A stretch of DNA of 64,000 bases, taken from contig JASHPF010000151.1 in NCBI GenBank assembly GCA_030038295.1, positions 1-64,000 on the forward strand, in the 5' to 3' direction. The DNA is from Streptosporangiaceae bacterium. GTDB lineage: Bacteria > Actinomycetota > Actinomycetes > Streptosporangiales > Streptosporangiaceae. Below the pieces are notes generated by a model. It saw nothing but the letters and a program-made list of their open reading frames with translations. It ran no database searches and was not told the DNA's origin. Shown here in pieces: positions 1 through 64,000 of the stretch. Positions within the stretch are counted from its first letter, which is position 1. Every line of letters starts with the position of its first letter. The translations under genes and the position numbers were made by a program.

Positions 1-138
1 CGCCCACGGCAACCCTGGGTGACACGTGACGCTCACCCACCCGCCGTTCGGGTCGCCTTCGGCAAGAAACCCGCGGCGCCCCGGCTCGAACTCCAGGAAC
101 CCGGCGTTGCGTAGCTCTAACCGGACTCGGGCAGCCAT
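1..138 (-). CDS. Hypothetical protein fragment, truncated by the window edge (MAARVRLELRNAGFLEFEPGRRGFLAEGDPNGGWVSVT...)
   Basis: Minus-strand frame is open from the ATG at 138 to the window edge. Codon usage is less GC3-rich than neighbouring genes. Confidence 0.3.
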   Translation of the reverse strand, partial: MAARVRLELRNAGFLEFEPGRRGFLAEGDPNGGWVSVTCHPGLPWA

Positions 139-183
139 GGCGCTAACGTCCACGCACAACACATACCACCAGTCCTGGGCCAG

Positions 184-306
184 CTAGTGGTCGAGCACGT
201 GCTGCATGTTTCGCAATTCCAGGTACTGCTTGAGGTCAGGTACCGACCGCACGATCACCGCGACGACCGTGATGAGCAGCGCTGCCGTGACCAGCTTCCC
301 GATCAT
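184..306 (-). CDS. 40-aa single-TM small protein resembling the DUF6893 family (MIGKLVTAALLITVVAVIVRSVPDLKQYLELRNMQHVLDH)
   Basis: Read by hand; below the ORF-track size cutoff. Strong GGAGG ribosome-binding site upstream (ggagggaggtttcaATG), N-terminal TM helix, then SVPDLKQYLELR. Confidence 0.6.
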   Translation of the reverse strand: MIGKLVTAALLITVVAVIVRSVPDLKQYLELRNMQHVLDH

Positions 307-419
307 TGAAACCTCCCTCCGCTACGTGTGTGCCGCCGAGCGGTACGGTTCGACGAGATCGACCCAGCGCGGTTGCCCGCGCCTGCGACCAGCACACGGC
401 GGGCACCGGGCACAGACCG

Positions 420-905
420 TCAAGGGAGCCGAAGGATGAGCTCTTCTTCCCAGTGATCCGGCTCGTCCGGCCGCACCAGCTGGCGACCGCCCGTCGGGCC
501 GAAACCCAGCCGCCGGTAGAACGCGCGCGCCCGGTCGTTCACCTCCGTCACCCAGAGCGTGACGGAAGTGGCCCTCGACTGCCTGGCCAGCTCGCACACG
601 GCCGCCACGAGGCGATCGGCGACGCCGGTGCCGCGCGCCTTCGGCGACACCCACATGCCCACGAGATGCCAGTCACCGCCGTCCTCGGGCCGCCCAGTCG
701 CCAGCCCAACGACGGTGTCACCCTCCCAGGCGGCAAAGGTCCGGCCGGACCCGGCTCGCTCCCGCCAGGTCTGCTCGGTGAACTGCTGCTCGCGCGCCAG
801 CGTGGAGGCGAACGCGTACGGCGCCTCCGCGAGCGCTGCCAGCCGCGCCGCGCGCAGCGCCGCCCAGTCGTTCACCGTTAGCCGCCGTATCTGCGGGTCG
901 GTCAT
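420..905 (-). CDS. GNAT family N-acetyltransferase
   Basis: ORF 161 aa; VVGLATGRPEDGGDWHLVGMWVSPKARGTGVADRLVAAV and VTEVNDRARAFYRRLGFGPTG are typical acetyl-CoA binding and C-terminal motifs. Confidence 0.9.
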   Translation of the reverse strand: MTDPQIRRLTVNDWAALRAARLAALAEAPYAFASTLAREQQFTEQTWRERAGSGRTFAAWEGDTVVGLATGRPEDGGDWHLVGMWVSPKARGTGVADRLVAAVCELARQSRATSVTLWVTEVNDRARAFYRRLGFGPTGGRQLVRPDEPDHWEEELILRLP

Positions 906-910
906 GGCGG

Positions 911-3607
911 TTACTCGACCGAGGAGTAGGCGACGACGCCACGGCGCAGCGCGTCGGCGGCCGTGCGGGCCGTCCGGCTCAGCTCGCCGCCGACGACGGC
1001 GACCTGCCCCAGCAAGTCAATGAGCTGCTTCATCGCGCGGACGAAGTCACCGGCGCCGAGATCCGGGCCGACGAGCTCCTCCAGCGGAGCGCCCCGTGCC
1101 CACGCGTAGGCCGTCCAGGCGAAGCGGAGGTCCGGCTCGCGCAGGAACGACAGATGGTGACGGTCCTCCACCGCTGACAGCTCGGTCCAGACGGCGGTCA
1201 TCTCCGCGAGCACCTCGCGCGCCCGGCCTGGCGGCAGCCGTCCCGCGCCGCCGTCCTCTCGACGCGACTCGTACGTCAGCGCGGATACGCACGCCGCCAG
1301 CTCCGGCGGGGTGAGGCCGGCCCACGTGCCGCGGCGCAGGCACTCGGCGGCGAGCAGATCGAGCTCCGTATACAGCCCCGCGAGCCGAGTGCCGTCGGCC
1401 GTGACGTCGTCGCCCGCGACGTAGCCGAGCTCGGTCAGCACCGCGCAGACCCGGCCGAAGGTGCGTGCCAGCACGTGCGAGTGGCCCGCCACCCGCTGCT
1501 CGAGCTTTTCCGCCTCGCGGTCCAGTCGGGCCCTCCGGCTCAGGTCACGCAGATGAACCTGCAGGTCGGGGCAATCGTGGCAGGAGTGCCTGCGCAGCCG
1601 CCGCCGGAGCTCGTCGACGGCCTTGCCATCCCGCTCGGCGCCGCGCCGATCACGGCCGGGTACCTCGCGGCCGGCCAGCTTGTTCCGCACGGTCGACGCG
1701 AGATCGCGCCGGTCGCTCGGCGAGCGAGGGCTGAACCAGGATGGGATCCTGATCCGCTCGATCGGGCTGACGGGCACCGGGAAATCGGCCAGCGACAGCC
1801 GCTTGACCTGCCTGCCCGCAGTCATCACCAGCGGCTGCGGCCCGCCGGCCGCGGCGGCCCGGCCGGGCTGCAGCACGACTGCTATCCCGGCCCGCCGGCC
1901 GCCCGGCACGCTGATGATGTCACCCGGCCGCAGCTTCTCCACCGAGGCGATGGCCTCCGCCTGGCGCGCCGCCGACCGCTGCCGTGACTCCTCGCGCTCG
2001 AGCTGGCTGAGCTCGCGCCGCAGCTGGTCGTAATCCTCGATGTCGCCGTGCTCGCACGTCACCGCCAGGCCGGCGATCTGCGCGCGCAGCCCAGCTGCCT
2101 CCCTGGCGAGCCCCACGACCCCGCGATCGGCCTGGAACTGCGCGAACGACGACTCCAGCAGCTTCGCCGCGCGTGCCCGGCCGAGCTGCCCGACCAGGTT
2201 CACCGCCATGTTGTAGGTCGGCCGAAAGCTCGAGGTCAGCGGGTAGGTCCGGGTCCCCGCGAGGCCCGCCACCGCGGCTGGGTCCATGGCGGGCTGCCAG
2301 ACCACCACGGCGTGGCCTTCGACGTCGATGCCGCGGCGGCCGGCCCGCCCGGTCAGCTGGGTGTACTCCCCAGCGCTCAGCTCGGTGTGATGCTCGCCGT
2401 TCCACTTGTCGAGCTTTTCGATCACCACGGTTCTGGCGGGCATGTTGATGCCCAGGGACAGGGTCTCGGTGGCGAACACCGCGCGGATCAGCCCGGCCGT
2501 GAACAGCTCCTCGACGACCTCCTTGAACGTCGGCAGCAGCCCGGCGTGGTGCGCGGCGATGCCCCGCCGCAGGCCGTCCAGCCACTCCGCGTACCCCAGC
2601 ACGGCCAGGTCGGCGTCGGCCAGCCCGGCGGTTCGCGCGGCCGCGATCCTGGCGATCTCCGCGGACTCCTCCGGGGTGGTCAGCCGCAGCCCGGCCGCCA
2701 GGCACTGCTGCACCGCGGCGTCGCAGCCGGCCCGGCTGAAAATGAAGGTGATGGCCGGCAGCAGGCCCGCAGCGTCCAGCCGTTCGATCACGTCGGGGCG
2801 GCTCGGCCGTCGGTAGCGCACAGCACTCCTGCCCCGGCCGCCGCTGCCGCGGCCGCCGCCAACCCGGCCGGATCCGCCCGACTGCCGGTCCGCCCCGAAC
2901 CGCTGCGTGGCCCGTCGCAGCTCGGGATCGACCGCACCGCGCGAGGTGAACAGGTCGTACAGCCGCCGGCCGACCAGCATGTGCTGCGACAGCGGCACGG
3001 GCCTGACCTCGTCGACGACTACCGCCGTCCCGCCGCGCACCTGCTCGAGCCACTCGCCGAATTCCTCGGCGTTACTCACCGTCGCGGACAAGGCGACCAC
3101 CTGAACGGACTCGGGCAGCTGGATGATCACCTCTTCCCACACCGCACCGCGCAGGCGGTCGGCGAGGTAGTGCACCTCGTCCAGCACGACGTAGCCGAGC
3201 CCGTCCAGCGTCAGCGACCCCGCGTACAGCATGTTCCGCAGCACCTCGGTGGTCATGACCACCACGGGCGCCTCGCCGTTGATGCTGTTGTCGCCGGTCA
3301 GCAGGCCGACCCTGGCGGCCGAATAGCGCGCCACCAGGTCGGCGTACTTCTGGTTTGACAGCGCCTTGATGGGGGTGGTGTAGAAGCACTTGCGCCCCTC
3401 GGTGAGCGCCTGGTGCACGGCGAACTCGCCGACGACCGTCTTCCCCGACCCCGTGGGCGCCGCGACCAGCACGCCGTGGCCGTCCTCCACCGCGGCGCAG
3501 GCGATCACCTGGAAGTCGTCAAAGTCAAAGTCATAAAGGCGACGGAACGCGGCCAGCCCGGGCCGGTCAACCGCCTCGCCAGGCCGCGGACCCGCCAGCG
3601 AGCTCAT
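911..3607 (-). CDS. helY: DEAD/DEAH-box RNA helicase, HelY/Mtr4-Ski2-like
   Basis: 898 aa; APTGSGKTVVGEFA (Walker A), DEVHYL (DEVH box), SATVSN, QLTGRAGRRGID. Confidence 0.92.
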   Translation of the reverse strand: MSSLAGPRPGEAVDRPGLAAFRRLYDFDFDDFQVIACAAVEDGHGVLVAAPTGSGKTVVGEFAVHQALTEGRKCFYTTPIKALSNQKYADLVARYSAARVGLLTGDNSINGEAPVVVMTTEVLRNMLYAGSLTLDGLGYVVLDEVHYLADRLRGAVWEEVIIQLPESVQVVALSATVSNAEEFGEWLEQVRGGTAVVVDEVRPVPLSQHMLVGRRLYDLFTSRGAVDPELRRATQRFGADRQSGGSGRVGGGRGSGGRGRSAVRYRRPSRPDVIERLDAAGLLPAITFIFSRAGCDAAVQQCLAAGLRLTTPEESAEIARIAAARTAGLADADLAVLGYAEWLDGLRRGIAAHHAGLLPTFKEVVEELFTAGLIRAVFATETLSLGINMPARTVVIEKLDKWNGEHHTELSAGEYTQLTGRAGRRGIDVEGHAVVVWQPAMDPAAVAGLAGTRTYPLTSSFRPTYNMAVNLVGQLGRARAAKLLESSFAQFQADRGVVGLAREAAGLRAQIAGLAVTCEHGDIEDYDQLRRELSQLEREESRQRSAARQAEAIASVEKLRPGDIISVPGGRRAGIAVVLQPGRAAAAGGPQPLVMTAGRQVKRLSLADFPVPVSPIERIRIPSWFSPRSPSDRRDLASTVRNKLAGREVPGRDRRGAERDGKAVDELRRRLRRHSCHDCPDLQVHLRDLSRRARLDREAEKLEQRVAGHSHVLARTFGRVCAVLTELGYVAGDDVTADGTRLAGLYTELDLLAAECLRRGTWAGLTPPELAACVSALTYESRREDGGAGRLPPGRAREVLAEMTAVWTELSAVEDRHHLSFLREPDLRFAWTAYAWARGAPLEELVGPDLGAGDFVRAMKQLIDLLGQVAVVGGELSRTARTAADALRRGVVAYSSVE

Positions 3608-3698
3608 AGGGCCAAGACTAGGCGGTGTCTTCGTGGTCTGTGGCGGCGCGGATCCGCGGCGCTCGTCCCGCCCAGGCGTTCGGCTGCGGCGGCGACGG

Positions 3699-4349
3699 TC
3701 AGCGCAACACGCAGCTGGCCAGCCAGTAGTAGTCCAGCTCGGTCCAGTCCACGTCGGTGGCGGCGGCTTCCAGGTCGGCCGCCAGCTGCTCGCGGGTCGG
3801 GAAGTTCTTCAGTACCTCGTACTCGCGGCCGTCGGTCAGCAGACGACGCTGATAGGTGTCGCCGTCCGGCCCGGTCCGGCTGATCGGCGTGCTGCTTCCC
3901 GGCACGTAGCGGTTGTCGACCAGCACGAGCACGGTGCCGGGCCCGGTCCGGCCGCGCACGCCGGCCAGGAACCGGGCGATGTCGGCGCGCGCGATGTGGG
4001 ACCACCAGAACCCGCAGAAGACCAGGTCGAACTCACCCGGCACGGTATCCAGGCGGTAACCGTCGGCGGTGCGCAAGCTGACCGGCGCCGGGCCGTACTC
4101 ACGCTGCGCGGCGATGGCGATCGTCTCGGCGTTGACGTCGGTCGCGGTGATGGCGGCCGCGGTGCTGGCCAGCGCCTGGGTCCAGTAGCCGGTGCCCGCG
4201 GCGATCTCCAGCACTCGCGCGCCCGCGACCAGCGGCGGCAGCAGCTGCTTCAGCCTGGCCAGGTCGGCCTGACGCTCCGGCTTGCGGTAGACCTCGTCGT
4301 ACTCGGCCGCCCGGTCGGCGTAGTAGTCGGCCAGCGAGCAGGCAGACAT
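3699..4349 (-). CDS. Class I SAM-dependent methyltransferase
   Basis: ARVLEIAAGTGYWTQALA motif I. Start chosen at MSACSLADYY, which has an AGGAGG ribosome-binding site. Confidence 0.85.
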   Translation of the reverse strand: MSACSLADYYADRAAEYDEVYRKPERQADLARLKQLLPPLVAGARVLEIAAGTGYWTQALASTAAAITATDVNAETIAIAAQREYGPAPVSLRTADGYRLDTVPGEFDLVFCGFWWSHIARADIARFLAGVRGRTGPGTVLVLVDNRYVPGSSTPISRTGPDGDTYQRRLLTDGREYEVLKNFPTREQLAADLEAAATDVDWTELDYYWLASCVLR

Positions 4350-4395
4350 CAGACAGCCTCCTGTTCCTGGCGGCCGCCGGAACCCTGAGTCGAGC

Positions 4396-5334
4396 TTACT
4401 TGGGAGCGCCGGCCTGCTCGCCGAGCGGCTTGTCGAGGCCGTACGCCGCGACCTCGGCATCGGTCAGGCCGGGGAACTCGAGGCTGCCTCGGCTGGCGCG
4501 GCGGCGGTCGTTGGCCCAGACGAACACCTCGGCCGCCTCGACCAGCACGACGCACGGGATTGCGAGCAGCAGCATGGTGAGCGGGTCGGGGCTCGGCGTG
4601 AAGACCGCGGCGAACGCGAACACCAGGAAGATGATCACCCGGCGCCACTTCCGGAACCGTGCGTGGGTGAGCACGCCGGCCAGGTTCAGCAGCACGATCA
4701 CCAGCGGCATCTCGAACGCGACCCCAAAGATCACCAGCATGGCACCCGCGTAGCTGAGGTAGGTGTTGATCGTGATCAGCGCCGTGACGTCCGACGGGAG
4801 CATGTAGTGCACCAGGAACCGCAGGCCCCGCGTCATCGCGAAGTAGGCGATGGTCGCTCCGATGCCGAAGAGCGGCAAGGCCGCGCCGACGAAGTAGTAC
4901 GCCCACCGCCGTTCCCGCTTATACAGGCCGGGCGCGATGAAAGCCCACAGCTGGTAGAGCCAGATCGGCAGCGAGATGATCGCACCGGTGGCGATCGCGA
5001 TCTGCATGCGCAGGAAGAACGCGTCGAACACGCCGGTCACGTACAGCTGGCAGTGCGGGCCGAGCGCGCCCGCCGAGCGCGCGAGTGCCGACGCCACCGG
5101 AGACGACACCTGGGCCTTGCAGTAGGGCGCCTTGATGAAGTTCCAGACCCACGGGTAGACAAACCAGCCGGCGATCGAGCCGACCGCGAGCGCGATGGCG
5201 GCCTTGATGACCCGGCTTCGCAGCTCGCGAATGTGCTCGAGCAACGGCATCCGGGCCTCCGGGTTGGCCCGGCGGGTAAGGCCCAGGTCCTGGTGGACCG
5301 GCTCGTCGGCCAGCCCGTCGTCTGCGGCGGCCAT
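4396..5334 (-). CDS. tatC: Twin-arginine translocase subunit TatC
   Basis: MPLLEHIRELRSRVIKAAIAL followed by multiple TM segments; adjacent to tatA. Confidence 0.97.
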   Translation of the reverse strand: MAAADDGLADEPVHQDLGLTRRANPEARMPLLEHIRELRSRVIKAAIALAVGSIAGWFVYPWVWNFIKAPYCKAQVSSPVASALARSAGALGPHCQLYVTGVFDAFFLRMQIAIATGAIISLPIWLYQLWAFIAPGLYKRERRWAYYFVGAALPLFGIGATIAYFAMTRGLRFLVHYMLPSDVTALITINTYLSYAGAMLVIFGVAFEMPLVIVLLNLAGVLTHARFRKWRRVIIFLVFAFAAVFTPSPDPLTMLLLAIPCVVLVEAAEVFVWANDRRRASRGSLEFPGLTDAEVAAYGLDKPLGEQAGAPK

Positions 5335-5343
5335 CGGCAGAAG

Positions 5344-5700
5344 CTAGAGCGGCTGGTGCGTCTGCGGCTGCCCAGCCTCGGTCTGCCCGGCCTGCCCGTT
5401 GCTGACGGAGGCGGCCTGCCGCTGCAGGTCCGCTACCTGTCGCTGCAGGTCAGCCAGCTGCTGCTGGGTGGCGTCCGGAGCGGCCGGCGGAAGCGCGGCC
5501 GACGGGAACGTGGTCACGCCGGGGCCCGGATTCGCCGCGGTGTCCTGCTGGTCCGGGTTCAGGCCCTGGACCGATCGCTTGAAGATGTGCATGGACTCGC
5601 CGAGCGACTTGGCCGCACCGGGCAGTCGCCTGGCTCCGAACAGCAGCACCAGCACAATCACCAGGATGATGATGTGCCAGGGAGCAAGTGCATCGCCCAT
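5344..5700 (-). CDS. tatA: Sec-independent translocase TatA
   Basis: Short N-terminal TM (APWHIIILVIVLVLLFGARRLPGAAKSLGESMHIFKRSV). Confidence 0.94.
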   Translation of the reverse strand: MGDALAPWHIIILVIVLVLLFGARRLPGAAKSLGESMHIFKRSVQGLNPDQQDTAANPGPGVTTFPSAALPPAAPDATQQQLADLQRQVADLQRQAASVSNGQAGQTEAGQPQTHQPL

Positions 5701-5887
5701 CTCAGTGTCCCCATTCAGCAGAGCGTCCCGGACTGCGGAGCCGGCCTCTCTCGGACCAGAGTTTACACACGGTCCCCATCGAAGCCACCGCTCGTGTCCG
5801 CCCGGCGGCTGGCCGGTGACCAGCGAGTTACCGGCATGAGATAAGTCCGGCTACCTGGGTGATCCACTCCGTCGGCGGCATTGACGA

Positions 5888-6886
5888 TCATTCGCGCCAG
5901 CTGTCGTAGTTGGCGAGCGCCGCGGTGGCATCCGCGAGCACCTGCTCGGCGAGCTCGGGCGGCGCCACCAGGCGCCCCTCCTCGCCCAGCCGCAACGCTA
6001 GCCTGCGGACCCACCGGGTGTCCGGCGTCCGCAGCTGGACCCGGAGCCAGCCGGCCGGCAGCTCGGTGACCTCCTCGCCCGGGTAGTAGTCGGCTACCCA
6101 CCGGGCCGCCGGGCCCAGCTCGAGCACGACGGACACGTCCTGCGGGGACGGCCGGAACAGTCCCCGGTCCACGTCGCGCTGCTCAGCGCTGGCCGGGACG
6201 TCCTTGGGCACGTCGAGCTCCTCGATGGCCAGGATCCGGTCCAGCCGGAACAGCCGGACCGCGTCCGCCCGCCGGCACCAGCCTTCGAGGTAGCTATGGC
6301 CCTCGACCACCAGCAGCCGCATCGGGTCGACATCCCGCTCGGTGGCCTCGTCCCGGCCGGGCACGTAATAGGAAATGTGGAGCCGCCGGCCATGGTCGAG
6401 CGCGGCCGCGACGGAGGCCGCCGCGGAGCGCGCCGTCACGTCATCAACCTCGACGGCCACCTGGGCACTGGGTCCGGCTGCGGCACCCGCGGCGGCCTCG
6501 AGCTTGGCAATAGTCCTCCGCAGGGCCGGACCGTTGCCGACGTCGGGCAGCTCGGTGAGCATGCGCAGGGCGATCAGCAGCGCGCACGCCTCGTCGACGC
6601 CGAGCCGGAGCGGCCGGTCGATGGCCTCGGCCTCGCTGACCACGATCTCGCCGCCCTCGTAGGAGAGGTCGATCGGGCAGTACGGGTCGGGTGACCGCAG
6701 CTCCACGCACCAGAGCAGGTTGAGATCGTCCACCAGCTCGTGCTCGGTGATGCCGAAGGCCGCCGCGGTCTCTGCCATCCCGGCCACGTTCCTGCTGACG
6801 ACGTACGGCACCAGGGCCAGCAGCCGCTGCAGCCGGTCCGTCGCGGTCTCGCCCGCAGGGCGGGCCGCAGCGCCCGCCCTGGTCAC
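5888..6886 (-). CDS. pafC: WYL-domain transcriptional regulator, PafC-like
   Basis: WYL-type core (HISYYVPGRDEATERDVDPMRLLVVEGHSYLEGWCRRADAVRLFRLDRI). GTG start at 6886 overlaps the pafB stop by 4 nt. Confidence 0.92.
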   Translation of the reverse strand: MTRAGAAARPAGETATDRLQRLLALVPYVVSRNVAGMAETAAAFGITEHELVDDLNLLWCVELRSPDPYCPIDLSYEGGEIVVSEAEAIDRPLRLGVDEACALLIALRMLTELPDVGNGPALRRTIAKLEAAAGAAAGPSAQVAVEVDDVTARSAAASVAAALDHGRRLHISYYVPGRDEATERDVDPMRLLVVEGHSYLEGWCRRADAVRLFRLDRILAIEELDVPKDVPASAEQRDVDRGLFRPSPQDVSVVLELGPAARWVADYYPGEEVTELPAGWLRVQLRTPDTRWVRRLALRLGEEGRLVAPPELAEQVLADATAALANYDSWRE

Positions 6887-7845
6887 GCCAGCACCCCCTT
6901 CAGCCGGCCGATCACCGCGTCCCGCAGGTCGGTCGGCTCCAGCACGACCACATCGGCACCAAATGAGGCGATGTGCTCGCTCCACCAGGCGGTATCGGAG
7001 TAGCTCAGGGTGACCAGGTCCCAGCCAGGGAACCGGTCTGCCGTGATCGCCTCTGCGTACCGGCGCAGGCCATGACCGGCGCCCGCGCGCACCCGGAGCA
7101 GGCACGTGCGCGGCGCCGCGGTCTCGTAATCCCAGTCCCGGACGGCCGCCCGCACGTCGGTACCGGGCGGCACGGTGACCGACCCGGCCGGGCCGGTAAA
7201 GCTGACCGCGCCCTCGACCCGGCTGAGCCGGAACACGCGCTCCGCGTCGCGGTCGGTGTCGTGGCCGACGACGTACCAGCGGCCGCGGCGATAGGCAACG
7301 CCCCACGGCTCAAGGTTCCGGCGGAGCGCGGCGCCACGGCCAGGCGCCCGGTATCCGAAGGCGACCGGCCGCCGGTCCCTGACGGCCTGCCACAACGGCC
7401 CGAACGCGGGCTCTGCCGTCTGGACCCGCGGCTCAATCCTGGGCTGGCTCAGGGCGTCCTGCGCGTCGACCCCCGCAGCGCGGAGCTTGAGCAGCGCGCC
7501 GTCCGCCGCCCCGGCCAGCTCCGCCCGGCGCCAGACCCTGGCCGCCAGCCCGAGCATGGCCACCTCGTCCGGCTCCAGCCTGATGTCGGGCAGCTCGTAG
7601 GCCTGCCGCGAGATCCGGTAGCCGACCTCCTCGTCGGCGACCGAGTTGGTGCCGGTCTCCAGCGGGATTCCCAGCTCGCGCAGCTCGTCCTTGTCCCGCT
7701 CGAACATCCGCTTAAAGGCGTCGAACGACTCCGGGTACCCGGGCACGGCCGCCCTGATCTGGGTGGCGGTCAGGTACCGGCGCGCCGACAGCAGGCAGAC
7801 CACGAGGCTGAGCAGCCGCTCCGTCTTGCGCCTGGACATCCCCAT
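6883..7845 (-). CDS. pafB: WYL-domain transcriptional regulator, PafB-like
   Basis: N-terminal HTH (MSRRKTERLLSLVVCLLSARRYLTATQIRAAVPGYP) plus WYL region (WGVAYRRGRWYVVGHDTDRDAERVFRLSRVEG). Confidence 0.92.
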   Translation of the reverse strand: MGMSRRKTERLLSLVVCLLSARRYLTATQIRAAVPGYPESFDAFKRMFERDKDELRELGIPLETGTNSVADEEVGYRISRQAYELPDIRLEPDEVAMLGLAARVWRRAELAGAADGALLKLRAAGVDAQDALSQPRIEPRVQTAEPAFGPLWQAVRDRRPVAFGYRAPGRGAALRRNLEPWGVAYRRGRWYVVGHDTDRDAERVFRLSRVEGAVSFTGPAGSVTVPPGTDVRAAVRDWDYETAAPRTCLLRVRAGAGHGLRRYAEAITADRFPGWDLVTLSYSDTAWWSEHIASFGADVVVLEPTDLRDAVIGRLKGVLA

Positions 7846-7876
7846 CCTTTCCCGCCACCGACGCTACCCTGCCGGA

Positions 7877-9442
7877 GTGATCAGGTGGCGAAGTGGCGAA
7901 GTTTCCGCGCTCGGCCGGGCGTGGCGGGGCGCCCAGGAACTCCAGGTCCGGGTCGGCGAGGTCAGCGTGCTGGCGCTCGCCTACCCCGCGCTGACCGGGA
8001 CGCCGCGGCCGGGCGACCGGGTACTGCTCAACACGACCGCCCTGGACCTCGGCCTCGGCACCGGGGGGTACGCGCTGGTCGTGGCGATCCCAGACCGTCT
8101 GCCGCCCGATCCGGACGGCGCTGGCCACCTGGTCAAGGCGCGCTATACGCCGCTCCAGGCCTGTGTGGCCGGAGCGGACGAGCCAGGCTCGCCATTTCAC
8201 GAGGCGCTGCGCGATGCCGACGACCTGGCCGGGCTGCCGGTCGTGGTCGCCGACCTGCACTCGGCCGTGACCGCCATCGCGGCCGGTTACCTGGCGAGCC
8301 GGCCAGGCGCTCGCATCGGGTACGTGATGCAGGACGGCGGCGCGCTGCCGGCCTGGTTCTCCCGGTCGGCGGCGGCGCTGACCGACGCGGGCTGGCTGAC
8401 GGGGACCGTGACGGTAGGCCAGGCGTTCGGCGGCGACGTCGAGACCGTCAGCCTGCACAGCGGGCTGCTGGCGGTGCGGCACGTGCTGGACGCCGAGCTC
8501 GCGATCGTGGCGCCGGGTCCGGGCAACCTGGGCACCGGTACCCGGTGGGGGTTCTCCGGCGTCGCCGCCGGAGAGGCGGTCAACGCCGCGGCGGTGCTGC
8601 ACGGCCGGCCCGTCGGCTCGCTGCGGATCAGCGGGGCCGACCGGCGCGACCGGCATCGCGGCATCTCGCACCACAGCCTGACCGCCTACGGCCGGGTGGC
8701 GCTGGCCCCGGCCGATGTGGTCGTGCCCGAGCTCGCCGGCGACCTCGGCGCGGAGGTGCGGGCGGCCGCCGCGGGGCTAGCCAGCCGGCATCACCTGGTG
8801 TTCGTGCCCGTTGCCGGGCTGGACGAGGCGCTGCGAGGCAGCCCGGTCGACCTCCAGACGATGGGCCGCGGACTGGCCGAGGAGCAGCCCTACTTCCTGG
8901 CGGCGGCGGCCGCCGGGCGGCACGCCGCGGCCCTGACCGCCGAGCGCCCGAGCTACGACGTGGAGCGGTCCTGCGTCCGGATCGTGCTCCGCGACCGCGA
9001 CGGCCGGATCCTGCTGCTGCGGGCCGAGCTGGCATCCCGCGCGGCCGGCCACTGGTGGGAGCTGCCGGGCGGCGGGATCGAGTCTGGTGAGGGCTACGCC
9101 GACGCCGCCGTGCGCGAGCTCGCCGAGGAGACCGGGCTGGTGATATCGCCCGCCCAGGTCGGGCCGCCGCGCTGGCGGCGCAGCTCGACCTGGACGGCGC
9201 GCGGCCTGCGCCGGCTCCAGCACGAGGTGGTGGTCGGCGTGGATCTGGACGCGGTTGCCCCGCCGGTTACCGGCAGCGCGCGGACCGCCGAGGAACGCGA
9301 GGAGTACACCGGATCGCGCTGGTGGCTACCCTCCGAGGTGCTCTCGAGCAGCGAGCGGTTCTACCCCGGCCGGCTCCCGGAGCTGCTGCCCGCATTCCTG
9401 GCCGGCGCGGAGCTCACCGAGCCGTTCGAGCGCTGGAACTGA
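7877..9442 (+). CDS. DUF3866-type domain fused to a C-terminal NUDIX hydrolase domain
   Basis: N-terminal ~350 aa is DUF3866-like (IRWRSGEVSALGRAWRGAQELQVRV ... GISHHSLTAYGRVAL). C-terminus carries a complete Nudix box GGIESGEGYADAAVRELAEETGL (~9071-9139). Start set to in-frame GTG 7877, preceded by a TACCCT -10. Confidence 0.85.
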   Translation: MIRWRSGEVSALGRAWRGAQELQVRVGEVSVLALAYPALTGTPRPGDRVLLNTTALDLGLGTGGYALVVAIPDRLPPDPDGAGHLVKARYTPLQACVAGADEPGSPFHEALRDADDLAGLPVVVADLHSAVTAIAAGYLASRPGARIGYVMQDGGALPAWFSRSAAALTDAGWLTGTVTVGQAFGGDVETVSLHSGLLAVRHVLDAELAIVAPGPGNLGTGTRWGFSGVAAGEAVNAAAVLHGRPVGSLRISGADRRDRHRGISHHSLTAYGRVALAPADVVVPELAGDLGAEVRAAAAGLASRHHLVFVPVAGLDEALRGSPVDLQTMGRGLAEEQPYFLAAAAAGRHAAALTAERPSYDVERSCVRIVLRDRDGRILLLRAELASRAAGHWWELPGGGIESGEGYADAAVRELAEETGLVISPAQVGPPRWRRSSTWTARGLRRLQHEVVVGVDLDAVAPPVTGSARTAEEREEYTGSRWWLPSEVLSSSERFYPGRLPELLPAFLAGAELTEPFERWN

Positions 9443-9443
9443 G

Positions 9444-10406
9444 CTAGCTGCTCCCGGCCGGCAGCGATCCGATCACGTCCACGATGAACACGAGGCTGTC
9501 GTTCTTCTCGATGCCGGCGCTGGAGTTGCCGCCCTCCGGGCCGTAGCCCAGCGACGGCGGGATCACCACCATCACCCGGCTGCCGACTGTGACGCCGGTC
9601 AGGCCTTCCGACAGGCCGGTCAGCACGTCGCCGCCGATCCGGAAGCTGAACGGGGCCCCGTCCGGCTGGTCCGTCGCGGGCCAGGTGCTGGCGAACACCT
9701 GCCCGGTCCGCCAGATGGCGCCGACGTACTGCGCGACCACGGTGTCGCCCGTGGCGAGGGTGCGCCCGGTGCCCTTGATGAGCGTGGTCACCGACAGCTT
9801 GCCGGGCGGTGCGGTCTTCGGGATCGTGACCACGGGGGCCTGGCCTGGCTTCGCGGTCACGGTCGGCAGCGCTCCGCCGCCGCTCGACACCTGGGTACCG
9901 GACGCCGACTGGGTGCTCGGGTACTGCTGGAGCAGGTCGATGACCCATACCAGCGTGTCGCTGCCGGTAACGCCGAGCGACGACTCGCCAGACGTCCCGT
10001 ACCCGTACTTCGGCGGGAGCACGGCCACCACCCGGCTGCCCAGCCGGGCGCCTTTCAGCGCGGTAATCAGGCCCGGCAGCCCGTTATCGGCCGGGATCAT
10101 CTGCGGGCCGGTGCCGAAGGTGGAGTCGACCAGGCTGTGGCTGGTACCGCTCCACTTGTAGACGGCGACGTTGGCGAGCGTCGCGTCGCCCGCCTTCAGC
10201 GCCGCGCCGCTGCCGTGGATCGGCTTGCTGATGACCAGGTTGGTGCTCGCCGGCTCGGCCGGGATGGTCACGGTGGGGGCCTTGTTGAAGCTGCCCGTCA
10301 CCTTCACGGCGTCGTTGGCGTTGCCGGATGAGCCTCCTCCGCCGCAGCCCGCGAGGACGGCGACCGCGGCGATCGGGGCAAGTACAGCTATGGCGATGCG
10401 GCGCAT
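9444..10406 (-). CDS. Lipoprotein FKBP-type peptidyl-prolyl cis-trans isomerase with two FKBP-like domains
   Basis: Lipobox signal MRRIAIAVLAPIAAVAVLAGCGGGG; two copies of GDTVVAQYVGAIWRTGQVF...-like and VMVVIPPSLGYG / VVAVLPPKYGYG motifs. Confidence 0.92.
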   Translation of the reverse strand: MRRIAIAVLAPIAAVAVLAGCGGGGSSGNANDAVKVTGSFNKAPTVTIPAEPASTNLVISKPIHGSGAALKAGDATLANVAVYKWSGTSHSLVDSTFGTGPQMIPADNGLPGLITALKGARLGSRVVAVLPPKYGYGTSGESSLGVTGSDTLVWVIDLLQQYPSTQSASGTQVSSGGGALPTVTAKPGQAPVVTIPKTAPPGKLSVTTLIKGTGRTLATGDTVVAQYVGAIWRTGQVFASTWPATDQPDGAPFSFRIGGDVLTGLSEGLTGVTVGSRVMVVIPPSLGYGPEGGNSSAGIEKNDSLVFIVDVIGSLPAGSS

Positions 10407-10433
10407 GGCGGCCAGCCTACCGCCGCTCGCCAG

Positions 10434-12092
10434 CTACCCGGTCGCGACAGGGTTGGCCGGCGAGAGCAGCGGGAGCAGGTTGCGGTGCCAGACCAGCACG
10501 GTGTAGGCGGGCAGCACGTACACGCTGACCGGCTGCCCGAAGCTCTTCACGATCGCATAGGCCGCCGGGTTCTGCCGCCAGTCCCCCGGCCCCGTCATGA
10601 TGACGAAGTTCGCCGAGTGCGTCCTGGCCGAGTACCAGCTGAGATTGATCTCCCACGGGTTGGGCTGGACGCTGCGGCCAGACGTCTGGACGGTGCGCAC
10701 CGCGACCGCGCCGCCGCTGTCCACCGTCGTGGCGTTTCCGATCCAGTAGCTGGGCGTCAGCCCGTAGTGGAGCCGGTGCTCGGTCAGCCAGCTGGCCAGC
10801 GTCTGGTTGTTGGCGGGCACCGGAGGCCGCGTCGCGTAGAACGTCAGGCCGGCCAGGTAGATGGCGAGCACCGCCGCGAGCGCCGGGACGAGCCGGGCGC
10901 GGCGCAGCCGGCCCGCGAGCAGCCGGCCAGCCAGCGCCGCGCCGACCGGGAGAACCGCGGCGATCTCGCGGCTGGACTGCGCGTTCAGGGCGTTTGGGCC
11001 GATCAGGTATGCCAGCACGGTGATGCAGACCGACGCGGCCATCAGCTGCACCGCGATCGGCAGCCGCCACAGTCGCCGGGCGGCGATGCACACCGCCCAC
11101 AGCACGAGCGCGATGCCGAGCAGGTGCAGCAGGCCGTCGGCGGCGACCAGTCCGACCTGGTGACCGGGGAAGTTCGCGCCGAAGAGCACGAGCAGGCCCT
11201 GGATCGTCTCCAGCAGGTTGTGCGGCAGCGTGTCGAACCAGGCGAGCTGGTTGTTGACCGGGCTCAGCCGGAAGCCGCCGCTCTCCCTGATCCGCCGCAG
11301 GGTCCGCTCAGCGGTGAACGCGCCCGCGAGCGCAGCCGCCACGAGGCCAAGCTCGAACCAGGCCGGCCAGCCCTTGCGGCCGAGCACGACGAGCCGGCGG
11401 TAGCCGCGCAGCAGCCCTACCAGGATCAGCGGCGCGATCATCGTGATCAGGATCACCTGGTCGGCGACGAGCGCCCACGCAACCAGCAGATAGGCGAGCA
11501 GCGGCACGAACCACCTGCGACCCGCCCGGTCGAGCACCAGCACCAGCAACAGGACCGGGACCGCGCTGCCCACGTGATCCGGCTCGAGCATGAGCACGTA
11601 CACGCTGCCCTGCGGCGGCGCCACCATGATGCCGACCGCGAGCGCGGCGCGCAGCAGGCCCTCGCGGCCGGACGCGCGGCCCTTGGCCACGACCGCAGCC
11701 AGCAGCACCAGCAGGGTGTACGTCATCGCGGCCGCGATGTGCATGTCATCCGGCGTCAGGCCGTGCACCCACTCGATGATCATGTATTGCGGCAGCTCGG
11801 TCGTGTAGAACGCCACGTCCGACAGCCACCACCCGCGCAGCAGCAGATTCCCGTGCAGCATCGCCCACGCCTGGAGGGCGATAGACGCACCGTCCGAATT
11901 GGCGGGAACCGTGCGCGACAGATGCAGATAGCAGGTGAACAGCGCCACCGCAGCCAGCACCCAGGCGGCTAGTACCAGGGCGGTCCTGGCAGGCCGTGGC
12001 AGGTTGCGGTACCACGGTGTCCGGTCAGCGGTGCGGACCGGCGCCTCGTCCGGTCGGGACAGCGGCCGCAGCCCCAGGGGCAGCCGTGACAT
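10434..12092 (-). CDS. Polytopic membrane protein, possibly GT-C-fold glycosyltransferase-like
   Basis: About ten hydrophobic segments with an acidic first loop (SRTVPANSDGASIALQAWAML). Start chosen at MSRLPLGLRPL. Confidence 0.6.
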   Translation of the reverse strand: MSRLPLGLRPLSRPDEAPVRTADRTPWYRNLPRPARTALVLAAWVLAAVALFTCYLHLSRTVPANSDGASIALQAWAMLHGNLLLRGWWLSDVAFYTTELPQYMIIEWVHGLTPDDMHIAAAMTYTLLVLLAAVVAKGRASGREGLLRAALAVGIMVAPPQGSVYVLMLEPDHVGSAVPVLLLVLVLDRAGRRWFVPLLAYLLVAWALVADQVILITMIAPLILVGLLRGYRRLVVLGRKGWPAWFELGLVAAALAGAFTAERTLRRIRESGGFRLSPVNNQLAWFDTLPHNLLETIQGLLVLFGANFPGHQVGLVAADGLLHLLGIALVLWAVCIAARRLWRLPIAVQLMAASVCITVLAYLIGPNALNAQSSREIAAVLPVGAALAGRLLAGRLRRARLVPALAAVLAIYLAGLTFYATRPPVPANNQTLASWLTEHRLHYGLTPSYWIGNATTVDSGGAVAVRTVQTSGRSVQPNPWEINLSWYSARTHSANFVIMTGPGDWRQNPAAYAIVKSFGQPVSVYVLPAYTVLVWHRNLLPLLSPANPVATG

Positions 12093-12262
12093 CAACCCGA
12101 CCCCCCGTGTCCCGCTGTGTCCGTGTCCGTCCAGGGCGAAACGACCCCCGGACCCCCGACAAGGCAGCCGGGGAACGACCCCCGGACCCCGATAATGCGC
12201 CCGCAACGCCACCGTCACCGGCTACCTGCCAGTAACGGATGCCCTACCGTGCGTGCGTGGCG

Positions 12263-13621
12263 TTACATACCCGCGATGAGCTTCTCCACCCGCTCATCGA
12301 CCGCACGGAACGGGTCCTTGCACAGCACGGTCCGCTGCGCCTGGTCGTTCAGCTTGAGGTGCACCCAGTCGACGGTGAAGTCCCGGCGGCGTTCCTGCGC
12401 TCTCCGGATGAACTCGCCGCGCAGCCGGGCCCTGGTCGTCTGTGGCGGAATGTTCTTCGCCGCGAAGATGTCGAGATCCCGGCAGACGCGCTCGACCGCG
12501 CCCCGCTTTTGCAGCAGGTAGTACAGGCCGCGGCCCCGGTGCACGTCGTGGTAGGCGAGGTCGAGCTGGGCTACCCTCGGCGAGGCGAGCGGCAGGTCGT
12601 GCTTAGCCCGGTAGCGCTCGATGAGTTCCAGCTTGGTGACCCAGTCGATCTCGCGCGAGACCAGGCTGAGGTCGCCGGTCTCGACCGCCCGCAGCGTTCG
12701 CTCCCATAGCTCGAGCACGCGGCTGGTGATCTTGTCCGCGCCCTTGCGCGCGGTGAAGTCCTGAGCCTTGGCCAGGTACTCCGTCTGCACGTCGAGCGCG
12801 CTGACCTCGCGGCCGTTCGCCAGCCGCACCTTGCGGCGCCCGGTCATGTCGTGACTGACGTCCCTGATGGCCCGGATCGGGTTCTCCAGCGTCAGGTCGC
12901 GCATCACGATGCCGGCTTCGACCATCCGCAGCACCAGGTCGGTGGCCCCGACCTTGAGCAGCATCGTGGTCTCGCTCATGTTGGAGTCGCCGACGATGAC
13001 GTGCAGCCGCCGGAACCGCTCGGCATCCGCGTGCGGCTCGTCGCGTGTGTTGATGATGGGCCGGGACCGGGTGGTCGCCGACGACACGCCCTCCCAGATG
13101 TGCTCGGCGCGCTGGCTCACGCAGTAGACGGCACCGCGCGGGGTCTGCAGCACCTTGCCTGCACCGCAGATGATCTGCCGGGTAACCAGGAAGGGGATCA
13201 GCACGTCCGCCAGCCTGCCGAACTCGCCGTGCCGGCCGACGAGGTAGTTCTCATGGCATCCGTAGGAGTTGCCGGCCGAGTCGGTGTTGTTCTTGAACAG
13301 GTAGATGTCGCCGGCGATGCCTTCCTCGCGGAGCCGGGTGTCGGCCTCGACGAGCAGGCCCTCCAGGATCCGCTCGCCCGCCTTGTCATGCGTGACGAGG
13401 TCGATCAGGTTGTCGCACTCCGGCGTCGCGTACTCCGGGTGGCTGCCGACGTCCAGGTACAGCCGGGCACCGTTGCGCAGGAACACGTTGCTGGACCGGC
13501 CCCACGACACCACCCGCCGGAACAGGTACCTCGCCACCTCGTCCGGGGACAATCGGCGCTGCCCGCGGAAGGTGCAGGTAACGCCGTACTCGTTTTCCAG
13601 CCCGAAGATCCTTCTGTCCAT
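12263..13621 (-). CDS. pafA: Pup--protein ligase PafA
   Basis: [58 protein letters not shown]; located in the Pup locus. Confidence 0.97.
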
Positions 13622-13625
13622 CCTG

Positions 13626-15101
13626 CTACCAGTCCACGGCGATGTACTTGGTCTCGGTGTACTCGAGCAGTCCGTCGTGCGCGCCCTCGCGACCAAGACC
13701 TGACTGCTTCACGCCGCCGAACGGCGCCGCCGGGTCGGACACCACCCCCCGGTTGATCCCGATCATGCCCGCTTCGAGCGCCTCCGCAACCCGGAGGCAG
13801 CGCCGCAGGTCCGTCGAGTACAAGTAGGACACCAGGCCGTACTCGGTCGCGTTGGCGAGCGCGATGGCCTCATCCTCGGCCGCGAACCTGACGATCGGTG
13901 CCACCGGTCCGAAGATCTCCGTCGAGAGGATGCCGGCCGCTGGCGGCACGGCGTCCAGCACCGTCGGCGCGTAGTAGTAGCCCACCCGGTCCGGCGCGTG
14001 CCCGCCGGTCAGCACCGCGGCCCCGTCGTCGGTCGCCGCCGCCACCAGGCCCGCCACCTTGTCCCTGGTGTCGGCGTTGACGAGCGGCCCGAGGTCGACG
14101 CCGTCCTCGAGGCCCGGTCCGACCCGAAGCGCGGCGAGCCGCGCGCTGAGCTTGGCGCCGAACTCATCCGCCACGCGCTCGTGCACGTAGAAGCGGTTTG
14201 CTGCGGTGCACGCCTCACCGCCGTTGCGCATCTTGGCGAGGAACGCGCCGTCGACCGCGGCATCCACGTCAGCGTCGTCGAAGACCAGGAACGGCGCGTT
14301 GCCGCCGAGTTCCATCGAGCAGTTCGTGACGTAGTCCGCGGCCTGCTTGAGCAGCACGCGGCCGACCTCCGTGGAACCGGTGAAGGACAGCTTGCGGACC
14401 CGCGGGTCGGCGAGCACGGCCTCGGTCAGCGGACCGGGCTTGGTCGTCGGCAGCACGTTGATCACGCCGTCCGGCACGCCCGCCTCGGTGAGCACCTCCG
14501 CCACCGCCAGCGCGGTCAGCGGGGTCTCCTTGGCGGGCTTGAGCAGGACGGTGCAGCCGGCCGCGAGGGCTGGGCCGATCTTGCGGGTGGCCATCGCCGC
14601 CGGGAAGTTCCAGGGCGTGATCAGGTAGCTGACGCCCACCGGTTGCCTGATGACCATGATGCGGTTGGCGCCGGACGGCGCGATCGACAGCGAGCCGTCG
14701 ATCCGGACGGCCTCTTCGGCGTACCACCGGAAGAACTCGGCCGCGTACGCGATCTCACCGCGGGCATCCCGCAGCGCCTTGCCGTTCTCCAGCACCATCA
14801 GCCGGGCGAGGTGCTCCGACCGCTGAATCATCAGCTCGTACGCCCGGCGCAGGCACTCGCCGCGCTCCCTGGGGGGCCGGGCCGCCCAGCCCGGCAGCGC
14901 CCGCGCGGCAGCCGCCACGGCATCAAGCGCGTCCTCCGGGCTCGCGTCGGCGACCTGCGTGATCGCGGCCTCCGTCGCCGGATTCATCACCGGCATGCGC
15001 CCAGCGCGTCCCGTCGACCACTGCCCGCCGATCAGCAGGCCGGTCGGCGCCTCGATGCCGATGATGCTCGCCAGGTCGGATGTCACAGTGCCCTCCATCA
15101 C
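13626..15101 (-). CDS. NAD(P)-dependent aldehyde dehydrogenase, succinate-semialdehyde dehydrogenase-like
   Basis: [65 protein letters not shown]. Ends 4 nt before the pafA start. Confidence 0.92.
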
Positions 15102-15214
15102 GCCGCGTCCTCGCGCGAAGCCTGCCTGCCTCCTGCTGGCGGGGACCCTACGTCAGTCGAGGCTACCAACGGCGCCGGGCGCCGTCACGGGACGCGAGCG
15201 GCGGCTGGCCGTGG

Positions 15215-15997
15215 TCAGTCGGCGTCGGCCGGGCTGGCGGTTTCCCCGCCGTCGGCCGGGCTGGCGGTTACCCCGCCGTCGGCTTCCCCGCCGTCGGCCC
15301 TGGCCTCGGCCAGCAGGGCATCGAGGCGCGTGCCGATAATGCGGCGGAACGCCCGGTGTGGCCGGTCGCGCTCGAGCAGCGCCACCTCGAGCTCCCCGCT
15401 GGTCAGCGGCTCCGTGCCGGCGGAGCCCTGGCCCGCGAGCGACGCGATCGCGAGGCGCATGGCCGCGGTCAGGGACATCGACGCGGAGTACTGCTCCTTG
15501 ATCACCGCGGCCACCCGGTCAGCCTGCCCGCCCATCACCACGAACCCGTGCTCCTCGGCGACCGAGCCGTCAAAGATGATCCGGTAGAGCTCGTCGTCAT
15601 CGGTGGTCTTGCCCACCTCGGCGACGACGATCTCCACCTCGTACGGCTTCGGGCTTTCGGTGAACAGCGAGCCGAGCACCTGTGCATACCAGTCGGCGAG
15701 GCCGCGCGCGGTCACGTCGCGCCGGTCGTACTGGTATCCGGTCATATCCGCGTACCGCACCCCGGCCTTGCGCAGCGTCTCGAACTCGGGGTAGCGACCG
15801 ACCGCGGCGAACGCGATCCGGTCGTAGAGCTCGCTGAACTTGCGCAGCGCCCGGTACGCGTTGGGTGCCACGAACAGGATCCCGGCCTCGCAGCTGAGTA
15901 CGACGCCGCTGCGGATCTGGGTGATACGCCGCTGGACATAGTCGGCCTTGTCCTTCATCACCTGCTCGGGTGACACGTAACCGAACGGCATCGACAC
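15215..15997 (-). CDS. prcA: 20S proteasome subunit alpha
   Basis: MSMPFGYVSPEQVMKDKADYVQRRITQIRSGVVLSCEAGILFVA; directly downstream of prcB. Confidence 0.96.
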   Translation of the reverse strand: MSMPFGYVSPEQVMKDKADYVQRRITQIRSGVVLSCEAGILFVAPNAYRALRKFSELYDRIAFAAVGRYPEFETLRKAGVRYADMTGYQYDRRDVTARGLADWYAQVLGSLFTESPKPYEVEIVVAEVGKTTDDDELYRIIFDGSVAEEHGFVVMGGQADRVAAVIKEQYSASMSLTAAMRLAIASLAGQGSAGTEPLTSGELEVALLERDRPHRAFRRIIGTRLDALLAEARADGGEADGGVTASPADGGETASPADAD

Positions 15998-16033
15998 CGC
16001 GGACGCTTCCTTACGTGAGTGAGGGTTGCTGGG

Positions 16034-16909
16034 TCAGGATGCGGACGTCCGCAGTGGCGCGGCGGGGCCGTCTGGCAGCTGCATCCGCTCGGTGATCACG
16101 GCCTCGGCGTACCGGCCCGCCTCCTCGTCGGTCAGCCGCTGGTAGCCATCCGCCGTGACGGTGGCGACGACGGGGTAGATCCGCCGCGACACGTCGGGGC
16201 CGCCGGTAGCCGAATCGTCGTCGGCAGCGTCGTACAGGGCCTGCATGAGCGCGAGCACAACGTCCTGCGCGGTCATGCCGTCCCTGTACAGCTTCTTGAG
16301 CGAGCCGCGGGCGAACACGGAGCCGGAGCCGATCGTCGCGAACCGCTGCTCTTCGTACTTGCCGCCGACCACGTCGAAGCTGAAGATCCGGCCCCGGCCG
16401 GTCTCCTCGTCGTAGCCGGCCAGCAGCGGCACCGAGACCAGCCCCTGCATGGCGAGGCCGAGGTTTGCCTTGACGAGCCCGGCTAGCCGGTTCGCCTTGC
16501 CCTCAAGGGACAGCGACCGGCCTTCCAGCTTCTCGTAGTGCTCGAGCTCCACGGCAAACAGCCGGACCAGGTCGACGCCCACGCCGGCCGCGCCGGCGAT
16601 GCCGACGCACGAGTACTCGTCGCTGCGGAACACCTTCTCGATGTCGCGCTGGGCGATCATGTTGCCCGCGGTTGCCCGCCGGTCGCCCGCCATCACGGCG
16701 CCGACGTCGCACACCGCGGTGACGATGGTGGTGCCGTGCGCGACTCCGACCGCCGCGCCGCCACCGCCGGGCGCCGCCTGACCGTCCGCGTGCTGCGCGC
16801 GCGGCAGCAGGTCCGGCGCGGCCATGGTCAGGAAGTCGGCGAAGGATGAGGATCCGGCGGCCAGGAACGCCGCGGCCTGCCACCGCCCCTGAGGTTCAAA
16901 GCCGCCCAC
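16034..16909 (-). CDS. prcB: 20S proteasome subunit beta precursor
   Basis: Propeptide followed by [37 protein letters not shown] (catalytic N-terminal Thr). Confidence 0.96.
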
Positions 16910-16998
16910 CGCGAAATCCCTCCGCTGATCCGGTCGCTACCGGGAACGCGCGTCGTGCACCGGCCCCGGCTAGCCCGTTCCCTCCTGCTGGCAGGACT

Positions 16999-17208
16999 CT
17001 ACTGCCCGCCCTTTTGCACGTACGACCGGACGAACTCCTCGGCGTTTTCTTCCAGCACCTCGTCGATCTCGTCCAGGATCGCGTCCACGTCGTCGGTCAG
17101 CTTGTCCTGCCGCTCCCTGACTTCGTCGGTCTCCTGGACGTCCGTGTCCACGTCTTCCTCGGCGCGCCGAGGAGCCTGCCGCTGGCCGCCGGTGTCCTTC
17201 GTCGCCAT
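16999..17208 (-). CDS. pup: Prokaryotic ubiquitin-like protein Pup
   Basis: 69 aa; MATKDTGGQRQAPRRAEEDVDTDVQE...DDVDAILDEIDEVLEENAEEFVRSYVQKGGQ; C-terminal GGQ; GGAGGT ribosome-binding site. Confidence 0.97.
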   Translation of the reverse strand: MATKDTGGQRQAPRRAEEDVDTDVQETDEVRERQDKLTDDVDAILDEIDEVLEENAEEFVRSYVQKGGQ

Positions 17209-17451
17209 GCCATACCTCCGTACTTCGCGGTGCCGCGCAGTGTCAACGCTATCCTCGCCTGCTGGTACGCCGTCCAACCCCGGCCGCACTGCATCGGTAT
17301 CACGCTGAGACAACTCGTGGCCAGAATAGACACACCGGACCCGGTGCTGGCTGCCGCTAAGGTCGGTTAAGAGATGGTATGACCGTCTTGTCGGCGAGAC
17401 ATCAGCCGTAGGCAGAACGGCCGGGCCAGTTGCCGCAAAAGGGCAGCGACG

Positions 17452-18966
17452 TCACTGCCCGGTGAGCGCGGCCACGAGGTCCCCGGCGGTTGCACAGGTG
17501 TCCAGCAACCGCCCCACGTGCGCCCTGGTCCCCCGCAGCGGCTCCAGGGTGGGCACCCGCTGCAGCGACTCCCGGCCGGGGATGTCGAAGATCACCGAAT
17601 CCCAGGACGCCGCGGCGACCGCGTCCGGGTACTGCCGCAGGCAGCGGCCCCGGAAGTAGGCCCGGGTGTCCTCCGGCGGCTCGTCAACGGCCCGGATGAT
17701 GTCGGCCTCGGTGGTCAGCCTCGTGAACCGGCCGCGGTCGGCCAGGCGGTTGTACAGCCCCCGGTCGAGCCGGACATCGGCATACTGCAGGTCGACCAGC
17801 TGCAGCCGCGGATGACCCCAGGCCAGCCCGTCCCTGGCCCGGTAGCCTTCCAGGATTTCCAGCTTGGCCACCCAGTCCAGTTCCCTGGACAGCTGCCGCG
17901 GATCGTCGGCCAGCCGGGTCAGCACGCTCTCCCAGCGACGCAGCACGTCCGCGGTGATGTCGTCGACGTCGGTGCCGTACTTGTCCTCGGCGTACTTGCG
18001 AGCCAGCTCCAGGTACTCCATCTGCAGCTGGACCGCCGTCATCCGGCGGCCGTCACGCAGCGTCACCAGGTGCCTCAGGCCGGGGTCATGCGAGATCGCC
18101 CGCAGCTCCGCCACCGGTGCCTCGATGGCGAGGTCGGCGGCCAGGAACCGGTCCTCGATCATGGCCAGCACCAGCGCGGTGCTGCCCAGCTTGAGGTAGG
18201 TGGAGATCTCGCTCATGTTCGCGTCGCCGATGATTACGTGCAGACGGCGGTATTTGTCCGGGTCGGCGTGCGGCTCGTCGCGCGTGTTGATGATCGGCCG
18301 CTTGAGCGTCGTCTCCAGGCCGACCTCGACCTCGAAGAAGTCGGCCCGCTGGCTGATCTGGAAACCGTCCTCGCGGCCGTCCGCCCCCACGCCGACCCGG
18401 CCAGCCCCGCAGACGACCTGGCGGGAGACGAAAAACGGCGTCAGGTGCCGCACGATGTCCCCGAACGCGGTGGCGCGGTTCATCAGGTAGTTCTCGTGAC
18501 AGCCGTAGGACGCGCCCTTGTTGTCGGTGTTGTGCTTGTAGAGCTGAATGGGCTGGCCACCGGGCATGCTCGAGGCGCGCGCCGCCGCCTCCGCCATGAC
18601 CCGCTCGCCAGCCTTGTCCCAGATCACGGCGTCCAGCGGGTTCGTGCACTCGGGCGCGGAGTACTCGGGGTGAGCGTGATCAACGTAAAGCCGAGCGCCG
18701 TTGGTGAGGATGACGTTGGCCAGGCCTAGATCCTCGTCGGTGAGCTGCGAGGAGTCCGCCGTCTCCGCGGCCAGGTCGAAGCCGCGGGCGTCGCGGAGCG
18801 GGTTCTCCTCCTCAAAGTCCCACCTCGGCCGCCTGGCTCGCGCGGCCGTGGCCGCCTGGTAGGCATTCACGACCTGCGACGAGCTGACCATGGCGTTGAC
18901 GCCCGGCTGTCCGGGCACGGAAATGCCGTACTCGGTCTCGATGCCCATGACCCGGCGCGCGCTCAT
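17452..18966 (-). CDS. dop: Depupylase/deamidase Dop
   Basis: [54 protein letters not shown]. Confidence 0.97.
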
Positions 18967-19024
18967 GCCTAAGAGCCTAAGCCGCGCACGCAGTCGGCCG
19001 CACGCGGCGCCCCGCCGGAACCTG

Positions 19025-20836
19025 CTACAGGTACTGCCCGGTGTTGGACACGGTGTCGATCGAGCGGCCCGCCTCCGTGCCGCTCTTGCCCGAGATAAGC
19101 GTGCGGATGTAGACGATCCGCTCGCCCTTCTTGCCGGAGATCCTGGCCCAGTCGTCCGGGTTCGTGGTGTTCGGCAGGTCCTCGTTCTCCTTAAACTCGT
19201 CGATGCACGCAGTGAGCAGGTGCGCGACGCGCAGGCCCTTCTGACCCGTCTCCAGGAACTCCTTGATGGCCATCTTCTTCGCCCGGTCGACGATGTTCTG
19301 GATCATCGCACCGGAGTTGAAGTCGCGGAAGTACAGCACTTCCTTGTCGCCGTTGGCGTACGTCACCTCGAGGAACTTGTTCTCCTCGGTCTCGGAGTAC
19401 ATCCGCTCGACCACGCGCTGGATCATCTCGGCCACCGTCGCGTCCGCGAGCCCGCCATGCTCAGCCATATCGTCGGGGTGCAGCGGCAGGTTGGGCAGCA
19501 CGTACTTGGAGAAGATGTCGCGGGCGGCCTCGGCGTCCGGGCGCTCGATCTTGATCTTCACGTCGAGCCGGCCCGGCCGCAGGATGGCCGGGTCGATCAT
19601 GTCCTCGCGGTTGGAGGCGCCGATCACGATGACGTTCTCGAGTCCCTCCACGCCGTCGATCTCGCTGAGCAGCTGCGGCACGATCGTGTTCTCCACGTCG
19701 CTCGACACGCCCGAGCCACGGGTGCGGAAGATCGAGTCCATCTCGTCGAAGAACACGATGACCGGCATGCCCTCGCTGGCCTTTTCCCTGGCGCGCTGGA
19801 ACACCAGCCGGATGTGCCGCTCGGTCTCGCCCACGTACTTGTTGAGCAGCTCCGGGCCCTTGATGTTGAGGAAGAAGCTGCGCCGCTCCTTGGCCGGGCC
19901 CGCCTCCGCCGACAGCGCACCGTCGCCGTCTAGCGCGGCGCGCGCCGCGACCTGCTTGGCCAGCGAGTTCGCCACCGCCTTGGCGATGAGCGTCTTGCCG
20001 CAGCCGGGCGGGCCGTACAGCAGCACCCCCTTCGGGGGCCGCAGCTGGTGCTCGCGGAACAGGTCTGCGTGCAGGTACGGCAGCTCGATGGCGTCCCTGA
20101 TCTGCTCGATCTGCGGAGCGAGGCCGCCGATCTCCGAGTAAGAGATGTCCGGGACTTCCTCGAGGATGAGCTCCTCGACCTCGGCCTTCGGGATGCGCTC
20201 GTAGACATAGCCAGATCGCGGCTCGAGCAGCAACGAGTCGCCCGCGCGCAAGGTGGAGCCGCGCAGCGGCTCGGCCAGCCGGGCGATGCGCTCCTCGTCG
20301 GCGTGCGAGATGATGAGCACGCGGTCGCCATCCTCCAGCAGCTCCTTGAGCATGACGACCTCGCCGACCGACTCGTAGCCCTGGGCGATGACGACGTTCA
20401 GCGCCTCGTTCAGCACCACTTCCTGGCCGGGCTTCAGGTCGGCCAGCTCCACCCCGGGGCTGACGCTGACCCGCATCTTGCGCCCGCCGGTGAACACGTC
20501 GGCGGTGCCGTCAGGCGTGGCCTGCAGGAAGATGCCGAAGCCGCTCGGCGGCTGGGCGAGCCGGTCGACCTCTTCCTTGAGCGCGACGATCTGGTCTCGC
20601 GCCTCCCGCAGGGTGGCGGCCAGCCGCTCGTTCTGGCTCGTCAGCGCCGACAGGCTGGACTCGGCCTCGCGGAGCCGCTGCTCCAGCAGGTGGGTCTGGC
20701 GGGGCGTGTCGGCCAGCCGGCTGCGCAGGGCGGCGACCTCCTCTTCCAGGAAGGAGACCTGCGTGGTCAGGACCTTGACCTCGTCATCGTGCCGCCCGGA
20801 GTGGACGCTCTCGTCACGAGAGGCCATGCCCCTCAC
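19025..20836 (-). CDS. arc: Proteasome-associated AAA ATPase ARC/Mpa
   Basis: N-terminal coiled coil, [35 protein letters not shown]-terminal ...NTGQYL. Confidence 0.97.
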
Positions 20837-20955
20837 CCCCTCCTGAAGAGCTGAGTTACCTAGACCCTACCTATCCGCGCCCGATACGTAACCCGGCGAC
20901 GTGCATCGAGTCCGCATCCCACGGTTACGATCGGAGAAACTCGCTGGCTGCCGCG

Positions 20956-21942
20956 CTATTCCCGGCCAGCCGTCCCGGCAACCCCGCCCGTCTCACCGGT
21001 AACTTCCGCACTGGGGTGCGGAATCTCCGCCGCTCGCGCCGTGGCCGCCGTCTCGGCCGTCTGGCGAGCTGCCGTCGCCTCTGCCGTCGCCTCTGCCGCG
21101 GCCGCTTCCGCCCCGCTGGACGGCCGCCGCCGCCGCGGCGGCGCGACCACGCCAGGCGCCAGCCGCCTGGCCGTCATGAGGAACCCCGTGTGGCCGACCA
21201 TGCGGTGCTCCGGCCGGACCGCCAGCCCGTCCACGTGCCAGCCGCGCTGGAGCGTCTCCCAGGCCGCAGGCTCGGCGAAGCCGCCCTGCTCGCGCACCGC
21301 GGTCACCATCCTCGCCAGTTGCGTCGTCGTCGCCACGTAGCAGCACAACAGCCCGCCTGGCCGCAGCATGCTGGCCGCCGCCGCCGCGTACTCCCAGGGC
21401 GCGAGCATGTCCAGCACAACGCGGTCGGCGTCGGCGAGGCCGGACGGATCCAGGTCACCGACGATCAGCCGCCATGCCGGGTGCGGCCCGCCGAAGTACC
21501 GCTGGACGTTGGCGGCGGCGATCTCGGCGAAGTCCGGCCGCCGCTCGAACGAGGTGAGTCGCCCCGCCTCGCCGACCGCCCGCAGCAGCCAGCACGACAG
21601 CGCGCCCGAGCCCGCGCCGGCCTCCACCACGTGCGCGCCAGGGAAGATGTCGGCGAGACCGACGATCTGCGCCGCGTCCTTCGGGTACACCACGGCGGCC
21701 CCGCGCTCCATCGCCAGCGCGTAGTCGGCCAGCAGCGGCCGGAACGCGAGGTACGGCGTGCCGCCCGCGGACGTCACCAGGCTGCCCTCGGGCCTGCCGA
21801 TCAGGTCGTCGTGCGCCAGCGCGCCGCGGTGGGTGTGAAACGACTTGCCGGGGCTCAGCACGAGCCGGTGCTGGCGGCCCTTCGGATCGGTCAGCTGCAC
21901 CTGATCGCCGACCGCGAACGGGCCGCGAGGCGGAGTGATCAC
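20956..21942 (-). CDS. trmI: tRNA (adenine-N1)-methyltransferase TrmI
   Basis: SAM fold with HVVEAGAGSGALSCWLLRAVGEAGRLTSFERRPDFAEIAAANV; standard neighbour of the Pup locus. Confidence 0.9.
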   Translation of the reverse strand: MITPPRGPFAVGDQVQLTDPKGRQHRLVLSPGKSFHTHRGALAHDDLIGRPEGSLVTSAGGTPYLAFRPLLADYALAMERGAAVVYPKDAAQIVGLADIFPGAHVVEAGAGSGALSCWLLRAVGEAGRLTSFERRPDFAEIAAANVQRYFGGPHPAWRLIVGDLDPSGLADADRVVLDMLAPWEYAAAAASMLRPGGLLCCYVATTTQLARMVTAVREQGGFAEPAAWETLQRGWHVDGLAVRPEHRMVGHTGFLMTARRLAPGVVAPPRRRRPSSGAEAAAAEATAEATAARQTAETAATARAAEIPHPSAEVTGETGGVAGTAGRE

Positions 21943-21951
21943 GGCAGCAGG

Positions 21952-23172
21952 CTAGCCCGCGAACGCGTGGTCGAGGTCGGCAGTGGACAGCACCCCGTAG
22001 ACCTGCCCAGAGGGTTCCACCAGCAGGTACTCCGAGGCCGGCGCGCGCCGGACGGCCTCGATCAGATCCATGCCTGACAGGTCCGCGGACAGGATCATGT
22101 CCGGATCCAGGGTCCGCGCCAGCGAGCCCGCATCGACCCACGGGCGTCGCTGCTCAGGAGTCGCGATGACGGCGCTCTCGTTGACGATGGCGATGGGCTT
22201 TGCCTGGTGGTCGACGACCACGAGCGCCCGCGCTTGCGCGAGGTCGGCGCGCCTGATCGCCTCGGCGAGCGGCAGGCTGGCCGGAATCGGGATCGCGCGC
22301 CTGGCCAGCGCGCGCGCCTGCAGCGCAGGCAGCCGCTCGCGCACCCGGGACGACCGCAGCGCCTGGCCGGCGCTCAGCCACATGAACGCGGCCACCGCGA
22401 TCAGCCAGATGCCGTAGCCATCGGAGATGCCAAAGGCGCTCTCCGGCCGGCTCAGCACGGCGACGACGAGGGCCAGCGCGATGATCCGCCCGGCCCACGC
22501 GGCGAGCACGGTCGCGTAGCCGGCGCGGCCGGTTAGCTTCCACAGCCCCGCCCGGAGCAGCCGGCCGCCGTCGAGCGGCAGCCCCGGCAGCAGGTTGAAC
22601 ACGCCCACGACGCCGTTGGCCAGGATGAGCCAGTCGAGGAGTACCTGCGGGATGCCGTGCGGGGCGGCGAGCACGTTGACAGCGATGCCCAGGCCGGCCA
22701 GCGCCAGCGACATGGCCGGCCCGGCCGCCGATACCAGGAACTCCCGGCCGGGTGTCGACGGCTCCTGCTCGATCTCGGAGAATCCCCCCAGCGGGTACAG
22801 CAGAATGCGCCGCACCGGTAGCTTGAGCCGGACCGCGACGAGGCTGTGACTCAGCTCGTGCAGCAGAACGGACAGGTAGAGCAGCACCACGAAGGCGACG
22901 GCGATCAGGTACCTCGGCACCGTGCCTTGCACGATGCCGGATAGCTCGACCGGCCCGCCGCCGAGCCGGGTCATGAGCGTGGCCAGCGCCGGCAGCGTGC
23001 TGGAATTGGAATACAGCACGACCAGCACGGCGGCGACCAGGAACCAGTATGGCGAGATGAACACGGGGATGCCGAACGGCCTGGCGATCATGATGCCAAG
23101 CCCAGGCCTGGACCGCGGCGAAGTCGGCCGCCCCGGCTGCTGCGGTCCGCCCGACTGCGTACCATCTGCCAC
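21952..23172 (-). CDS. Site-2 protease family (M50) with CBS domains, Rip3-like
   Basis: HELSHSLVAV (HExxH) and LLPGLPLDGGRLL (NxxPxxxDGG-like motif), C-terminal CBS-like repeats. Confidence 0.92.
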   Translation of the reverse strand: MADGTQSGGPQQPGRPTSPRSRPGLGIMIARPFGIPVFISPYWFLVAAVLVVLYSNSSTLPALATLMTRLGGGPVELSGIVQGTVPRYLIAVAFVVLLYLSVLLHELSHSLVAVRLKLPVRRILLYPLGGFSEIEQEPSTPGREFLVSAAGPAMSLALAGLGIAVNVLAAPHGIPQVLLDWLILANGVVGVFNLLPGLPLDGGRLLRAGLWKLTGRAGYATVLAAWAGRIIALALVVAVLSRPESAFGISDGYGIWLIAVAAFMWLSAGQALRSSRVRERLPALQARALARRAIPIPASLPLAEAIRRADLAQARALVVVDHQAKPIAIVNESAVIATPEQRRPWVDAGSLARTLDPDMILSADLSGMDLIEAVRRAPASEYLLVEPSGQVYGVLSTADLDHAFAG

Positions 23173-23288
23173 GCATCGATGCTACGCGGCATGGGGCGCT
23201 GTCAGCCCCGCTGCGGAACGGATCTGGCCGGCGCGCCGGCCTGCTTGCCGGCCCGCCATTGTCACAGCCGTCGCCTAGGCTCACAGAC

Positions 23289-24269
23289 GTGAGCGACACT
23301 CTCGCCGAGCCCGTGGTCCGGGCGGCAGCCGAACCGGACGGGCTCACCACGACGGACGAGCTCACCACGACGGACGGGCTCACCACGACGGACGAGCTCA
23401 CCACGACGGACGGGCTCACCACGACGGACGGGCCGCCCGAGCCGGACGGGCTCGCCGAGCAGCCGGCCGGCCCGAGCCTCTCGCCATCCCGCGCCGCCGA
23501 CTTCATGACCTGCCCGCTGCTGTACCGGTTCCGGGTCATCGACCGGCTGCCCGAGCCGCCGAGCCCGGCGGCCGCCCGTGGCACGCTCGTGCACGCGGTG
23601 CTGGAGCGGCTGTTCGATGAGCCCGCAGGCGCTCGGACCCCCGCCGCCGCCCGCACACTGCTGCCGGGTCAGTGGGACCGGCTGGTGGCGGAGGTACCGA
23701 CGCTGGCCGAGCTGTTCGACGACGCGACGGAGCAGGTCGCCTGGCTGGACGAAGCCGCGCTGATGCTCGATCGCTACTTCACGCTGGAGGACCCCACCCG
23801 GATCGAGCCGAGCTACCGCGAGATGTCCGTGCAGGCGCTGCTGGAGTCGGGACTGACGCTCCGCGGCTACATCGACCGGCTGGACATCGCGCCGACCGGC
23901 GAGATCCGCATCGTCGACTACAAGACCGGCCTGGCCCCGCGCGAGGAGTACGAGGCGAGGGCGCTGTTCCAGATGAAGTTCTACGCGCTCGTGCTGTGGC
24001 GGACCCGCGGCACGATCCCGCGTCTGCTGCAGCTCGTCTACCTGGGTAACGGGGAGCTCGTCCGGTACGCGCCCGACGAGGCCGACCTGCTCGCCACCGA
24101 GCGCAAGATCAACGCGCTGTGGCAGGCCATCGACCGGGCCACCACGTCAGGCGACTGGCGGCCACGGCCGAGCAGGCTGTGCGAGTGGTGCTCGTACCAG
24201 GCCCTGTGCCCCGCCTACGGCGGGACGCCTCCGCCGCTGCCGGTGCCGGGCGCCCCAGTAGTCCCGTAG
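23289..24269 (+). CDS. RecB-like PD-(D/E)XK exonuclease
   Basis: SPSRAADFMTCPLLYRFR, GEIRIVDYKTG, CEWCSYQALCPAYGG (Fe-S-type Cys pattern). GTG start at 23289 after a TAGGCT -10. Confidence 0.9.
   Translation: MSDTLAEPVVRAAAEPDGLTTTDELTTTDGLTTTDELTTTDGLTTTDGPPEPDGLAEQPAGPSLSPSRAADFMTCPLLYRFRVIDRLPEPPSPAAARGTLVHAVLERLFDEPAGARTPAAARTLLPGQWDRLVAEVPTLAELFDDATEQVAWLDEAALMLDRYFTLEDPTRIEPSYREMSVQALLESGLTLRGYIDRLDIAPTGEIRIVDYKTGLAPREEYEARALFQMKFYALVLWRTRGTIPRLLQLVYLGNGELVRYAPDEADLLATERKINALWQAIDRATTSGDWRPRPSRLCEWCSYQALCPAYGGTPPPLPVPGAPVVP
23340..23429 (+). repeat. In-frame 18-bp tandem repeat, 5 perfect-length copies alternating gggctc/gagctc + accacgacggac
   Basis: Direct reading; encodes (G/E)LTTTD repeats in the N-terminus of the RecB-like protein, with degenerate copies flanking. 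Confidence 0.97.
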
Positions 24270-24274
24270 CGCGG

Positions 24275-25330
24275 TCAGGCGGCCGCGGTGTTCTCCGGGA
24301 AGTGGCACGCCACCGTGTGACCCGGTACCAGCTCGGTCAGCTGGGGTTCGACCGTCCGGCAGACCTCCTGCGCCTTCCAGCACCGGGTGTGGAACCGGCA
24401 GGCCGGCGGCGGGTTCAGCGGACTCGGCACGTCGCCGGCGAGCCGGATGCGCTCGCGGCGCTCGCGGGCACCGCCCTCGCCACGGACCGGCTCGGGTACC
24501 GGCACCGCCGACATGAGCGCGACCGTGTAAGGGTGCCGCGGCGCCGCGTACAGCTCGTCCCGGCCCGCCACCTCCATCAGCTTGCCCAGGTACATCACCG
24601 CCACGGTGTCGCTGATGTGCCGGACAACCGACAGGTCGTGGGCGATGAGCACGTAGGTCAGGTTGAGCTCCTGCTGGAGGTCCTCAAGCAGGTTGACCAC
24701 CTGCGCCTGGATCGACACGTCCAGCGCCGATACCGGCTCGTCGGCGACGATCAGCCTGGGCTTGAGTGCCAGCGTGCGCGCGATGCCGATGCGCTGCCGC
24801 TGGCCGCCGGAGAACTCGTGCGGGTACCTGTTGTAGTGCTCGGGGTTGAGGCCGACGAGCTCGAGCAGGTCCTGCACCGTTCGCCTGATGCCCTGCTCGG
24901 TCTTCACGCCCTGCAGCCGGAACGGCGCCCCGACGATCGTCCCCACGGTGTGCCGCGGGTTCAGCGAGGAGTACGGGTCCTGGAAGATCATCTGGATGTC
25001 GCGCCGGAGCGGTCGCATCGCGCCCATCGACAGGTGCGTGATATCGCGCCCGTCGAACAGGATCTGCCCGCCCGTGGGCTCGAGCAGCCTGGTCAGCAGC
25101 CGTCCGGTGGTGGTCTTGCCGCAGCCGGACTCGCCGACCAGTCCGAGCGTCGTGCCTGCCGGGACCGCGAAGTCGATACCGTCGACCGCCTGCACGGCAC
25201 CGACCCGATGCCGGAAGATGATGCCGCGCGTCACCGGAAAGTGCTTCTGCAGACCGGTCACGCGCAACAGCGCATCGCCCTCGGCGCCGACGTCTCCGGT
25301 CACCGCCGGCGTGCTGGCCGGGGCGCTCAT
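24275..25330 (-). CDS. Oligo/dipeptide ABC transporter ATP-binding protein (DppF/OppF-like)
   Basis: [44 protein letters not shown] tail. Start overlaps the upstream gene's stop (ATGA). Confidence 0.93.
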
Positions 25331-26487
25331 GCGTCCTCCCCGTCGCCGCCGGCGAGAGTGCCCACCCGCTCGGTTCGCAGCGTCGCGCGCTGCTGGCTGG
25401 TGAGGTGACAGGCCACCCGGTGGCCCGGCTCGATCTCGCGCAATTCTGGTATCTCCGTCTGGCTCCGGCCGCCGGTCATGCCTGCGTAGTCGCAGCGCGG
25501 GTGGAACGGGCAGCCCGGCGGCACGTGAATCAGGCTCGGCGGCGTGCCCCTGATCGGAATCAGCCGCTCGGCCCTGGCCTCGTCGATCCGCGGCATCGAG
25601 CTCAGCAGGCCCCAGGCGTAGGGGTGGGCGGGCCGCCAGAAGATGTCCTCCGCCGAGCCGTACTCGGCGACCCGGCCGCTGTACATGACCAGGATGTCGT
25701 CGGACAGCTCGGCAACCACGCCCAGGTCGTGCGTGATGATGATGACCGCGGAGCCGAATTCGCGCTGCAGGTCGGAGATCAGGTCCAGGATCTGCGCCTG
25801 AACCGTCACGTCGAGCGCCGTGGTCGGCTCGTCTGCGATCAGCAGCTCGGGGTTGCAGCACAGCGCCATCGCGATCATCGCCCGCTGTCGCATGCCGCCC
25901 GAGAACTGGTGGGGGTAGTCGTCGACCCTGGCGGCCGGCTGCGGGATGCCGACCCGGCCGAGCATGTCGATGGTGTGCTGGCGGGCCGCCTTCTTGCTCA
26001 CCTTGTTGTGGATCAGGAACGCCTCGCTGATCTGCGAGCCGATCGTGAAGTACGGATGCAGCGCGGACAGCGGATCCTGGAAGATCATGGCCATCTTGCT
26101 GCCGCGCAGCTGGCGGACCCTGGCGGGCCCCGCGGTGAGAAGTTCCTCGCCGTCCAGCCAGATCTGTCCGGTGATCTCCGCGCTCGTATGCTCGTGCAGC
26201 CCGAGAATGGCCAGACTGGTGACGCTTTTGCCCGAGCCGGACTCCCCGACGATCCCCAGCGTCTTGCCGCGCGCCAGCGAGAACGACACCCCGTCGACGG
26301 CCTTCACCAGGCCATCGTCGGTCGGGAAGCTGACCCGCAGGTCGCGGACGTCGACCAGGGAAGCGGTGCCGGGCGCGGCCGCGGCGGCCGCCGCCGAAGG
26401 CTCGGTCTGGGTGGCGACGGCCCCACGGCCGCGCAGCAGCCTGCGCGCCGTGCCGCTCGGCCCGGTCCGACCAGTTGCCGTCATCAC
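25327..26487 (-). CDS. Oligo/dipeptide ABC transporter ATP-binding protein (DppD/OppD-like)
   Basis: [43 protein letters not shown]. Confidence 0.93.
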
Positions 26488-27488
26488 AGCCTCACCCGGG
26501 GATCGACCGCCGCGTACAGGATGTCGACCACCATATTCGCGATGATGATGAAGAACGAGGCCAGCAGCACCACGCCCATGATCTCCGGCAGGTCCTGGTT
26601 ATTGATGGCCTCGATCGTGAACAGGCCGAGACCGTGCAGACTGAACGTCTCCTCGGTCAGGATCGCGCCGCCGAGCAGGAGGCCGAGGTCCATGCCGAAG
26701 ATGGTGAGGATGGGTGTCAGCGCCGCCCGCAGGCCGTGCTTGAAGATCACCGTCCGCTCCGCCAGGCCCTTGGCTCGCGCCGTCCTGATGTAGTCCTCAT
26801 TCATGGTCTCGAGCATCCCGGCTCTGGTCAGCCGCGCATACAGGGCCGAGTAGAGGAACGCGAGGACGATCCACGGCAGGATCAGGTTCCTCGCCCACTC
26901 CAGCGGGTTCTGCGTGACGCCCACGTAGGTCACGTTGAAGATCTGCCAGTGATAGCTGAACAGCAGCAGCGCTATCTGGCCGGTGAAGAAGATCGGCAGG
27001 GACACGCCCGCCAGCGCCGTGCTCATCGAGAGCCGGTCGAAGAAGGTGCCCCGCCTGAGGGCCGACACGACGCCGATTGCCACGCCGCCGATCACCCAGA
27101 TCACCGCGGCGCCGATCGCCAGCGAGGCTGTCACCGGGACGTTGCTGACCAGCAGCGGCCATACCGGCTGCTGGTTGCGCCAGGAATAGCCGAGGCAGGG
27201 TGCGGGACAGTACACCTTGCTCGTGCCGTTGGTGTAGGTCTCCCCGGCCACGATCGCCTTGAGGAACCTGCCGAACTGCACCGGCACCGGCTCGTTCAGG
27301 CCGAGCCTGGCCTCCATGGCAAGGATCTCGGATCGGGTCGGGATCTTGCCTACGTACCTGGCCGCCAGGTCATAGGTTGTCACGCCGGCCAGCCTGGGCA
27401 GCAGGAAGAAGATCGCGTACGTGATGGCGGCGACGATGACCAGCAATATCACGGTGGCGAACAGCCGTCGGACGATGAACGTAATCAC
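26484..27488 (-). CDS. ABC transporter permease (DppB-like)
   Basis: TM helices and [31 protein letters not shown]-type loop. Confidence 0.92.
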
Positions 27489-27525
27489 GCTGTGCGGAGC
27501 TCCCTGCGCCTGTCGGTCGGGCGTC

Positions 27526-27561
27526 GGGCGCGCTGGCGACCGGGAGGTCGCCAGCGCGCCC
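27526..27561. promoter_or_regulatory. Perfect 15-bp inverted repeat (GGGCGCGCTGGCGAC-cgggag-GTCGCCAGCGCGCCC) between the substrate-binding protein and permease genes
   Basis: Direct reading; 6-nt loop; lies between the stop at 27586 and the start at 27488. Confidence 0.9.
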
Positions 27562-27585
27562 TAGCTGGTTACGCGCCCTACCCTG

Positions 27586-29337
27586 TTACTTCAGTCCGAG
27601 CACGGCGTAGTTGTACATGCCGTAGTACTGGTCCATGTACACGTTCGTCACGTTCGGGTTCCGATACAGCAGCACCTTCTGGTACACGATCGGCAGGATG
27701 TAGGCCCCGGCCATGACGTCCTTGTCCACCTGGGCGTAGATCGCTGTCGCGGTAGCGGAGTTCGTGTCGCCGGCTGCCTGGTTGAACAGCGAGTTGATCG
27801 TCGGGACGTTGATCTCCGAGATATTGGTATTGCCGGCCGGCGCGATGGTGGCACCGTCGGTCAGGTCATACAGGAAGCCGAACCCGTCCGGCCAGTCGGC
27901 TCCCCAGCCGCCGAGCGCGATCCCGATGTTGTGGCTGTGCACGTAAGCCGGGACGCCGGCGTAGTTGCTGTAGTAGTCGCCGGTTGGGTACCCGTCGAGC
28001 GTGACCTTGATGCCGACCGCGCCAAGCGCCGCCTCCAGCGCCGACGCCGCGGCGACGTCGGTCGGCCGGTCGGACCGATATGCCAGTCCGATGGAGAAGC
28101 CGTTGGGCTGACCGCACAGCGACAGTTGCTGCTTGGCCGCCGCGTCGTCCCCGTTCGGCATGCTCAGGGCGTTGTACAGGTCAATCTTCTGGTAGCCGGG
28201 GAAGATCGGCGGGATCACCGTGCTGGCGATCTGGCCGCCCACCACCGGGCCGCCGTAGGCGTCCTGCAGCGTGATCTTGTCGGCCGCGTATTCGATGGCC
28301 TCACGGCAGTGCACGTTCGGAACGACGACGGAGTCGATGTAGGCGAACCGAAGGAAGTTGTTAATCGGGTTGTCCGCGTCCGACTTCAGGGACGGCGTGC
28401 TGAGAATCTTGGCGCGCGCCGCGGTCTGCACGCCGAGGCCCTGCAGGTCCATGTCGGCATAGCCGGCGATCTGGTCCTGATCGACCGTGTTCTGGTTCAT
28501 GTTGAAGTTCACGACGATCTTGTTGACCAGCTGCTTGGCCTCAGGGTCGGTCGCCGCGTTCCAGTACGGGTTGCGTACGAGCGTCAGCTGCTTGTTCAGC
28601 GTGTAGCTCTGGAACTCGTACGGCCCGGTGGAGATCGGGTCGAGCTGGTAGTTCGCCCCGCCGTGCGAGCCGGTGTCCCAGCTCGGCAGCACCGGAGAGC
28701 TCTGCGGGATGGCCACCACGTAGTTGAAGTCGGCGAACGGGGCCGACAGGTGGAACTGGATCGTGGTCGAATTCGGCGTGGTGACCGAGGTAAGGCCCCA
28801 CATGTTCTTGCTCGGGTCGGTGTACGGTCCCGGGTAGCTGGGGTCGTTCAGCAGCGTCTGGTAGTAGACCGGGCCGTTCGGCAGGAGGTTCTTCGCGAAC
28901 GTCCGCTCGACGCCGTACTTGACATCCTGCGAGGTGACGGTGACGCCGTTCTGGAACTTGACGTTTGGCTTGATGTGGTAGGTCCAGATGAGGCCGTTGT
29001 CGCTCACCACGCCGGGACCGGTGGCCAGCTGCGGCTCCAGCTGCAAGCCGCAGGCGCCGGGGCAGGACTTGTAGGTCATCAGCGACATGGTGTACAGCCG
29101 CACGAAGTCCCACATGAACGCGTAATAGGTGTTGTCGGGGTCGGTGGAGTCCGGGGTGACGGCAGCGTCGAAGGTCAGCGTGCCCTTCGTGCTGGTGGCC
29201 GACGGGTTCACCACCGACGTGATGCCCGCGTTGTAGGAACTCGTGGTCTTGGTAGTCGAGCTAGTGCCGCACGCAGCCACGGCGAGTGCCGCGGTTGCGA
29301 CGAGCGCGACGAGCCCGAGGCTCTTGCGTCTGTTCAT
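27586..29337 (-). CDS. Peptide ABC transporter substrate-binding lipoprotein (SBP family 5)
   Basis: MNRRKSLGLVALVATAALAVAACG lipobox; family-5 SBP architecture. Confidence 0.93.
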   Translation of the reverse strand: MNRRKSLGLVALVATAALAVAACGTSSTTKTTSSYNAGITSVVNPSATSTKGTLTFDAAVTPDSTDPDNTYYAFMWDFVRLYTMSLMTYKSCPGACGLQLEPQLATGPGVVSDNGLIWTYHIKPNVKFQNGVTVTSQDVKYGVERTFAKNLLPNGPVYYQTLLNDPSYPGPYTDPSKNMWGLTSVTTPNSTTIQFHLSAPFADFNYVVAIPQSSPVLPSWDTGSHGGANYQLDPISTGPYEFQSYTLNKQLTLVRNPYWNAATDPEAKQLVNKIVVNFNMNQNTVDQDQIAGYADMDLQGLGVQTAARAKILSTPSLKSDADNPINNFLRFAYIDSVVVPNVHCREAIEYAADKITLQDAYGGPVVGGQIASTVIPPIFPGYQKIDLYNALSMPNGDDAAAKQQLSLCGQPNGFSIGLAYRSDRPTDVAAASALEAALGAVGIKVTLDGYPTGDYYSNYAGVPAYVHSHNIGIALGGWGADWPDGFGFLYDLTDGATIAPAGNTNISEINVPTINSLFNQAAGDTNSATATAIYAQVDKDVMAGAYILPIVYQKVLLYRNPNVTNVYMDQYYGMYNYAVLGLK

Positions 29338-29388
29338 ATGGGGAAAGTGCCTCCTGTCGTTACCGCACGTGGCCGGGTGAGTCATGGG

Positions 29389-30393
29389 TCAGCGGGTTCT
29401 CGGGTCGAGCGCATCGCGCAGCCCGTCGCCGAAGAGGTTGAAGGCCATCACGGTGAGGAAGATGGCCATGCCGGGGATGAACATGTACATCGGATCGATG
29501 TAGTAGTAGCCGTTGGCGACTGCGTTCGAGAGCATGTTGCCCCAGCTGGGCGTCGGCGGGATGATGCCGACGCCGAGGAAGGACAGCGCCGCCTCGAACA
29601 GGATGTTGGTCGGGATCAGCAGGGTGGCGTAGACGAGGATCGGGCCCCACAGGTTCGGCAGCAGCTCCCGGAACAGGATGTACGGCCCGCGGCCGCCGAT
29701 GCTTCTGGCGGCGTCGACGAACTCGCGCTCGCGCAGCGACAGCACCTGACCGCGGATGATCCGGCCCATATACGGCCAGCTGAAGAACCCGATAATGAAG
29801 ATCAGCAAGCCGATGCGCAGCGTGTTGCCGGCTAGCGAGATGCCGAAGAAGCTGGCGCTGGTCGGCAGCACGCCCACCAGCGCGATCGCGAACACCAGCA
29901 GCGGGAATGCGAGGAATACGTCCATCGTGCGGGCGATGAGGCTGTCGAGCCAGCCGCCGAAGTAGCCGGCGATGAGGCCGAAGAACACGCCGATGACGAC
30001 CGCCAGCACCGTGGACAGAAAGCCGATGATGAGCGAGTACCTGGCGCCGTTCACGATCCGGCTCAGCACGTCCCGGCCCGTCTCCGGCTCGACCCCGAAG
30101 GGGTGGGCGACGCTGATGCCGCCGAACGCACCGTTCGGGCTCAGCAGCGTGGGGTTCAGCAGGTTCGCGTGGTAGGTGTCGGGGCTCTGCACCAGGAACG
30201 GCCCGATGACCGCGGCCAGGATCAGGAAGATCACGAAGATGGCGCTGCCCATGGCCACCTTGTCCCGGCGCAGCCGCAACCACGCGATCTGACCCAGGGA
30301 GCGGCCCTCGATCCGCTGCCCGGACAGGCCGGTGGTGATCGCCTCGGGGACCGCCTCGGCGCCGACCGGTGAGACATCAAGCGGCGCCGCCAT
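29389..30393 (-). CDS. ABC transporter permease (DppC-like)
   Basis: REFVDAARSIGGRGPYILFRELLPNLWGPI EAA loop; ALSFLGVGIIPPTPSWGNML. Confidence 0.93.
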   Translation of the reverse strand: MAAPLDVSPVGAEAVPEAITTGLSGQRIEGRSLGQIAWLRLRRDKVAMGSAIFVIFLILAAVIGPFLVQSPDTYHANLLNPTLLSPNGAFGGISVAHPFGVEPETGRDVLSRIVNGARYSLIIGFLSTVLAVVIGVFFGLIAGYFGGWLDSLIARTMDVFLAFPLLVFAIALVGVLPTSASFFGISLAGNTLRIGLLIFIIGFFSWPYMGRIIRGQVLSLREREFVDAARSIGGRGPYILFRELLPNLWGPILVYATLLIPTNILFEAALSFLGVGIIPPTPSWGNMLSNAVANGYYYIDPMYMFIPGMAIFLTVMAFNLFGDGLRDALDPRTR

Positions 30394-30735
30394 CTAGCTC
30401 CTCACTCCCGCTACCAGAACCGCGTTCCGCGCTGCTGGCCGCGGGGCCGCCACGCAATGTTTCGACCGGATCAGCCACCAGCGCCTGGCGAAACAGACAC
30501 GGCGATGGCCCCCCACAACACTCTTTGTTGGAGGATGCCAAGGTTCGCGTTTAACGCCAAGAAGAACGAATCGGTCGTGGCTGGATTGTGACCGAATGAC
30601 GATCAGGCCGCGATCAGCGCATCCGGGCAGCGGTCAGTGACGCCAGGTGGGCGCCGGGTTCGAGGGGTCTTCAAGCAGCCAGCGCCGCGGCGGAGCTGAC
30701 CCAGCCGGGCCCCGCGAGCTGGACTGGTCAGCGGG

Positions 30736-31215
30736 TCAGCTGATGCCGTGCTTCTTGAGGATGTCGCGGACGTCGGCGAGGTCATCATCGCCCGCCCCGA
30801 CCGCGGCGGGCTTGTGGGACGACGCGACCGACTTGGGTGACCCGCTGCCGGACCCACCGCCCTCCGCGCCGACCTCCTTCTTGCGCCGCCGCCGTCCGCC
30901 GATCATCGGGATGCCCCCGGACACCAGGAAGAACAGCACCGACACGCCGACGAGGATGACGCCGAGCCAGGCCTCGGGCGAAAGCACGAACCCGGCGGCG
31001 AACCGCACGACCGCCGACACGATCCGGCCGACGAGGCCGAGCGAGTGAGTCAGCCAGGCCGCGGCGGGGAGCAGCGACCAGGCGACGCCCCGGATGCCGC
31101 TGCGCGCACCCTTCCGGCGCCAGGTCAGCCCGCTCAGCACCAGCCCGGCAACCGTGACGGCGACGAAAATCGGACCGGCCCAGTCGCCGGTCACGAAGCT
31201 CAGCCAGCTATTCAC
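30736..31215 (-). CDS. Small membrane protein of unknown function
   Basis: 159 aa, two or three hydrophobic segments, charged C-terminal tail. Confidence 0.7.
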   Translation of the reverse strand: MNSWLSFVTGDWAGPIFVAVTVAGLVLSGLTWRRKGARSGIRGVAWSLLPAAAWLTHSLGLVGRIVSAVVRFAAGFVLSPEAWLGVILVGVSVLFFLVSGGIPMIGGRRRRKKEVGAEGGGSGSGSPKSVASSHKPAAVGAGDDDLADVRDILKKHGIS

Positions 31216-31292
31216 CGTCGCCTCCCCTCGAAGCCGCGAGTACGCGTCGCGGCTAAGGCGTCATCTCTCGCATTATCGCACAGTTCGGGGGC

Positions 31293-32018
31293 TCAGCCGC
31301 CGAGCTCCGTCCAAGCGCGCAGTTCGGCCAGCGTCACGCCGGCCAGCGTGCCGACCACCACCCGGCCGGGCCGGTCCGGCACCGGCACGACGCTCGGCAC
31401 CGCGACTACCCGGTACCCGGCCGCCTCGGCCGCGGCGACGCCGTTCGGGGAGTCTTCCAGCGCGATGCACCGCCGCGGGTCCGCCCCGAGCTTCTCGGCC
31501 GCCAGCAGGTAGCCCTCCGGGTCGGGCTTGGTCCGCGCCACGTCGGCGCCGCCGACCACCACATCGAACCGAACATCAAGCCGCGCCAGCACCGCGTCCA
31601 CCACGGCCGGCACGGACGAGGTCACGAGCGCGCACGGCAGCCCGGCCGCCCGCACCTCCGCCAGCAGGCTGGCCGCGCCGGGCAGCACGGCCAGCGGCTG
31701 GGTGCTGATCTGCGCCACCATGCTCTCGATCAGCCAGCGCGCGACGACCGCCGGCGCGGCGGGCCTGCTCGCCTTCGCGAGCAGGTACTCAACCGTCACC
31801 GCCAGCGAGCCGCCGACCAGCGGGTACTGGTCAGCCGGGCCGAAGTCGCCACCGAGCCGGGCCATGACCGCGCTCTCGGCCAGGAACCACAACGGCTCGG
31901 AGTCCACCAGCAAGCCGTCCATGTCGAACGCGACCGCGGCCAGGCGGGCCGGCGTCCCGGGCTCGGCACCGAAGGACTGCGCGGCAGGCAGATCGGGAGG
32001 CTGTCCGGATTGCCGCAT
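31293..32018 (-). CDS. HAD superfamily hydrolase, beta-phosphoglucomutase-like
   Basis: AFDMDGLLVDSEPLW, LVTSS, CIALEDSPNGVAAAEAAG. Confidence 0.93.
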   Translation of the reverse strand: MRQSGQPPDLPAAQSFGAEPGTPARLAAVAFDMDGLLVDSEPLWFLAESAVMARLGGDFGPADQYPLVGGSLAVTVEYLLAKASRPAAPAVVARWLIESMVAQISTQPLAVLPGAASLLAEVRAAGLPCALVTSSVPAVVDAVLARLDVRFDVVVGGADVARTKPDPEGYLLAAEKLGADPRRCIALEDSPNGVAAAEAAGYRVVAVPSVVPVPDRPGRVVVGTLAGVTLAELRAWTELGG

Positions 32019-32098
32019 GATGCTCCCATTCTAGGCAACCGGCTGCCGGGTCGAGCCCAGCCGGGCTTCTCTTCATCTGCTGGCCGCAGAACGTAGTC

Positions 32099-33010
32099 TT
32101 GACCTTGACGGGCCCCCGGCCGGTGCCGGAACGCGGACGACGAGGGAGGTGGCCGGCGATCGAGCTGGACTCAGTTGGCGAGCTCTCCTCGCCCGTCCTG
32201 ATTGCTGCCTTCGAGGGCTGGAACGATGCCGGCGAGGCAGCCAGCAGCGCCGTCGGCCAGCTCAGCTCGGCCTGGGACGCCAAGGTCATCGGCGCGATCG
32301 ACCCGGAGGACTACTACGACTTCCAGGTCACCAGGCCGGTGATCGAGGTCGCCGACGGCAAGGCGACCGAACTGGTGTGGCCCACGACGCGGCTGGCCCT
32401 CGCGCGGCCGCCGGACTTCGGGCGCGACCTGATCCTGGTGCACGGCATCGAGCCCAACATGCGCTGGCAGGGCTTCACCGCCGAGCTGGTCACCGCGTTC
32501 ACCGAGCTGAAGGTCGAGCTCGTGATCTTGCTCGGTGCGCTGCTGGCCGACTCGCCCCACACCCGCCCCCTCCAGGTGACCGCGGCAACGTCCGGGCCCG
32601 AGATCGCCGCGCAGCTGCACGTGGAGTCGGTGGACTACAAGGGCCCCACCGGGATCGTGGGCGTCCTGCAGCACGCGTGCAGCGCGGCCGGATTGGCCTC
32701 GGTGTCGCTGTGGGCCGCGGTGCCGCACTACGTCGCGCAGCCGCCAAGCCCCAAGGCCACGCTCGCGCTGCTGCGCAGCGTCGAGGACATCATGGACATC
32801 GCCGTACCGCTGGCGGACCTGCCGGCCGAGGCCAGGGCGTGGGAGCGGGGCGTCGACGAACTCGCCGAGCAGGACAGCGACGTGGCCGAGTACGTGCGCA
32901 CCCTCGAGGAAGCCAAGGACGCCACCGACCTGCCGGAGGCTAGCGGGGACGCGATCGCGCGGGAGTTCGAGCGGTACCTCCGGCGGCGCGGCGATAACGG
33001 CGGGCGCTGA
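32099..33010 (+). CDS. PAC2 family protein
   Basis: PVLIAAFEGWNDAGEAASSAV, LILVHGIEPNMRW, VILLGALLADSPHTRP. Exact start uncertain (TTG/GTG options). Confidence 0.9.
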   Translation: MTLTGPRPVPERGRRGRWPAIELDSVGELSSPVLIAAFEGWNDAGEAASSAVGQLSSAWDAKVIGAIDPEDYYDFQVTRPVIEVADGKATELVWPTTRLALARPPDFGRDLILVHGIEPNMRWQGFTAELVTAFTELKVELVILLGALLADSPHTRPLQVTAATSGPEIAAQLHVESVDYKGPTGIVGVLQHACSAAGLASVSLWAAVPHYVAQPPSPKATLALLRSVEDIMDIAVPLADLPAEARAWERGVDELAEQDSDVAEYVRTLEEAKDATDLPEASGDAIAREFERYLRRRGDNGGR

Positions 33011-33039
33011 CACCCACCCACAGCCGCTGACGGCGCGCT

Positions 33040-33819
33040 CTAGACGGGCGGCCAGGGCACGGCCGGCCAGTCGGCCGGCGGGGACGGGTGCACCTTGCGG
33101 TCGAGCAGCAGCTCGACCCGCCGCCTGGTGGCGGCGATCTCGGTCCGGGTCAGCCACGGCGCCAGCGCGTCCGTCAGGGCACCGCCGGCGAGCAACTCGT
33201 GCGAGGTGCGCAGCGCCGCGAGCGCCGCAGGGGTCAGCCGCTTGCCCCGCCACTGCCAGAGCACCGTCCGCAGCTTGTACTCGGCTCCGAAGCAGACCCC
33301 GTGGTCGCAGCCGTACAGGTGACCCGCGGGCGTAGGCAGCAGGTGACCGATCTTGCGGTCGGCGTTGTTGATCAGCGCATCGAATACGGCCATCTGCCGC
33401 AGCCGTGGGTCTTCTCCGTTGCGGGCGAGCTCCACCAGGTCGACGGACTCGTCCGCGTCGATCCACAGCTGGCACATGCCGGGACCGAACGGCCCGTCGC
33501 GATACACGGTCGGCGGCACCACGTGCCAGCCCGCCGCGCGCGACACCAGATACGCGGCGAGCTCGCGGCCCGCGAGCGTGCCGTCGGGGAAGTCCCACAG
33601 CGGACGCTCGCCGACCACCGGCTTGTAGACGCACGCCGCCTGCCGGCCGGCCGCCGTGATGGTGCAGTAGAGCGTCGCGTTCGAGGCGCCCACGAGCCGG
33701 CCCTCGACGCTCAGCTCCCCGGTCGTGAGCAGCTCGAGGCTAGCCTCCTCATCGACGCCCGGCCGCGGCGACGCTGGGTGGCCGATGTCGCCAGGTACGC
33801 CGGCCGTCGCCTCAGCCAT
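33040..33819 (-). CDS. SCO1664 family protein, PI3/4-kinase- or HipA-like kinase fold
   Basis: CVYKPVVGERPLWDFP (putative ATP-Lys), LINNADRKIGHLL (catalytic-loop-like), YGCDHGVCF (DFG-like). Confidence 0.82.
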   Translation of the reverse strand: MAEATAGVPGDIGHPASPRPGVDEEASLELLTTGELSVEGRLVGASNATLYCTITAAGRQAACVYKPVVGERPLWDFPDGTLAGRELAAYLVSRAAGWHVVPPTVYRDGPFGPGMCQLWIDADESVDLVELARNGEDPRLRQMAVFDALINNADRKIGHLLPTPAGHLYGCDHGVCFGAEYKLRTVLWQWRGKRLTPAALAALRTSHELLAGGALTDALAPWLTRTEIAATRRRVELLLDRKVHPSPPADWPAVPWPPV

Positions 33820-34363
33820 GCCCGACCCGGTGGCCGTTCTGCCGCGGGCAGACGTGGCCTGCCGGGTCGAGAGGCAGCCCGCACAGCGGGCAGGGCGGCC
33901 GCCCGGCGCGCACGATCTGAATCGCACGCCGGGAGAACGCACGCGCCGCCTCGGCGGTGATGCGCACCCGCAGCACCGCAGGTCCGTCGTCGGGGACGTC
34001 CTCGGCGAGCGGCTCCAGCGGTTCCTCGCTCTCCTCCTGCGCCTCGATGATGACCCGCTCGCCGTCGTGGTCCCAGGCCAGCGCGATGGCGCCGACCCGG
34101 AAGTCCTCCGTCAGCGGCAGGTCGAGCGGCCCGTCATCGATCTCGGCGGCCAGGCGTGACGTCGATGCCACGCCGGTGCGCCTGGTTACCTCGTCCAGCA
34201 GTTCGTCCAGCCGTTCGGCGAGCTGGCTTACCTGGCCTTTCTCCAGTGCGACGCTGGTGACCCGGCTGCCCACGGTGGCCTGTAGGTAGAACGTCCGCTC
34301 CCCGGGCTGGCCGACGGTGCCCGCGACGAATCTCTCCGGCGGGTCGTACGTGTAGACCGGCAT
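33812..34363 (-). CDS. DUF3090 family protein with C-terminal zinc-ribbon-like motif
   Basis: MPVYTYDPPERFVAGTVGQPGERTFYLQA; C-terminal CPLCGLPLDPAGHVCPRQNGH. Confidence 0.88.
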   Translation of the reverse strand: MPVYTYDPPERFVAGTVGQPGERTFYLQATVGSRVTSVALEKGQVSQLAERLDELLDEVTRRTGVASTSRLAAEIDDGPLDLPLTEDFRVGAIALAWDHDGERVIIEAQEESEEPLEPLAEDVPDDGPAVLRVRITAEAARAFSRRAIQIVRAGRPPCPLCGLPLDPAGHVCPRQNGHRVGHG

Positions 34364-34451
34364 GACCCCTATCCTCCCGCGCCCATCCTCCCGCGCCGAC
34401 GCAGCCCGCTCCCAGGCTACCGGCGCCAGCACCCGGCGGCGTGATCCCTGG

Positions 34452-35234
34452 CTAGCCGCCCGAGCCGCCGCCCACCTGCGCGTCGGCCTGCGCGACGGGC
34501 CGCGCCGCGGCCCTCGGCCTGGCGAGCCCGGCGAGTGCGGCCGCGTCGGCGCCCGTGTCGTTCAGCGCCAGCACGAACGGGCGAAGCGGCGTGTACCGGA
34601 TCACGCTGAGCGAGCACGGGTCGACCTGGATCCGCTGCGACATGTCCAGGTGCATGCCGAGCGCGTCGGCCAGGATCGCCTTGATGACGTCGCCGTGCGA
34701 GCAGACCAGGTAGGCAGCGTGCGGGCCGAGCCGCGCGTTCCAGTCCCGTACCGCCTCGACCGCGCGCTGTTGCATGCCGGTCATGGTCTCGCCGCCCGGG
34801 CCGGGAAACCGGACCGCGCTCGGGTGCGCCTGCACGACCCGCCACAGCGGATTGCGCGCGAGCCTGCGCAGCGACTGGCCGGTCCAGTCGCCGTAGCGGC
34901 ACTCCCCGAGCCGATCGTCGAGCTGCACCGCGATCTGCTCCCCCGCTCCCGCGTGCGGCAGCTGGCCGTTGCCGCTGGCCCGGTCGGCCGCGGGCGCTCC
35001 GTCCGGCGCGGCTGCCTGTGCGGCGTGTCCGGCCGCGATGATCGACGCGGTCTGCGCGCAGCGCTCCAGCGGGCTGCTCACGATGGCCGCGAGCGGTACC
35101 GGTGCCAGCCGGGCCGCGACGGCGGCGGCCTGCGTCTGACCCCGGTCGTCGAGCGAGATGCCGGGCAGCCAGCCGGTGAGCGCCTTGCCGGTCGAGGCCG
35201 TCAGGCCGTGCCGGACGATCAGGACCAGGGTCAT
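34452..35234 (-). CDS. Histidine phosphatase family protein (MSMEG_4193/Rv2135c-like)
   Basis: MTLVLIVRHGLT RHG motif; ECRYGDWTGQSL; VCSHGDVIKAI. Confidence 0.9.
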   Translation of the reverse strand: MTLVLIVRHGLTASTGKALTGWLPGISLDDRGQTQAAAVAARLAPVPLAAIVSSPLERCAQTASIIAAGHAAQAAAPDGAPAADRASGNGQLPHAGAGEQIAVQLDDRLGECRYGDWTGQSLRRLARNPLWRVVQAHPSAVRFPGPGGETMTGMQQRAVEAVRDWNARLGPHAAYLVCSHGDVIKAILADALGMHLDMSQRIQVDPCSLSVIRYTPLRPFVLALNDTGADAAALAGLARPRAAARPVAQADAQVGGGSGG

Positions 35235-35275
35235 TCCTCGACTCTAGTGCTGGTCGGCCCGGCATCCGCTGGCGC

Positions 35276-35818
35276 TTACCGGTGCCGGTCTGCGACCTCG
35301 AACGTCACCGCGCCGAACGACACCAGATCGCCCGCGGCGAGTCGGCTCCCGGTGGTTACCCGCCAGCCGTTCAGCCGGGTCCCGTTCGTCGACCCCAGGT
35401 CGTCCAGCAGCCAGCTGTCACCGTCGCGGCGCAGGCTGGCGTGCCACCGTGACACCGTCTCGTGGGCGACCGTCAGGTCGCACGCTGGCTCCCGGCCGAT
35501 GGTGAACCGGCGCTGCGGGCCGGACGGCAGCTGCAGCACCGGTGGCCAGCCCCGCAGCCAGCGATCGGCCGACCGCAGCACGCGCCGGCAGGCTGCGCTC
35601 GCCCCGGTGACCGCGGCGCCGAGCCGCCACGGCCGCGGCAAATCGGCGACCACGGCGTGCAGGTCCTCGGCGACGCGCGCCAGCAGCGCCGCCTCGGCCC
35701 GGTGCGCGAAGGTGTCGTCGGTGAGCCGCCCGGCGGCAAAGCCGTCCCTGAGCGTGGCCAGCGCCTTGTCGCGGTCGGCGTCGGACACCCGGACGCCCGG
35801 TTTCGCGGGCCCTGCCAC
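35276..35818 (-). CDS. DUF1707-FHA domain protein
   Basis: RVSDADRDKALATLRDGFAAGRLTDDTFAHRAEAAL (DUF1707) and FTIGREPACDLTVAHETVSRWHASL...LGSTNGTRLNG (FHA). Confidence 0.9.
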   Translation of the reverse strand: MAGPAKPGVRVSDADRDKALATLRDGFAAGRLTDDTFAHRAEAALLARVAEDLHAVVADLPRPWRLGAAVTGASAACRRVLRSADRWLRGWPPVLQLPSGPQRRFTIGREPACDLTVAHETVSRWHASLRRDGDSWLLDDLGSTNGTRLNGWRVTTGSRLAAGDLVSFGAVTFEVADRHR

Positions 35819-35923
35819 ACCTGGATTATCCGGTCGCGCCCGCGGGCGCCGCAAGCCGCTGGCCGACCCGCCGAGAGCCGCGGCCCGGCGGGGTTGGCGA
35901 GCCAGGTGACCCGCCGTTCCCCC

Positions 35924-36688
35924 CTACGCGCCCATGGCGTGCACGCCGCCGTCCACGTGCACGATCTCCCCCGTCGTCGCCGGGAACCAGTCTGACAGCA
36001 GCGCCACGCAGCCGCGCGCGGCAGGCTCGGCGTCGGCGAGATCCCAGCCGAGCGGCGCCCGGGCCGACCACACCCCCTCGAACCGGTCGAAGCCGGGGAT
36101 GCTACGCGCCGCCATGGTCTTGACGGGTCCAGCCGACACGAGGTTGACCCGGATCCCCTGCGCCCCGAGATCACGGGCGAGGTAGCGCGCGGTGGACTCC
36201 AGCGCAGCCTTGGCGACGCCCATCCAGTCGTAGGCAGGCCAGGCGACGCTCGCATCGAAGTCCAGCCCCACGATGGCCCCGCCCGCCTGCATCAGCGGCA
36301 GCGCCGCCATGGCCAGCGACTTGAGCGAGTACGCCGACACGTGCAGCGCCGACGCCACGTCCGGCCACGGCGCCTGCAGGAAGTTGCCGCCCAGCGCGCT
36401 GGCGGGCGCGTTTCCGATGCTGTGCACCACCCCGTCGAGCCCGGACACGTGCTCTGCCAGCCGCGTCGCCAGCGAACCAAGCTGACCGTCGTCCGTGACA
36501 TCGAGCTCGAGCACCGGCGGCGGGTCAGGTAGCCGCCGCGCGATCCGCTCGACGAGGCTGAGCCGTCCGAATCCGGTGAGGACCACCGTGGCGCCCTCCA
36601 GCTGGGCCAGCCGCGCGACGTGGAACGCGATCGACGCGTCGGTGAGCACGCCGGTGACCAGGACCCGCTTGCCGTCCAGGATTCCCAT
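35924..36688 (-). CDS. fabI: Enoyl-[acyl-carrier-protein] reductase (FabI/InhA-type)
   Basis: MGILDGKRVLVTGVLTDASIAFHVARLAQLEGA; YDWMGVAKAALES; GVHAMG C-terminus. Confidence 0.95.
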   Translation of the reverse strand: MGILDGKRVLVTGVLTDASIAFHVARLAQLEGATVVLTGFGRLSLVERIARRLPDPPPVLELDVTDDGQLGSLATRLAEHVSGLDGVVHSIGNAPASALGGNFLQAPWPDVASALHVSAYSLKSLAMAALPLMQAGGAIVGLDFDASVAWPAYDWMGVAKAALESTARYLARDLGAQGIRVNLVSAGPVKTMAARSIPGFDRFEGVWSARAPLGWDLADAEPAARGCVALLSDWFPATTGEIVHVDGGVHAMGA

Positions 36689-36725
36689 CGCAGTGTGCCT
36701 TCCGGTCTCGAAGGGGAAGGGGCCG

Positions 36726-37430
<705 letters not shown>

Positions 37431-37533
37431 CTAGCTGCCTCCCGCTCCTGCCCTGTGGCGCGACCGCAGTCGGGTCGCGAGCGAGCGTACCGGTCCCGGC
37501 CCGCCGCCGCAGCCTGGGATAGGTTGGCAACTC

Positions 37534-39039
37534 GTGGACCACACGACGATAGATCCGGAGTTCACCGCCTATCCGCTGCGACAGCTCGCCGACGCGGCGC
37601 TGCAGCGGGCCGCCCAGCTCGGCGCCGAGCACGCGGACTTCCGCGCCGAGCGGATCAGGGGCCAGCAGATCGGCCTGTCCGACGGCAACCTGGAGACCCA
37701 GTTCGATAGCGACGACCTCGGCCTCGCCGTGCGCGTCGTGGTGGACGGGACCTGGGGATTCGCGGCGGTGGGCGACCTGACGCCGGAGGCCGCCGCCCGC
37801 GCCGCCGCCGACGCCATCGACGTCGCGAAGGTCGCGGCCGCCATCGCCGCCGAGCGGATCGAACTCGCCGACGAGCCGGCCCACGGCGAGGTGACCTGGC
37901 TGTCGGCCTACGAGGTCGACCCGTTCGACGTCGGCGTGGCGGACAAGATCGCGCTGCTGGGCGGGTGGAGCCGCGAGCTGCTCGCCGCCGAAGGCGTGGA
38001 CCACGTCGACGCGTCGCTGTACCAGGTGAAGGAGTGCAAGTTCTACACCGACGGCGCGACCACGGCGCTGCAGCAGCGAGTCCGGGTGCACCCGTCGGTG
38101 ACCGCCGTCGCGGTGGGCGCAGACGGGCGGTTCGAGACCATGCGCACGCTCGCGCCCCCGGCCGGGCGGGGGTATGAGTACCTGACCGGCACCGGCTGGG
38201 ACTTTCCGGCCGAGCTGGCGGAGATCCCGTCGCTGCTGGCAGAGAAGATGGCGGCGCCGTCGGTCCAGGCCGGCCGGTACGACCTGGTGATCGACCCGTC
38301 GAACCTGTTCCTGACCATCCACGAGTCGATCGGGCACGCGACCGAGCTGGACCGGGCGCTCGGCTACGAGGCCGCCTACGCCGGCACCTCGTTCGCGACC
38401 TTCGACAAGCTGGGCACCCTGCCGTACGGCTCGCCGATCATGCACGTCACCGGGGACCGCACCGCCGAGCACGGCCTCGCCACCATCGGCTACGACGACG
38501 AGGGCGTCGTCGCGCAGTCCTGGGACCTCATCGCTGGCGGCGTGCTCACCGGCTACCAGCTCGACCGCAGGATGGCCCGGCTCAAGAGCCTGGGCAGGTC
38601 CAACGGCTGCTCGTTCGCTGACTCCTTCAGTCACATGCCCATCCAGCGGATGGCCAACGTCTCGCTGCAGCCGGCCACGGGTGGTCCGTCGACCGCGCAG
38701 CTGATCGCGTCGGTCACCGACGGGATCTACATCGTCGGCGACAAGAGCTGGTCGATCGACATGCAGCGGTACAACTTCCAGTTCACCGGCCAGCGGTTCT
38801 ACCGGATCAGGAACGGGCAGCTGGCCGGCCAGCTGCGGGACGTGGCGTACCAGGCGACGACCACCGACTTCTGGAACGCGATGGAGGCCGTCGGCGGGCC
38901 GCAGACCTACGTTCTCGGCGGGGCGTTCAACTGCGGCAAAGGGCAGCCAGGGCAGGTGGCGCCGGTGAGCCACGGCTGCCCGTCGGTGCTGATGCGCGGG
39001 ATCAGGATTCTCAACACGGTCGAGGAGGCGGGCACGTGA
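37534..39039 (+). CDS. tldD: TldD metalloprotease
   Basis: HESIGHATELDRALGYEAAYAGTSF (HExxxH); overlaps tldE by 4 nt. Confidence 0.95.
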   Translation: MDHTTIDPEFTAYPLRQLADAALQRAAQLGAEHADFRAERIRGQQIGLSDGNLETQFDSDDLGLAVRVVVDGTWGFAAVGDLTPEAAARAAADAIDVAKVAAAIAAERIELADEPAHGEVTWLSAYEVDPFDVGVADKIALLGGWSRELLAAEGVDHVDASLYQVKECKFYTDGATTALQQRVRVHPSVTAVAVGADGRFETMRTLAPPAGRGYEYLTGTGWDFPAELAEIPSLLAEKMAAPSVQAGRYDLVIDPSNLFLTIHESIGHATELDRALGYEAAYAGTSFATFDKLGTLPYGSPIMHVTGDRTAEHGLATIGYDDEGVVAQSWDLIAGGVLTGYQLDRRMARLKSLGRSNGCSFADSFSHMPIQRMANVSLQPATGGPSTAQLIASVTDGIYIVGDKSWSIDMQRYNFQFTGQRFYRIRNGQLAGQLRDVAYQATTTDFWNAMEAVGGPQTYVLGGAFNCGKGQPGQVAPVSHGCPSVLMRGIRILNTVEEAGT

Positions 39040-40451
39040 GCGGCGAGGTCCAGTCGGTACCGTCCCCCCAGGAGGCGGTCGAGCGCGCGCTGGCCGCCGC
39101 CAAGTGCGACGACTGCATCGTCATCGCGGACGAGGGCTCCTCGGCCAACCTGCGCTGGGCGGGTAACTCGCTGACCACCAACGGCGTGTCCAGGGCCCGG
39201 CAGCTGACCGTCGTGGCGATCAGCCGCAGCGGCGACCAGGCGCGGGTGGGGGTCGTATCCCGGGCAGGCGTCCGCACCGATCAGATCGGGGACGTCGTGG
39301 CGGAGGCCGAGGCCGCAGCGGCCGAGGCCTCCCCGGCCGAGGACGCGCAGCCGCTGATCGCGCCCGCGGCCGGCCCGGCCGAGTCGGCGGGCTTCGACCT
39401 GCCGCCGACGGCGACCGAGATCAGCGTGTTCGCCGGCTTCGCCGCCGAGCTCGGTGCTGCGCTCGGCACGGCCGCGAGCGCCGGCCGCAAGCTCTACGGT
39501 TTCGCCGAACACCAGCTGACCTCGACCTACCTGGGCACCTCGGCCGGACTCCGGCTGCGGCACGACCAGCCGACCGGGCGGCTCGAGCTCAACGCCAAGT
39601 CCGCCGATCTGACCCGGTCAGCGTGGGCGGGGGCCGGCACGCGGGACTTCACCGACGTGGACGTCACCACCCTCGAGGCCGACCTCGCGCAGCGGCTCGA
39701 CTGGGCCGCCAGGTCGGTCGAGCTGCCCGCGGGCCGGTACGAGACGCTGCTGCCGCCCACCGCGGTCGCGGACCTGCTGATCTACCTGTACTGGTCGGCC
39801 GGCGCCAAGGATGCCCTCGACGGCCGGACGGTGTTCAGCAAGCCAGGCGGCGGCACCAGGATCGGCGAGGAGCTGGCCAGCCTGCCGCTGTCGCTGCACA
39901 GCGACCCGGCCGAGCCGGGCCTGCAGTGCGCGCCGTTCGTCATCGCGCACGCCTCCTCGAGGGAGTCCTCCGTCTTCGACAACGGCCTGCGGACGGGTCG
40001 AACGGACTGGATCGCGACGGGAAGGCTCGGCGCCCTCACCCAGACCAGGCACACCGCCCGGCTTTCCGGCCAGCCGGTGACCCCGGCGATCGACAACCTC
40101 GTCCTCACCGCGCCCGGCGCCACCGGCTCGGTCGCGGACCTGGTCAGCCGGACCAAATCGGGGCTGCTGCTGACGTGCCTGTGGTACATCCGCGAGGTCG
40201 ACCCGCAGACGCTCCTGCTCACGGGCCTGACCAGGGACGGCGTGTACCTGGTCGAGAACGGCGAGGTGACCGGCGCGGTCAACAACTTCCGGTTCAACGA
40301 GAGCCCGGTCGGGATGCTGAGCCGGATCACCGAGGTCGGCGCCACCGTGCCCACGCTGCCGCGAGAGTGGAGCGACTACTTCACCAGGGCCGCCATGCCG
40401 GCGGTCCGGGTCGAGGGATTCAACATGTCGTCGGTGAGCCAGGCCAGCTAG
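39036..40451 (+). CDS. tldE: TldE/PmbA-family protein
   Basis: TldE-like fold sequence, GLLLTCLWYIREVDPQTLLLTGLTRDGVYLVENGEVTGAVNNFRFNESP. Confidence 0.94.
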   Translation: MSGEVQSVPSPQEAVERALAAAKCDDCIVIADEGSSANLRWAGNSLTTNGVSRARQLTVVAISRSGDQARVGVVSRAGVRTDQIGDVVAEAEAAAAEASPAEDAQPLIAPAAGPAESAGFDLPPTATEISVFAGFAAELGAALGTAASAGRKLYGFAEHQLTSTYLGTSAGLRLRHDQPTGRLELNAKSADLTRSAWAGAGTRDFTDVDVTTLEADLAQRLDWAARSVELPAGRYETLLPPTAVADLLIYLYWSAGAKDALDGRTVFSKPGGGTRIGEELASLPLSLHSDPAEPGLQCAPFVIAHASSRESSVFDNGLRTGRTDWIATGRLGALTQTRHTARLSGQPVTPAIDNLVLTAPGATGSVADLVSRTKSGLLLTCLWYIREVDPQTLLLTGLTRDGVYLVENGEVTGAVNNFRFNESPVGMLSRITEVGATVPTLPREWSDYFTRAAMPAVRVEGFNMSSVSQAS

Positions 40452-40488
40452 CCCGATCGGCGACCCGGTAGCCTGCCTGCCTGCCCGT

Positions 40489-40538
40489 CATGGGAGCGGG
40501 ATCGCACTGGCTATAGGCAGTGCAATCCCGCTCCCATG
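40489..40538. terminator. Large inverted repeat, 21-bp arms with one mismatch, 8-nt loop, between convergent tldE and dodecin genes
   Basis: CATGGGAGCGGGATcGCACTG - gctatagg - CAGTGCaATCCCGCTCCCATG; no clear U-tract. Confidence 0.85.
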
Positions 40539-40577
40539 CACCGCCGCCAGGGCAGAGAGCGTCCGCGGGCCCTCGGG

Positions 40578-40790
40578 TCACGGATCTTCGAGCCGGAACC
40601 CGATCTTCAGGTCGACCTGGAAGTGGGCTACCTCGCCGTCGACGATCTGCCCGCGGACCTGAGTGACCTCGAACCAGTCGAGGTGCCGGAGCGTCTGAGC
40701 GGCCCGCCGTAGCGCGCCGCGGATCGCGGTCTCGATGCTGTCCGGTGAGGTTCCGACGATCTCGGTGACCCGGTATGTCCGATCAGTCAT
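40578..40790 (-). CDS. Dodecin family protein
   Basis: MTDRTYRVTEIVGTSPDSIETAIRGALRRAAQTLRHLDWFEVTQVRGQIVDGEVAHFQVDLKIGFRLE. Confidence 0.93.
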   Translation of the reverse strand: MTDRTYRVTEIVGTSPDSIETAIRGALRRAAQTLRHLDWFEVTQVRGQIVDGEVAHFQVDLKIGFRLEDP

Positions 40791-40899
40791 AGGTTTCCTC
40801 CGCGCGAGTGCCAGCGCCGTCACGCCTTCAGCATGCCGGATCGGCTCCGCCGCAGCCGCGCCGTCCCAGCGCTAGCGGCGGGCAGGTGAGCGGCATAAC

Positions 40900-41250
40900 G
40901 TGGATGGTGTGAAGACGGCTCCGCGCAATCGCGATGAAGCCCACCTGGTGACTGAGGCCAGGCCGGGCTTGTCCGCGGACATCCGCTACCGGGAGCGCCG
41001 CTATCTGATCATGATGGGCATCCGGACGGTGTGCTTCGCGGCCGCGATCCTCATGTTCGTCAACCACCTCGGCTGGCTGACCGCGATCCCTGCGGTCGGC
41101 GCGCTGGTGATCCCGTACTTCGCGGTGGTGTTCGCCAACGGCGGCCGAGAGCCCACGGCGAACCGGACATTCCGCCAGTACGAGCCGAACTCCCCGGCTA
41201 TCTATCGCCCGCCTACCAGGCCGGGCAGCCCGCCGTCGCCCGACAAGTAG
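40900..41250 (+). CDS. DUF3099-like membrane protein
   Basis: RYRERRYLIMMGIRTVCFAAAILMF, two TM helices. GTG 40909 is a better-positioned leaderless start. Confidence 0.82.
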   Translation: MDGVKTAPRNRDEAHLVTEARPGLSADIRYRERRYLIMMGIRTVCFAAAILMFVNHLGWLTAIPAVGALVIPYFAVVFANGGREPTANRTFRQYEPNSPAIYRPPTRPGSPPSPDK

Positions 41251-41348
41251 CCGATCTGCCCAGACGCCAGGACTAGCCGCCCATCGCGGCTTGATTACCG
41301 CGTAATCCTGTCTTGATGCACTAGGGGGACGTTCGGTGTAACATGCAT

Positions 41349-41466
41349 ACCGGTGCTCTGGTCCCCCGCCGGAGCATCAACTGCCGGCGTTCCGGGCCCC
41401 CGTCGGAGCGCCGATGATTGCGACGCCGGGTGGTTTGCCCCCGTAGCCACCCGGCGTCGCTTTATG
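41349..41466 (+). ncRNA. Putative 6C-like small RNA with three C-rich-loop hairpins; the last is terminator-like
   Basis: H1 TGCTCTGG-tcccccg-CCGGAGCA (41354-41376), H2 CGGCGTTCCG-ggcccccgt-CGGAGCGCCG (41385-41413), H3 GCGACGCCGGGTGG-tttgcccccgtag-CCACCCGGCGTCGC (41420-41460) then TTTATG. Possible promoter TTGATG-N18-TGTAAC at 41313-41342. Confidence 0.6.
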
Positions 41467-41710
41467 CTCGGGGGCTTCGCCCCCTCGCCGTCGGCTCGCA
41501 GTGCTTGCCCCGGGGGACACCCCCCGGAACCCCCCACCACGTCGCTTTATGCTCGGGGCTTCGCCCCCTCGCCGTCGGCTCGCAGTGCTTGCCCCGGGGG
41601 GACACCCCCCGGAACCCCCCACCACGCCGCTTTATGCTCGGGGGCTTCGCCCCCTCGCCGGCGGCTCGCAGTGCTTGCCCCGGGGGGACACCCCCCGGAA
41701 CCCCCCACCA
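41456..41710. repeat. Three tandem copies of an ~85-bp GC-rich, hairpin-rich repeat
   Basis: Copies start at 41456, 41541 and 41626 with core (g)tcgctttatgctcggggcttcgccccctcgcc[g]tcggctcgcagtgcttgccccggggggacaccccccggaaccccccaccac. Confidence 0.97.
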
Positions 41711-41837
41711 ACGCCCGCGCGCGTGCCCCGGCCGAGAAGCCAGCGAGGACTGCGTTACACCCCCGCTGCGCGGCGCCTCGGGAGCTATCGCCTCGCCGTG
41801 CGTGTTGTCTGGCCGCGAGCGGCGAGCGGCCGGGATC

Positions 41838-41866
41838 CGGTCGGGCCGTTTCCGTTGGCCCGACCG
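41838..41866. terminator. Perfect 10-bp inverted repeat downstream of the minus-strand ABC-2 permease
   Basis: CGGTCGGGCC-gtttccgtt-GGCCCGACCG. Confidence 0.65.
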
Positions 41867-41939
41867 CGGTCCCGGCTGCCCGCCGCGACTACTCAGGCCC
41901 GACCGGTGTGCCGGCCTCATCGCGCGACGCAGAACGGTC

Positions 41940-42860
41940 TTACTCGGTCTTCGCGAACTCCGCGATCGCGATCGACATCATCCCGAGCCCCATGATCCCG
42001 ACGATCCCGAGCGACAGCCACAGCGGCACCGGCCAGCCGACCCAGGTGATGGCCGGCGCGAGGTGCGCGTTGATCGCCGCGGCGACGGGCGCCGGCACGC
42101 TGAGGTGGCTGAAGACCAGGTGCCGCATCGGGCCGACCACGTAGGTCAGCGGGTCGAGCCGGGTGAGGACGGTCAGCCAGGCGGGCAGGCCGTTCAGCGG
42201 GTACAGGGCGCCGGACAGGAAGAACAGCGGCATCACGAGCATCTGCGTCAGCGCCATGAAGGCCTGGAACTGCCTGATCCTCGCCGCCATCATGACGCCA
42301 AACGCGGTCAGCGTGAACGAGAGCAGCAGCAGCATCCCGATCAGGCCGAGGATCAGCAGCGGGTCGTAGGGCACGTGCGCGAACCAGGCCAGGCACAGGA
42401 AGATCACTCCCTGGAAGGTGGCGATAGTCGCGCCGCCGAGGCACTTGCCGATCACGATCGCGCCGCGGCTGACGGGCGCGACCAGGATCTCCCGCAGGAA
42501 GCCGAATTCCCGGTCCCACACGATCGAGGCCGCCGAGAAGATGGCGGTAAACAGCACCGACATGGCCAGGACGCCGGGGAAGATGAACGTCTTGAAGTCG
42601 AAGTTGGCCGCGTGCGGCAGGTTGCTCCCGGCCAGCCTGGACAGCCCGGTGCCGAGGATGAACAGGAACAGGAACGGCTGCACCAGCGAGGTGATGGCGC
42701 GCAGCCGGTCGGTACGGAACCTGATGAGCTCGCGCCGCCAGACGATGCTGATCGCGCGGAAGTCGTGCTTCAGCCCGCGGTCGGGCACCGACACCCGGAT
42801 CCGTTCGACGACGGCGCCGGCGCCGGCGGCCGTCGTGGGCTCGGTTGTCTGCGTCGCCAT
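41940..42860 (-). CDS. ABC-2 type transporter permease (DrrB-like)
   Basis: Six-TM ABC-2 permease with IVWDREFGFLREILVAPVSRGAIVIGKCLGG motif. Confidence 0.93.
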   Translation of the reverse strand: MATQTTEPTTAAGAGAVVERIRVSVPDRGLKHDFRAISIVWRRELIRFRTDRLRAITSLVQPFLFLFILGTGLSRLAGSNLPHAANFDFKTFIFPGVLAMSVLFTAIFSAASIVWDREFGFLREILVAPVSRGAIVIGKCLGGATIATFQGVIFLCLAWFAHVPYDPLLILGLIGMLLLLSFTLTAFGVMMAARIRQFQAFMALTQMLVMPLFFLSGALYPLNGLPAWLTVLTRLDPLTYVVGPMRHLVFSHLSVPAPVAAAINAHLAPAITWVGWPVPLWLSLGIVGIMGLGMMSIAIAEFAKTE

Positions 42861-42862
42861 GG

Positions 42863-43918
42863 CTACCGCCTCCCGCCGGTTCGCATCCGGTGCATGTTGC
42901 GCATGAACTCGTTCCCGGCGCCGCCCTCGGCATCCCTGATCGTCGTGCCGGTGTAGGACATGAACACGTCGTCGAGCGAAGGCCGGGACACGCTGACCGA
43001 CCGGATGGGGACGCTGAGCTCGGCGAACAGCCGGGGCACGAACTGCTCGCCCGAGGTCACCGCGAACGTCACAGCGCCCTCGTGCATGGCCGCCTCGAGG
43101 CCGAAGACCGACTTGAGCTCGGCGATCGCGCCGCGGTCGTCGGCCGTCTGGATCTGCACCCGGTCCTTGCCCACGCTGGCCTTCAGCGCCTCAGGCGTGT
43201 CGATCGCCACGATCTTGCCGTGGTCGATGATCGCGATCCGGTCGCAGTGCTCCGCCTCGTCCATGTAGTGCGTGGTGAGAAAGATGGTGATGTCCTCGCG
43301 CCGCTTCAGGTCGTTGATGTAGGCCCAGATCGATGACCGGGTCTGCGGGTCGAGCCCTACCGTCGGCTCGTCCAGGAACAGCACGTGCGGCGCGTGCAGC
43401 AGGCCCCTGGCGATCTCCAGTCGCCGCTGCATGCCGCCCGAGTACGTGCTGACCAGGCTGTCCTTGCGGTCCCAGAGGCCCACCATCTCCATGACCTGGC
43501 GCATCCGCGGCGCCACCGCGGCCCTCGGCACGCCGTACATCTCGGCGTGGAAACGCAGGTTCTGCTCGGCGGTGAGGTAGGTGTCGAGCGTCGTGTCCTG
43601 GAACACCAGGCCGATTTGCCGCCGCACCGCGTCTCGTTCGGTCGTCGCGTCGAGCCCGTTGACCAGCGCCGTCCCGGCAGTGGCGGTCGCCAGCGTGCAG
43701 AGGATCTTGATAGTCGTGGACTTGCCGGCGCCGTTCGGCCCGAGGAACCCGAAGGTCTCGCCCCTGGCGACGGTGAAGTTGATGCCGCGCACCGCCTCCA
43801 CGTCGCCGTATCTCTTGACCAGGCCGGAAACCGCGATCACGGTCTCCGGCCCGCTGCCGTCAAGCAGCGCCGCCGACGCTCGCGGCCCGGCCTGCGCTGC
43901 CGTTCCCGATGGTGTCAC
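42863..43918 (-). CDS. Daunorubicin-resistance-type ABC transporter ATP-binding protein (DrrA-like)
   Basis: GPNGAGKSTTIKILCTLATATAG, YSGGMQRRLEIARGLLHAPHVLFLDEPTVGLDPQTR. Confidence 0.94.
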   Translation of the reverse strand: MTPSGTAAQAGPRASAALLDGSGPETVIAVSGLVKRYGDVEAVRGINFTVARGETFGFLGPNGAGKSTTIKILCTLATATAGTALVNGLDATTERDAVRRQIGLVFQDTTLDTYLTAEQNLRFHAEMYGVPRAAVAPRMRQVMEMVGLWDRKDSLVSTYSGGMQRRLEIARGLLHAPHVLFLDEPTVGLDPQTRSSIWAYINDLKRREDITIFLTTHYMDEAEHCDRIAIIDHGKIVAIDTPEALKASVGKDRVQIQTADDRGAIAELKSVFGLEAAMHEGAVTFAVTSGEQFVPRLFAELSVPIRSVSVSRPSLDDVFMSYTGTTIRDAEGGAGNEFMRNMHRMRTGGRR

Positions 43919-43994
43919 TCCGGATCGAGCCTCCCTGGATCAGCTATCGACGAGCCTAATCGCGGCCGGCGAGCCGTGCTCGTCGGCGCCCGCC

Positions 43995-44038
43995 GTCAAG
44001 TTAAGTTGACGAAGGCGCATGTGTCAACAATAGTTGAC
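43995..44038. promoter_or_regulatory. Pair of operator-like inverted repeats upstream of drrAB: GTCAA-gttaag-TTGAC and GTCAAC-aata-GTTGAC
   Basis: Direct reading in the 170-bp gap between the padR stop and the ATPase start. Confidence 0.6.
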
Positions 44039-44088
44039 GATGATCGGCGAGCCGGCCGCGCGACCTCGCGTCGCGGGCCGGCTCGGCG

Positions 44089-44808
44089 TCACTCGCCGTC
44101 GCCGGCGCTCTCCTCGTCTGAGGCGAGAATCCGGTACAGCGCCTTCCTGGTGTCGGTCAGCAGCTGCCGCGCCTCCGCGGCCTGGGCGTCCGTGCCCGCG
44201 CTGACCACCTGCACCGCGGCCATGGCCACCTGGCCGACCAGCCGGCGCATCTCTAGCGCGGCACCGCCGGCCCCGCCGGCCACCACGTCCCACGGAGCGC
44301 GCAGCTCGGACTGGTGCGTCTCCGCGTACTGCCGGCCCTCATCGGTCAGCTGGTACGCGCGGCGCCCGCCGTCGCCCGCCTCGGCCCTGATCAGGCCCTC
44401 GTCCTCGAGCTGCTGCAGGGCCGGGTAGACCGAGCCGGGGCTCGGCCGCCAGACGCCGCCGCTACGCTCGGCGATCTCCTGGATGATCTGGTAGCCGTTC
44501 AACGGCTGCTCAGCCAGCAGCGCAAGCGCCGCCGCCCGCACGTCACCTCGCCGGGCACGCGGCCCGCGCATCCGGTGCGCCTCCTTCAGCCAGGGGCCTC
44601 CGCGCAGCTCAGGGCCGGGAAACCCTGGCCCTGGCGGGAATCCCGGACCGCCAAGCGGGCCGCCGAAGTGCGGCCGCGACCGGAACCGGCCACGTCCGCC
44701 GCCCCGCCGCTCGCCGTCGTCACCGTGCCAGCGACGGTGCTCGCCATCGTCGGCGGGCTCCCACCGGCCCGGTCCGCGACGCCAGTCGCGTTCGTTGTCG
44801 TCACGCAT
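44089..44808 (-). CDS. PadR family transcriptional regulator
   Basis: RRGDVRAAALALLAEQPLNGYQIIQEIAERSGGVWRPSPGSVYPALQQLEDEGLIRAE. Confidence 0.94.
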   Translation of the reverse strand: MRDDNERDWRRGPGRWEPADDGEHRRWHGDDGERRGGGRGRFRSRPHFGGPLGGPGFPPGPGFPGPELRGGPWLKEAHRMRGPRARRGDVRAAALALLAEQPLNGYQIIQEIAERSGGVWRPSPGSVYPALQQLEDEGLIRAEAGDGGRRAYQLTDEGRQYAETHQSELRAPWDVVAGGAGGAALEMRRLVGQVAMAAVQVVSAGTDAQAAEARQLLTDTRKALYRILASDEESAGDGE

Positions 44809-45004
44809 GAATTACTCCCTTCGGGAGTGACCGTCTGATCCTACTCAGACTGTCACCGTACTTCTTTGATAGGTCAACGATATATCTAAATAGCTCGCGA
44901 CGCAAACGCAGCTGGGTAGCTGGCGGACCGGGGAGCGATCGGAGCAGCCGCCGAGCAGGCGACCGCTCGCTCACGGCGGCGGGTCAGCGTCACGCAGGAA
45001 GCGG

Positions 45005-46006
45005 TCAGCCGCCGATGGCCGACATCGGCCGCGCGGGCTGCAAGAAGCCAGGGTCGTTGATGCCGTGGCCAGGCAGCTTGGCGGCCAGGCACCGCTGCCA
45101 GCGATCGGCGAGCTCGTCGTCGGAGGCCCCGGCCCGCAGCGGAGTCCGCAGATCGCTCTCGCTCGTGGCGAACAGGCAGTTGCGTAGCTGCCCGTCGGCG
45201 GTCAGCCGGACCCGGTCGCAGGCTCCGCAGAATGGCCTGGTCACCGACCCGATGATGCCCACGGTCTGTGGCCCGCCGTCCACCAGGAAGATCTCGGCCG
45301 GGGCCGAGCCGCGCTCTGCCGGGTCGGCCGGCGTCAGCCGGAATTCTGCTTGCAGCGTCGCCAGGATCTCGTCGGCGGTGACCATCTCCGCGCGCCGCCA
45401 GCCGTGCTGAGCGTCCAGCGGCATCTGTTCGATGAACCGCAGCTCGTAGCCGCCGCCGAGACAGAATCGCAGCAGATCCCCGGCCTCGTGATCGTTAACG
45501 CCGCGCATCAGCACCGCGTTCACCTTCACCGGCGCGAGGCCGGTCTCCGCGGCTGCAACCAGGCCCTTGAGGACGTCCCCCAGCCGATCCCGGCGGGCCA
45601 GCGCGACGAAGGTCTCCGGCGACAGCGTGTCCAGCGACACGTTGATCCGGTCCAGGCCGGCGGCGTGCAGAGGTCCGGCCAGCTTGTCCAGCCCGATGCC
45701 GTTCGTGGTCATGGAGATCTGCGGCCGCGGCCGCAGTGCGGCCACCCGCTCGATGATTCCGGCCAGACCGCGCCGCAGCAGCGGTTCGCCGCCGGTGAAT
45801 CGCACCTCGGTAATGCCGAGCCGGGTAACCGCCAGCCTCACCAGGGCGACGAGCTCATCGTCGGTAAGCAGCTCCGGTCGGGGCAGCCAGTCGAGCCCCT
45901 CGGCCGGCATGCAGTACGCGCAGCGGAGATTGCACCGGTCGGTCACCGAGACGCGCAGGTCGGTGGCTACCCGTCCGTACGAATCGGTCAGCGCCACAAT
46001 TTCCAC
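45005..46006 (-). CDS. moaA: GTP 3',8-cyclase MoaA
   Basis: RVSVTDRCNLRCAYCMP (CxxxCxxC), GGEPLLR, C-terminal CGACDRVRLTADGQLRNCLF. GTG start chosen at 46006. Confidence 0.95.
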   Translation of the reverse strand: MEIVALTDSYGRVATDLRVSVTDRCNLRCAYCMPAEGLDWLPRPELLTDDELVALVRLAVTRLGITEVRFTGGEPLLRRGLAGIIERVAALRPRPQISMTTNGIGLDKLAGPLHAAGLDRINVSLDTLSPETFVALARRDRLGDVLKGLVAAAETGLAPVKVNAVLMRGVNDHEAGDLLRFCLGGGYELRFIEQMPLDAQHGWRRAEMVTADEILATLQAEFRLTPADPAERGSAPAEIFLVDGGPQTVGIIGSVTRPFCGACDRVRLTADGQLRNCLFATSESDLRTPLRAGASDDELADRWQRCLAAKLPGHGINDPGFLQPARPMSAIGG

Positions 46007-46121
46007 CTTAAGGCCCGTCCGTCCCGGGCACACCAGCACCCGCCACGGCCGGTGCAGCAAAGCCGGCGCCAGAATGCTTCCCGTGGCGGCCACCACGTTA
46101 GGGGAACGGGGCCGTCTCGGG

Positions 46122-46607
46122 CTAGGCGACTTGGTCGGCGCTCGCCGCGAGGGCGGACCAGCCCCGGTTCGCATAATCGGCGAAATCAGGCTGCCGTCGT
46201 TCATATCGCCGGGCGAACAGCGGCGACGAGATCATGTAGTCAGCGCTCGACCGGTTGCACGCAACCGGGATGTTCCAGGCCACCGCGAGCCGTAGCAGCG
46301 CCTTGACGTCGGGATCATGCGGATGCGGCTCGAGCGGATCCCAGAAGAAGATGAGCATGTCCACCGCGCCGTCCGCGATCCGGGCGCCGATCTGCTGATC
46401 ACCGCCGAGCGGCCCGGAGCGCAGGCAGGTAACCGGAATACCCAGCTCGGCTGCCAGCAGCTGGCCGGTGGTTCCGGTCGCGACCAGGTCATGCTGCGCG
46501 AGCAGGGCGCGGTTGAACCTGGCCCACTCGGCGATGTCGCGCTTGCAGTTGTCGTGGGCGATCAGCGCGATCCTGCGGCGGACTGGATTCTCCGGATGGC
46601 CACCCAT
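46122..46607 (-). CDS. mgsA: Methylglyoxal synthase
   Basis: [56 protein letters not shown]. Confidence 0.93.
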
Positions 46608-46790
46608 GCTCCTAGCTTGCCGTCGCGGCGTTTCCCAGCCGGGAACGCGACGTTGCCTGCATGTTGCGGGTTGGCCATCGTTTCCGGCAGCCCGGCCGGA
46701 CCGCGCCAGGCCGGCCAGTGTCGCGTCGCCTACGATGCAGTCGGCAGCAGCAGGCGTCGTAGCCCGTTCGCCGACCCGGGATGTGGTGTC

Positions 46791-47927
46791 ATGACGGTGA
46801 CCGGCGCCATCTGGCGCGACCAGCTCAGCGGCGACGAGCGCGCCGTGCTCGGCCGCGCCGACGACGGCGTGCCGGGCTCGCGGCCGGATGTGCTCGTCGT
46901 GGGCGGCGGCATCGTGGGCGTCAGCACCGCATTCGCGTGCGCAGACGCCGGGCTCGGCGACGTGCTGCTGATCGAGACGGGCCGACTGGGCGCCGGCGCG
47001 ACCGGCGGCGCCACCGGGCTGCTCATCCCCGAGCCGCACCAGTGGAGTGACCCGGCGCCCTTCGTCGACCTCGAGCGTGCATCGCTGCAACAGTGGCGCG
47101 ACCTGCAGCAGACGCTGCCGGGCGGCGTCGGCCTAGTCGAGCTCGACTGGCTCGGGCTGGCACCGCACGCCAGCGGTTTCGCCGCGCACCAGCCGCGCTA
47201 CGTCGAGTGGCTCAATCCGGGCCAGGTGGCCGAGCTCGTGCCCGGCCTCGCGCGGCCGATGGAGGGCGCGCTCATCCGCCGCCAGGCCCGCGTCAACCCG
47301 CTCCGGGCGGTGGCCAGGCTCGCGACCCGGCTGCCCGCCGTGGCGACCGGAGTCGCGGCCACATCCGTCGACATCCGCGGTGACCGGATCGTCGGCGTCG
47401 GCACGTCCAGCGGCACGATTACCCCCGGCGTGGTGGTATTCGCCACCGGCAGGCCGCCGGTGCTGGACGGGCTGCCGCTGCACATTCCGTCGGACCGGGT
47501 CAAGGGCCACCTGCTGGTGACCGAGCGAACGGAGGTAACGCTGCCCGGCATCGTGGCACCGGTCGGCACCCAGATCGAGAACGGGCAGCTGCTGGCGGGC
47601 GGCACCTTTGACGCGGACGACGAGACCCCTGCGGTCCAGCCCGACGTGATCAACGCGATCGCCGCCAGCCTTGCCGCGGTTCTGCCGCCACTGCGCGGCA
47701 TCGGGGTTGCCTATCAGTGGTGCTGCTTCCGGCCGCGGCACCCGGACCGCCGGCCCGTCATCGACAGGGTGCCCGGCCTCGGCAACGCCTGGCTGACGTC
47801 GGGGCACTTCCGCACCGGAATCCTCAACGCTCCGGCCACGGCGGCCGTGTTGACCAGCTGGATCGCGACGGGCGTCCCGCCAGCCGACGCCCGCACGTGG
47901 TCCGCGACCCGCTTCGGCGGGCGCTAG
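46791..47927 (+). CDS. FAD-dependent oxidoreductase (DAO family)
   Basis: [45 protein letters not shown]. Confidence 0.9.
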
Positions 47928-49867
47928 CGGTCGAGCGCAGCCGCCGCCGCTGTCGCGTCGGCGGCGACTGACGCGTCCGGGACGCGCGCCGGAGCCGCCG
48001 CTCCGTCCCGGCCGACCGTGGCCCGGAGCACCCTGCGGTCATCGGCCAGCCGCTCGGTGATGCCTGCCGCATCGAGGAACTCCAGCAGCGGGATCGCGGT
48101 CCGCCGGGTAGTACCGAGCGCCTGCCGCGCCTCTGCCGCCGTGAATGGCTGGTCGAGCCCGGACAAGATCGCCGCGGCCGCCTCGTCCGCGCCTGGTGCT
48201 AGCACCACCTGATCGCTGATGCGCAGCAGCTCCCCGGCCCGCACGGCGACGGCGATGCTGCGTGCGTCCAGCCCCAGCTTGCGCAGGCGGCTGGCGTCCG
48301 GAGACGCAAACGGGGCAGCGGCGAGATCGGCGCGCAGCACCTGGATCGCGGCCTGCGCGGACTCCGGCAGCTTCGGCCCGGCCGTCGACCCGCCCAGGCC
48401 GATCTGCACGGCGCCGCAGGAAATCCGGAACGGCGGCCTGGCCAGCGCCGTGACAAGCCGGCGGTCCGGCAGATCAAGGGCCTCCCTGGCCACCTCGATC
48501 GGCAGGCCCGCGGCCAGCGGCTCGGCCGCGGCGTGACTCGCCAGCACCTCACCTAGCTGGTGGGAGAGCGCCCGCCAGCGGTCAGGATCGGCAAGCCACT
48601 CGCCAGTCACTGGCTCGGGCAGCTCCGGCACGCCCATCGCCAGCAGCGCGCTGCCGCGCAGCAATCCGTGCCGGGCGAGCAACTCGGCCGCGGTCGGCCG
48701 GTCCGGCCAGCTGGCGAGCTGTCTCGCGGCCGCGGCGGCGGCCCCGCGGCGAGCTAGCGGCGGCGGCGCGACATCGAGCACGACCGCCCCGCTCACCGGT
48801 GGCCACCAGTCGGGCCGCCGGGTGCCGGGATCGCGCAGCAACAGCCGGTCGCCGACATGGACCGGCAGCGGGTCGGCGAGGCCGAGCCGGGCCAGTCCGG
48901 GTCCCAGCGGGCGCACCCGGGCGATGACCCGGGCAGAACCGACATGAAGCGCGACCGACCGACCGAGCTGGCCAGGTGCCGCGGTCCCGGCGCCCGGTTC
49001 GCCTGCGGCACCCTCGCCGTCCGCAGCGGGCGGCGGAGACACCGCCCCGATCCGCACGTCCAGCACGTCGGTGAGAGTCCACCGGCCGGGCGACACGAGC
49101 GCGGTGCCCCGGTGCAGCGTGTCCCGGCTCACGCCGGCCAGGTGCAGCGCCACTCGGGTGGGGCCGGCCGCCGCGTCCACTGGCTTGCCCAGCACCTGGA
49201 GCTCGCGAACCCGGACCGGCCGCATGCCGGGAGTGAGCAGCAGCTGATCGTCCTTGTGCACGGTGCCAGCTGGCAACGTGCCCGTCACGACGGTGCCACC
49301 AGAGACGCTGAACGACCTGTCGATCCAGATCCGTACCGCGGCGCCCGGATCGGGCGCAGCCTGCCCAGCGCACCACTGGTCAAGCGCCGCGACTAGGTCC
49401 GGGACGCCCGCGCTGGTGGCCGAGCTGACCGCGACGGCCGGGACGGCACCGAGCGGGCTGCCCGCGATCCGCGCCGCGGCCTCCGCCAGCGCCGGGCCCG
49501 GATCGGCAAGGTCGCTCTTGGTGACCACGAGCAGCGCCTGGCTGACGCCGAGCGCGCTCACGACCGCCAGGTGCTCCGCGGACTGGGGCATCCAGCCCTG
49601 GTCCGCTGCCACGATGAAGAGGACGGCGGGCACCGGGGCAGCTCCGGCCAGCACGCTGGCGATGAAGCGCTCCGGGCCTCCGGCGTCGACAAGACCCAGC
49701 TGCGCGCCTGAGGGCAGGGTGAGCCAGGCGAACCCCGGTTCGGCGGTGCCGCCGCGCTGGGCGTCGGCTGGTCCGCCGTCGGGCTGTACGCCAGTGAGAG
49801 CGTGAATGAGCGCCGACTTACCGTGGCCGACCTGGCCGGCGGTAGCGACGATCAGCATGGCGGTCAC
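47924..49867 (-). CDS. selB: SelB-like translation factor with divergent GTPase motifs
   Basis: MLIVATAGQVGHGKSALIHALTG, AADQGWMPQSAEHLAVVSALGVSQALLVVTKSDLAD, SelB-like domain II and C-terminal winged-helix region. Confidence 0.8.
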   Translation of the reverse strand: MTAMLIVATAGQVGHGKSALIHALTGVQPDGGPADAQRGGTAEPGFAWLTLPSGAQLGLVDAGGPERFIASVLAGAAPVPAVLFIVAADQGWMPQSAEHLAVVSALGVSQALLVVTKSDLADPGPALAEAAARIAGSPLGAVPAVAVSSATSAGVPDLVAALDQWCAGQAAPDPGAAVRIWIDRSFSVSGGTVVTGTLPAGTVHKDDQLLLTPGMRPVRVRELQVLGKPVDAAAGPTRVALHLAGVSRDTLHRGTALVSPGRWTLTDVLDVRIGAVSPPPAADGEGAAGEPGAGTAAPGQLGRSVALHVGSARVIARVRPLGPGLARLGLADPLPVHVGDRLLLRDPGTRRPDWWPPVSGAVVLDVAPPPLARRGAAAAAARQLASWPDRPTAAELLARHGLLRGSALLAMGVPELPEPVTGEWLADPDRWRALSHQLGEVLASHAAAEPLAAGLPIEVAREALDLPDRRLVTALARPPFRISCGAVQIGLGGSTAGPKLPESAQAAIQVLRADLAAAPFASPDASRLRKLGLDARSIAVAVRAGELLRISDQVVLAPGADEAAAAILSGLDQPFTAAEARQALGTTRRTAIPLLEFLDAAGITERLADDRRVLRATVGRDGAAAPARVPDASVAADATAAAAALDR

Positions 49868-50105
49868 TCCGGGCCCGCGCGTTAGCCCGCCGCAGCAGGA
49901 CGCGGGTCAGCGAGGACGACCCCCGCGCGCCGGGGGAGCCTGCGGACGTCCACGACCGCGACCATACCTGCCGGCTGCCGTGGCACGGCAGCGGCTGAAC
50001 AGCTCTTCCGACCCGATTTACCAGCACTTTGCCGAAGGAACCCGCCGCCGAGTGACGAGCATGTGTAAGTCTTTAAAGAACCGATTGCGCGGGGAAGTGG
50101 ATGAC

Positions 50106-50708
50106 ATGAACCCTGAAGGCCGTATTCCGCGACGGCGTGGTGCAGTCTGCGGGCTGCTGCTGATCTTGCTGGGCCTCTGGGGCGGCCTGGCACCGTTCGT
50201 GGGCCCGTATGTTCACTTCGGGTACACGCCGGACAAGACGTGGCTGTACAACCCCGGGCGGCTCTACTACTCGATCATTCCCGGCGCCGCCGTGCTGCTC
50301 GGTGGCCTGGTCATCGCGGTGACCAGGAACCGGGGCGTGGGCGTGTCCGCGGGGCTGCTCGCCGCGCTCGGGGGCGCGTGGTTCGGCCTGGGGCACGACT
50401 TCACCACGATCGTGATCAGGAGGTCAATCGCGGTCGGCAAGCCGATCCTGTGGGCCGGCGCGGGGCCGGACTCGCTCCGCACGTACGTCGAGACGGTCAC
50501 CCTGTTCACCGGGCTTGGCCTGCTGGTTGTCTTCGTGGGCGCAATCGCGATGGGCCGGCTGTCGATGCTCGCCGCGGGCGATCTCCCCGCCGAGGCAGAC
50601 ACCTACTACGGCGACTTCCCGGCGGCCCAGACGGCCGGCTTCCCGTCCGCAACGGGCCAGCTTCCGGACACGACAACGAACATCAGGCCGCCTGACCTGC
50701 TGACCTAG
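50106..50708 (+). CDS. Membrane protein of unknown function
   Basis: MNPEGRIPRRRGAVCGLLLILLGLWGGLAPFVGPYVHFGYTPDKTW; four predicted TM segments. Confidence 0.75.
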   Translation: MNPEGRIPRRRGAVCGLLLILLGLWGGLAPFVGPYVHFGYTPDKTWLYNPGRLYYSIIPGAAVLLGGLVIAVTRNRGVGVSAGLLAALGGAWFGLGHDFTTIVIRRSIAVGKPILWAGAGPDSLRTYVETVTLFTGLGLLVVFVGAIAMGRLSMLAAGDLPAEADTYYGDFPAAQTAGFPSATGQLPDTTTNIRPPDLLT

Positions 50709-50726
50709 CCGCGCCAGGCCAGCCGG

Positions 50727-51203
50727 TTACGCCACCCGCCTGGCGGCCGGGCCGGGCAGCGGCGTGACGTCGCGCGCCGAGCCGAGGACGTGCCCGGCGG
50801 CGCACGTCAGCTCCAGCCGCACCGGCGCGCCGCAGTCCCGGTGCGTCAGCAGCACCGGCGCTCCGTCGGGTCCGGCCGCGTACCTGTCGCCCCAGGTCAG
50901 CAGCGCGACGACGAGCGGGAACAGGTCCAGGCCCTTATCGCTCAGCCGGTATTCCTCGCGCGGCCGCTGGCCCTCCTCGCGATAGGGCACCTTGCGCAGG
51001 ATCCCGTCACCAACCAGCCGTGCTAGCCGGTTGCTCAGTACCTGGCGCGGCATGCCGGTCCGCCGCTGCATGTCGTCGAACCGGCGTACGCCGTTAAACG
51101 CCTCGCGCAGCACCAGGAACGTCGACCTCTCCCCCACGACCTCGAGCGCCGCCGCGATGGTGCAGCTGGCGGTGTCGTAGTCGAGGGCCCACGATCGTCT
51201 CAT
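50727..51203 (-). CDS. HxlR family transcriptional regulator
   Basis: CTIAAALEVVGERSTFLVLREAFNGVRRFDDMQRRTGMPRQVLSNRLARLVGDGIL. Confidence 0.94.
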   Translation of the reverse strand: MRRSWALDYDTASCTIAAALEVVGERSTFLVLREAFNGVRRFDDMQRRTGMPRQVLSNRLARLVGDGILRKVPYREEGQRPREEYRLSDKGLDLFPLVVALLTWGDRYAAGPDGAPVLLTHRDCGAPVRLELTCAAGHVLGSARDVTPLPGPAARRVA

Positions 51204-51258
51204 GCACGCAGGCTAGGTCCACTTGACAGACTTAGCAAGCACAGACGATGCTGAGTCT

Positions 51259-51831
51259 ATGGATCGAACCCCGGTCGCCGAGCTCCGGCGGGCTGGCCCT
51301 GACGACCTTCCGGGCATCCGTGCGTTCCTGTGCGGGCTGTCGCGACGTTCGCAGTATCTGCGGTTCTTCGCCGCGGTGGCGCCGCCGAGCGGTGGCCTGC
51401 TGCGCGCGCTGGGCGGCGCCACCGGCGCAGACGTGCTGCTCGTCACCGACCAGCGGGGCACCGTGATCGGGCACGGAATGGCCGCCGACACAGCGATCGG
51501 CGGCGGGACCGAGACCAGCATCGGCCTGGTCGTCGGCGACGAGTGGCAGTGCCGGGGCATCGGCACCCAGGTGCTGCGCACCCTCACGGACCGGGCTGCC
51601 CGGCGTGGCGTGGACACGCTCGTGCTCGAGGTGCTTCCAGAAAATCGGCTGATGCTGGGCATCATCGGCCGACGGTGGCCGGACGCGCCGTCCGAGCGCA
51701 CCCTCGACGCCATCGTGTTCCGGCCGTCGATCGGGCCACCAGCCGGTCACTGGGCCGTCCCGCGCCCGCTCACCCTCGGCAATCCCGGCAACCAGGGAGG
51801 TCATGGTGCACGACGCAGACCTGCGGCCTAG
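51259..51831 (+). CDS. GNAT family N-acetyltransferase
   Basis: TSIGLVVGDEWQCRGIGTQVLRTLTDRAARRGVDTLVLEVLPENRLMLGI. Confidence 0.9.
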   Translation: MDRTPVAELRRAGPDDLPGIRAFLCGLSRRSQYLRFFAAVAPPSGGLLRALGGATGADVLLVTDQRGTVIGHGMAADTAIGGGTETSIGLVVGDEWQCRGIGTQVLRTLTDRAARRGVDTLVLEVLPENRLMLGIIGRRWPDAPSERTLDAIVFRPSIGPPAGHWAVPRPLTLGNPGNQGGHGARRRPAA

Positions 51832-52453
51832 CGAGACTGGCCGCCACGACCCGGCTCGCGACCGCGCGTACAGCTGGGACGATCCGACCGTCGCCGCGGG
51901 AGCCGCCGGCGGCCTCGACGGTATGGCGTTCCTGCAGGCCATCGTCGACGGCGCCCTGCCCGCCCCGCCGCTCGCGCGCACGCTGGACTTCGCGGCAGTC
52001 AGTGTGCGGCCCGGCCAGGTGACCTTCGAGTTCACGCCCGCGGAGTTTCACTACAACCCGATCGGCTCGGTGCACGGCGGAGTGCTGGCCGCGCTGTGCG
52101 ACTCAGCCTGTGGCTGTGCGGTGCACAGCACGCTGCCGGCCGGGACCCACTACACCAGCCTGGACCTCAGCATCAAGTTCCTCCGGCCGGTGACGTCCGC
52201 CGTCGGCCCGATGAGGTGCGAGGGTGCCGTGACGCACGCGGGCCGCCGGTCCGCGCTCGCCGAGGCCCGGCTCACCGACGCCGCCGGCAAGCTGTACGCG
52301 GTCGCGACGAGCACGTGCCTGATCTTCCGGCCGGGCGGCGGCCACGACGCCGCGCCGCACCGCTCGGCCGGGTCAGCTGCGGTACAGCCCGTCGATCACG
52401 TCGGCGTACTTGGCGTGCACGACGCGGCGCTTCAGCTTGAGCGTCGGGGTTAG
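51803..52453 (+). CDS. PaaI-like hotdog-fold thioesterase
   Basis: FHYNPIGSVHGGVLAALCDSACGCAVHSTLPAGTHYTSLDLSIKFLRPV. Confidence 0.9.
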   Translation: MVHDADLRPSETGRHDPARDRAYSWDDPTVAAGAAGGLDGMAFLQAIVDGALPAPPLARTLDFAAVSVRPGQVTFEFTPAEFHYNPIGSVHGGVLAALCDSACGCAVHSTLPAGTHYTSLDLSIKFLRPVTSAVGPMRCEGAVTHAGRRSALAEARLTDAAGKLYAVATSTCLIFRPGGGHDAAPHRSAGSAAVQPVDHVGVLGVHDAALQLERRG

Positions 52454-54220
52454 CTCCTCGCTTTCTGCGGTCCACTCAACCGGCAGCAGCTCCCAGTACT
52501 TCACCTGCTGCACCCTGGCCAGCCTGCCGTTGGCCGCCTCGACGGCGCGACTGACCTCGGCGAGCACCTGCGGATTGCCGGCCAGCTCGGCCAGCGAGGT
52601 CGCCTCGATGCCGTGGGCTCGCGCCCACGCCGGCGCCACCCCGCTGTCGAGGGTCAGCAGCGCGACCAGGTACGGGCGCCGGTCACCGTAGGCCAGCGCC
52701 TGACCGATCAGCGGATGGGCGACCAGCAGGTTCTCCACCGCGGCCGGCGATACGTTCTCGCCCCCGGCGGTGATGATCAGCTCCTTCTTCCGGTCCAGCA
52801 CGCTGACGAAGCCGTCGGCATCGATGCTGCCAACGTCGCCGGTGTGCAGCCAGCCGTCGGCGTCGATCAGGTCGGCGGTCTGCTCCGGCAGATTCAGGTA
52901 GCCGGGCGTCGTCAGCGGTCCGCGGGTGAGGATCTCCCCGTCGCCGGCGATTCGTACCTCCATGCCCGGCACCGGCCGGCCAACAGTGCCGAGCCGAAAT
53001 GCCTGCGGCGTGTTGGTGGTGAACGCCCCGGTCGTCTCGCTCATCCCGTACACGTCGAAGACTTGCATCCCGAGCCCGGCGAAGAACGTCGCTACCTCTG
53101 GCGGGAACGGCGCCGCGCCGCTCGATAGCACCGCCTCGCCGAGGCCGAGCAGCGACCGGATCGGACCCAGCACCTGCTGATCCACCGCCGCGAACCGGTC
53201 GGCCAGCTCGCTGGCGGTGGTCTCGCCGAACTGCAGGCTGCGCACGTACTCGAGGCCGGTCGCCATCGCCTGAGCCACCGCCGCTCGCTTGCCCTCGTCT
53301 TGCTCAGCCGCGAGCAGCGCCTGGATGCCCGCCATGACTTTCTCGTAGATCCGCGGTACGCCGAAGAACGCGGTGGGCCTGGCGTCGGTCAGGGTGCCGA
53401 CGAGCTGGCTCGCCGCGTCGCGACAGAAGTACACGTGCCGGGCGTGGCATACCCCGAGGTACACCGTGAGCATCCGCTCCGCGATGTGGGCGAGCGGCAG
53501 GTAGGAAACGACCCGGGCGTGCATCGGGACGGCCCCGCCGGCCTCGAGGGCGGCCACCTCGTAGAGCACGTTGGCGTGGGTGATGCGGACGCCCTTCGGA
53601 TTCGCCGTGGTACCCGAGGTGTACAGCAGCGTGACCGGGTCGTCCGCTCGGATCGCGGCGATCCGAGCGGACACGGCGTCCGGGCTGGCCGCGTGCCGGG
53701 TCGCGCCGAGCTCGGTCAGGGCGTCCCAGCTCAGGAACGGCGGTTCCGCCGGGCAGGCGGCCGCATCCCTGACGATGATCGTCCGCAGCGACGGCAGACG
53801 CGCCAGCACCTGCTGCCAGCGGCCCAGCTCGCTAGCTCCGTCGAGGACGGCCATGGTCGCACCGCAGTTGGCGGCCACGTACGCGATCTGCTCCGGCGCC
53901 AGCGTCGCGTAGAAGGTCACGGGAGTCCCGCCCGCGTGCAGCACGCCAAGGTCGCCCAGGACGTGTTCGAGCCGGTTTGGGAGCATGAGCGCGACATGAT
54001 CGCCGGGCCGCAGCCCGAGTTCGATGAAGCCCGCAGCGAGCTCCAGGACCCGCTGTCTCGTCTCCGCCCAGGTGAGCGTCTGCCACGGCCCAGCACCGTC
54101 GCGGTCGGACAAGGCCGGCCGCGAGCCGAATCGTCCGGCCGCCTCGGCCAGCGCGTCGCACACTGTCTTGCCCGCCCACTCCGCGCGCATGGCTGCCCGC
54201 TGCGCTGCGATCTCGCTCAT
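52373..54220 (-). CDS. Long-chain fatty-acid--CoA ligase (AMP-dependent synthetase)
   Basis: LLYTSGTTANPKGVRITH, YGMSETTGAFTTN, WLHTGDVGSIDADGFVSVLDRKKELIITAGGENVSP. Confidence 0.95.
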   Translation of the reverse strand: MSEIAAQRAAMRAEWAGKTVCDALAEAAGRFGSRPALSDRDGAGPWQTLTWAETRQRVLELAAGFIELGLRPGDHVALMLPNRLEHVLGDLGVLHAGGTPVTFYATLAPEQIAYVAANCGATMAVLDGASELGRWQQVLARLPSLRTIIVRDAAACPAEPPFLSWDALTELGATRHAASPDAVSARIAAIRADDPVTLLYTSGTTANPKGVRITHANVLYEVAALEAGGAVPMHARVVSYLPLAHIAERMLTVYLGVCHARHVYFCRDAASQLVGTLTDARPTAFFGVPRIYEKVMAGIQALLAAEQDEGKRAAVAQAMATGLEYVRSLQFGETTASELADRFAAVDQQVLGPIRSLLGLGEAVLSSGAAPFPPEVATFFAGLGMQVFDVYGMSETTGAFTTNTPQAFRLGTVGRPVPGMEVRIAGDGEILTRGPLTTPGYLNLPEQTADLIDADGWLHTGDVGSIDADGFVSVLDRKKELIITAGGENVSPAAVENLLVAHPLIGQALAYGDRRPYLVALLTLDSGVAPAWARAHGIEATSLAELAGNPQVLAEVSRAVEAANGRLARVQQVKYWELLPVEWTAESEELTPTLKLKRRVVHAKYADVIDGLYRS

Positions 54221-54319
54221 CCCGGCGCCCGTCCTCCCGCCTGCAGTGCTGCCTGACGGTCATGCCACCACGGCGGTCGCATATCCGCAAGACGCAGCGC
54301 GCCGGGCGGCAGGGGGCAG

Positions 54320-54706
54320 TCAGGCGTACCGGCGCGTTGGGACGATCCGGGTGCCGAGCGGCAGCAGCGTGATCGGAATGATCTTGAAGCTGGCGAGGCC
54401 CAGCGGAATGCCGATGATCGTCAGGCACAGCGCGACGCCCGCGATCAGGTGGCCGAGGGCGAGCCACCAGCCGAACAGGATGATCCACAGGACGTTACCG
54501 ATCACCGAGCCCACCCCGGCGTCGGGGCGGCGCTCAGCGGTGCGGCCGAACGGCCACAGCACGTAGCTCGCGATCCGGAACGCCGCTATGCCGAACGGGA
54601 TCGTCACGATCAAAATCAGGCAAATCACTCCAGCTATGACATAGGCGATGGCCATCCAGATGCCTTCAAGCACCAGCCACACGATGTTCAGAAGTGCGTC
54701 GAGCAT
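54320..54706 (-). CDS. YccF domain-containing membrane protein
   Basis: NIVWLVLEGIWMAIAYVIAGVICLILIVTIPFGIAAFRIASYVLWPFGR...IGNVLWIILFGWWLALGHLIAGVALCLTIIGIPLG. Confidence 0.92.
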   Translation of the reverse strand: MLDALLNIVWLVLEGIWMAIAYVIAGVICLILIVTIPFGIAAFRIASYVLWPFGRTAERRPDAGVGSVIGNVLWIILFGWWLALGHLIAGVALCLTIIGIPLGLASFKIIPITLLPLGTRIVPTRRYA

Positions 54707-54867
54707 GGTCCCCCCGTTCCCTTACCGGCCGATACCCAGCACTATCCCCCGCTCTGGCGGGTATCAGCTTCACTCTTGGCGGGTGATGACTGGCGACGCG
54801 GCAGCGCGCAGTGTCGCAGTAGACCGCCGCCAGCCGGGCAGCGGGCAGCGCATTGTTTGGGGGGCAC

Positions 54868-55236
54868 GTGAGCGTTTCCGGGTCTGGCAGGGCGGTCGAC
54901 CGGGCCACCAGTGAGAAGCTGGCGGCGCTGGCCATGGGTGATGCCGGCGTTCTCGGCGAGGCCGCCGACCTAAGAGAACAACTGCGGGCCGACAGCAGCC
55001 TGGATCCCAAGTCCTTCGCGCTGGTGAAGATCGCCGCGCTGGTTGCCATGGACGCGGCGCCCGCGTCGTACCTCTTCCAGGTCCAGGCAGCGCTCGACGC
55101 CGGCGCGGAGCCGCGGGAGATTCTCGGCGTCCTGACGGCGGTGGCACCGCAGACCGGCATGGCCAGGGTCGTGTCGGCGGCCCCGGAGATCATGGTCGCG
55201 CTCGGCCTCGAGCTGCCTGCTGGCACCGACGGCTGA
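54868..55236 (+). CDS. Carboxymuconolactone decarboxylase family protein
   Basis: SLDPKSFALVKIAALVAMDAAPASYLFQVQAALDAGAEPREILGVLTAVAPQTG. Confidence 0.85.
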   Translation: MSVSGSGRAVDRATSEKLAALAMGDAGVLGEAADLREQLRADSSLDPKSFALVKIAALVAMDAAPASYLFQVQAALDAGAEPREILGVLTAVAPQTGMARVVSAAPEIMVALGLELPAGTDG

Positions 55237-55258
55237 CCGCGCCGGAGAAAGGACGATC

Positions 55259-55555
55259 ATGTACGGAAGACCAGGGCTAGTGCGCCGTCGGCCGCTGCTG
55301 CGCGCGGCGGCGATCGGGGGCACCTTCGCGGCCGGAAGGGCGACCGGCCGCCGCGCGGCGGAGCAGGCCGACGCCGCTGCCTATCAGGACGACAGCCGCG
55401 GGCAGCCGGTGCAGGCGGCCCAGGCCGTCCAAGGCGGCGAGACCGCACCGGCCTCGTCTGCCGACCAGCTCAGCCAGCTAGCTGAACTGCACCAGCAAGG
55501 CGCCCTGACCGACGAGGAGTTCGCCGCCGCCAAGGCGAAGATACTCGGCGGCTAG
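55259..55555 (+). CDS. SHOCT domain-containing protein
   Basis: C-terminal DQLSQLAELHQQGALTDEEFAAAKAKILGG. Confidence 0.9.
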   Translation: MYGRPGLVRRRPLLRAAAIGGTFAAGRATGRRAAEQADAAAYQDDSRGQPVQAAQAVQGGETAPASSADQLSQLAELHQQGALTDEEFAAAKAKILGG

Positions 55556-55654
55556 CCGCCGCCGTCGTGCGGCGCCGGACCGGCGGATTGCGTGTCCGGC
55601 TGCCGTCCGGGTCTGCGGGAGAGTGTCGAGCGACGGCCGCGTGGGAGGTCACGC

Positions 55655-56404
55655 ATGGCGCATCCGGTGGTGCACTTCGAACTCAGCGGCCCGGATGACA
55701 GGGAGCTCGCCGGGTTCTACGCGGAGTTGTTCGGCTGGCGGGTGCGCCCGGTGCCGGGCATCAGATACACCCGCATCGATACCGGTGGCGGCATCAACGG
55801 CGGCGTCGCGGCCGCCGCTGACGGCCCGGCCACAGCGACCTTCTACATCGAGACCGACGACCTTCAGGCCGCGCTGGACAAGATCAACCTGATCGGCGGC
55901 AAGACCGTGCGACCCATCACCGAGCTGCCCGGCATGGCGACCTATGCCCTGTTCGAGGATCTGGACGGCCTCGTCGCCGGGCTGGTGCTCGGGGCCGGCG
56001 AGTCCGGCGCGCCGACGGCCGCACAGACCGAGATGCCCGCGGCCGATCGGGCCGACGGCCCCCCGGTGGACTGGTTCGAGGTGCTGGGCACGAACGCGAC
56101 GCGCAGTCAGCGCTTCTACGCCGAGGTCTTCGGCTGGCAGGTGAGCCCGGCCGCCGTCGGCTACGGGATGGTGGACACCGGCACGACCCGCGGGATCCGC
56201 GGCGGCATCGGGGCCGCCGGTCCCGGCCCATGGAGCACCGTCTACGCAGCCGTCAGCGACGTGGCGGCGACCCTCGCCAGCTCCGAACGCCTCGGCGGGT
56301 CACGGGTCCACGGCCCGGTCGTGATCGACGACCACAGGGACATCGGCGCACTGCGTGATCCGGCCGGCAACGTGCTCGGCGTGTACCACCACCGGCCGCA
56401 CTGA
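55655..56404 (+). CDS. VOC (glyoxalase-like) family protein, two domains
   Basis: PVVHFELSGPDDRELAGFYAELFGWRV and VDWFEVLGTNATRSQRFYAEVFGWQV. Confidence 0.92.
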   Translation: MAHPVVHFELSGPDDRELAGFYAELFGWRVRPVPGIRYTRIDTGGGINGGVAAAADGPATATFYIETDDLQAALDKINLIGGKTVRPITELPGMATYALFEDLDGLVAGLVLGAGESGAPTAAQTEMPAADRADGPPVDWFEVLGTNATRSQRFYAEVFGWQVSPAAVGYGMVDTGTTRGIRGGIGAAGPGPWSTVYAAVSDVAATLASSERLGGSRVHGPVVIDDHRDIGALRDPAGNVLGVYHHRPH

Positions 56405-56431
56405 ATCGCCGCGCCGGCCCCGTGCCGGAGG

Positions 56432-57298
56432 TCAGCTCGAAACCGACGGGTCCAGCAGGCCGCGGCGGCGGCGGATCGCAAGATCGGCCTTGGTGAAGAT
56501 CATGTCAACCACGATGCCGAGGATCAGGATCACGATGATGATCGAGGTGACTCCCCTGAAGTCCTGGACGCTCTCATCGGTGTTGAGCAGCACTCCGAGG
56601 CCAGGCGGACCGACGATCGACACGACGAGCTCGCCTGCCATGAGGCTGCGCCAGGCGAACGCCCAGCCCTGCTTGAGCCCCGCGACGAAGGCCGGCAGCG
56701 AGGCCGGCACGATTAGGTACCGGTAGAGCGTCACCCCGCGTAGGCCCATCGTCCGTCCGGCCCGCAGCAGCAGCGGTGGCGTGTAGTCGACGCCGGAGAT
56801 CAGGCCGTTGGCGATGGACGGCGCGGCACCCAGGATCATCACGAAGATGATCGCGTCCGTGCCCTGGGTAAACAGGATGATCGCGAACGGATACCACGCG
56901 ATCGAGGGCATCGTTTGCAGGCCGGTGATGATCGAGCCGATCGCGGCGCGGAGCGGCGGGATCCTCGCCACCAGCAGCCCCACGACCGAGCCAACCAGCA
57001 GGGCCACCAGGTAGCCGATGAGCGCGCGCTTCATGGTCACGCCGATGGCCGCCCAGAGCTGGCCGTGGCCGGCCATCTGCCACAGGTCGGACAATACCGA
57101 GCCAGGACCCTGGAGGACGAAGTGCTTCCAGCCGGTCAGGTGCACGATCTGCCAGACGGCGAGCACCAGCCCGACCGCGAGCACCTTCGGCCACGTCTTG
57201 GCCCACGCCCTCCTGGCCAGCCGGGCCGGCCCGCGGTCGTGCGCCGCCCCGCTGAGCTCAAGGCTGTCCAGGCCGTGCAAAGCCTGGTTAGCTGCCAT
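56432..57298 (-). CDS. ABC transporter permease (SsuC/TauC-like)
   Basis: TM helices and EAA-like loop GRTMGLRGVTLYRYLIVPASLPAFVAGLKQGWAFAWRSLMAGEL. Confidence 0.92.
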   Translation of the reverse strand: MAANQALHGLDSLELSGAAHDRGPARLARRAWAKTWPKVLAVGLVLAVWQIVHLTGWKHFVLQGPGSVLSDLWQMAGHGQLWAAIGVTMKRALIGYLVALLVGSVVGLLVARIPPLRAAIGSIITGLQTMPSIAWYPFAIILFTQGTDAIIFVMILGAAPSIANGLISGVDYTPPLLLRAGRTMGLRGVTLYRYLIVPASLPAFVAGLKQGWAFAWRSLMAGELVVSIVGPPGLGVLLNTDESVQDFRGVTSIIIVILILGIVVDMIFTKADLAIRRRRGLLDPSVSS

Positions 57299-58127
57299 GC
57301 CGCCCCATCTCCTCTCGCAGCCGTTCAGTCAGCAGGCCGGCGAGCTGCGCGACCTCGGGACTGTCGGTCCGCCGCGGGCCGCGCGGCGCCGCGTACTCCG
57401 CGATGACCCGGCCCGGCCGACTGCTGAGCACGATCGTCCGGTCCCCCAGCCTCGCCGCCTCCCGGACGTTGTGCGTGACGAACAGCACCGTCAGCGTCCG
57501 GTCCGTGCAGATCCGCTCTAGCTCGTCGTGCAGCAGGTCCCTGGTCATCGCGTCGAGCGCGCCGAACGGCTCATCCATCAGCAGGACGTCCGCGTCCTGC
57601 GCCAGGGCGCGGGCCAGCGCCACCCGCTGCCGCATGCCGCCAGACAGCTCGTGCGGACGCTGGCCGGCGAAGCCCTGCAGCCGCACCGCGGCCAGCAACT
57701 CGGCCACCTGCGCCTGCCGGGCAGCTTTCGGCACCCCCCTAGCGCGAAGCGCTAGCTCGACGTTGCGCCCCGCGGTCAGCCACGGAAACAGGGCCGGCTC
57801 CTGGAACATCAGGCCTACCCGGCGGCCGCCGGCCTCGACGCGCCCCGATGTCGGCTTGTCGAGTCCGGCCACGAGGTTGAGCAGCGTGCTCTTACCGCAG
57901 CCGGAGGCGCCGATGATGCACACGAACTCGCCGTCGCGCACCGTCAGCGACACCCCGTCGAGTGCGAGCAACTGCGTCCGGCCGGTCCCGTAGGACTTGC
58001 TGACGCCGGTGAGCCGGACGGCTTCGGCCGCGGCTGCGGGCGGCGGTGCCTCCTGGTGCGCACCGGGCAAGGCTGACGCCCCCGGCGCGGCCGCTGGGGG
58101 CGTCAGCTGGTTGTCGCGTACCGTCAC
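57288..58127 (-). CDS. ABC transporter ATP-binding protein (SsuB/TauB-like)
   Basis: IGASGCGKSTLLNLVAGLDKPTSG, HELSGGMRQRVALARALAQDADVLLMDEPFGALD. Confidence 0.94.
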   Translation of the reverse strand: MTVRDNQLTPPAAAPGASALPGAHQEAPPPAAAAEAVRLTGVSKSYGTGRTQLLALDGVSLTVRDGEFVCIIGASGCGKSTLLNLVAGLDKPTSGRVEAGGRRVGLMFQEPALFPWLTAGRNVELALRARGVPKAARQAQVAELLAAVRLQGFAGQRPHELSGGMRQRVALARALAQDADVLLMDEPFGALDAMTRDLLHDELERICTDRTLTVLFVTHNVREAARLGDRTIVLSSRPGRVIAEYAAPRGPRRTDSPEVAQLAGLLTERLREEMGRHGS

Positions 58128-59167
58128 GATCCGACCGTCGGCTGGCCGTCCGCAGCCAGCAGCTTGTTCAGCGGCGCGAGGTCGAATATCGCGGTCAGGT
58201 CGCTGACAGGCTTGAGCAGACCCAGTGACACCGCGTGCGAGGCGTCGGCGACGAGCGAGCTCTCGATCGGGTCATCGGTGAAGGTGACCTGGGCGAAGGA
58301 CGCCGCCAGCACGGAGGACTTGAGTCCCTTGCCGGTCAGGCTCGCCAGCTCCGCGTTAGCCGCGCTCTCGGCGGCCGACTTGTGGCTGGCGATGTAGGAG
58401 TTCGCCTCGATCTCGGCCTTCAGCAGGTCACTGACCACGGTGGGGTTGGCGGCCAGGAACGGCTGCGTCACGACGAGCAGCGTGGTCACGAACTGCCCGC
58501 CCGGCCAGAGAGTCGCCTCGTTGACGAGGACGTGCCCGCCGTCGGCGACCATCTCGGTGTCGTAGGGTGCGGGCTCCCAGCCGCCGGCGATCTGGCCGGA
58601 GGCGAACTGCAGCACTGCCGCGGAGTTCGGCGTGATCGGCGTCACGGGCACGTCGCCACCGCCGGTGGGCGTGGTGGTCAGGCCCTGCGTCTTCAGCCAG
58701 TAGCGCAGCGAGACATCCTGAGTATTGCCGAGCGACGGGGTCGCCAGCTTCTGACCCTTCAGCTGGCTGGCACTCGTGATGTTCTTGTTGACGACCAGCT
58801 CTGCGCCGCCCGATGCGGCACCGGAGATGACCTTGATCAGCGTGCCGTTGGACTTCTGCCAGGTGTTGATCGCCGGGTTAGGGCCAACGTAGGCGGCATC
58901 GAGCTGCCCCGCCAGCAGTGCCGTCGCCTCTTCGGTACCGGTGCTGTAGGGATACAGCTTGAGCGTGACGTTCTTCCCCAGGTTCTTGGTGAAGAAGCCG
59001 TCCTTGACGCCGATCAGCGCGGGTGCGTGCGTGATGTTCTCAAGGAAGCCGAGCCGGAGCACAACCTTCTTCGCCGGCGTGCTGCCGGAGCTGGCCACCG
59101 ATGAGCCGCACCCGGCCGCGAGCACAGTCATGCCCGCGACCACGAACCCGGCAAGCAGTCTCCGCAT
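58124..59167 (-). CDS. ABC transporter substrate-binding lipoprotein (SsuA/NMT1-like)
   Basis: MRRLLAGFVVAGMTVLAAGCG lipobox; LRLGFLENITHAPALIGVKDGFFTKNLGKNVTLKLYPY. Confidence 0.93.
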   Translation of the reverse strand: MRRLLAGFVVAGMTVLAAGCGSSVASSGSTPAKKVVLRLGFLENITHAPALIGVKDGFFTKNLGKNVTLKLYPYSTGTEEATALLAGQLDAAYVGPNPAINTWQKSNGTLIKVISGAASGGAELVVNKNITSASQLKGQKLATPSLGNTQDVSLRYWLKTQGLTTTPTGGGDVPVTPITPNSAAVLQFASGQIAGGWEPAPYDTEMVADGGHVLVNEATLWPGGQFVTTLLVVTQPFLAANPTVVSDLLKAEIEANSYIASHKSAAESAANAELASLTGKGLKSSVLAASFAQVTFTDDPIESSLVADASHAVSLGLLKPVSDLTAIFDLAPLNKLLAADGQPTVGS

Positions 59168-59182
59168 AGTTCCACCTTTTCC

Positions 59183-59199
59183 TATCGAATAACTCGATA
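59183..59199. promoter_or_regulatory. TATCGA-N5-TCGATA palindrome upstream of the SsuA-like gene
   Basis: Direct reading; 16-32 nt before the start codon. Confidence 0.55.
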
Positions 59200-59304
59200 T
59201 TTGCACCAGGAGTTTACATTGCGGTCGGGAGAAGTTCACCTGATGCGCGAGTATCAGCGGGACGGACCAGCGGACGTGGGGCTGACCGCGCCGCGCGTGC
59301 AGCG

Positions 59305-59724
59305 CTAGCTGCCCTCGTCCCCCGCGTCCTCCGGATCGACGCCCTGGACGGCCGTGAACCGCTGCAGGCAGGTCTGCAGCTCGGCGAGATCAGCCGGGGA
59401 GGAGTTGGTCGTGTTGAACCGGATGCCGTACATGATCGCGACGACAGTGTGCTGGGTCGGCAGTGCCATCGGCGGCGTGTTCTGGATGTGCGAGCACTCG
59501 GCCCGGACGTGCAGCGCAGTGGCCTCTGAGGTGTGCGGGCCGAAGTCGACGACCATCCACTGCTGATCGAGGGCGGCGTCCATCTTCGCGCATCCGGTCA
59601 GGACGAGCAGCCCGACGATGCCCGCGAGCGCAGTCACGACCAGGCGGTTACACCCGGTGACTGGTCCGTTGCTCCGCGCCGGAGCGGTACTGGTCAGCCC
59701 GCGCGGCGCTCGTCGTGGTTGCAC
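59305..59724 (-). CDS. Hypothetical lipoprotein
   Basis: LVVTALAGIVGLLVLTGCAKMDAAL lipobox-like signal; small conserved-looking C-terminal domain. Confidence 0.6.
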   Translation of the reverse strand: MQPRRAPRGLTSTAPARSNGPVTGCNRLVVTALAGIVGLLVLTGCAKMDAALDQQWMVVDFGPHTSEATALHVRAECSHIQNTPPMALPTQHTVVAIMYGIRFNTTNSSPADLAELQTCLQRFTAVQGVDPEDAGDEGS

Positions 59725-59828
59725 GCGGCCACTTTACGGCCACGGCCCGGCCGGCGTGCCTCCGGCCGCCGGCACGCTGCATCCCGTGCCACTCTTGATC
59801 CCAGTGACGCGCTGGACCAGGAGGTGCG

Positions 59829-61748
59829 ATGGCGGGACTGATCGAGGACTACGCGCTGATCGGGGACATGCAGACGGCCGCGCTCGTGAGCCGGCACGGC
59901 TCGGTGGACTGGCTGTGCCTGCCCAGGTTCGATTCCGACGCGTGCTTCGCCGCGCTGCTCGGCGACGAGCGCAACGGCCACTGGCGGATCTGCCCCACGA
60001 GCTCCGAGGGCCCCGTGTCCCGGCGCGGCGAGGTCAGCCGGCAGTACCTGGGCGACTCGCTGATCCTGGTCACGACCTGGCGCACCTTCAGCGGCGTCGT
60101 CCGGGTCACCGACTTCATGCCCCCGCGGGACCATGCTGACCCGGTGCTGGTCCGCATCATCGAGGGGGTCGAGGGCAGCGTCGAGATGGAGTCCGTGCTC
60201 AGGCTCCGGTTCGGCTACGGCAAGGTCATTCCCTGGGTACGCCGCAACGGAACCGACATCCGGGCGATCGCGGGCCCCGACTCGGTGTGCTTCCACGGCT
60301 CGATCCGCAGCATCGGGCAGAACATGGCCCACGAGGCGGTGTTCGACGTCAAGGCCGGGGACCGCCAGTGGTTCGCGCTGGCCTGGAAGCAGTCACACCT
60401 GTTCCCCGATCCGTGCGTGATCGCGGCGGTGGCGCTGGACGCCACCAGGGAGTTCTGGTCCGACTGGGCTGCCCGCTGCACCTACCGCGGCCCGTATCGC
60501 GACGCGGTCATGCGGTCGCTGATCACGCTCAAGGGGCTGACATACGCGCCGACCGGCGGCATCGTCGCGGCGCCGACGACGTCGCTGCCCGAGGACATCG
60601 GCGGCGTGCGGAACTGGGACTACCGCTACTGCTGGCTCCGCGACGCGACGATCACGCTGGAGGCGCTGCTGCGTACCGGGTACACCGCCGAGGCCGATAG
60701 CTGGCGCCAGTGGCTGGGCCGCGCGATCGCCGGCGATCCCCGCGATGTGCAGATCATGTACGGCGTGGCCGGCGAGCGGCGGCTCGCCGAGTGGGAGGTC
60801 AGCTGGCTCCCCGGCTACGAGCGGTCAGCCCCCGTGCGAATCGGCAACGCCGCCGTCGATCAGCGGCAGCTCGATGTCTACGGCGAGGTTACCGACGCGC
60901 TCACGCTCGGCCGCCAGGCCGGCCTCGGCTTCGACAAGCACACCTGGAGCCTGCAGCGGCAGCTGCTGGGCTTCCTGGAAAAGCACTGGGATGAGCCCGA
61001 CGAGGGAATCTGGGAGGTGCGGGGACCGCGGCGGCATTTCGTCCACTCCAAGGTGATGGCCTGGGTCGCGTTCGACCGTGCCATTCACCTCGTCGAGCAA
61101 GGCAATCCTGGGCCCCTGCAGCGCTGGCGAGACATCAGGGACCAGATCCACGCGCAAGTACTCGACCACGGCTACGACGCCGCCCGCGGCGTGTTCACCC
61201 AGTACTACGGGAGTGCTGAGCTCGACTCCTCCGTGCTGCTGATCCCTGAGGTCGGTTTCCTCCCCCCGGACGACCCGCGCGTGGTGTCCACGGTCCGCGT
61301 ACTGCGGCGCGAGTTGATGCGGGACGGGCTGATGCTGCGCTATACCCAGGCGGGCGGCAGTGGCGGCACCGCCGACGTCGACGGCCTGCCCGGAGCGGAG
61401 GGCGCGTTCCTGGCGTGCAGCTTCTGGCTCGTGAACGCGCTGCACCTGATCGGCGAGTACGACGAGGCGGTGGCCGTATTCGAGCGCCTGCTGGCCCTGC
61501 GGAATGATCTCGGGCTGCTCAGCGAGGAATACGACCCGCGGTACGGACGCCAGGTCGGCAACACGCCCCAGGCGTTCAGCCATGTTCCGCTGATTCAGGC
61601 AGCGCTGAACCTCGAGGGCCACGCCACCGACCACTGCCGCCGGCGCGGTGGCGACCAGGACGGCACGGCCGACGAGCGCGGTGCTGTCCCGGCTGAGGCC
61701 GGCCACGACGGCGGCGGTCGGGGCGGCGCGACGGTGACTCCCGGCTAG
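59829..61748 (+). CDS. Glycoside hydrolase family 15 protein (trehalase/glucoamylase-like)
   Basis: IEDYALIGDMQTAALVSRHGSVDWLCLPRFDSDACFAALLG; NWDYRYCWLRDATITLEALLRTGY; AGGAGG ribosome-binding site. Confidence 0.95.
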   Translation: MAGLIEDYALIGDMQTAALVSRHGSVDWLCLPRFDSDACFAALLGDERNGHWRICPTSSEGPVSRRGEVSRQYLGDSLILVTTWRTFSGVVRVTDFMPPRDHADPVLVRIIEGVEGSVEMESVLRLRFGYGKVIPWVRRNGTDIRAIAGPDSVCFHGSIRSIGQNMAHEAVFDVKAGDRQWFALAWKQSHLFPDPCVIAAVALDATREFWSDWAARCTYRGPYRDAVMRSLITLKGLTYAPTGGIVAAPTTSLPEDIGGVRNWDYRYCWLRDATITLEALLRTGYTAEADSWRQWLGRAIAGDPRDVQIMYGVAGERRLAEWEVSWLPGYERSAPVRIGNAAVDQRQLDVYGEVTDALTLGRQAGLGFDKHTWSLQRQLLGFLEKHWDEPDEGIWEVRGPRRHFVHSKVMAWVAFDRAIHLVEQGNPGPLQRWRDIRDQIHAQVLDHGYDAARGVFTQYYGSAELDSSVLLIPEVGFLPPDDPRVVSTVRVLRRELMRDGLMLRYTQAGGSGGTADVDGLPGAEGAFLACSFWLVNALHLIGEYDEAVAVFERLLALRNDLGLLSEEYDPRYGRQVGNTPQAFSHVPLIQAALNLEGHATDHCRRRGGDQDGTADERGAVPAEAGHDGGGRGGATVTPG

Positions 61749-61836
61749 GTGCCCGGCTAGGCCGGACCACGCGCTCGCGGCCGCGAGGGCGGGCCGTCCG
61801 GGCAGCACGGTGGCAATGACACACTGATGGGTAGCC

Positions 61837-62724
61837 ATGCCACCTCGCCCACACATTCTGGTCGTTAACGGTCGTAAGGTCCACCGGCCGGTGTTCGTCC
61901 TCGGGGCGCCACACTCCGGTGCCGACCTGATCGGCTGCGCGCTCAAGCGGTCCCCTGGCTTTCACGTGACCATTGGCCAGGAGATCGTGCAGAGCGTGGT
62001 CTACGCCTTCGCCCGGAGTCCGTCGATCCAGCACGGTCGCGGCGCGGCGGCCGCGACGGTGCTGCGCGACGCGCTCGCGCAGGGCTGGCTGGTGACCGCG
62101 CACGGCTGCCTGACGTGCTCGGCCGTATGCCGGCGCGCGGGCGGGGTCACCGGCCCCGCCTGCTGCGTTTCCGAACGCCAGATCGTCAGGTACGGCGACG
62201 CCAGCCCCGACCTCATGTACTGCACCGCCGCGCTGATGGCCGCGTTTCCCGACGCCCGGCTCGTGCAGATCATCAGGGACGGCAGGGACGTCGTGGCGGC
62301 GATGCTAGCTGACCCGCAGGCGCTGAGCTGGTTCAAGGCCGGCGTCGCCAATGTGGAGACGGAGTTCCCCAATCCGTTCCTCGGCGTGGAGACCGAGGAC
62401 GACCGGGCCCTGTGGCCCCGGCTCAGCGTCGTCGGCAAGTGCGCGCTGCGGTGGCGCGGGTCGGTGCGGGCGATGGCCAGGCTGCGCGCGGCCATGTCCG
62501 CCGATCAGCTCACCACGCTGCGATACGAGAACGTCGTCAGCCAGCCGGCCGCGACCGCGGCTGCGCTCGCCGGATTCGTCGGCGGGGAGGTCGGCCGGGT
62601 CGACCTGCCGACCGGGCCGGATGCCGAGCCCGGGTGCTGGCGGCGGGTGCTCACCTCCGCCCAGCTCGCCGAGCTCGACTCCGTGGCCGGGCCGGACCTG
62701 CGACGGGTCGGCTACCTAGACTGA
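61837..62724 (+). CDS. Sulfotransferase family protein with a Cys-rich insertion
   Basis: RPVFVLGAPHSGADLIGCAL (5'-PSB-like loop), LVQIIRDGRDVVAAML (3'-PB-like). Confidence 0.85.
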   Translation: MPPRPHILVVNGRKVHRPVFVLGAPHSGADLIGCALKRSPGFHVTIGQEIVQSVVYAFARSPSIQHGRGAAAATVLRDALAQGWLVTAHGCLTCSAVCRRAGGVTGPACCVSERQIVRYGDASPDLMYCTAALMAAFPDARLVQIIRDGRDVVAAMLADPQALSWFKAGVANVETEFPNPFLGVETEDDRALWPRLSVVGKCALRWRGSVRAMARLRAAMSADQLTTLRYENVVSQPAATAAALAGFVGGEVGRVDLPTGPDAEPGCWRRVLTSAQLAELDSVAGPDLRRVGYLD

Positions 62725-64000
62725 CGCTCTCACGGGGGCGGTGCTGGACGGCGCCGTCTGCTGCCGGGCGAACTGCGTTTCGTACAGGTCGGCGTACAGG
62801 CCGCCCGCTGCCAGCAGCTCCGCGTGCTGGCCCGCCTCGACCACCCGGCCGCCGTCGATCACCAGGATCTGGTCTGCCTCCCGCACGGTTGACAGCCGGT
62901 GGGCGATGACAAGCGAGGTCCGCCCGGCGAGCGCGGTCTTCAGCGCCCGCTGCACAGCCGCCTCGGACTCGGAGTCCAGGTGGGCCGTGGCCTCGTCGAG
63001 GACGACCACCGAGGGCGCCTTCAGCAGCAGCCTGGCCAGCGCGACCCGCTGTTTCTCGCCGCCCGACAGCCGGTAACCCCGGTCGCCGACGACGGTGTCG
63101 AGGCCATCAGGGAGCACCGCGATCAAGTCCCAGATCTGGGCGGCCTGGCAGGCCAGGATGAGCTCCTGCTCGGAAGCCGCGGGGCGGGCGTAGCGCAGAT
63201 TGGCCCGGATCGTGTCGTGATACAGGTGCGCATCCTGGGTCACCACGCCGACGACATCGTGCAGCGAGTCCAGTGTGACGTCCCTGATGTCGGTCCCGCC
63301 GATGGACACGACCCCGTCGGTCGGGTCGTACAGGCGCGCCACCAGGTGCGTGATCGTCGTCTTGCCTGCCCCGGACGGGCCGACCAGGGCGGTCAGCTTG
63401 CCGGCCGGGGCGACAAAACTCACGTCCGTCAGCGCCTGCTGGCCCGGTCCGGTCCGCTCCGGTGCCGGCAGGGCGATCGACTCGAGCGAGGCGAGCGAGA
63501 CCTCTGAAGCCGTCGGGTACCGGAAGCTGACGTGATCGAACTGGATGTCCGGCGCCGCCCCGGAGCCGCCGGAGCCGCCGCGCCCGGCCGCCGGGAGCGG
63601 CGTCGCGTCCGGCTTCTCATCGATGATCGGCTTCAGGTCCAGCACCTCGAATACCCGGTCGAAGCTGACCAGCGCGGTCATGTAGTTGACCTGCACGTTC
63701 GACAGCGACGTGATCGGCCCGTAGAGCCGGGTCAGCAGGGTGGCAAGGGCCACCATGCTGCCGATCTGCAGCGCCCCGTGGATAACCAGCTCGCCGCCGA
63801 GTCCGTAGGCCACCGACTGCGACAGGGTGGCCAGCAGGCTGAGCCCGGTCACGAGTGCGCTGCCCCACAGCGCGGTGAGCACGCCGATGTCCCTGACCCG
63901 AGCCGCCCGGCCGGCGAACAGGCCGAGCTCGTCCGCCGGGCGACCGTACAGCTTGGCCAGCATGGCGCCCGCCACATTGAAGCGCTCCGTCATCGTGGTG
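62716..64000 (-). CDS. ABC transporter ATP-binding/permease protein, truncated at the window end
   Basis: GPSGAGKTTITHLVARLYDP, RLSGGEKQRVALARLLLKAPSVVVLDEATAHLDSESE; the reading frame continues beyond the window. Confidence 0.93.
   Translation of the reverse strand, partial: TTMTERFNVAGAMLAKLYGRPADELGLFAGRAARVRDIGVLTALWGSALVTGLSLLATLSQSVAYGLGGELVIHGALQIGSMVALATLLTRLYGPITSLSNVQVNYMTALVSFDRVFEVLDLKPIIDEKPDATPLPAAGRGGSGGSGAAPDIQFDHVSFRYPTASEVSLASLESIALPAPERTGPGQQALTDVSFVAPAGKLTALVGPSGAGKTTITHLVARLYDPTDGVVSIGGTDIRDVTLDSLHDVVGVVTQDAHLYHDTIRANLRYARPAASEQELILACQAAQIWDLIAVLPDGLDTVVGDRGYRLSGGEKQRVALARLLLKAPSVVVLDEATAHLDSESEAAVQRALKTALAGRTSLVIAHRLSTVREADQILVIDGGRVVEAGQHAELLAAGGLYADLYETQFARQQTAPSSTAPVRASV

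Follow-up and report, generated by a model that had tools for sequence, protein, structure and literature searches.

A structured RNA with three C-loop hairpins

The window, by which we mean the whole 64,000-nucleotide stretch of DNA that was analysed, contains three consecutive hairpins that expose the same CCCCCG string, and the base-pair substitutions seen among relatives indicate that this interval is a genuine structured RNA. By its match to a model of the two-hairpin core, the CCCCCGT loop of its terminator hairpin and the adjoining DUF3099, dodecin and tldE genes, it is a member of a class-wide actinobacterial family, for which we use the name DUF3099-linked C-loop RNA and of which the two-hairpin form is the commoner. 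A sequence-only reading of this DNA had proposed an unannotated small RNA that carries three C-loops, one of them on a terminator hairpin, and that proposal is supported by the analysis below. The features of the RNA and of the region just before it are as follows.

41311-41317, plus strand: -35-like block TCTTGAT/TCTTGAC, conserved in the alignment of relatives
41335-41344, plus strand: -10-like block GGTGTAnnnT (TANNNT at 41339-41344), conserved in relatives
41347-41466, plus strand: whole RNA as modelled with all three hairpins (model R1; cmsearch, 132.3 bits)
41352-41378, plus strand: hairpin 1, loop CCCCCG at 41363-41368 (fold; double changes at 4 of 10 pairs)
41385-41413, plus strand: hairpin 2, loop CCCCCG at 41397-41402 (fold, covariation and likeness to hairpin 1)
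41420-41460, plus strand: hairpin 3, terminator-like, loop UUGCCCCCGUA with CCCCCG at 41438-41443 (fold; double changes at 6 of 16 pairs)

Folding bears out the three hairpins that had been described from the letters, at coordinates that agree with the earlier ones to within two bases. The stem of hairpin 1 pairs 41352-41362 with 41368-41378 (10-11 bp) and that of hairpin 2 pairs 41385-41395 with 41403-41413 (11 bp), while hairpin 3 has the perfect 14-bp stem claimed for it, 14 uninterrupted pairs in the fold, or 16 if two weaker loop-closing pairs are counted. The predicted folding energy of 41350-41466 is -75.2 kcal/mol, compared with -48.1 +/- 3.4 kcal/mol for dinucleotide shuffles (z = -8). 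CCCCCG occurs 48 times on the two strands of the window, and the only occurrences inside a stem of at least 7 bp are the three loops of the RNA; three stem-borne CCCCCG strings within 100 nt did not arise in any of 200 first-order Markov sequences. Because hairpins 1 and 2 are identical at 19 of 24 bases, the third loop would have arisen most simply by duplication of the first hairpin, and the extra hairpin of the window's version is probably such a duplicate.

Nearly every family-mate examined gave a clear BLASTN match to a 141-base query. In 28 distinct relatives, 99.9% of the cells in the 37 pairs are kept as standard pairs and double changes are seen at 12 of those pairs (40 cells); the stems thus covary, a point that the sequence-only reading had put up for checking. 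The observed covariation was equalled by none of 500 shuffles, and the signal was destroyed when the partner was slid by one base. Since all 23 loop columns are invariant in the 28 relatives and the stems are less so (39 of 74 columns, with 4 of 21 in linkers and ends), selection appears to act on the loops and not on shape alone. Across families, the terminator loop CCCCCGT is retained in all 33 orthologues while the stems are rewritten, and CCCCCG is present in the first hairpin region in 26 of the 33. Double changes at this distance affect 18 of 21 pairs (74 cells), in an alignment that was fitted to the model and is therefore biased towards it.

Transcript boundaries and flanking repeats

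A promoter, TTGATG-N18-TGTAAC, had been read just upstream of the hairpins. Both words are present and their TTGAC and TGTA columns are conserved, but the element is weaker than was claimed, a sigma-70 consensus scan having given no consensus match. In many other families a TGNNATACT-like -10 element stands immediately before the first hairpin, from which we infer that transcription starts at the foot of hairpin 1; the 5' end in the window likely falls at about 41350-41352. The terminator-like hairpin is strong; the TTTATG that follows it is not a strong U-tract, although CUUUU-like tails are found in many relatives. The predicted transcript is a free-standing sRNA of about 110-115 nt, running from about 41350 to 41463. 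A pairing of loop 1 with an upstream AGGGGGA, seen in a 154-nt fold, was dropped from consideration; this AGGGGGA lies in the stretch between the promoter-like blocks and is unconserved in relatives.

A direct repeat, AAGCTCAnGAAAAGCTCAGATCAAT, situated about 60 nt ahead of where the RNA begins, is conserved in Streptomyces-type orthologues (L078, L079, L080, L083 and L089-L091) and is possibly a regulator site. Window positions 41455-41710 hold three 86-bp tandem copies that are rich in GGGGG/CCCCC palindromes and occur essentially only here in the genome; because the repeat unit begins with CGTCGCTTTATGCTC, the RNA's terminator tail, the array looks like a local duplication begun inside the terminator.

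Distribution and gene neighbourhood

Searches used two models, R1 for all three hairpins and R2 for the two-hairpin core. In the class sample R1 matched 45 same-family genomes at E <= about 1e-13, with no same-family genome among those listed lacking a match, and gave weak matches elsewhere. One copy per genome was found with R2 in 135 of 396 class genomes, which include many soil actinobacteria and represent at least a dozen families, and every match in the phylum sample lay within the class; the window scores 82.1 bits with R2 and is itself among that model's own sequences. In families other than the Streptosporangiaceae-type one and a neighbouring one (G037), the RNA takes the form of one C-loop hairpin plus the terminator hairpin. 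Antisense matches at L287:2565-2643 and at window positions 41414-41489 (minus strand) come from the palindromic terminator hairpin and represent no second gene. A further R1 match, at E 0.004 (L086), was judged false: it lacks a C-loop, and its surroundings showed no syntenic neighbour.

The genes around the RNA in the window are these.

Within 37534-40823, plus strand: tldD and tldE homologues (conserved neighbourhood)
40578-40823, minus strand: dodecin gene (conserved neighbourhood)
40900-41250, plus strand: DUF3099 membrane-protein gene directly upstream of the RNA (Pfam PF11298, E 1e-24)
41940-44808, minus strand: ABC-2 permease, DrrA-like ATPase and PadR-family regulator (a typical exporter set)

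The RNA lies 100 nt past the stop codon of DUF3099 and shares its strand. All loci were found with the RNA model alone, so that neighbouring genes played no part in the search, and the same neighbours (DUF3099, dodecin, tldD/tldE) were nevertheless present at 39 of 40 inspected loci, with DUF3099 upstream in the same orientation at 34 of the 40, in other genera and families. Among the first 20 loci fetched, of which 18 belong to other families, DUF3099 stands just upstream in the same orientation at 17, and tldE or dodecin is a neighbour at another two; because neighbours are thus shared with the window at 19 of the 20, the weak R1 matches are not attributable to chance. At 20 further R2 loci DUF3099 was found 17 times, and dodecin is present at the three where it was undetected (L290-L292). 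In one large family (f20) the order is tldE, tyrosyl-tRNA synthetase, DUF3099, the RNA and a convergent moaA, and we take this family as Streptomyces-type because of that order around the RNA and because the Streptomyces sRNA Scr3202 is found in three of the four genomes tested. The moaA gene of S. coelicolor is SCO1821 (PMC4021200). Streptomyces-type orthologues consist of two hairpins whose loops are C5 and C6, CCCCCC standing in the terminator loop.

Proposed function and alternatives

We consider it probable, short of confident, that the RNA is a trans-acting, free-standing sRNA whose CCCCCGU loops pair with G-rich mRNA regions. It would be transcribed from its own promoter; rigid stems would display the CCCCCGU loops, which would pair with (A)CGGGGG, most likely within or close to ribosome-binding sites; such pairing would lower the translation or stability of several mRNAs. 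Loop-based recognition is suggested because the C-loops are invariant on freely changing stems, although the first-hairpin C-loop has been lost in a few families, which we count against this explanation. In M. abscessus, either C-loop of B11 (6C) can bring about repression by pairing with a G6 tract of the eccB4 5' UTR (PMC10470900), and in M. marinum it is the terminator C-loop of B11 that does the regulating (PMC12395582).

The earlier suggestion that mRNAs containing GGGGG or GGAGG are silenced is plausible by analogy, but target statistics gave it no support beyond controls; GGAGG is an imperfect partner of CCCCC. The statistics were computed on two family genomes (G020 and G182, 1.2 Mb of each) with gene calls of our own making, and a short loop with a small target set could escape them. 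GGGGG is over-represented ahead of starts, where it reflects the general G-rich signal, and neither CGGGGG nor ACGGGGG is enriched over permuted words at start-codon regions. Duplex energies fell within the range of permuted-loop controls, the best site, in the sepF start region, not rising above them, and conserved complementary sites in 436 orthologue pairs were too few to judge.

Rather than many G-rich mRNAs, the loops might recognise one dedicated ancient partner, either a single conserved mRNA or a C-loop-binding protein. We hold this to be unlikely, though not so unlikely as to be set aside; if true, it would mean a second, separate C-loop circuit beside 6C in the same cells.

The main rival to target pairing is a protein sponge, in which the C-loops would titrate a C-rich-binding RNA-binding protein through three identical sites, much as repeated GGA loops serve as protein-titrating sites in CsrB-type RNAs. 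Identical loops on three hairpins, together with their total invariance, fit multi-site protein binding equally well, the duplication of hairpin 1 into hairpin 2 adds binding sites, and the duplex-energy test gave no mRNA target signal. However, we know of no C-loop-binding protein of that kind in these bacteria, and we regard the sponge as a rather improbable reading. The best-studied analogue, 6C/B11, moreover acts by base pairing (PMC10470900, PMC12395582).

Somewhat less probable again is that the hairpins form a 3'-UTR or terminator element of DUF3099, concerned with transcription end or mRNA stability, or belong to an RNA released from the DUF3099 transcript, with no free-standing gene in either case. 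The short distance from the stop codon of DUF3099, the shared strand, an order kept in nearly all genomes, and the strong hairpin at the end of the RNA are what such an element would look like, but invariant loops and extra C-loop hairpins are needless for a plain terminator, promoter-like blocks stand right before hairpin 1, and the RNA persists at the three loci where DUF3099 was undetected and dodecin was kept.

The sequence-only reading had taken the RNA for a divergent member of the 6C family, which is known as B11 in mycobacteria and as scr3558 in Streptomyces coelicolor. The two share a plan, a C-loop hairpin followed by a C-loop terminator hairpin, the Streptomyces-type orthologues carry CCCCCC in the terminator loop, and common descent could be too old to show in sequence. 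We nonetheless regard this assignment as very unlikely. The Rfam 6C model, whose use had been proposed as the check, gave no match on 131 nt at a threshold as permissive as E <= 10 and none on 3 kb (gathering score 47 bits), and where 6C has two hairpins with at least six C per loop, this RNA has three hairpins with five C plus G. The genome has a separate, real 6C on another contig (G000:C397:26250-26326, L001; 55.8 bits against the cut-off of 47) with the loops CCCCCCC and CUCCCCCCC, and among 60 relatives and class-mates the 6C model found a match in 45. Reciprocally, neither R1 nor R2 matched the 6C locus of L001, and R2 gave no match at the 6C loci of L094-L097 and L099. Finally, chance, or a palindrome acting as DNA without RNA function, might be suspected from the GC-rich tandem array adjoining the RNA, but is refuted by the covariation, the loop invariance, the synteny and the Markov-sequence test.

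Significance and comparison with known C-loop RNAs

A widespread, single-copy and syntenic RNA family that is absent from Rfam 15 joins the few conserved sRNAs of Actinomycetes, and 6C is not the sole C-loop RNA in these cells, whose genomes carry two or more. Because the loop letters differ (C6 or more versus CCCCCGU), the target sets of the two RNAs are directly comparable, and the constancy of a seven-letter loop on stems that have been rewritten poses a clean question of what selects C-loop RNAs. The short Streptomyces-type orthologue between the DUF3099 gene and moaA makes the idea testable in standard laboratory strains. Judged against Rfam 15 and the open papers searched, the RNA appears to be new; literature searches by neighbour genes or S. 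coelicolor number found nothing relevant; its orthologue may sit, as a number, in the supplementary sRNA tables of Streptomyces studies.

No Rfam 15 family exceeds its cut-off at the RNA interval. The best score, 26 bits against a gathering score of 52, belongs to Scr3202 (RF02833), which also has two C-loop hairpins and of which only half the cut-off is reached here; membership was rejected on that score and because a real Scr3202 lies elsewhere in three genomes of the Streptomyces type, and R2 found no convincing match at Scr3202 loci. Streptomyces scr1434 and scr5583 are expressed, conserved sRNAs with C-rich loops (Moody et al. 2013, PMC3765725), but they are named after other flanking genes, SCO1434 and SCO5583, whereas the orthologue of the window RNA lies between DUF3099 and moaA. 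The CcsR1 and ar7-type RNAs of Proteobacteria (RF02791, RF02342) likewise have repeated hairpins with C-rich, anti-Shine-Dalgarno-like loops; their loop sequences differ, ar7 reaching 17.5 of 60 bits here and CcsR1 being unmatched at the RNA interval.

The closest comparison is with 6C (RF01066). Both RNAs are actinobacterial and short, with C-run loops on hairpins that include the terminator, and the same working principle is likely. They differ in their loops, C6 or more as against CCCCCGU, and in the number of C-loop hairpins, up to three in the window RNA; they occupy different loci, neither model matches the other, and both coexist in most genomes of the Streptosporangiaceae-type family. 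Our best guess is that the DUF3099-linked C-loop RNA works like 6C, but is not 6C.
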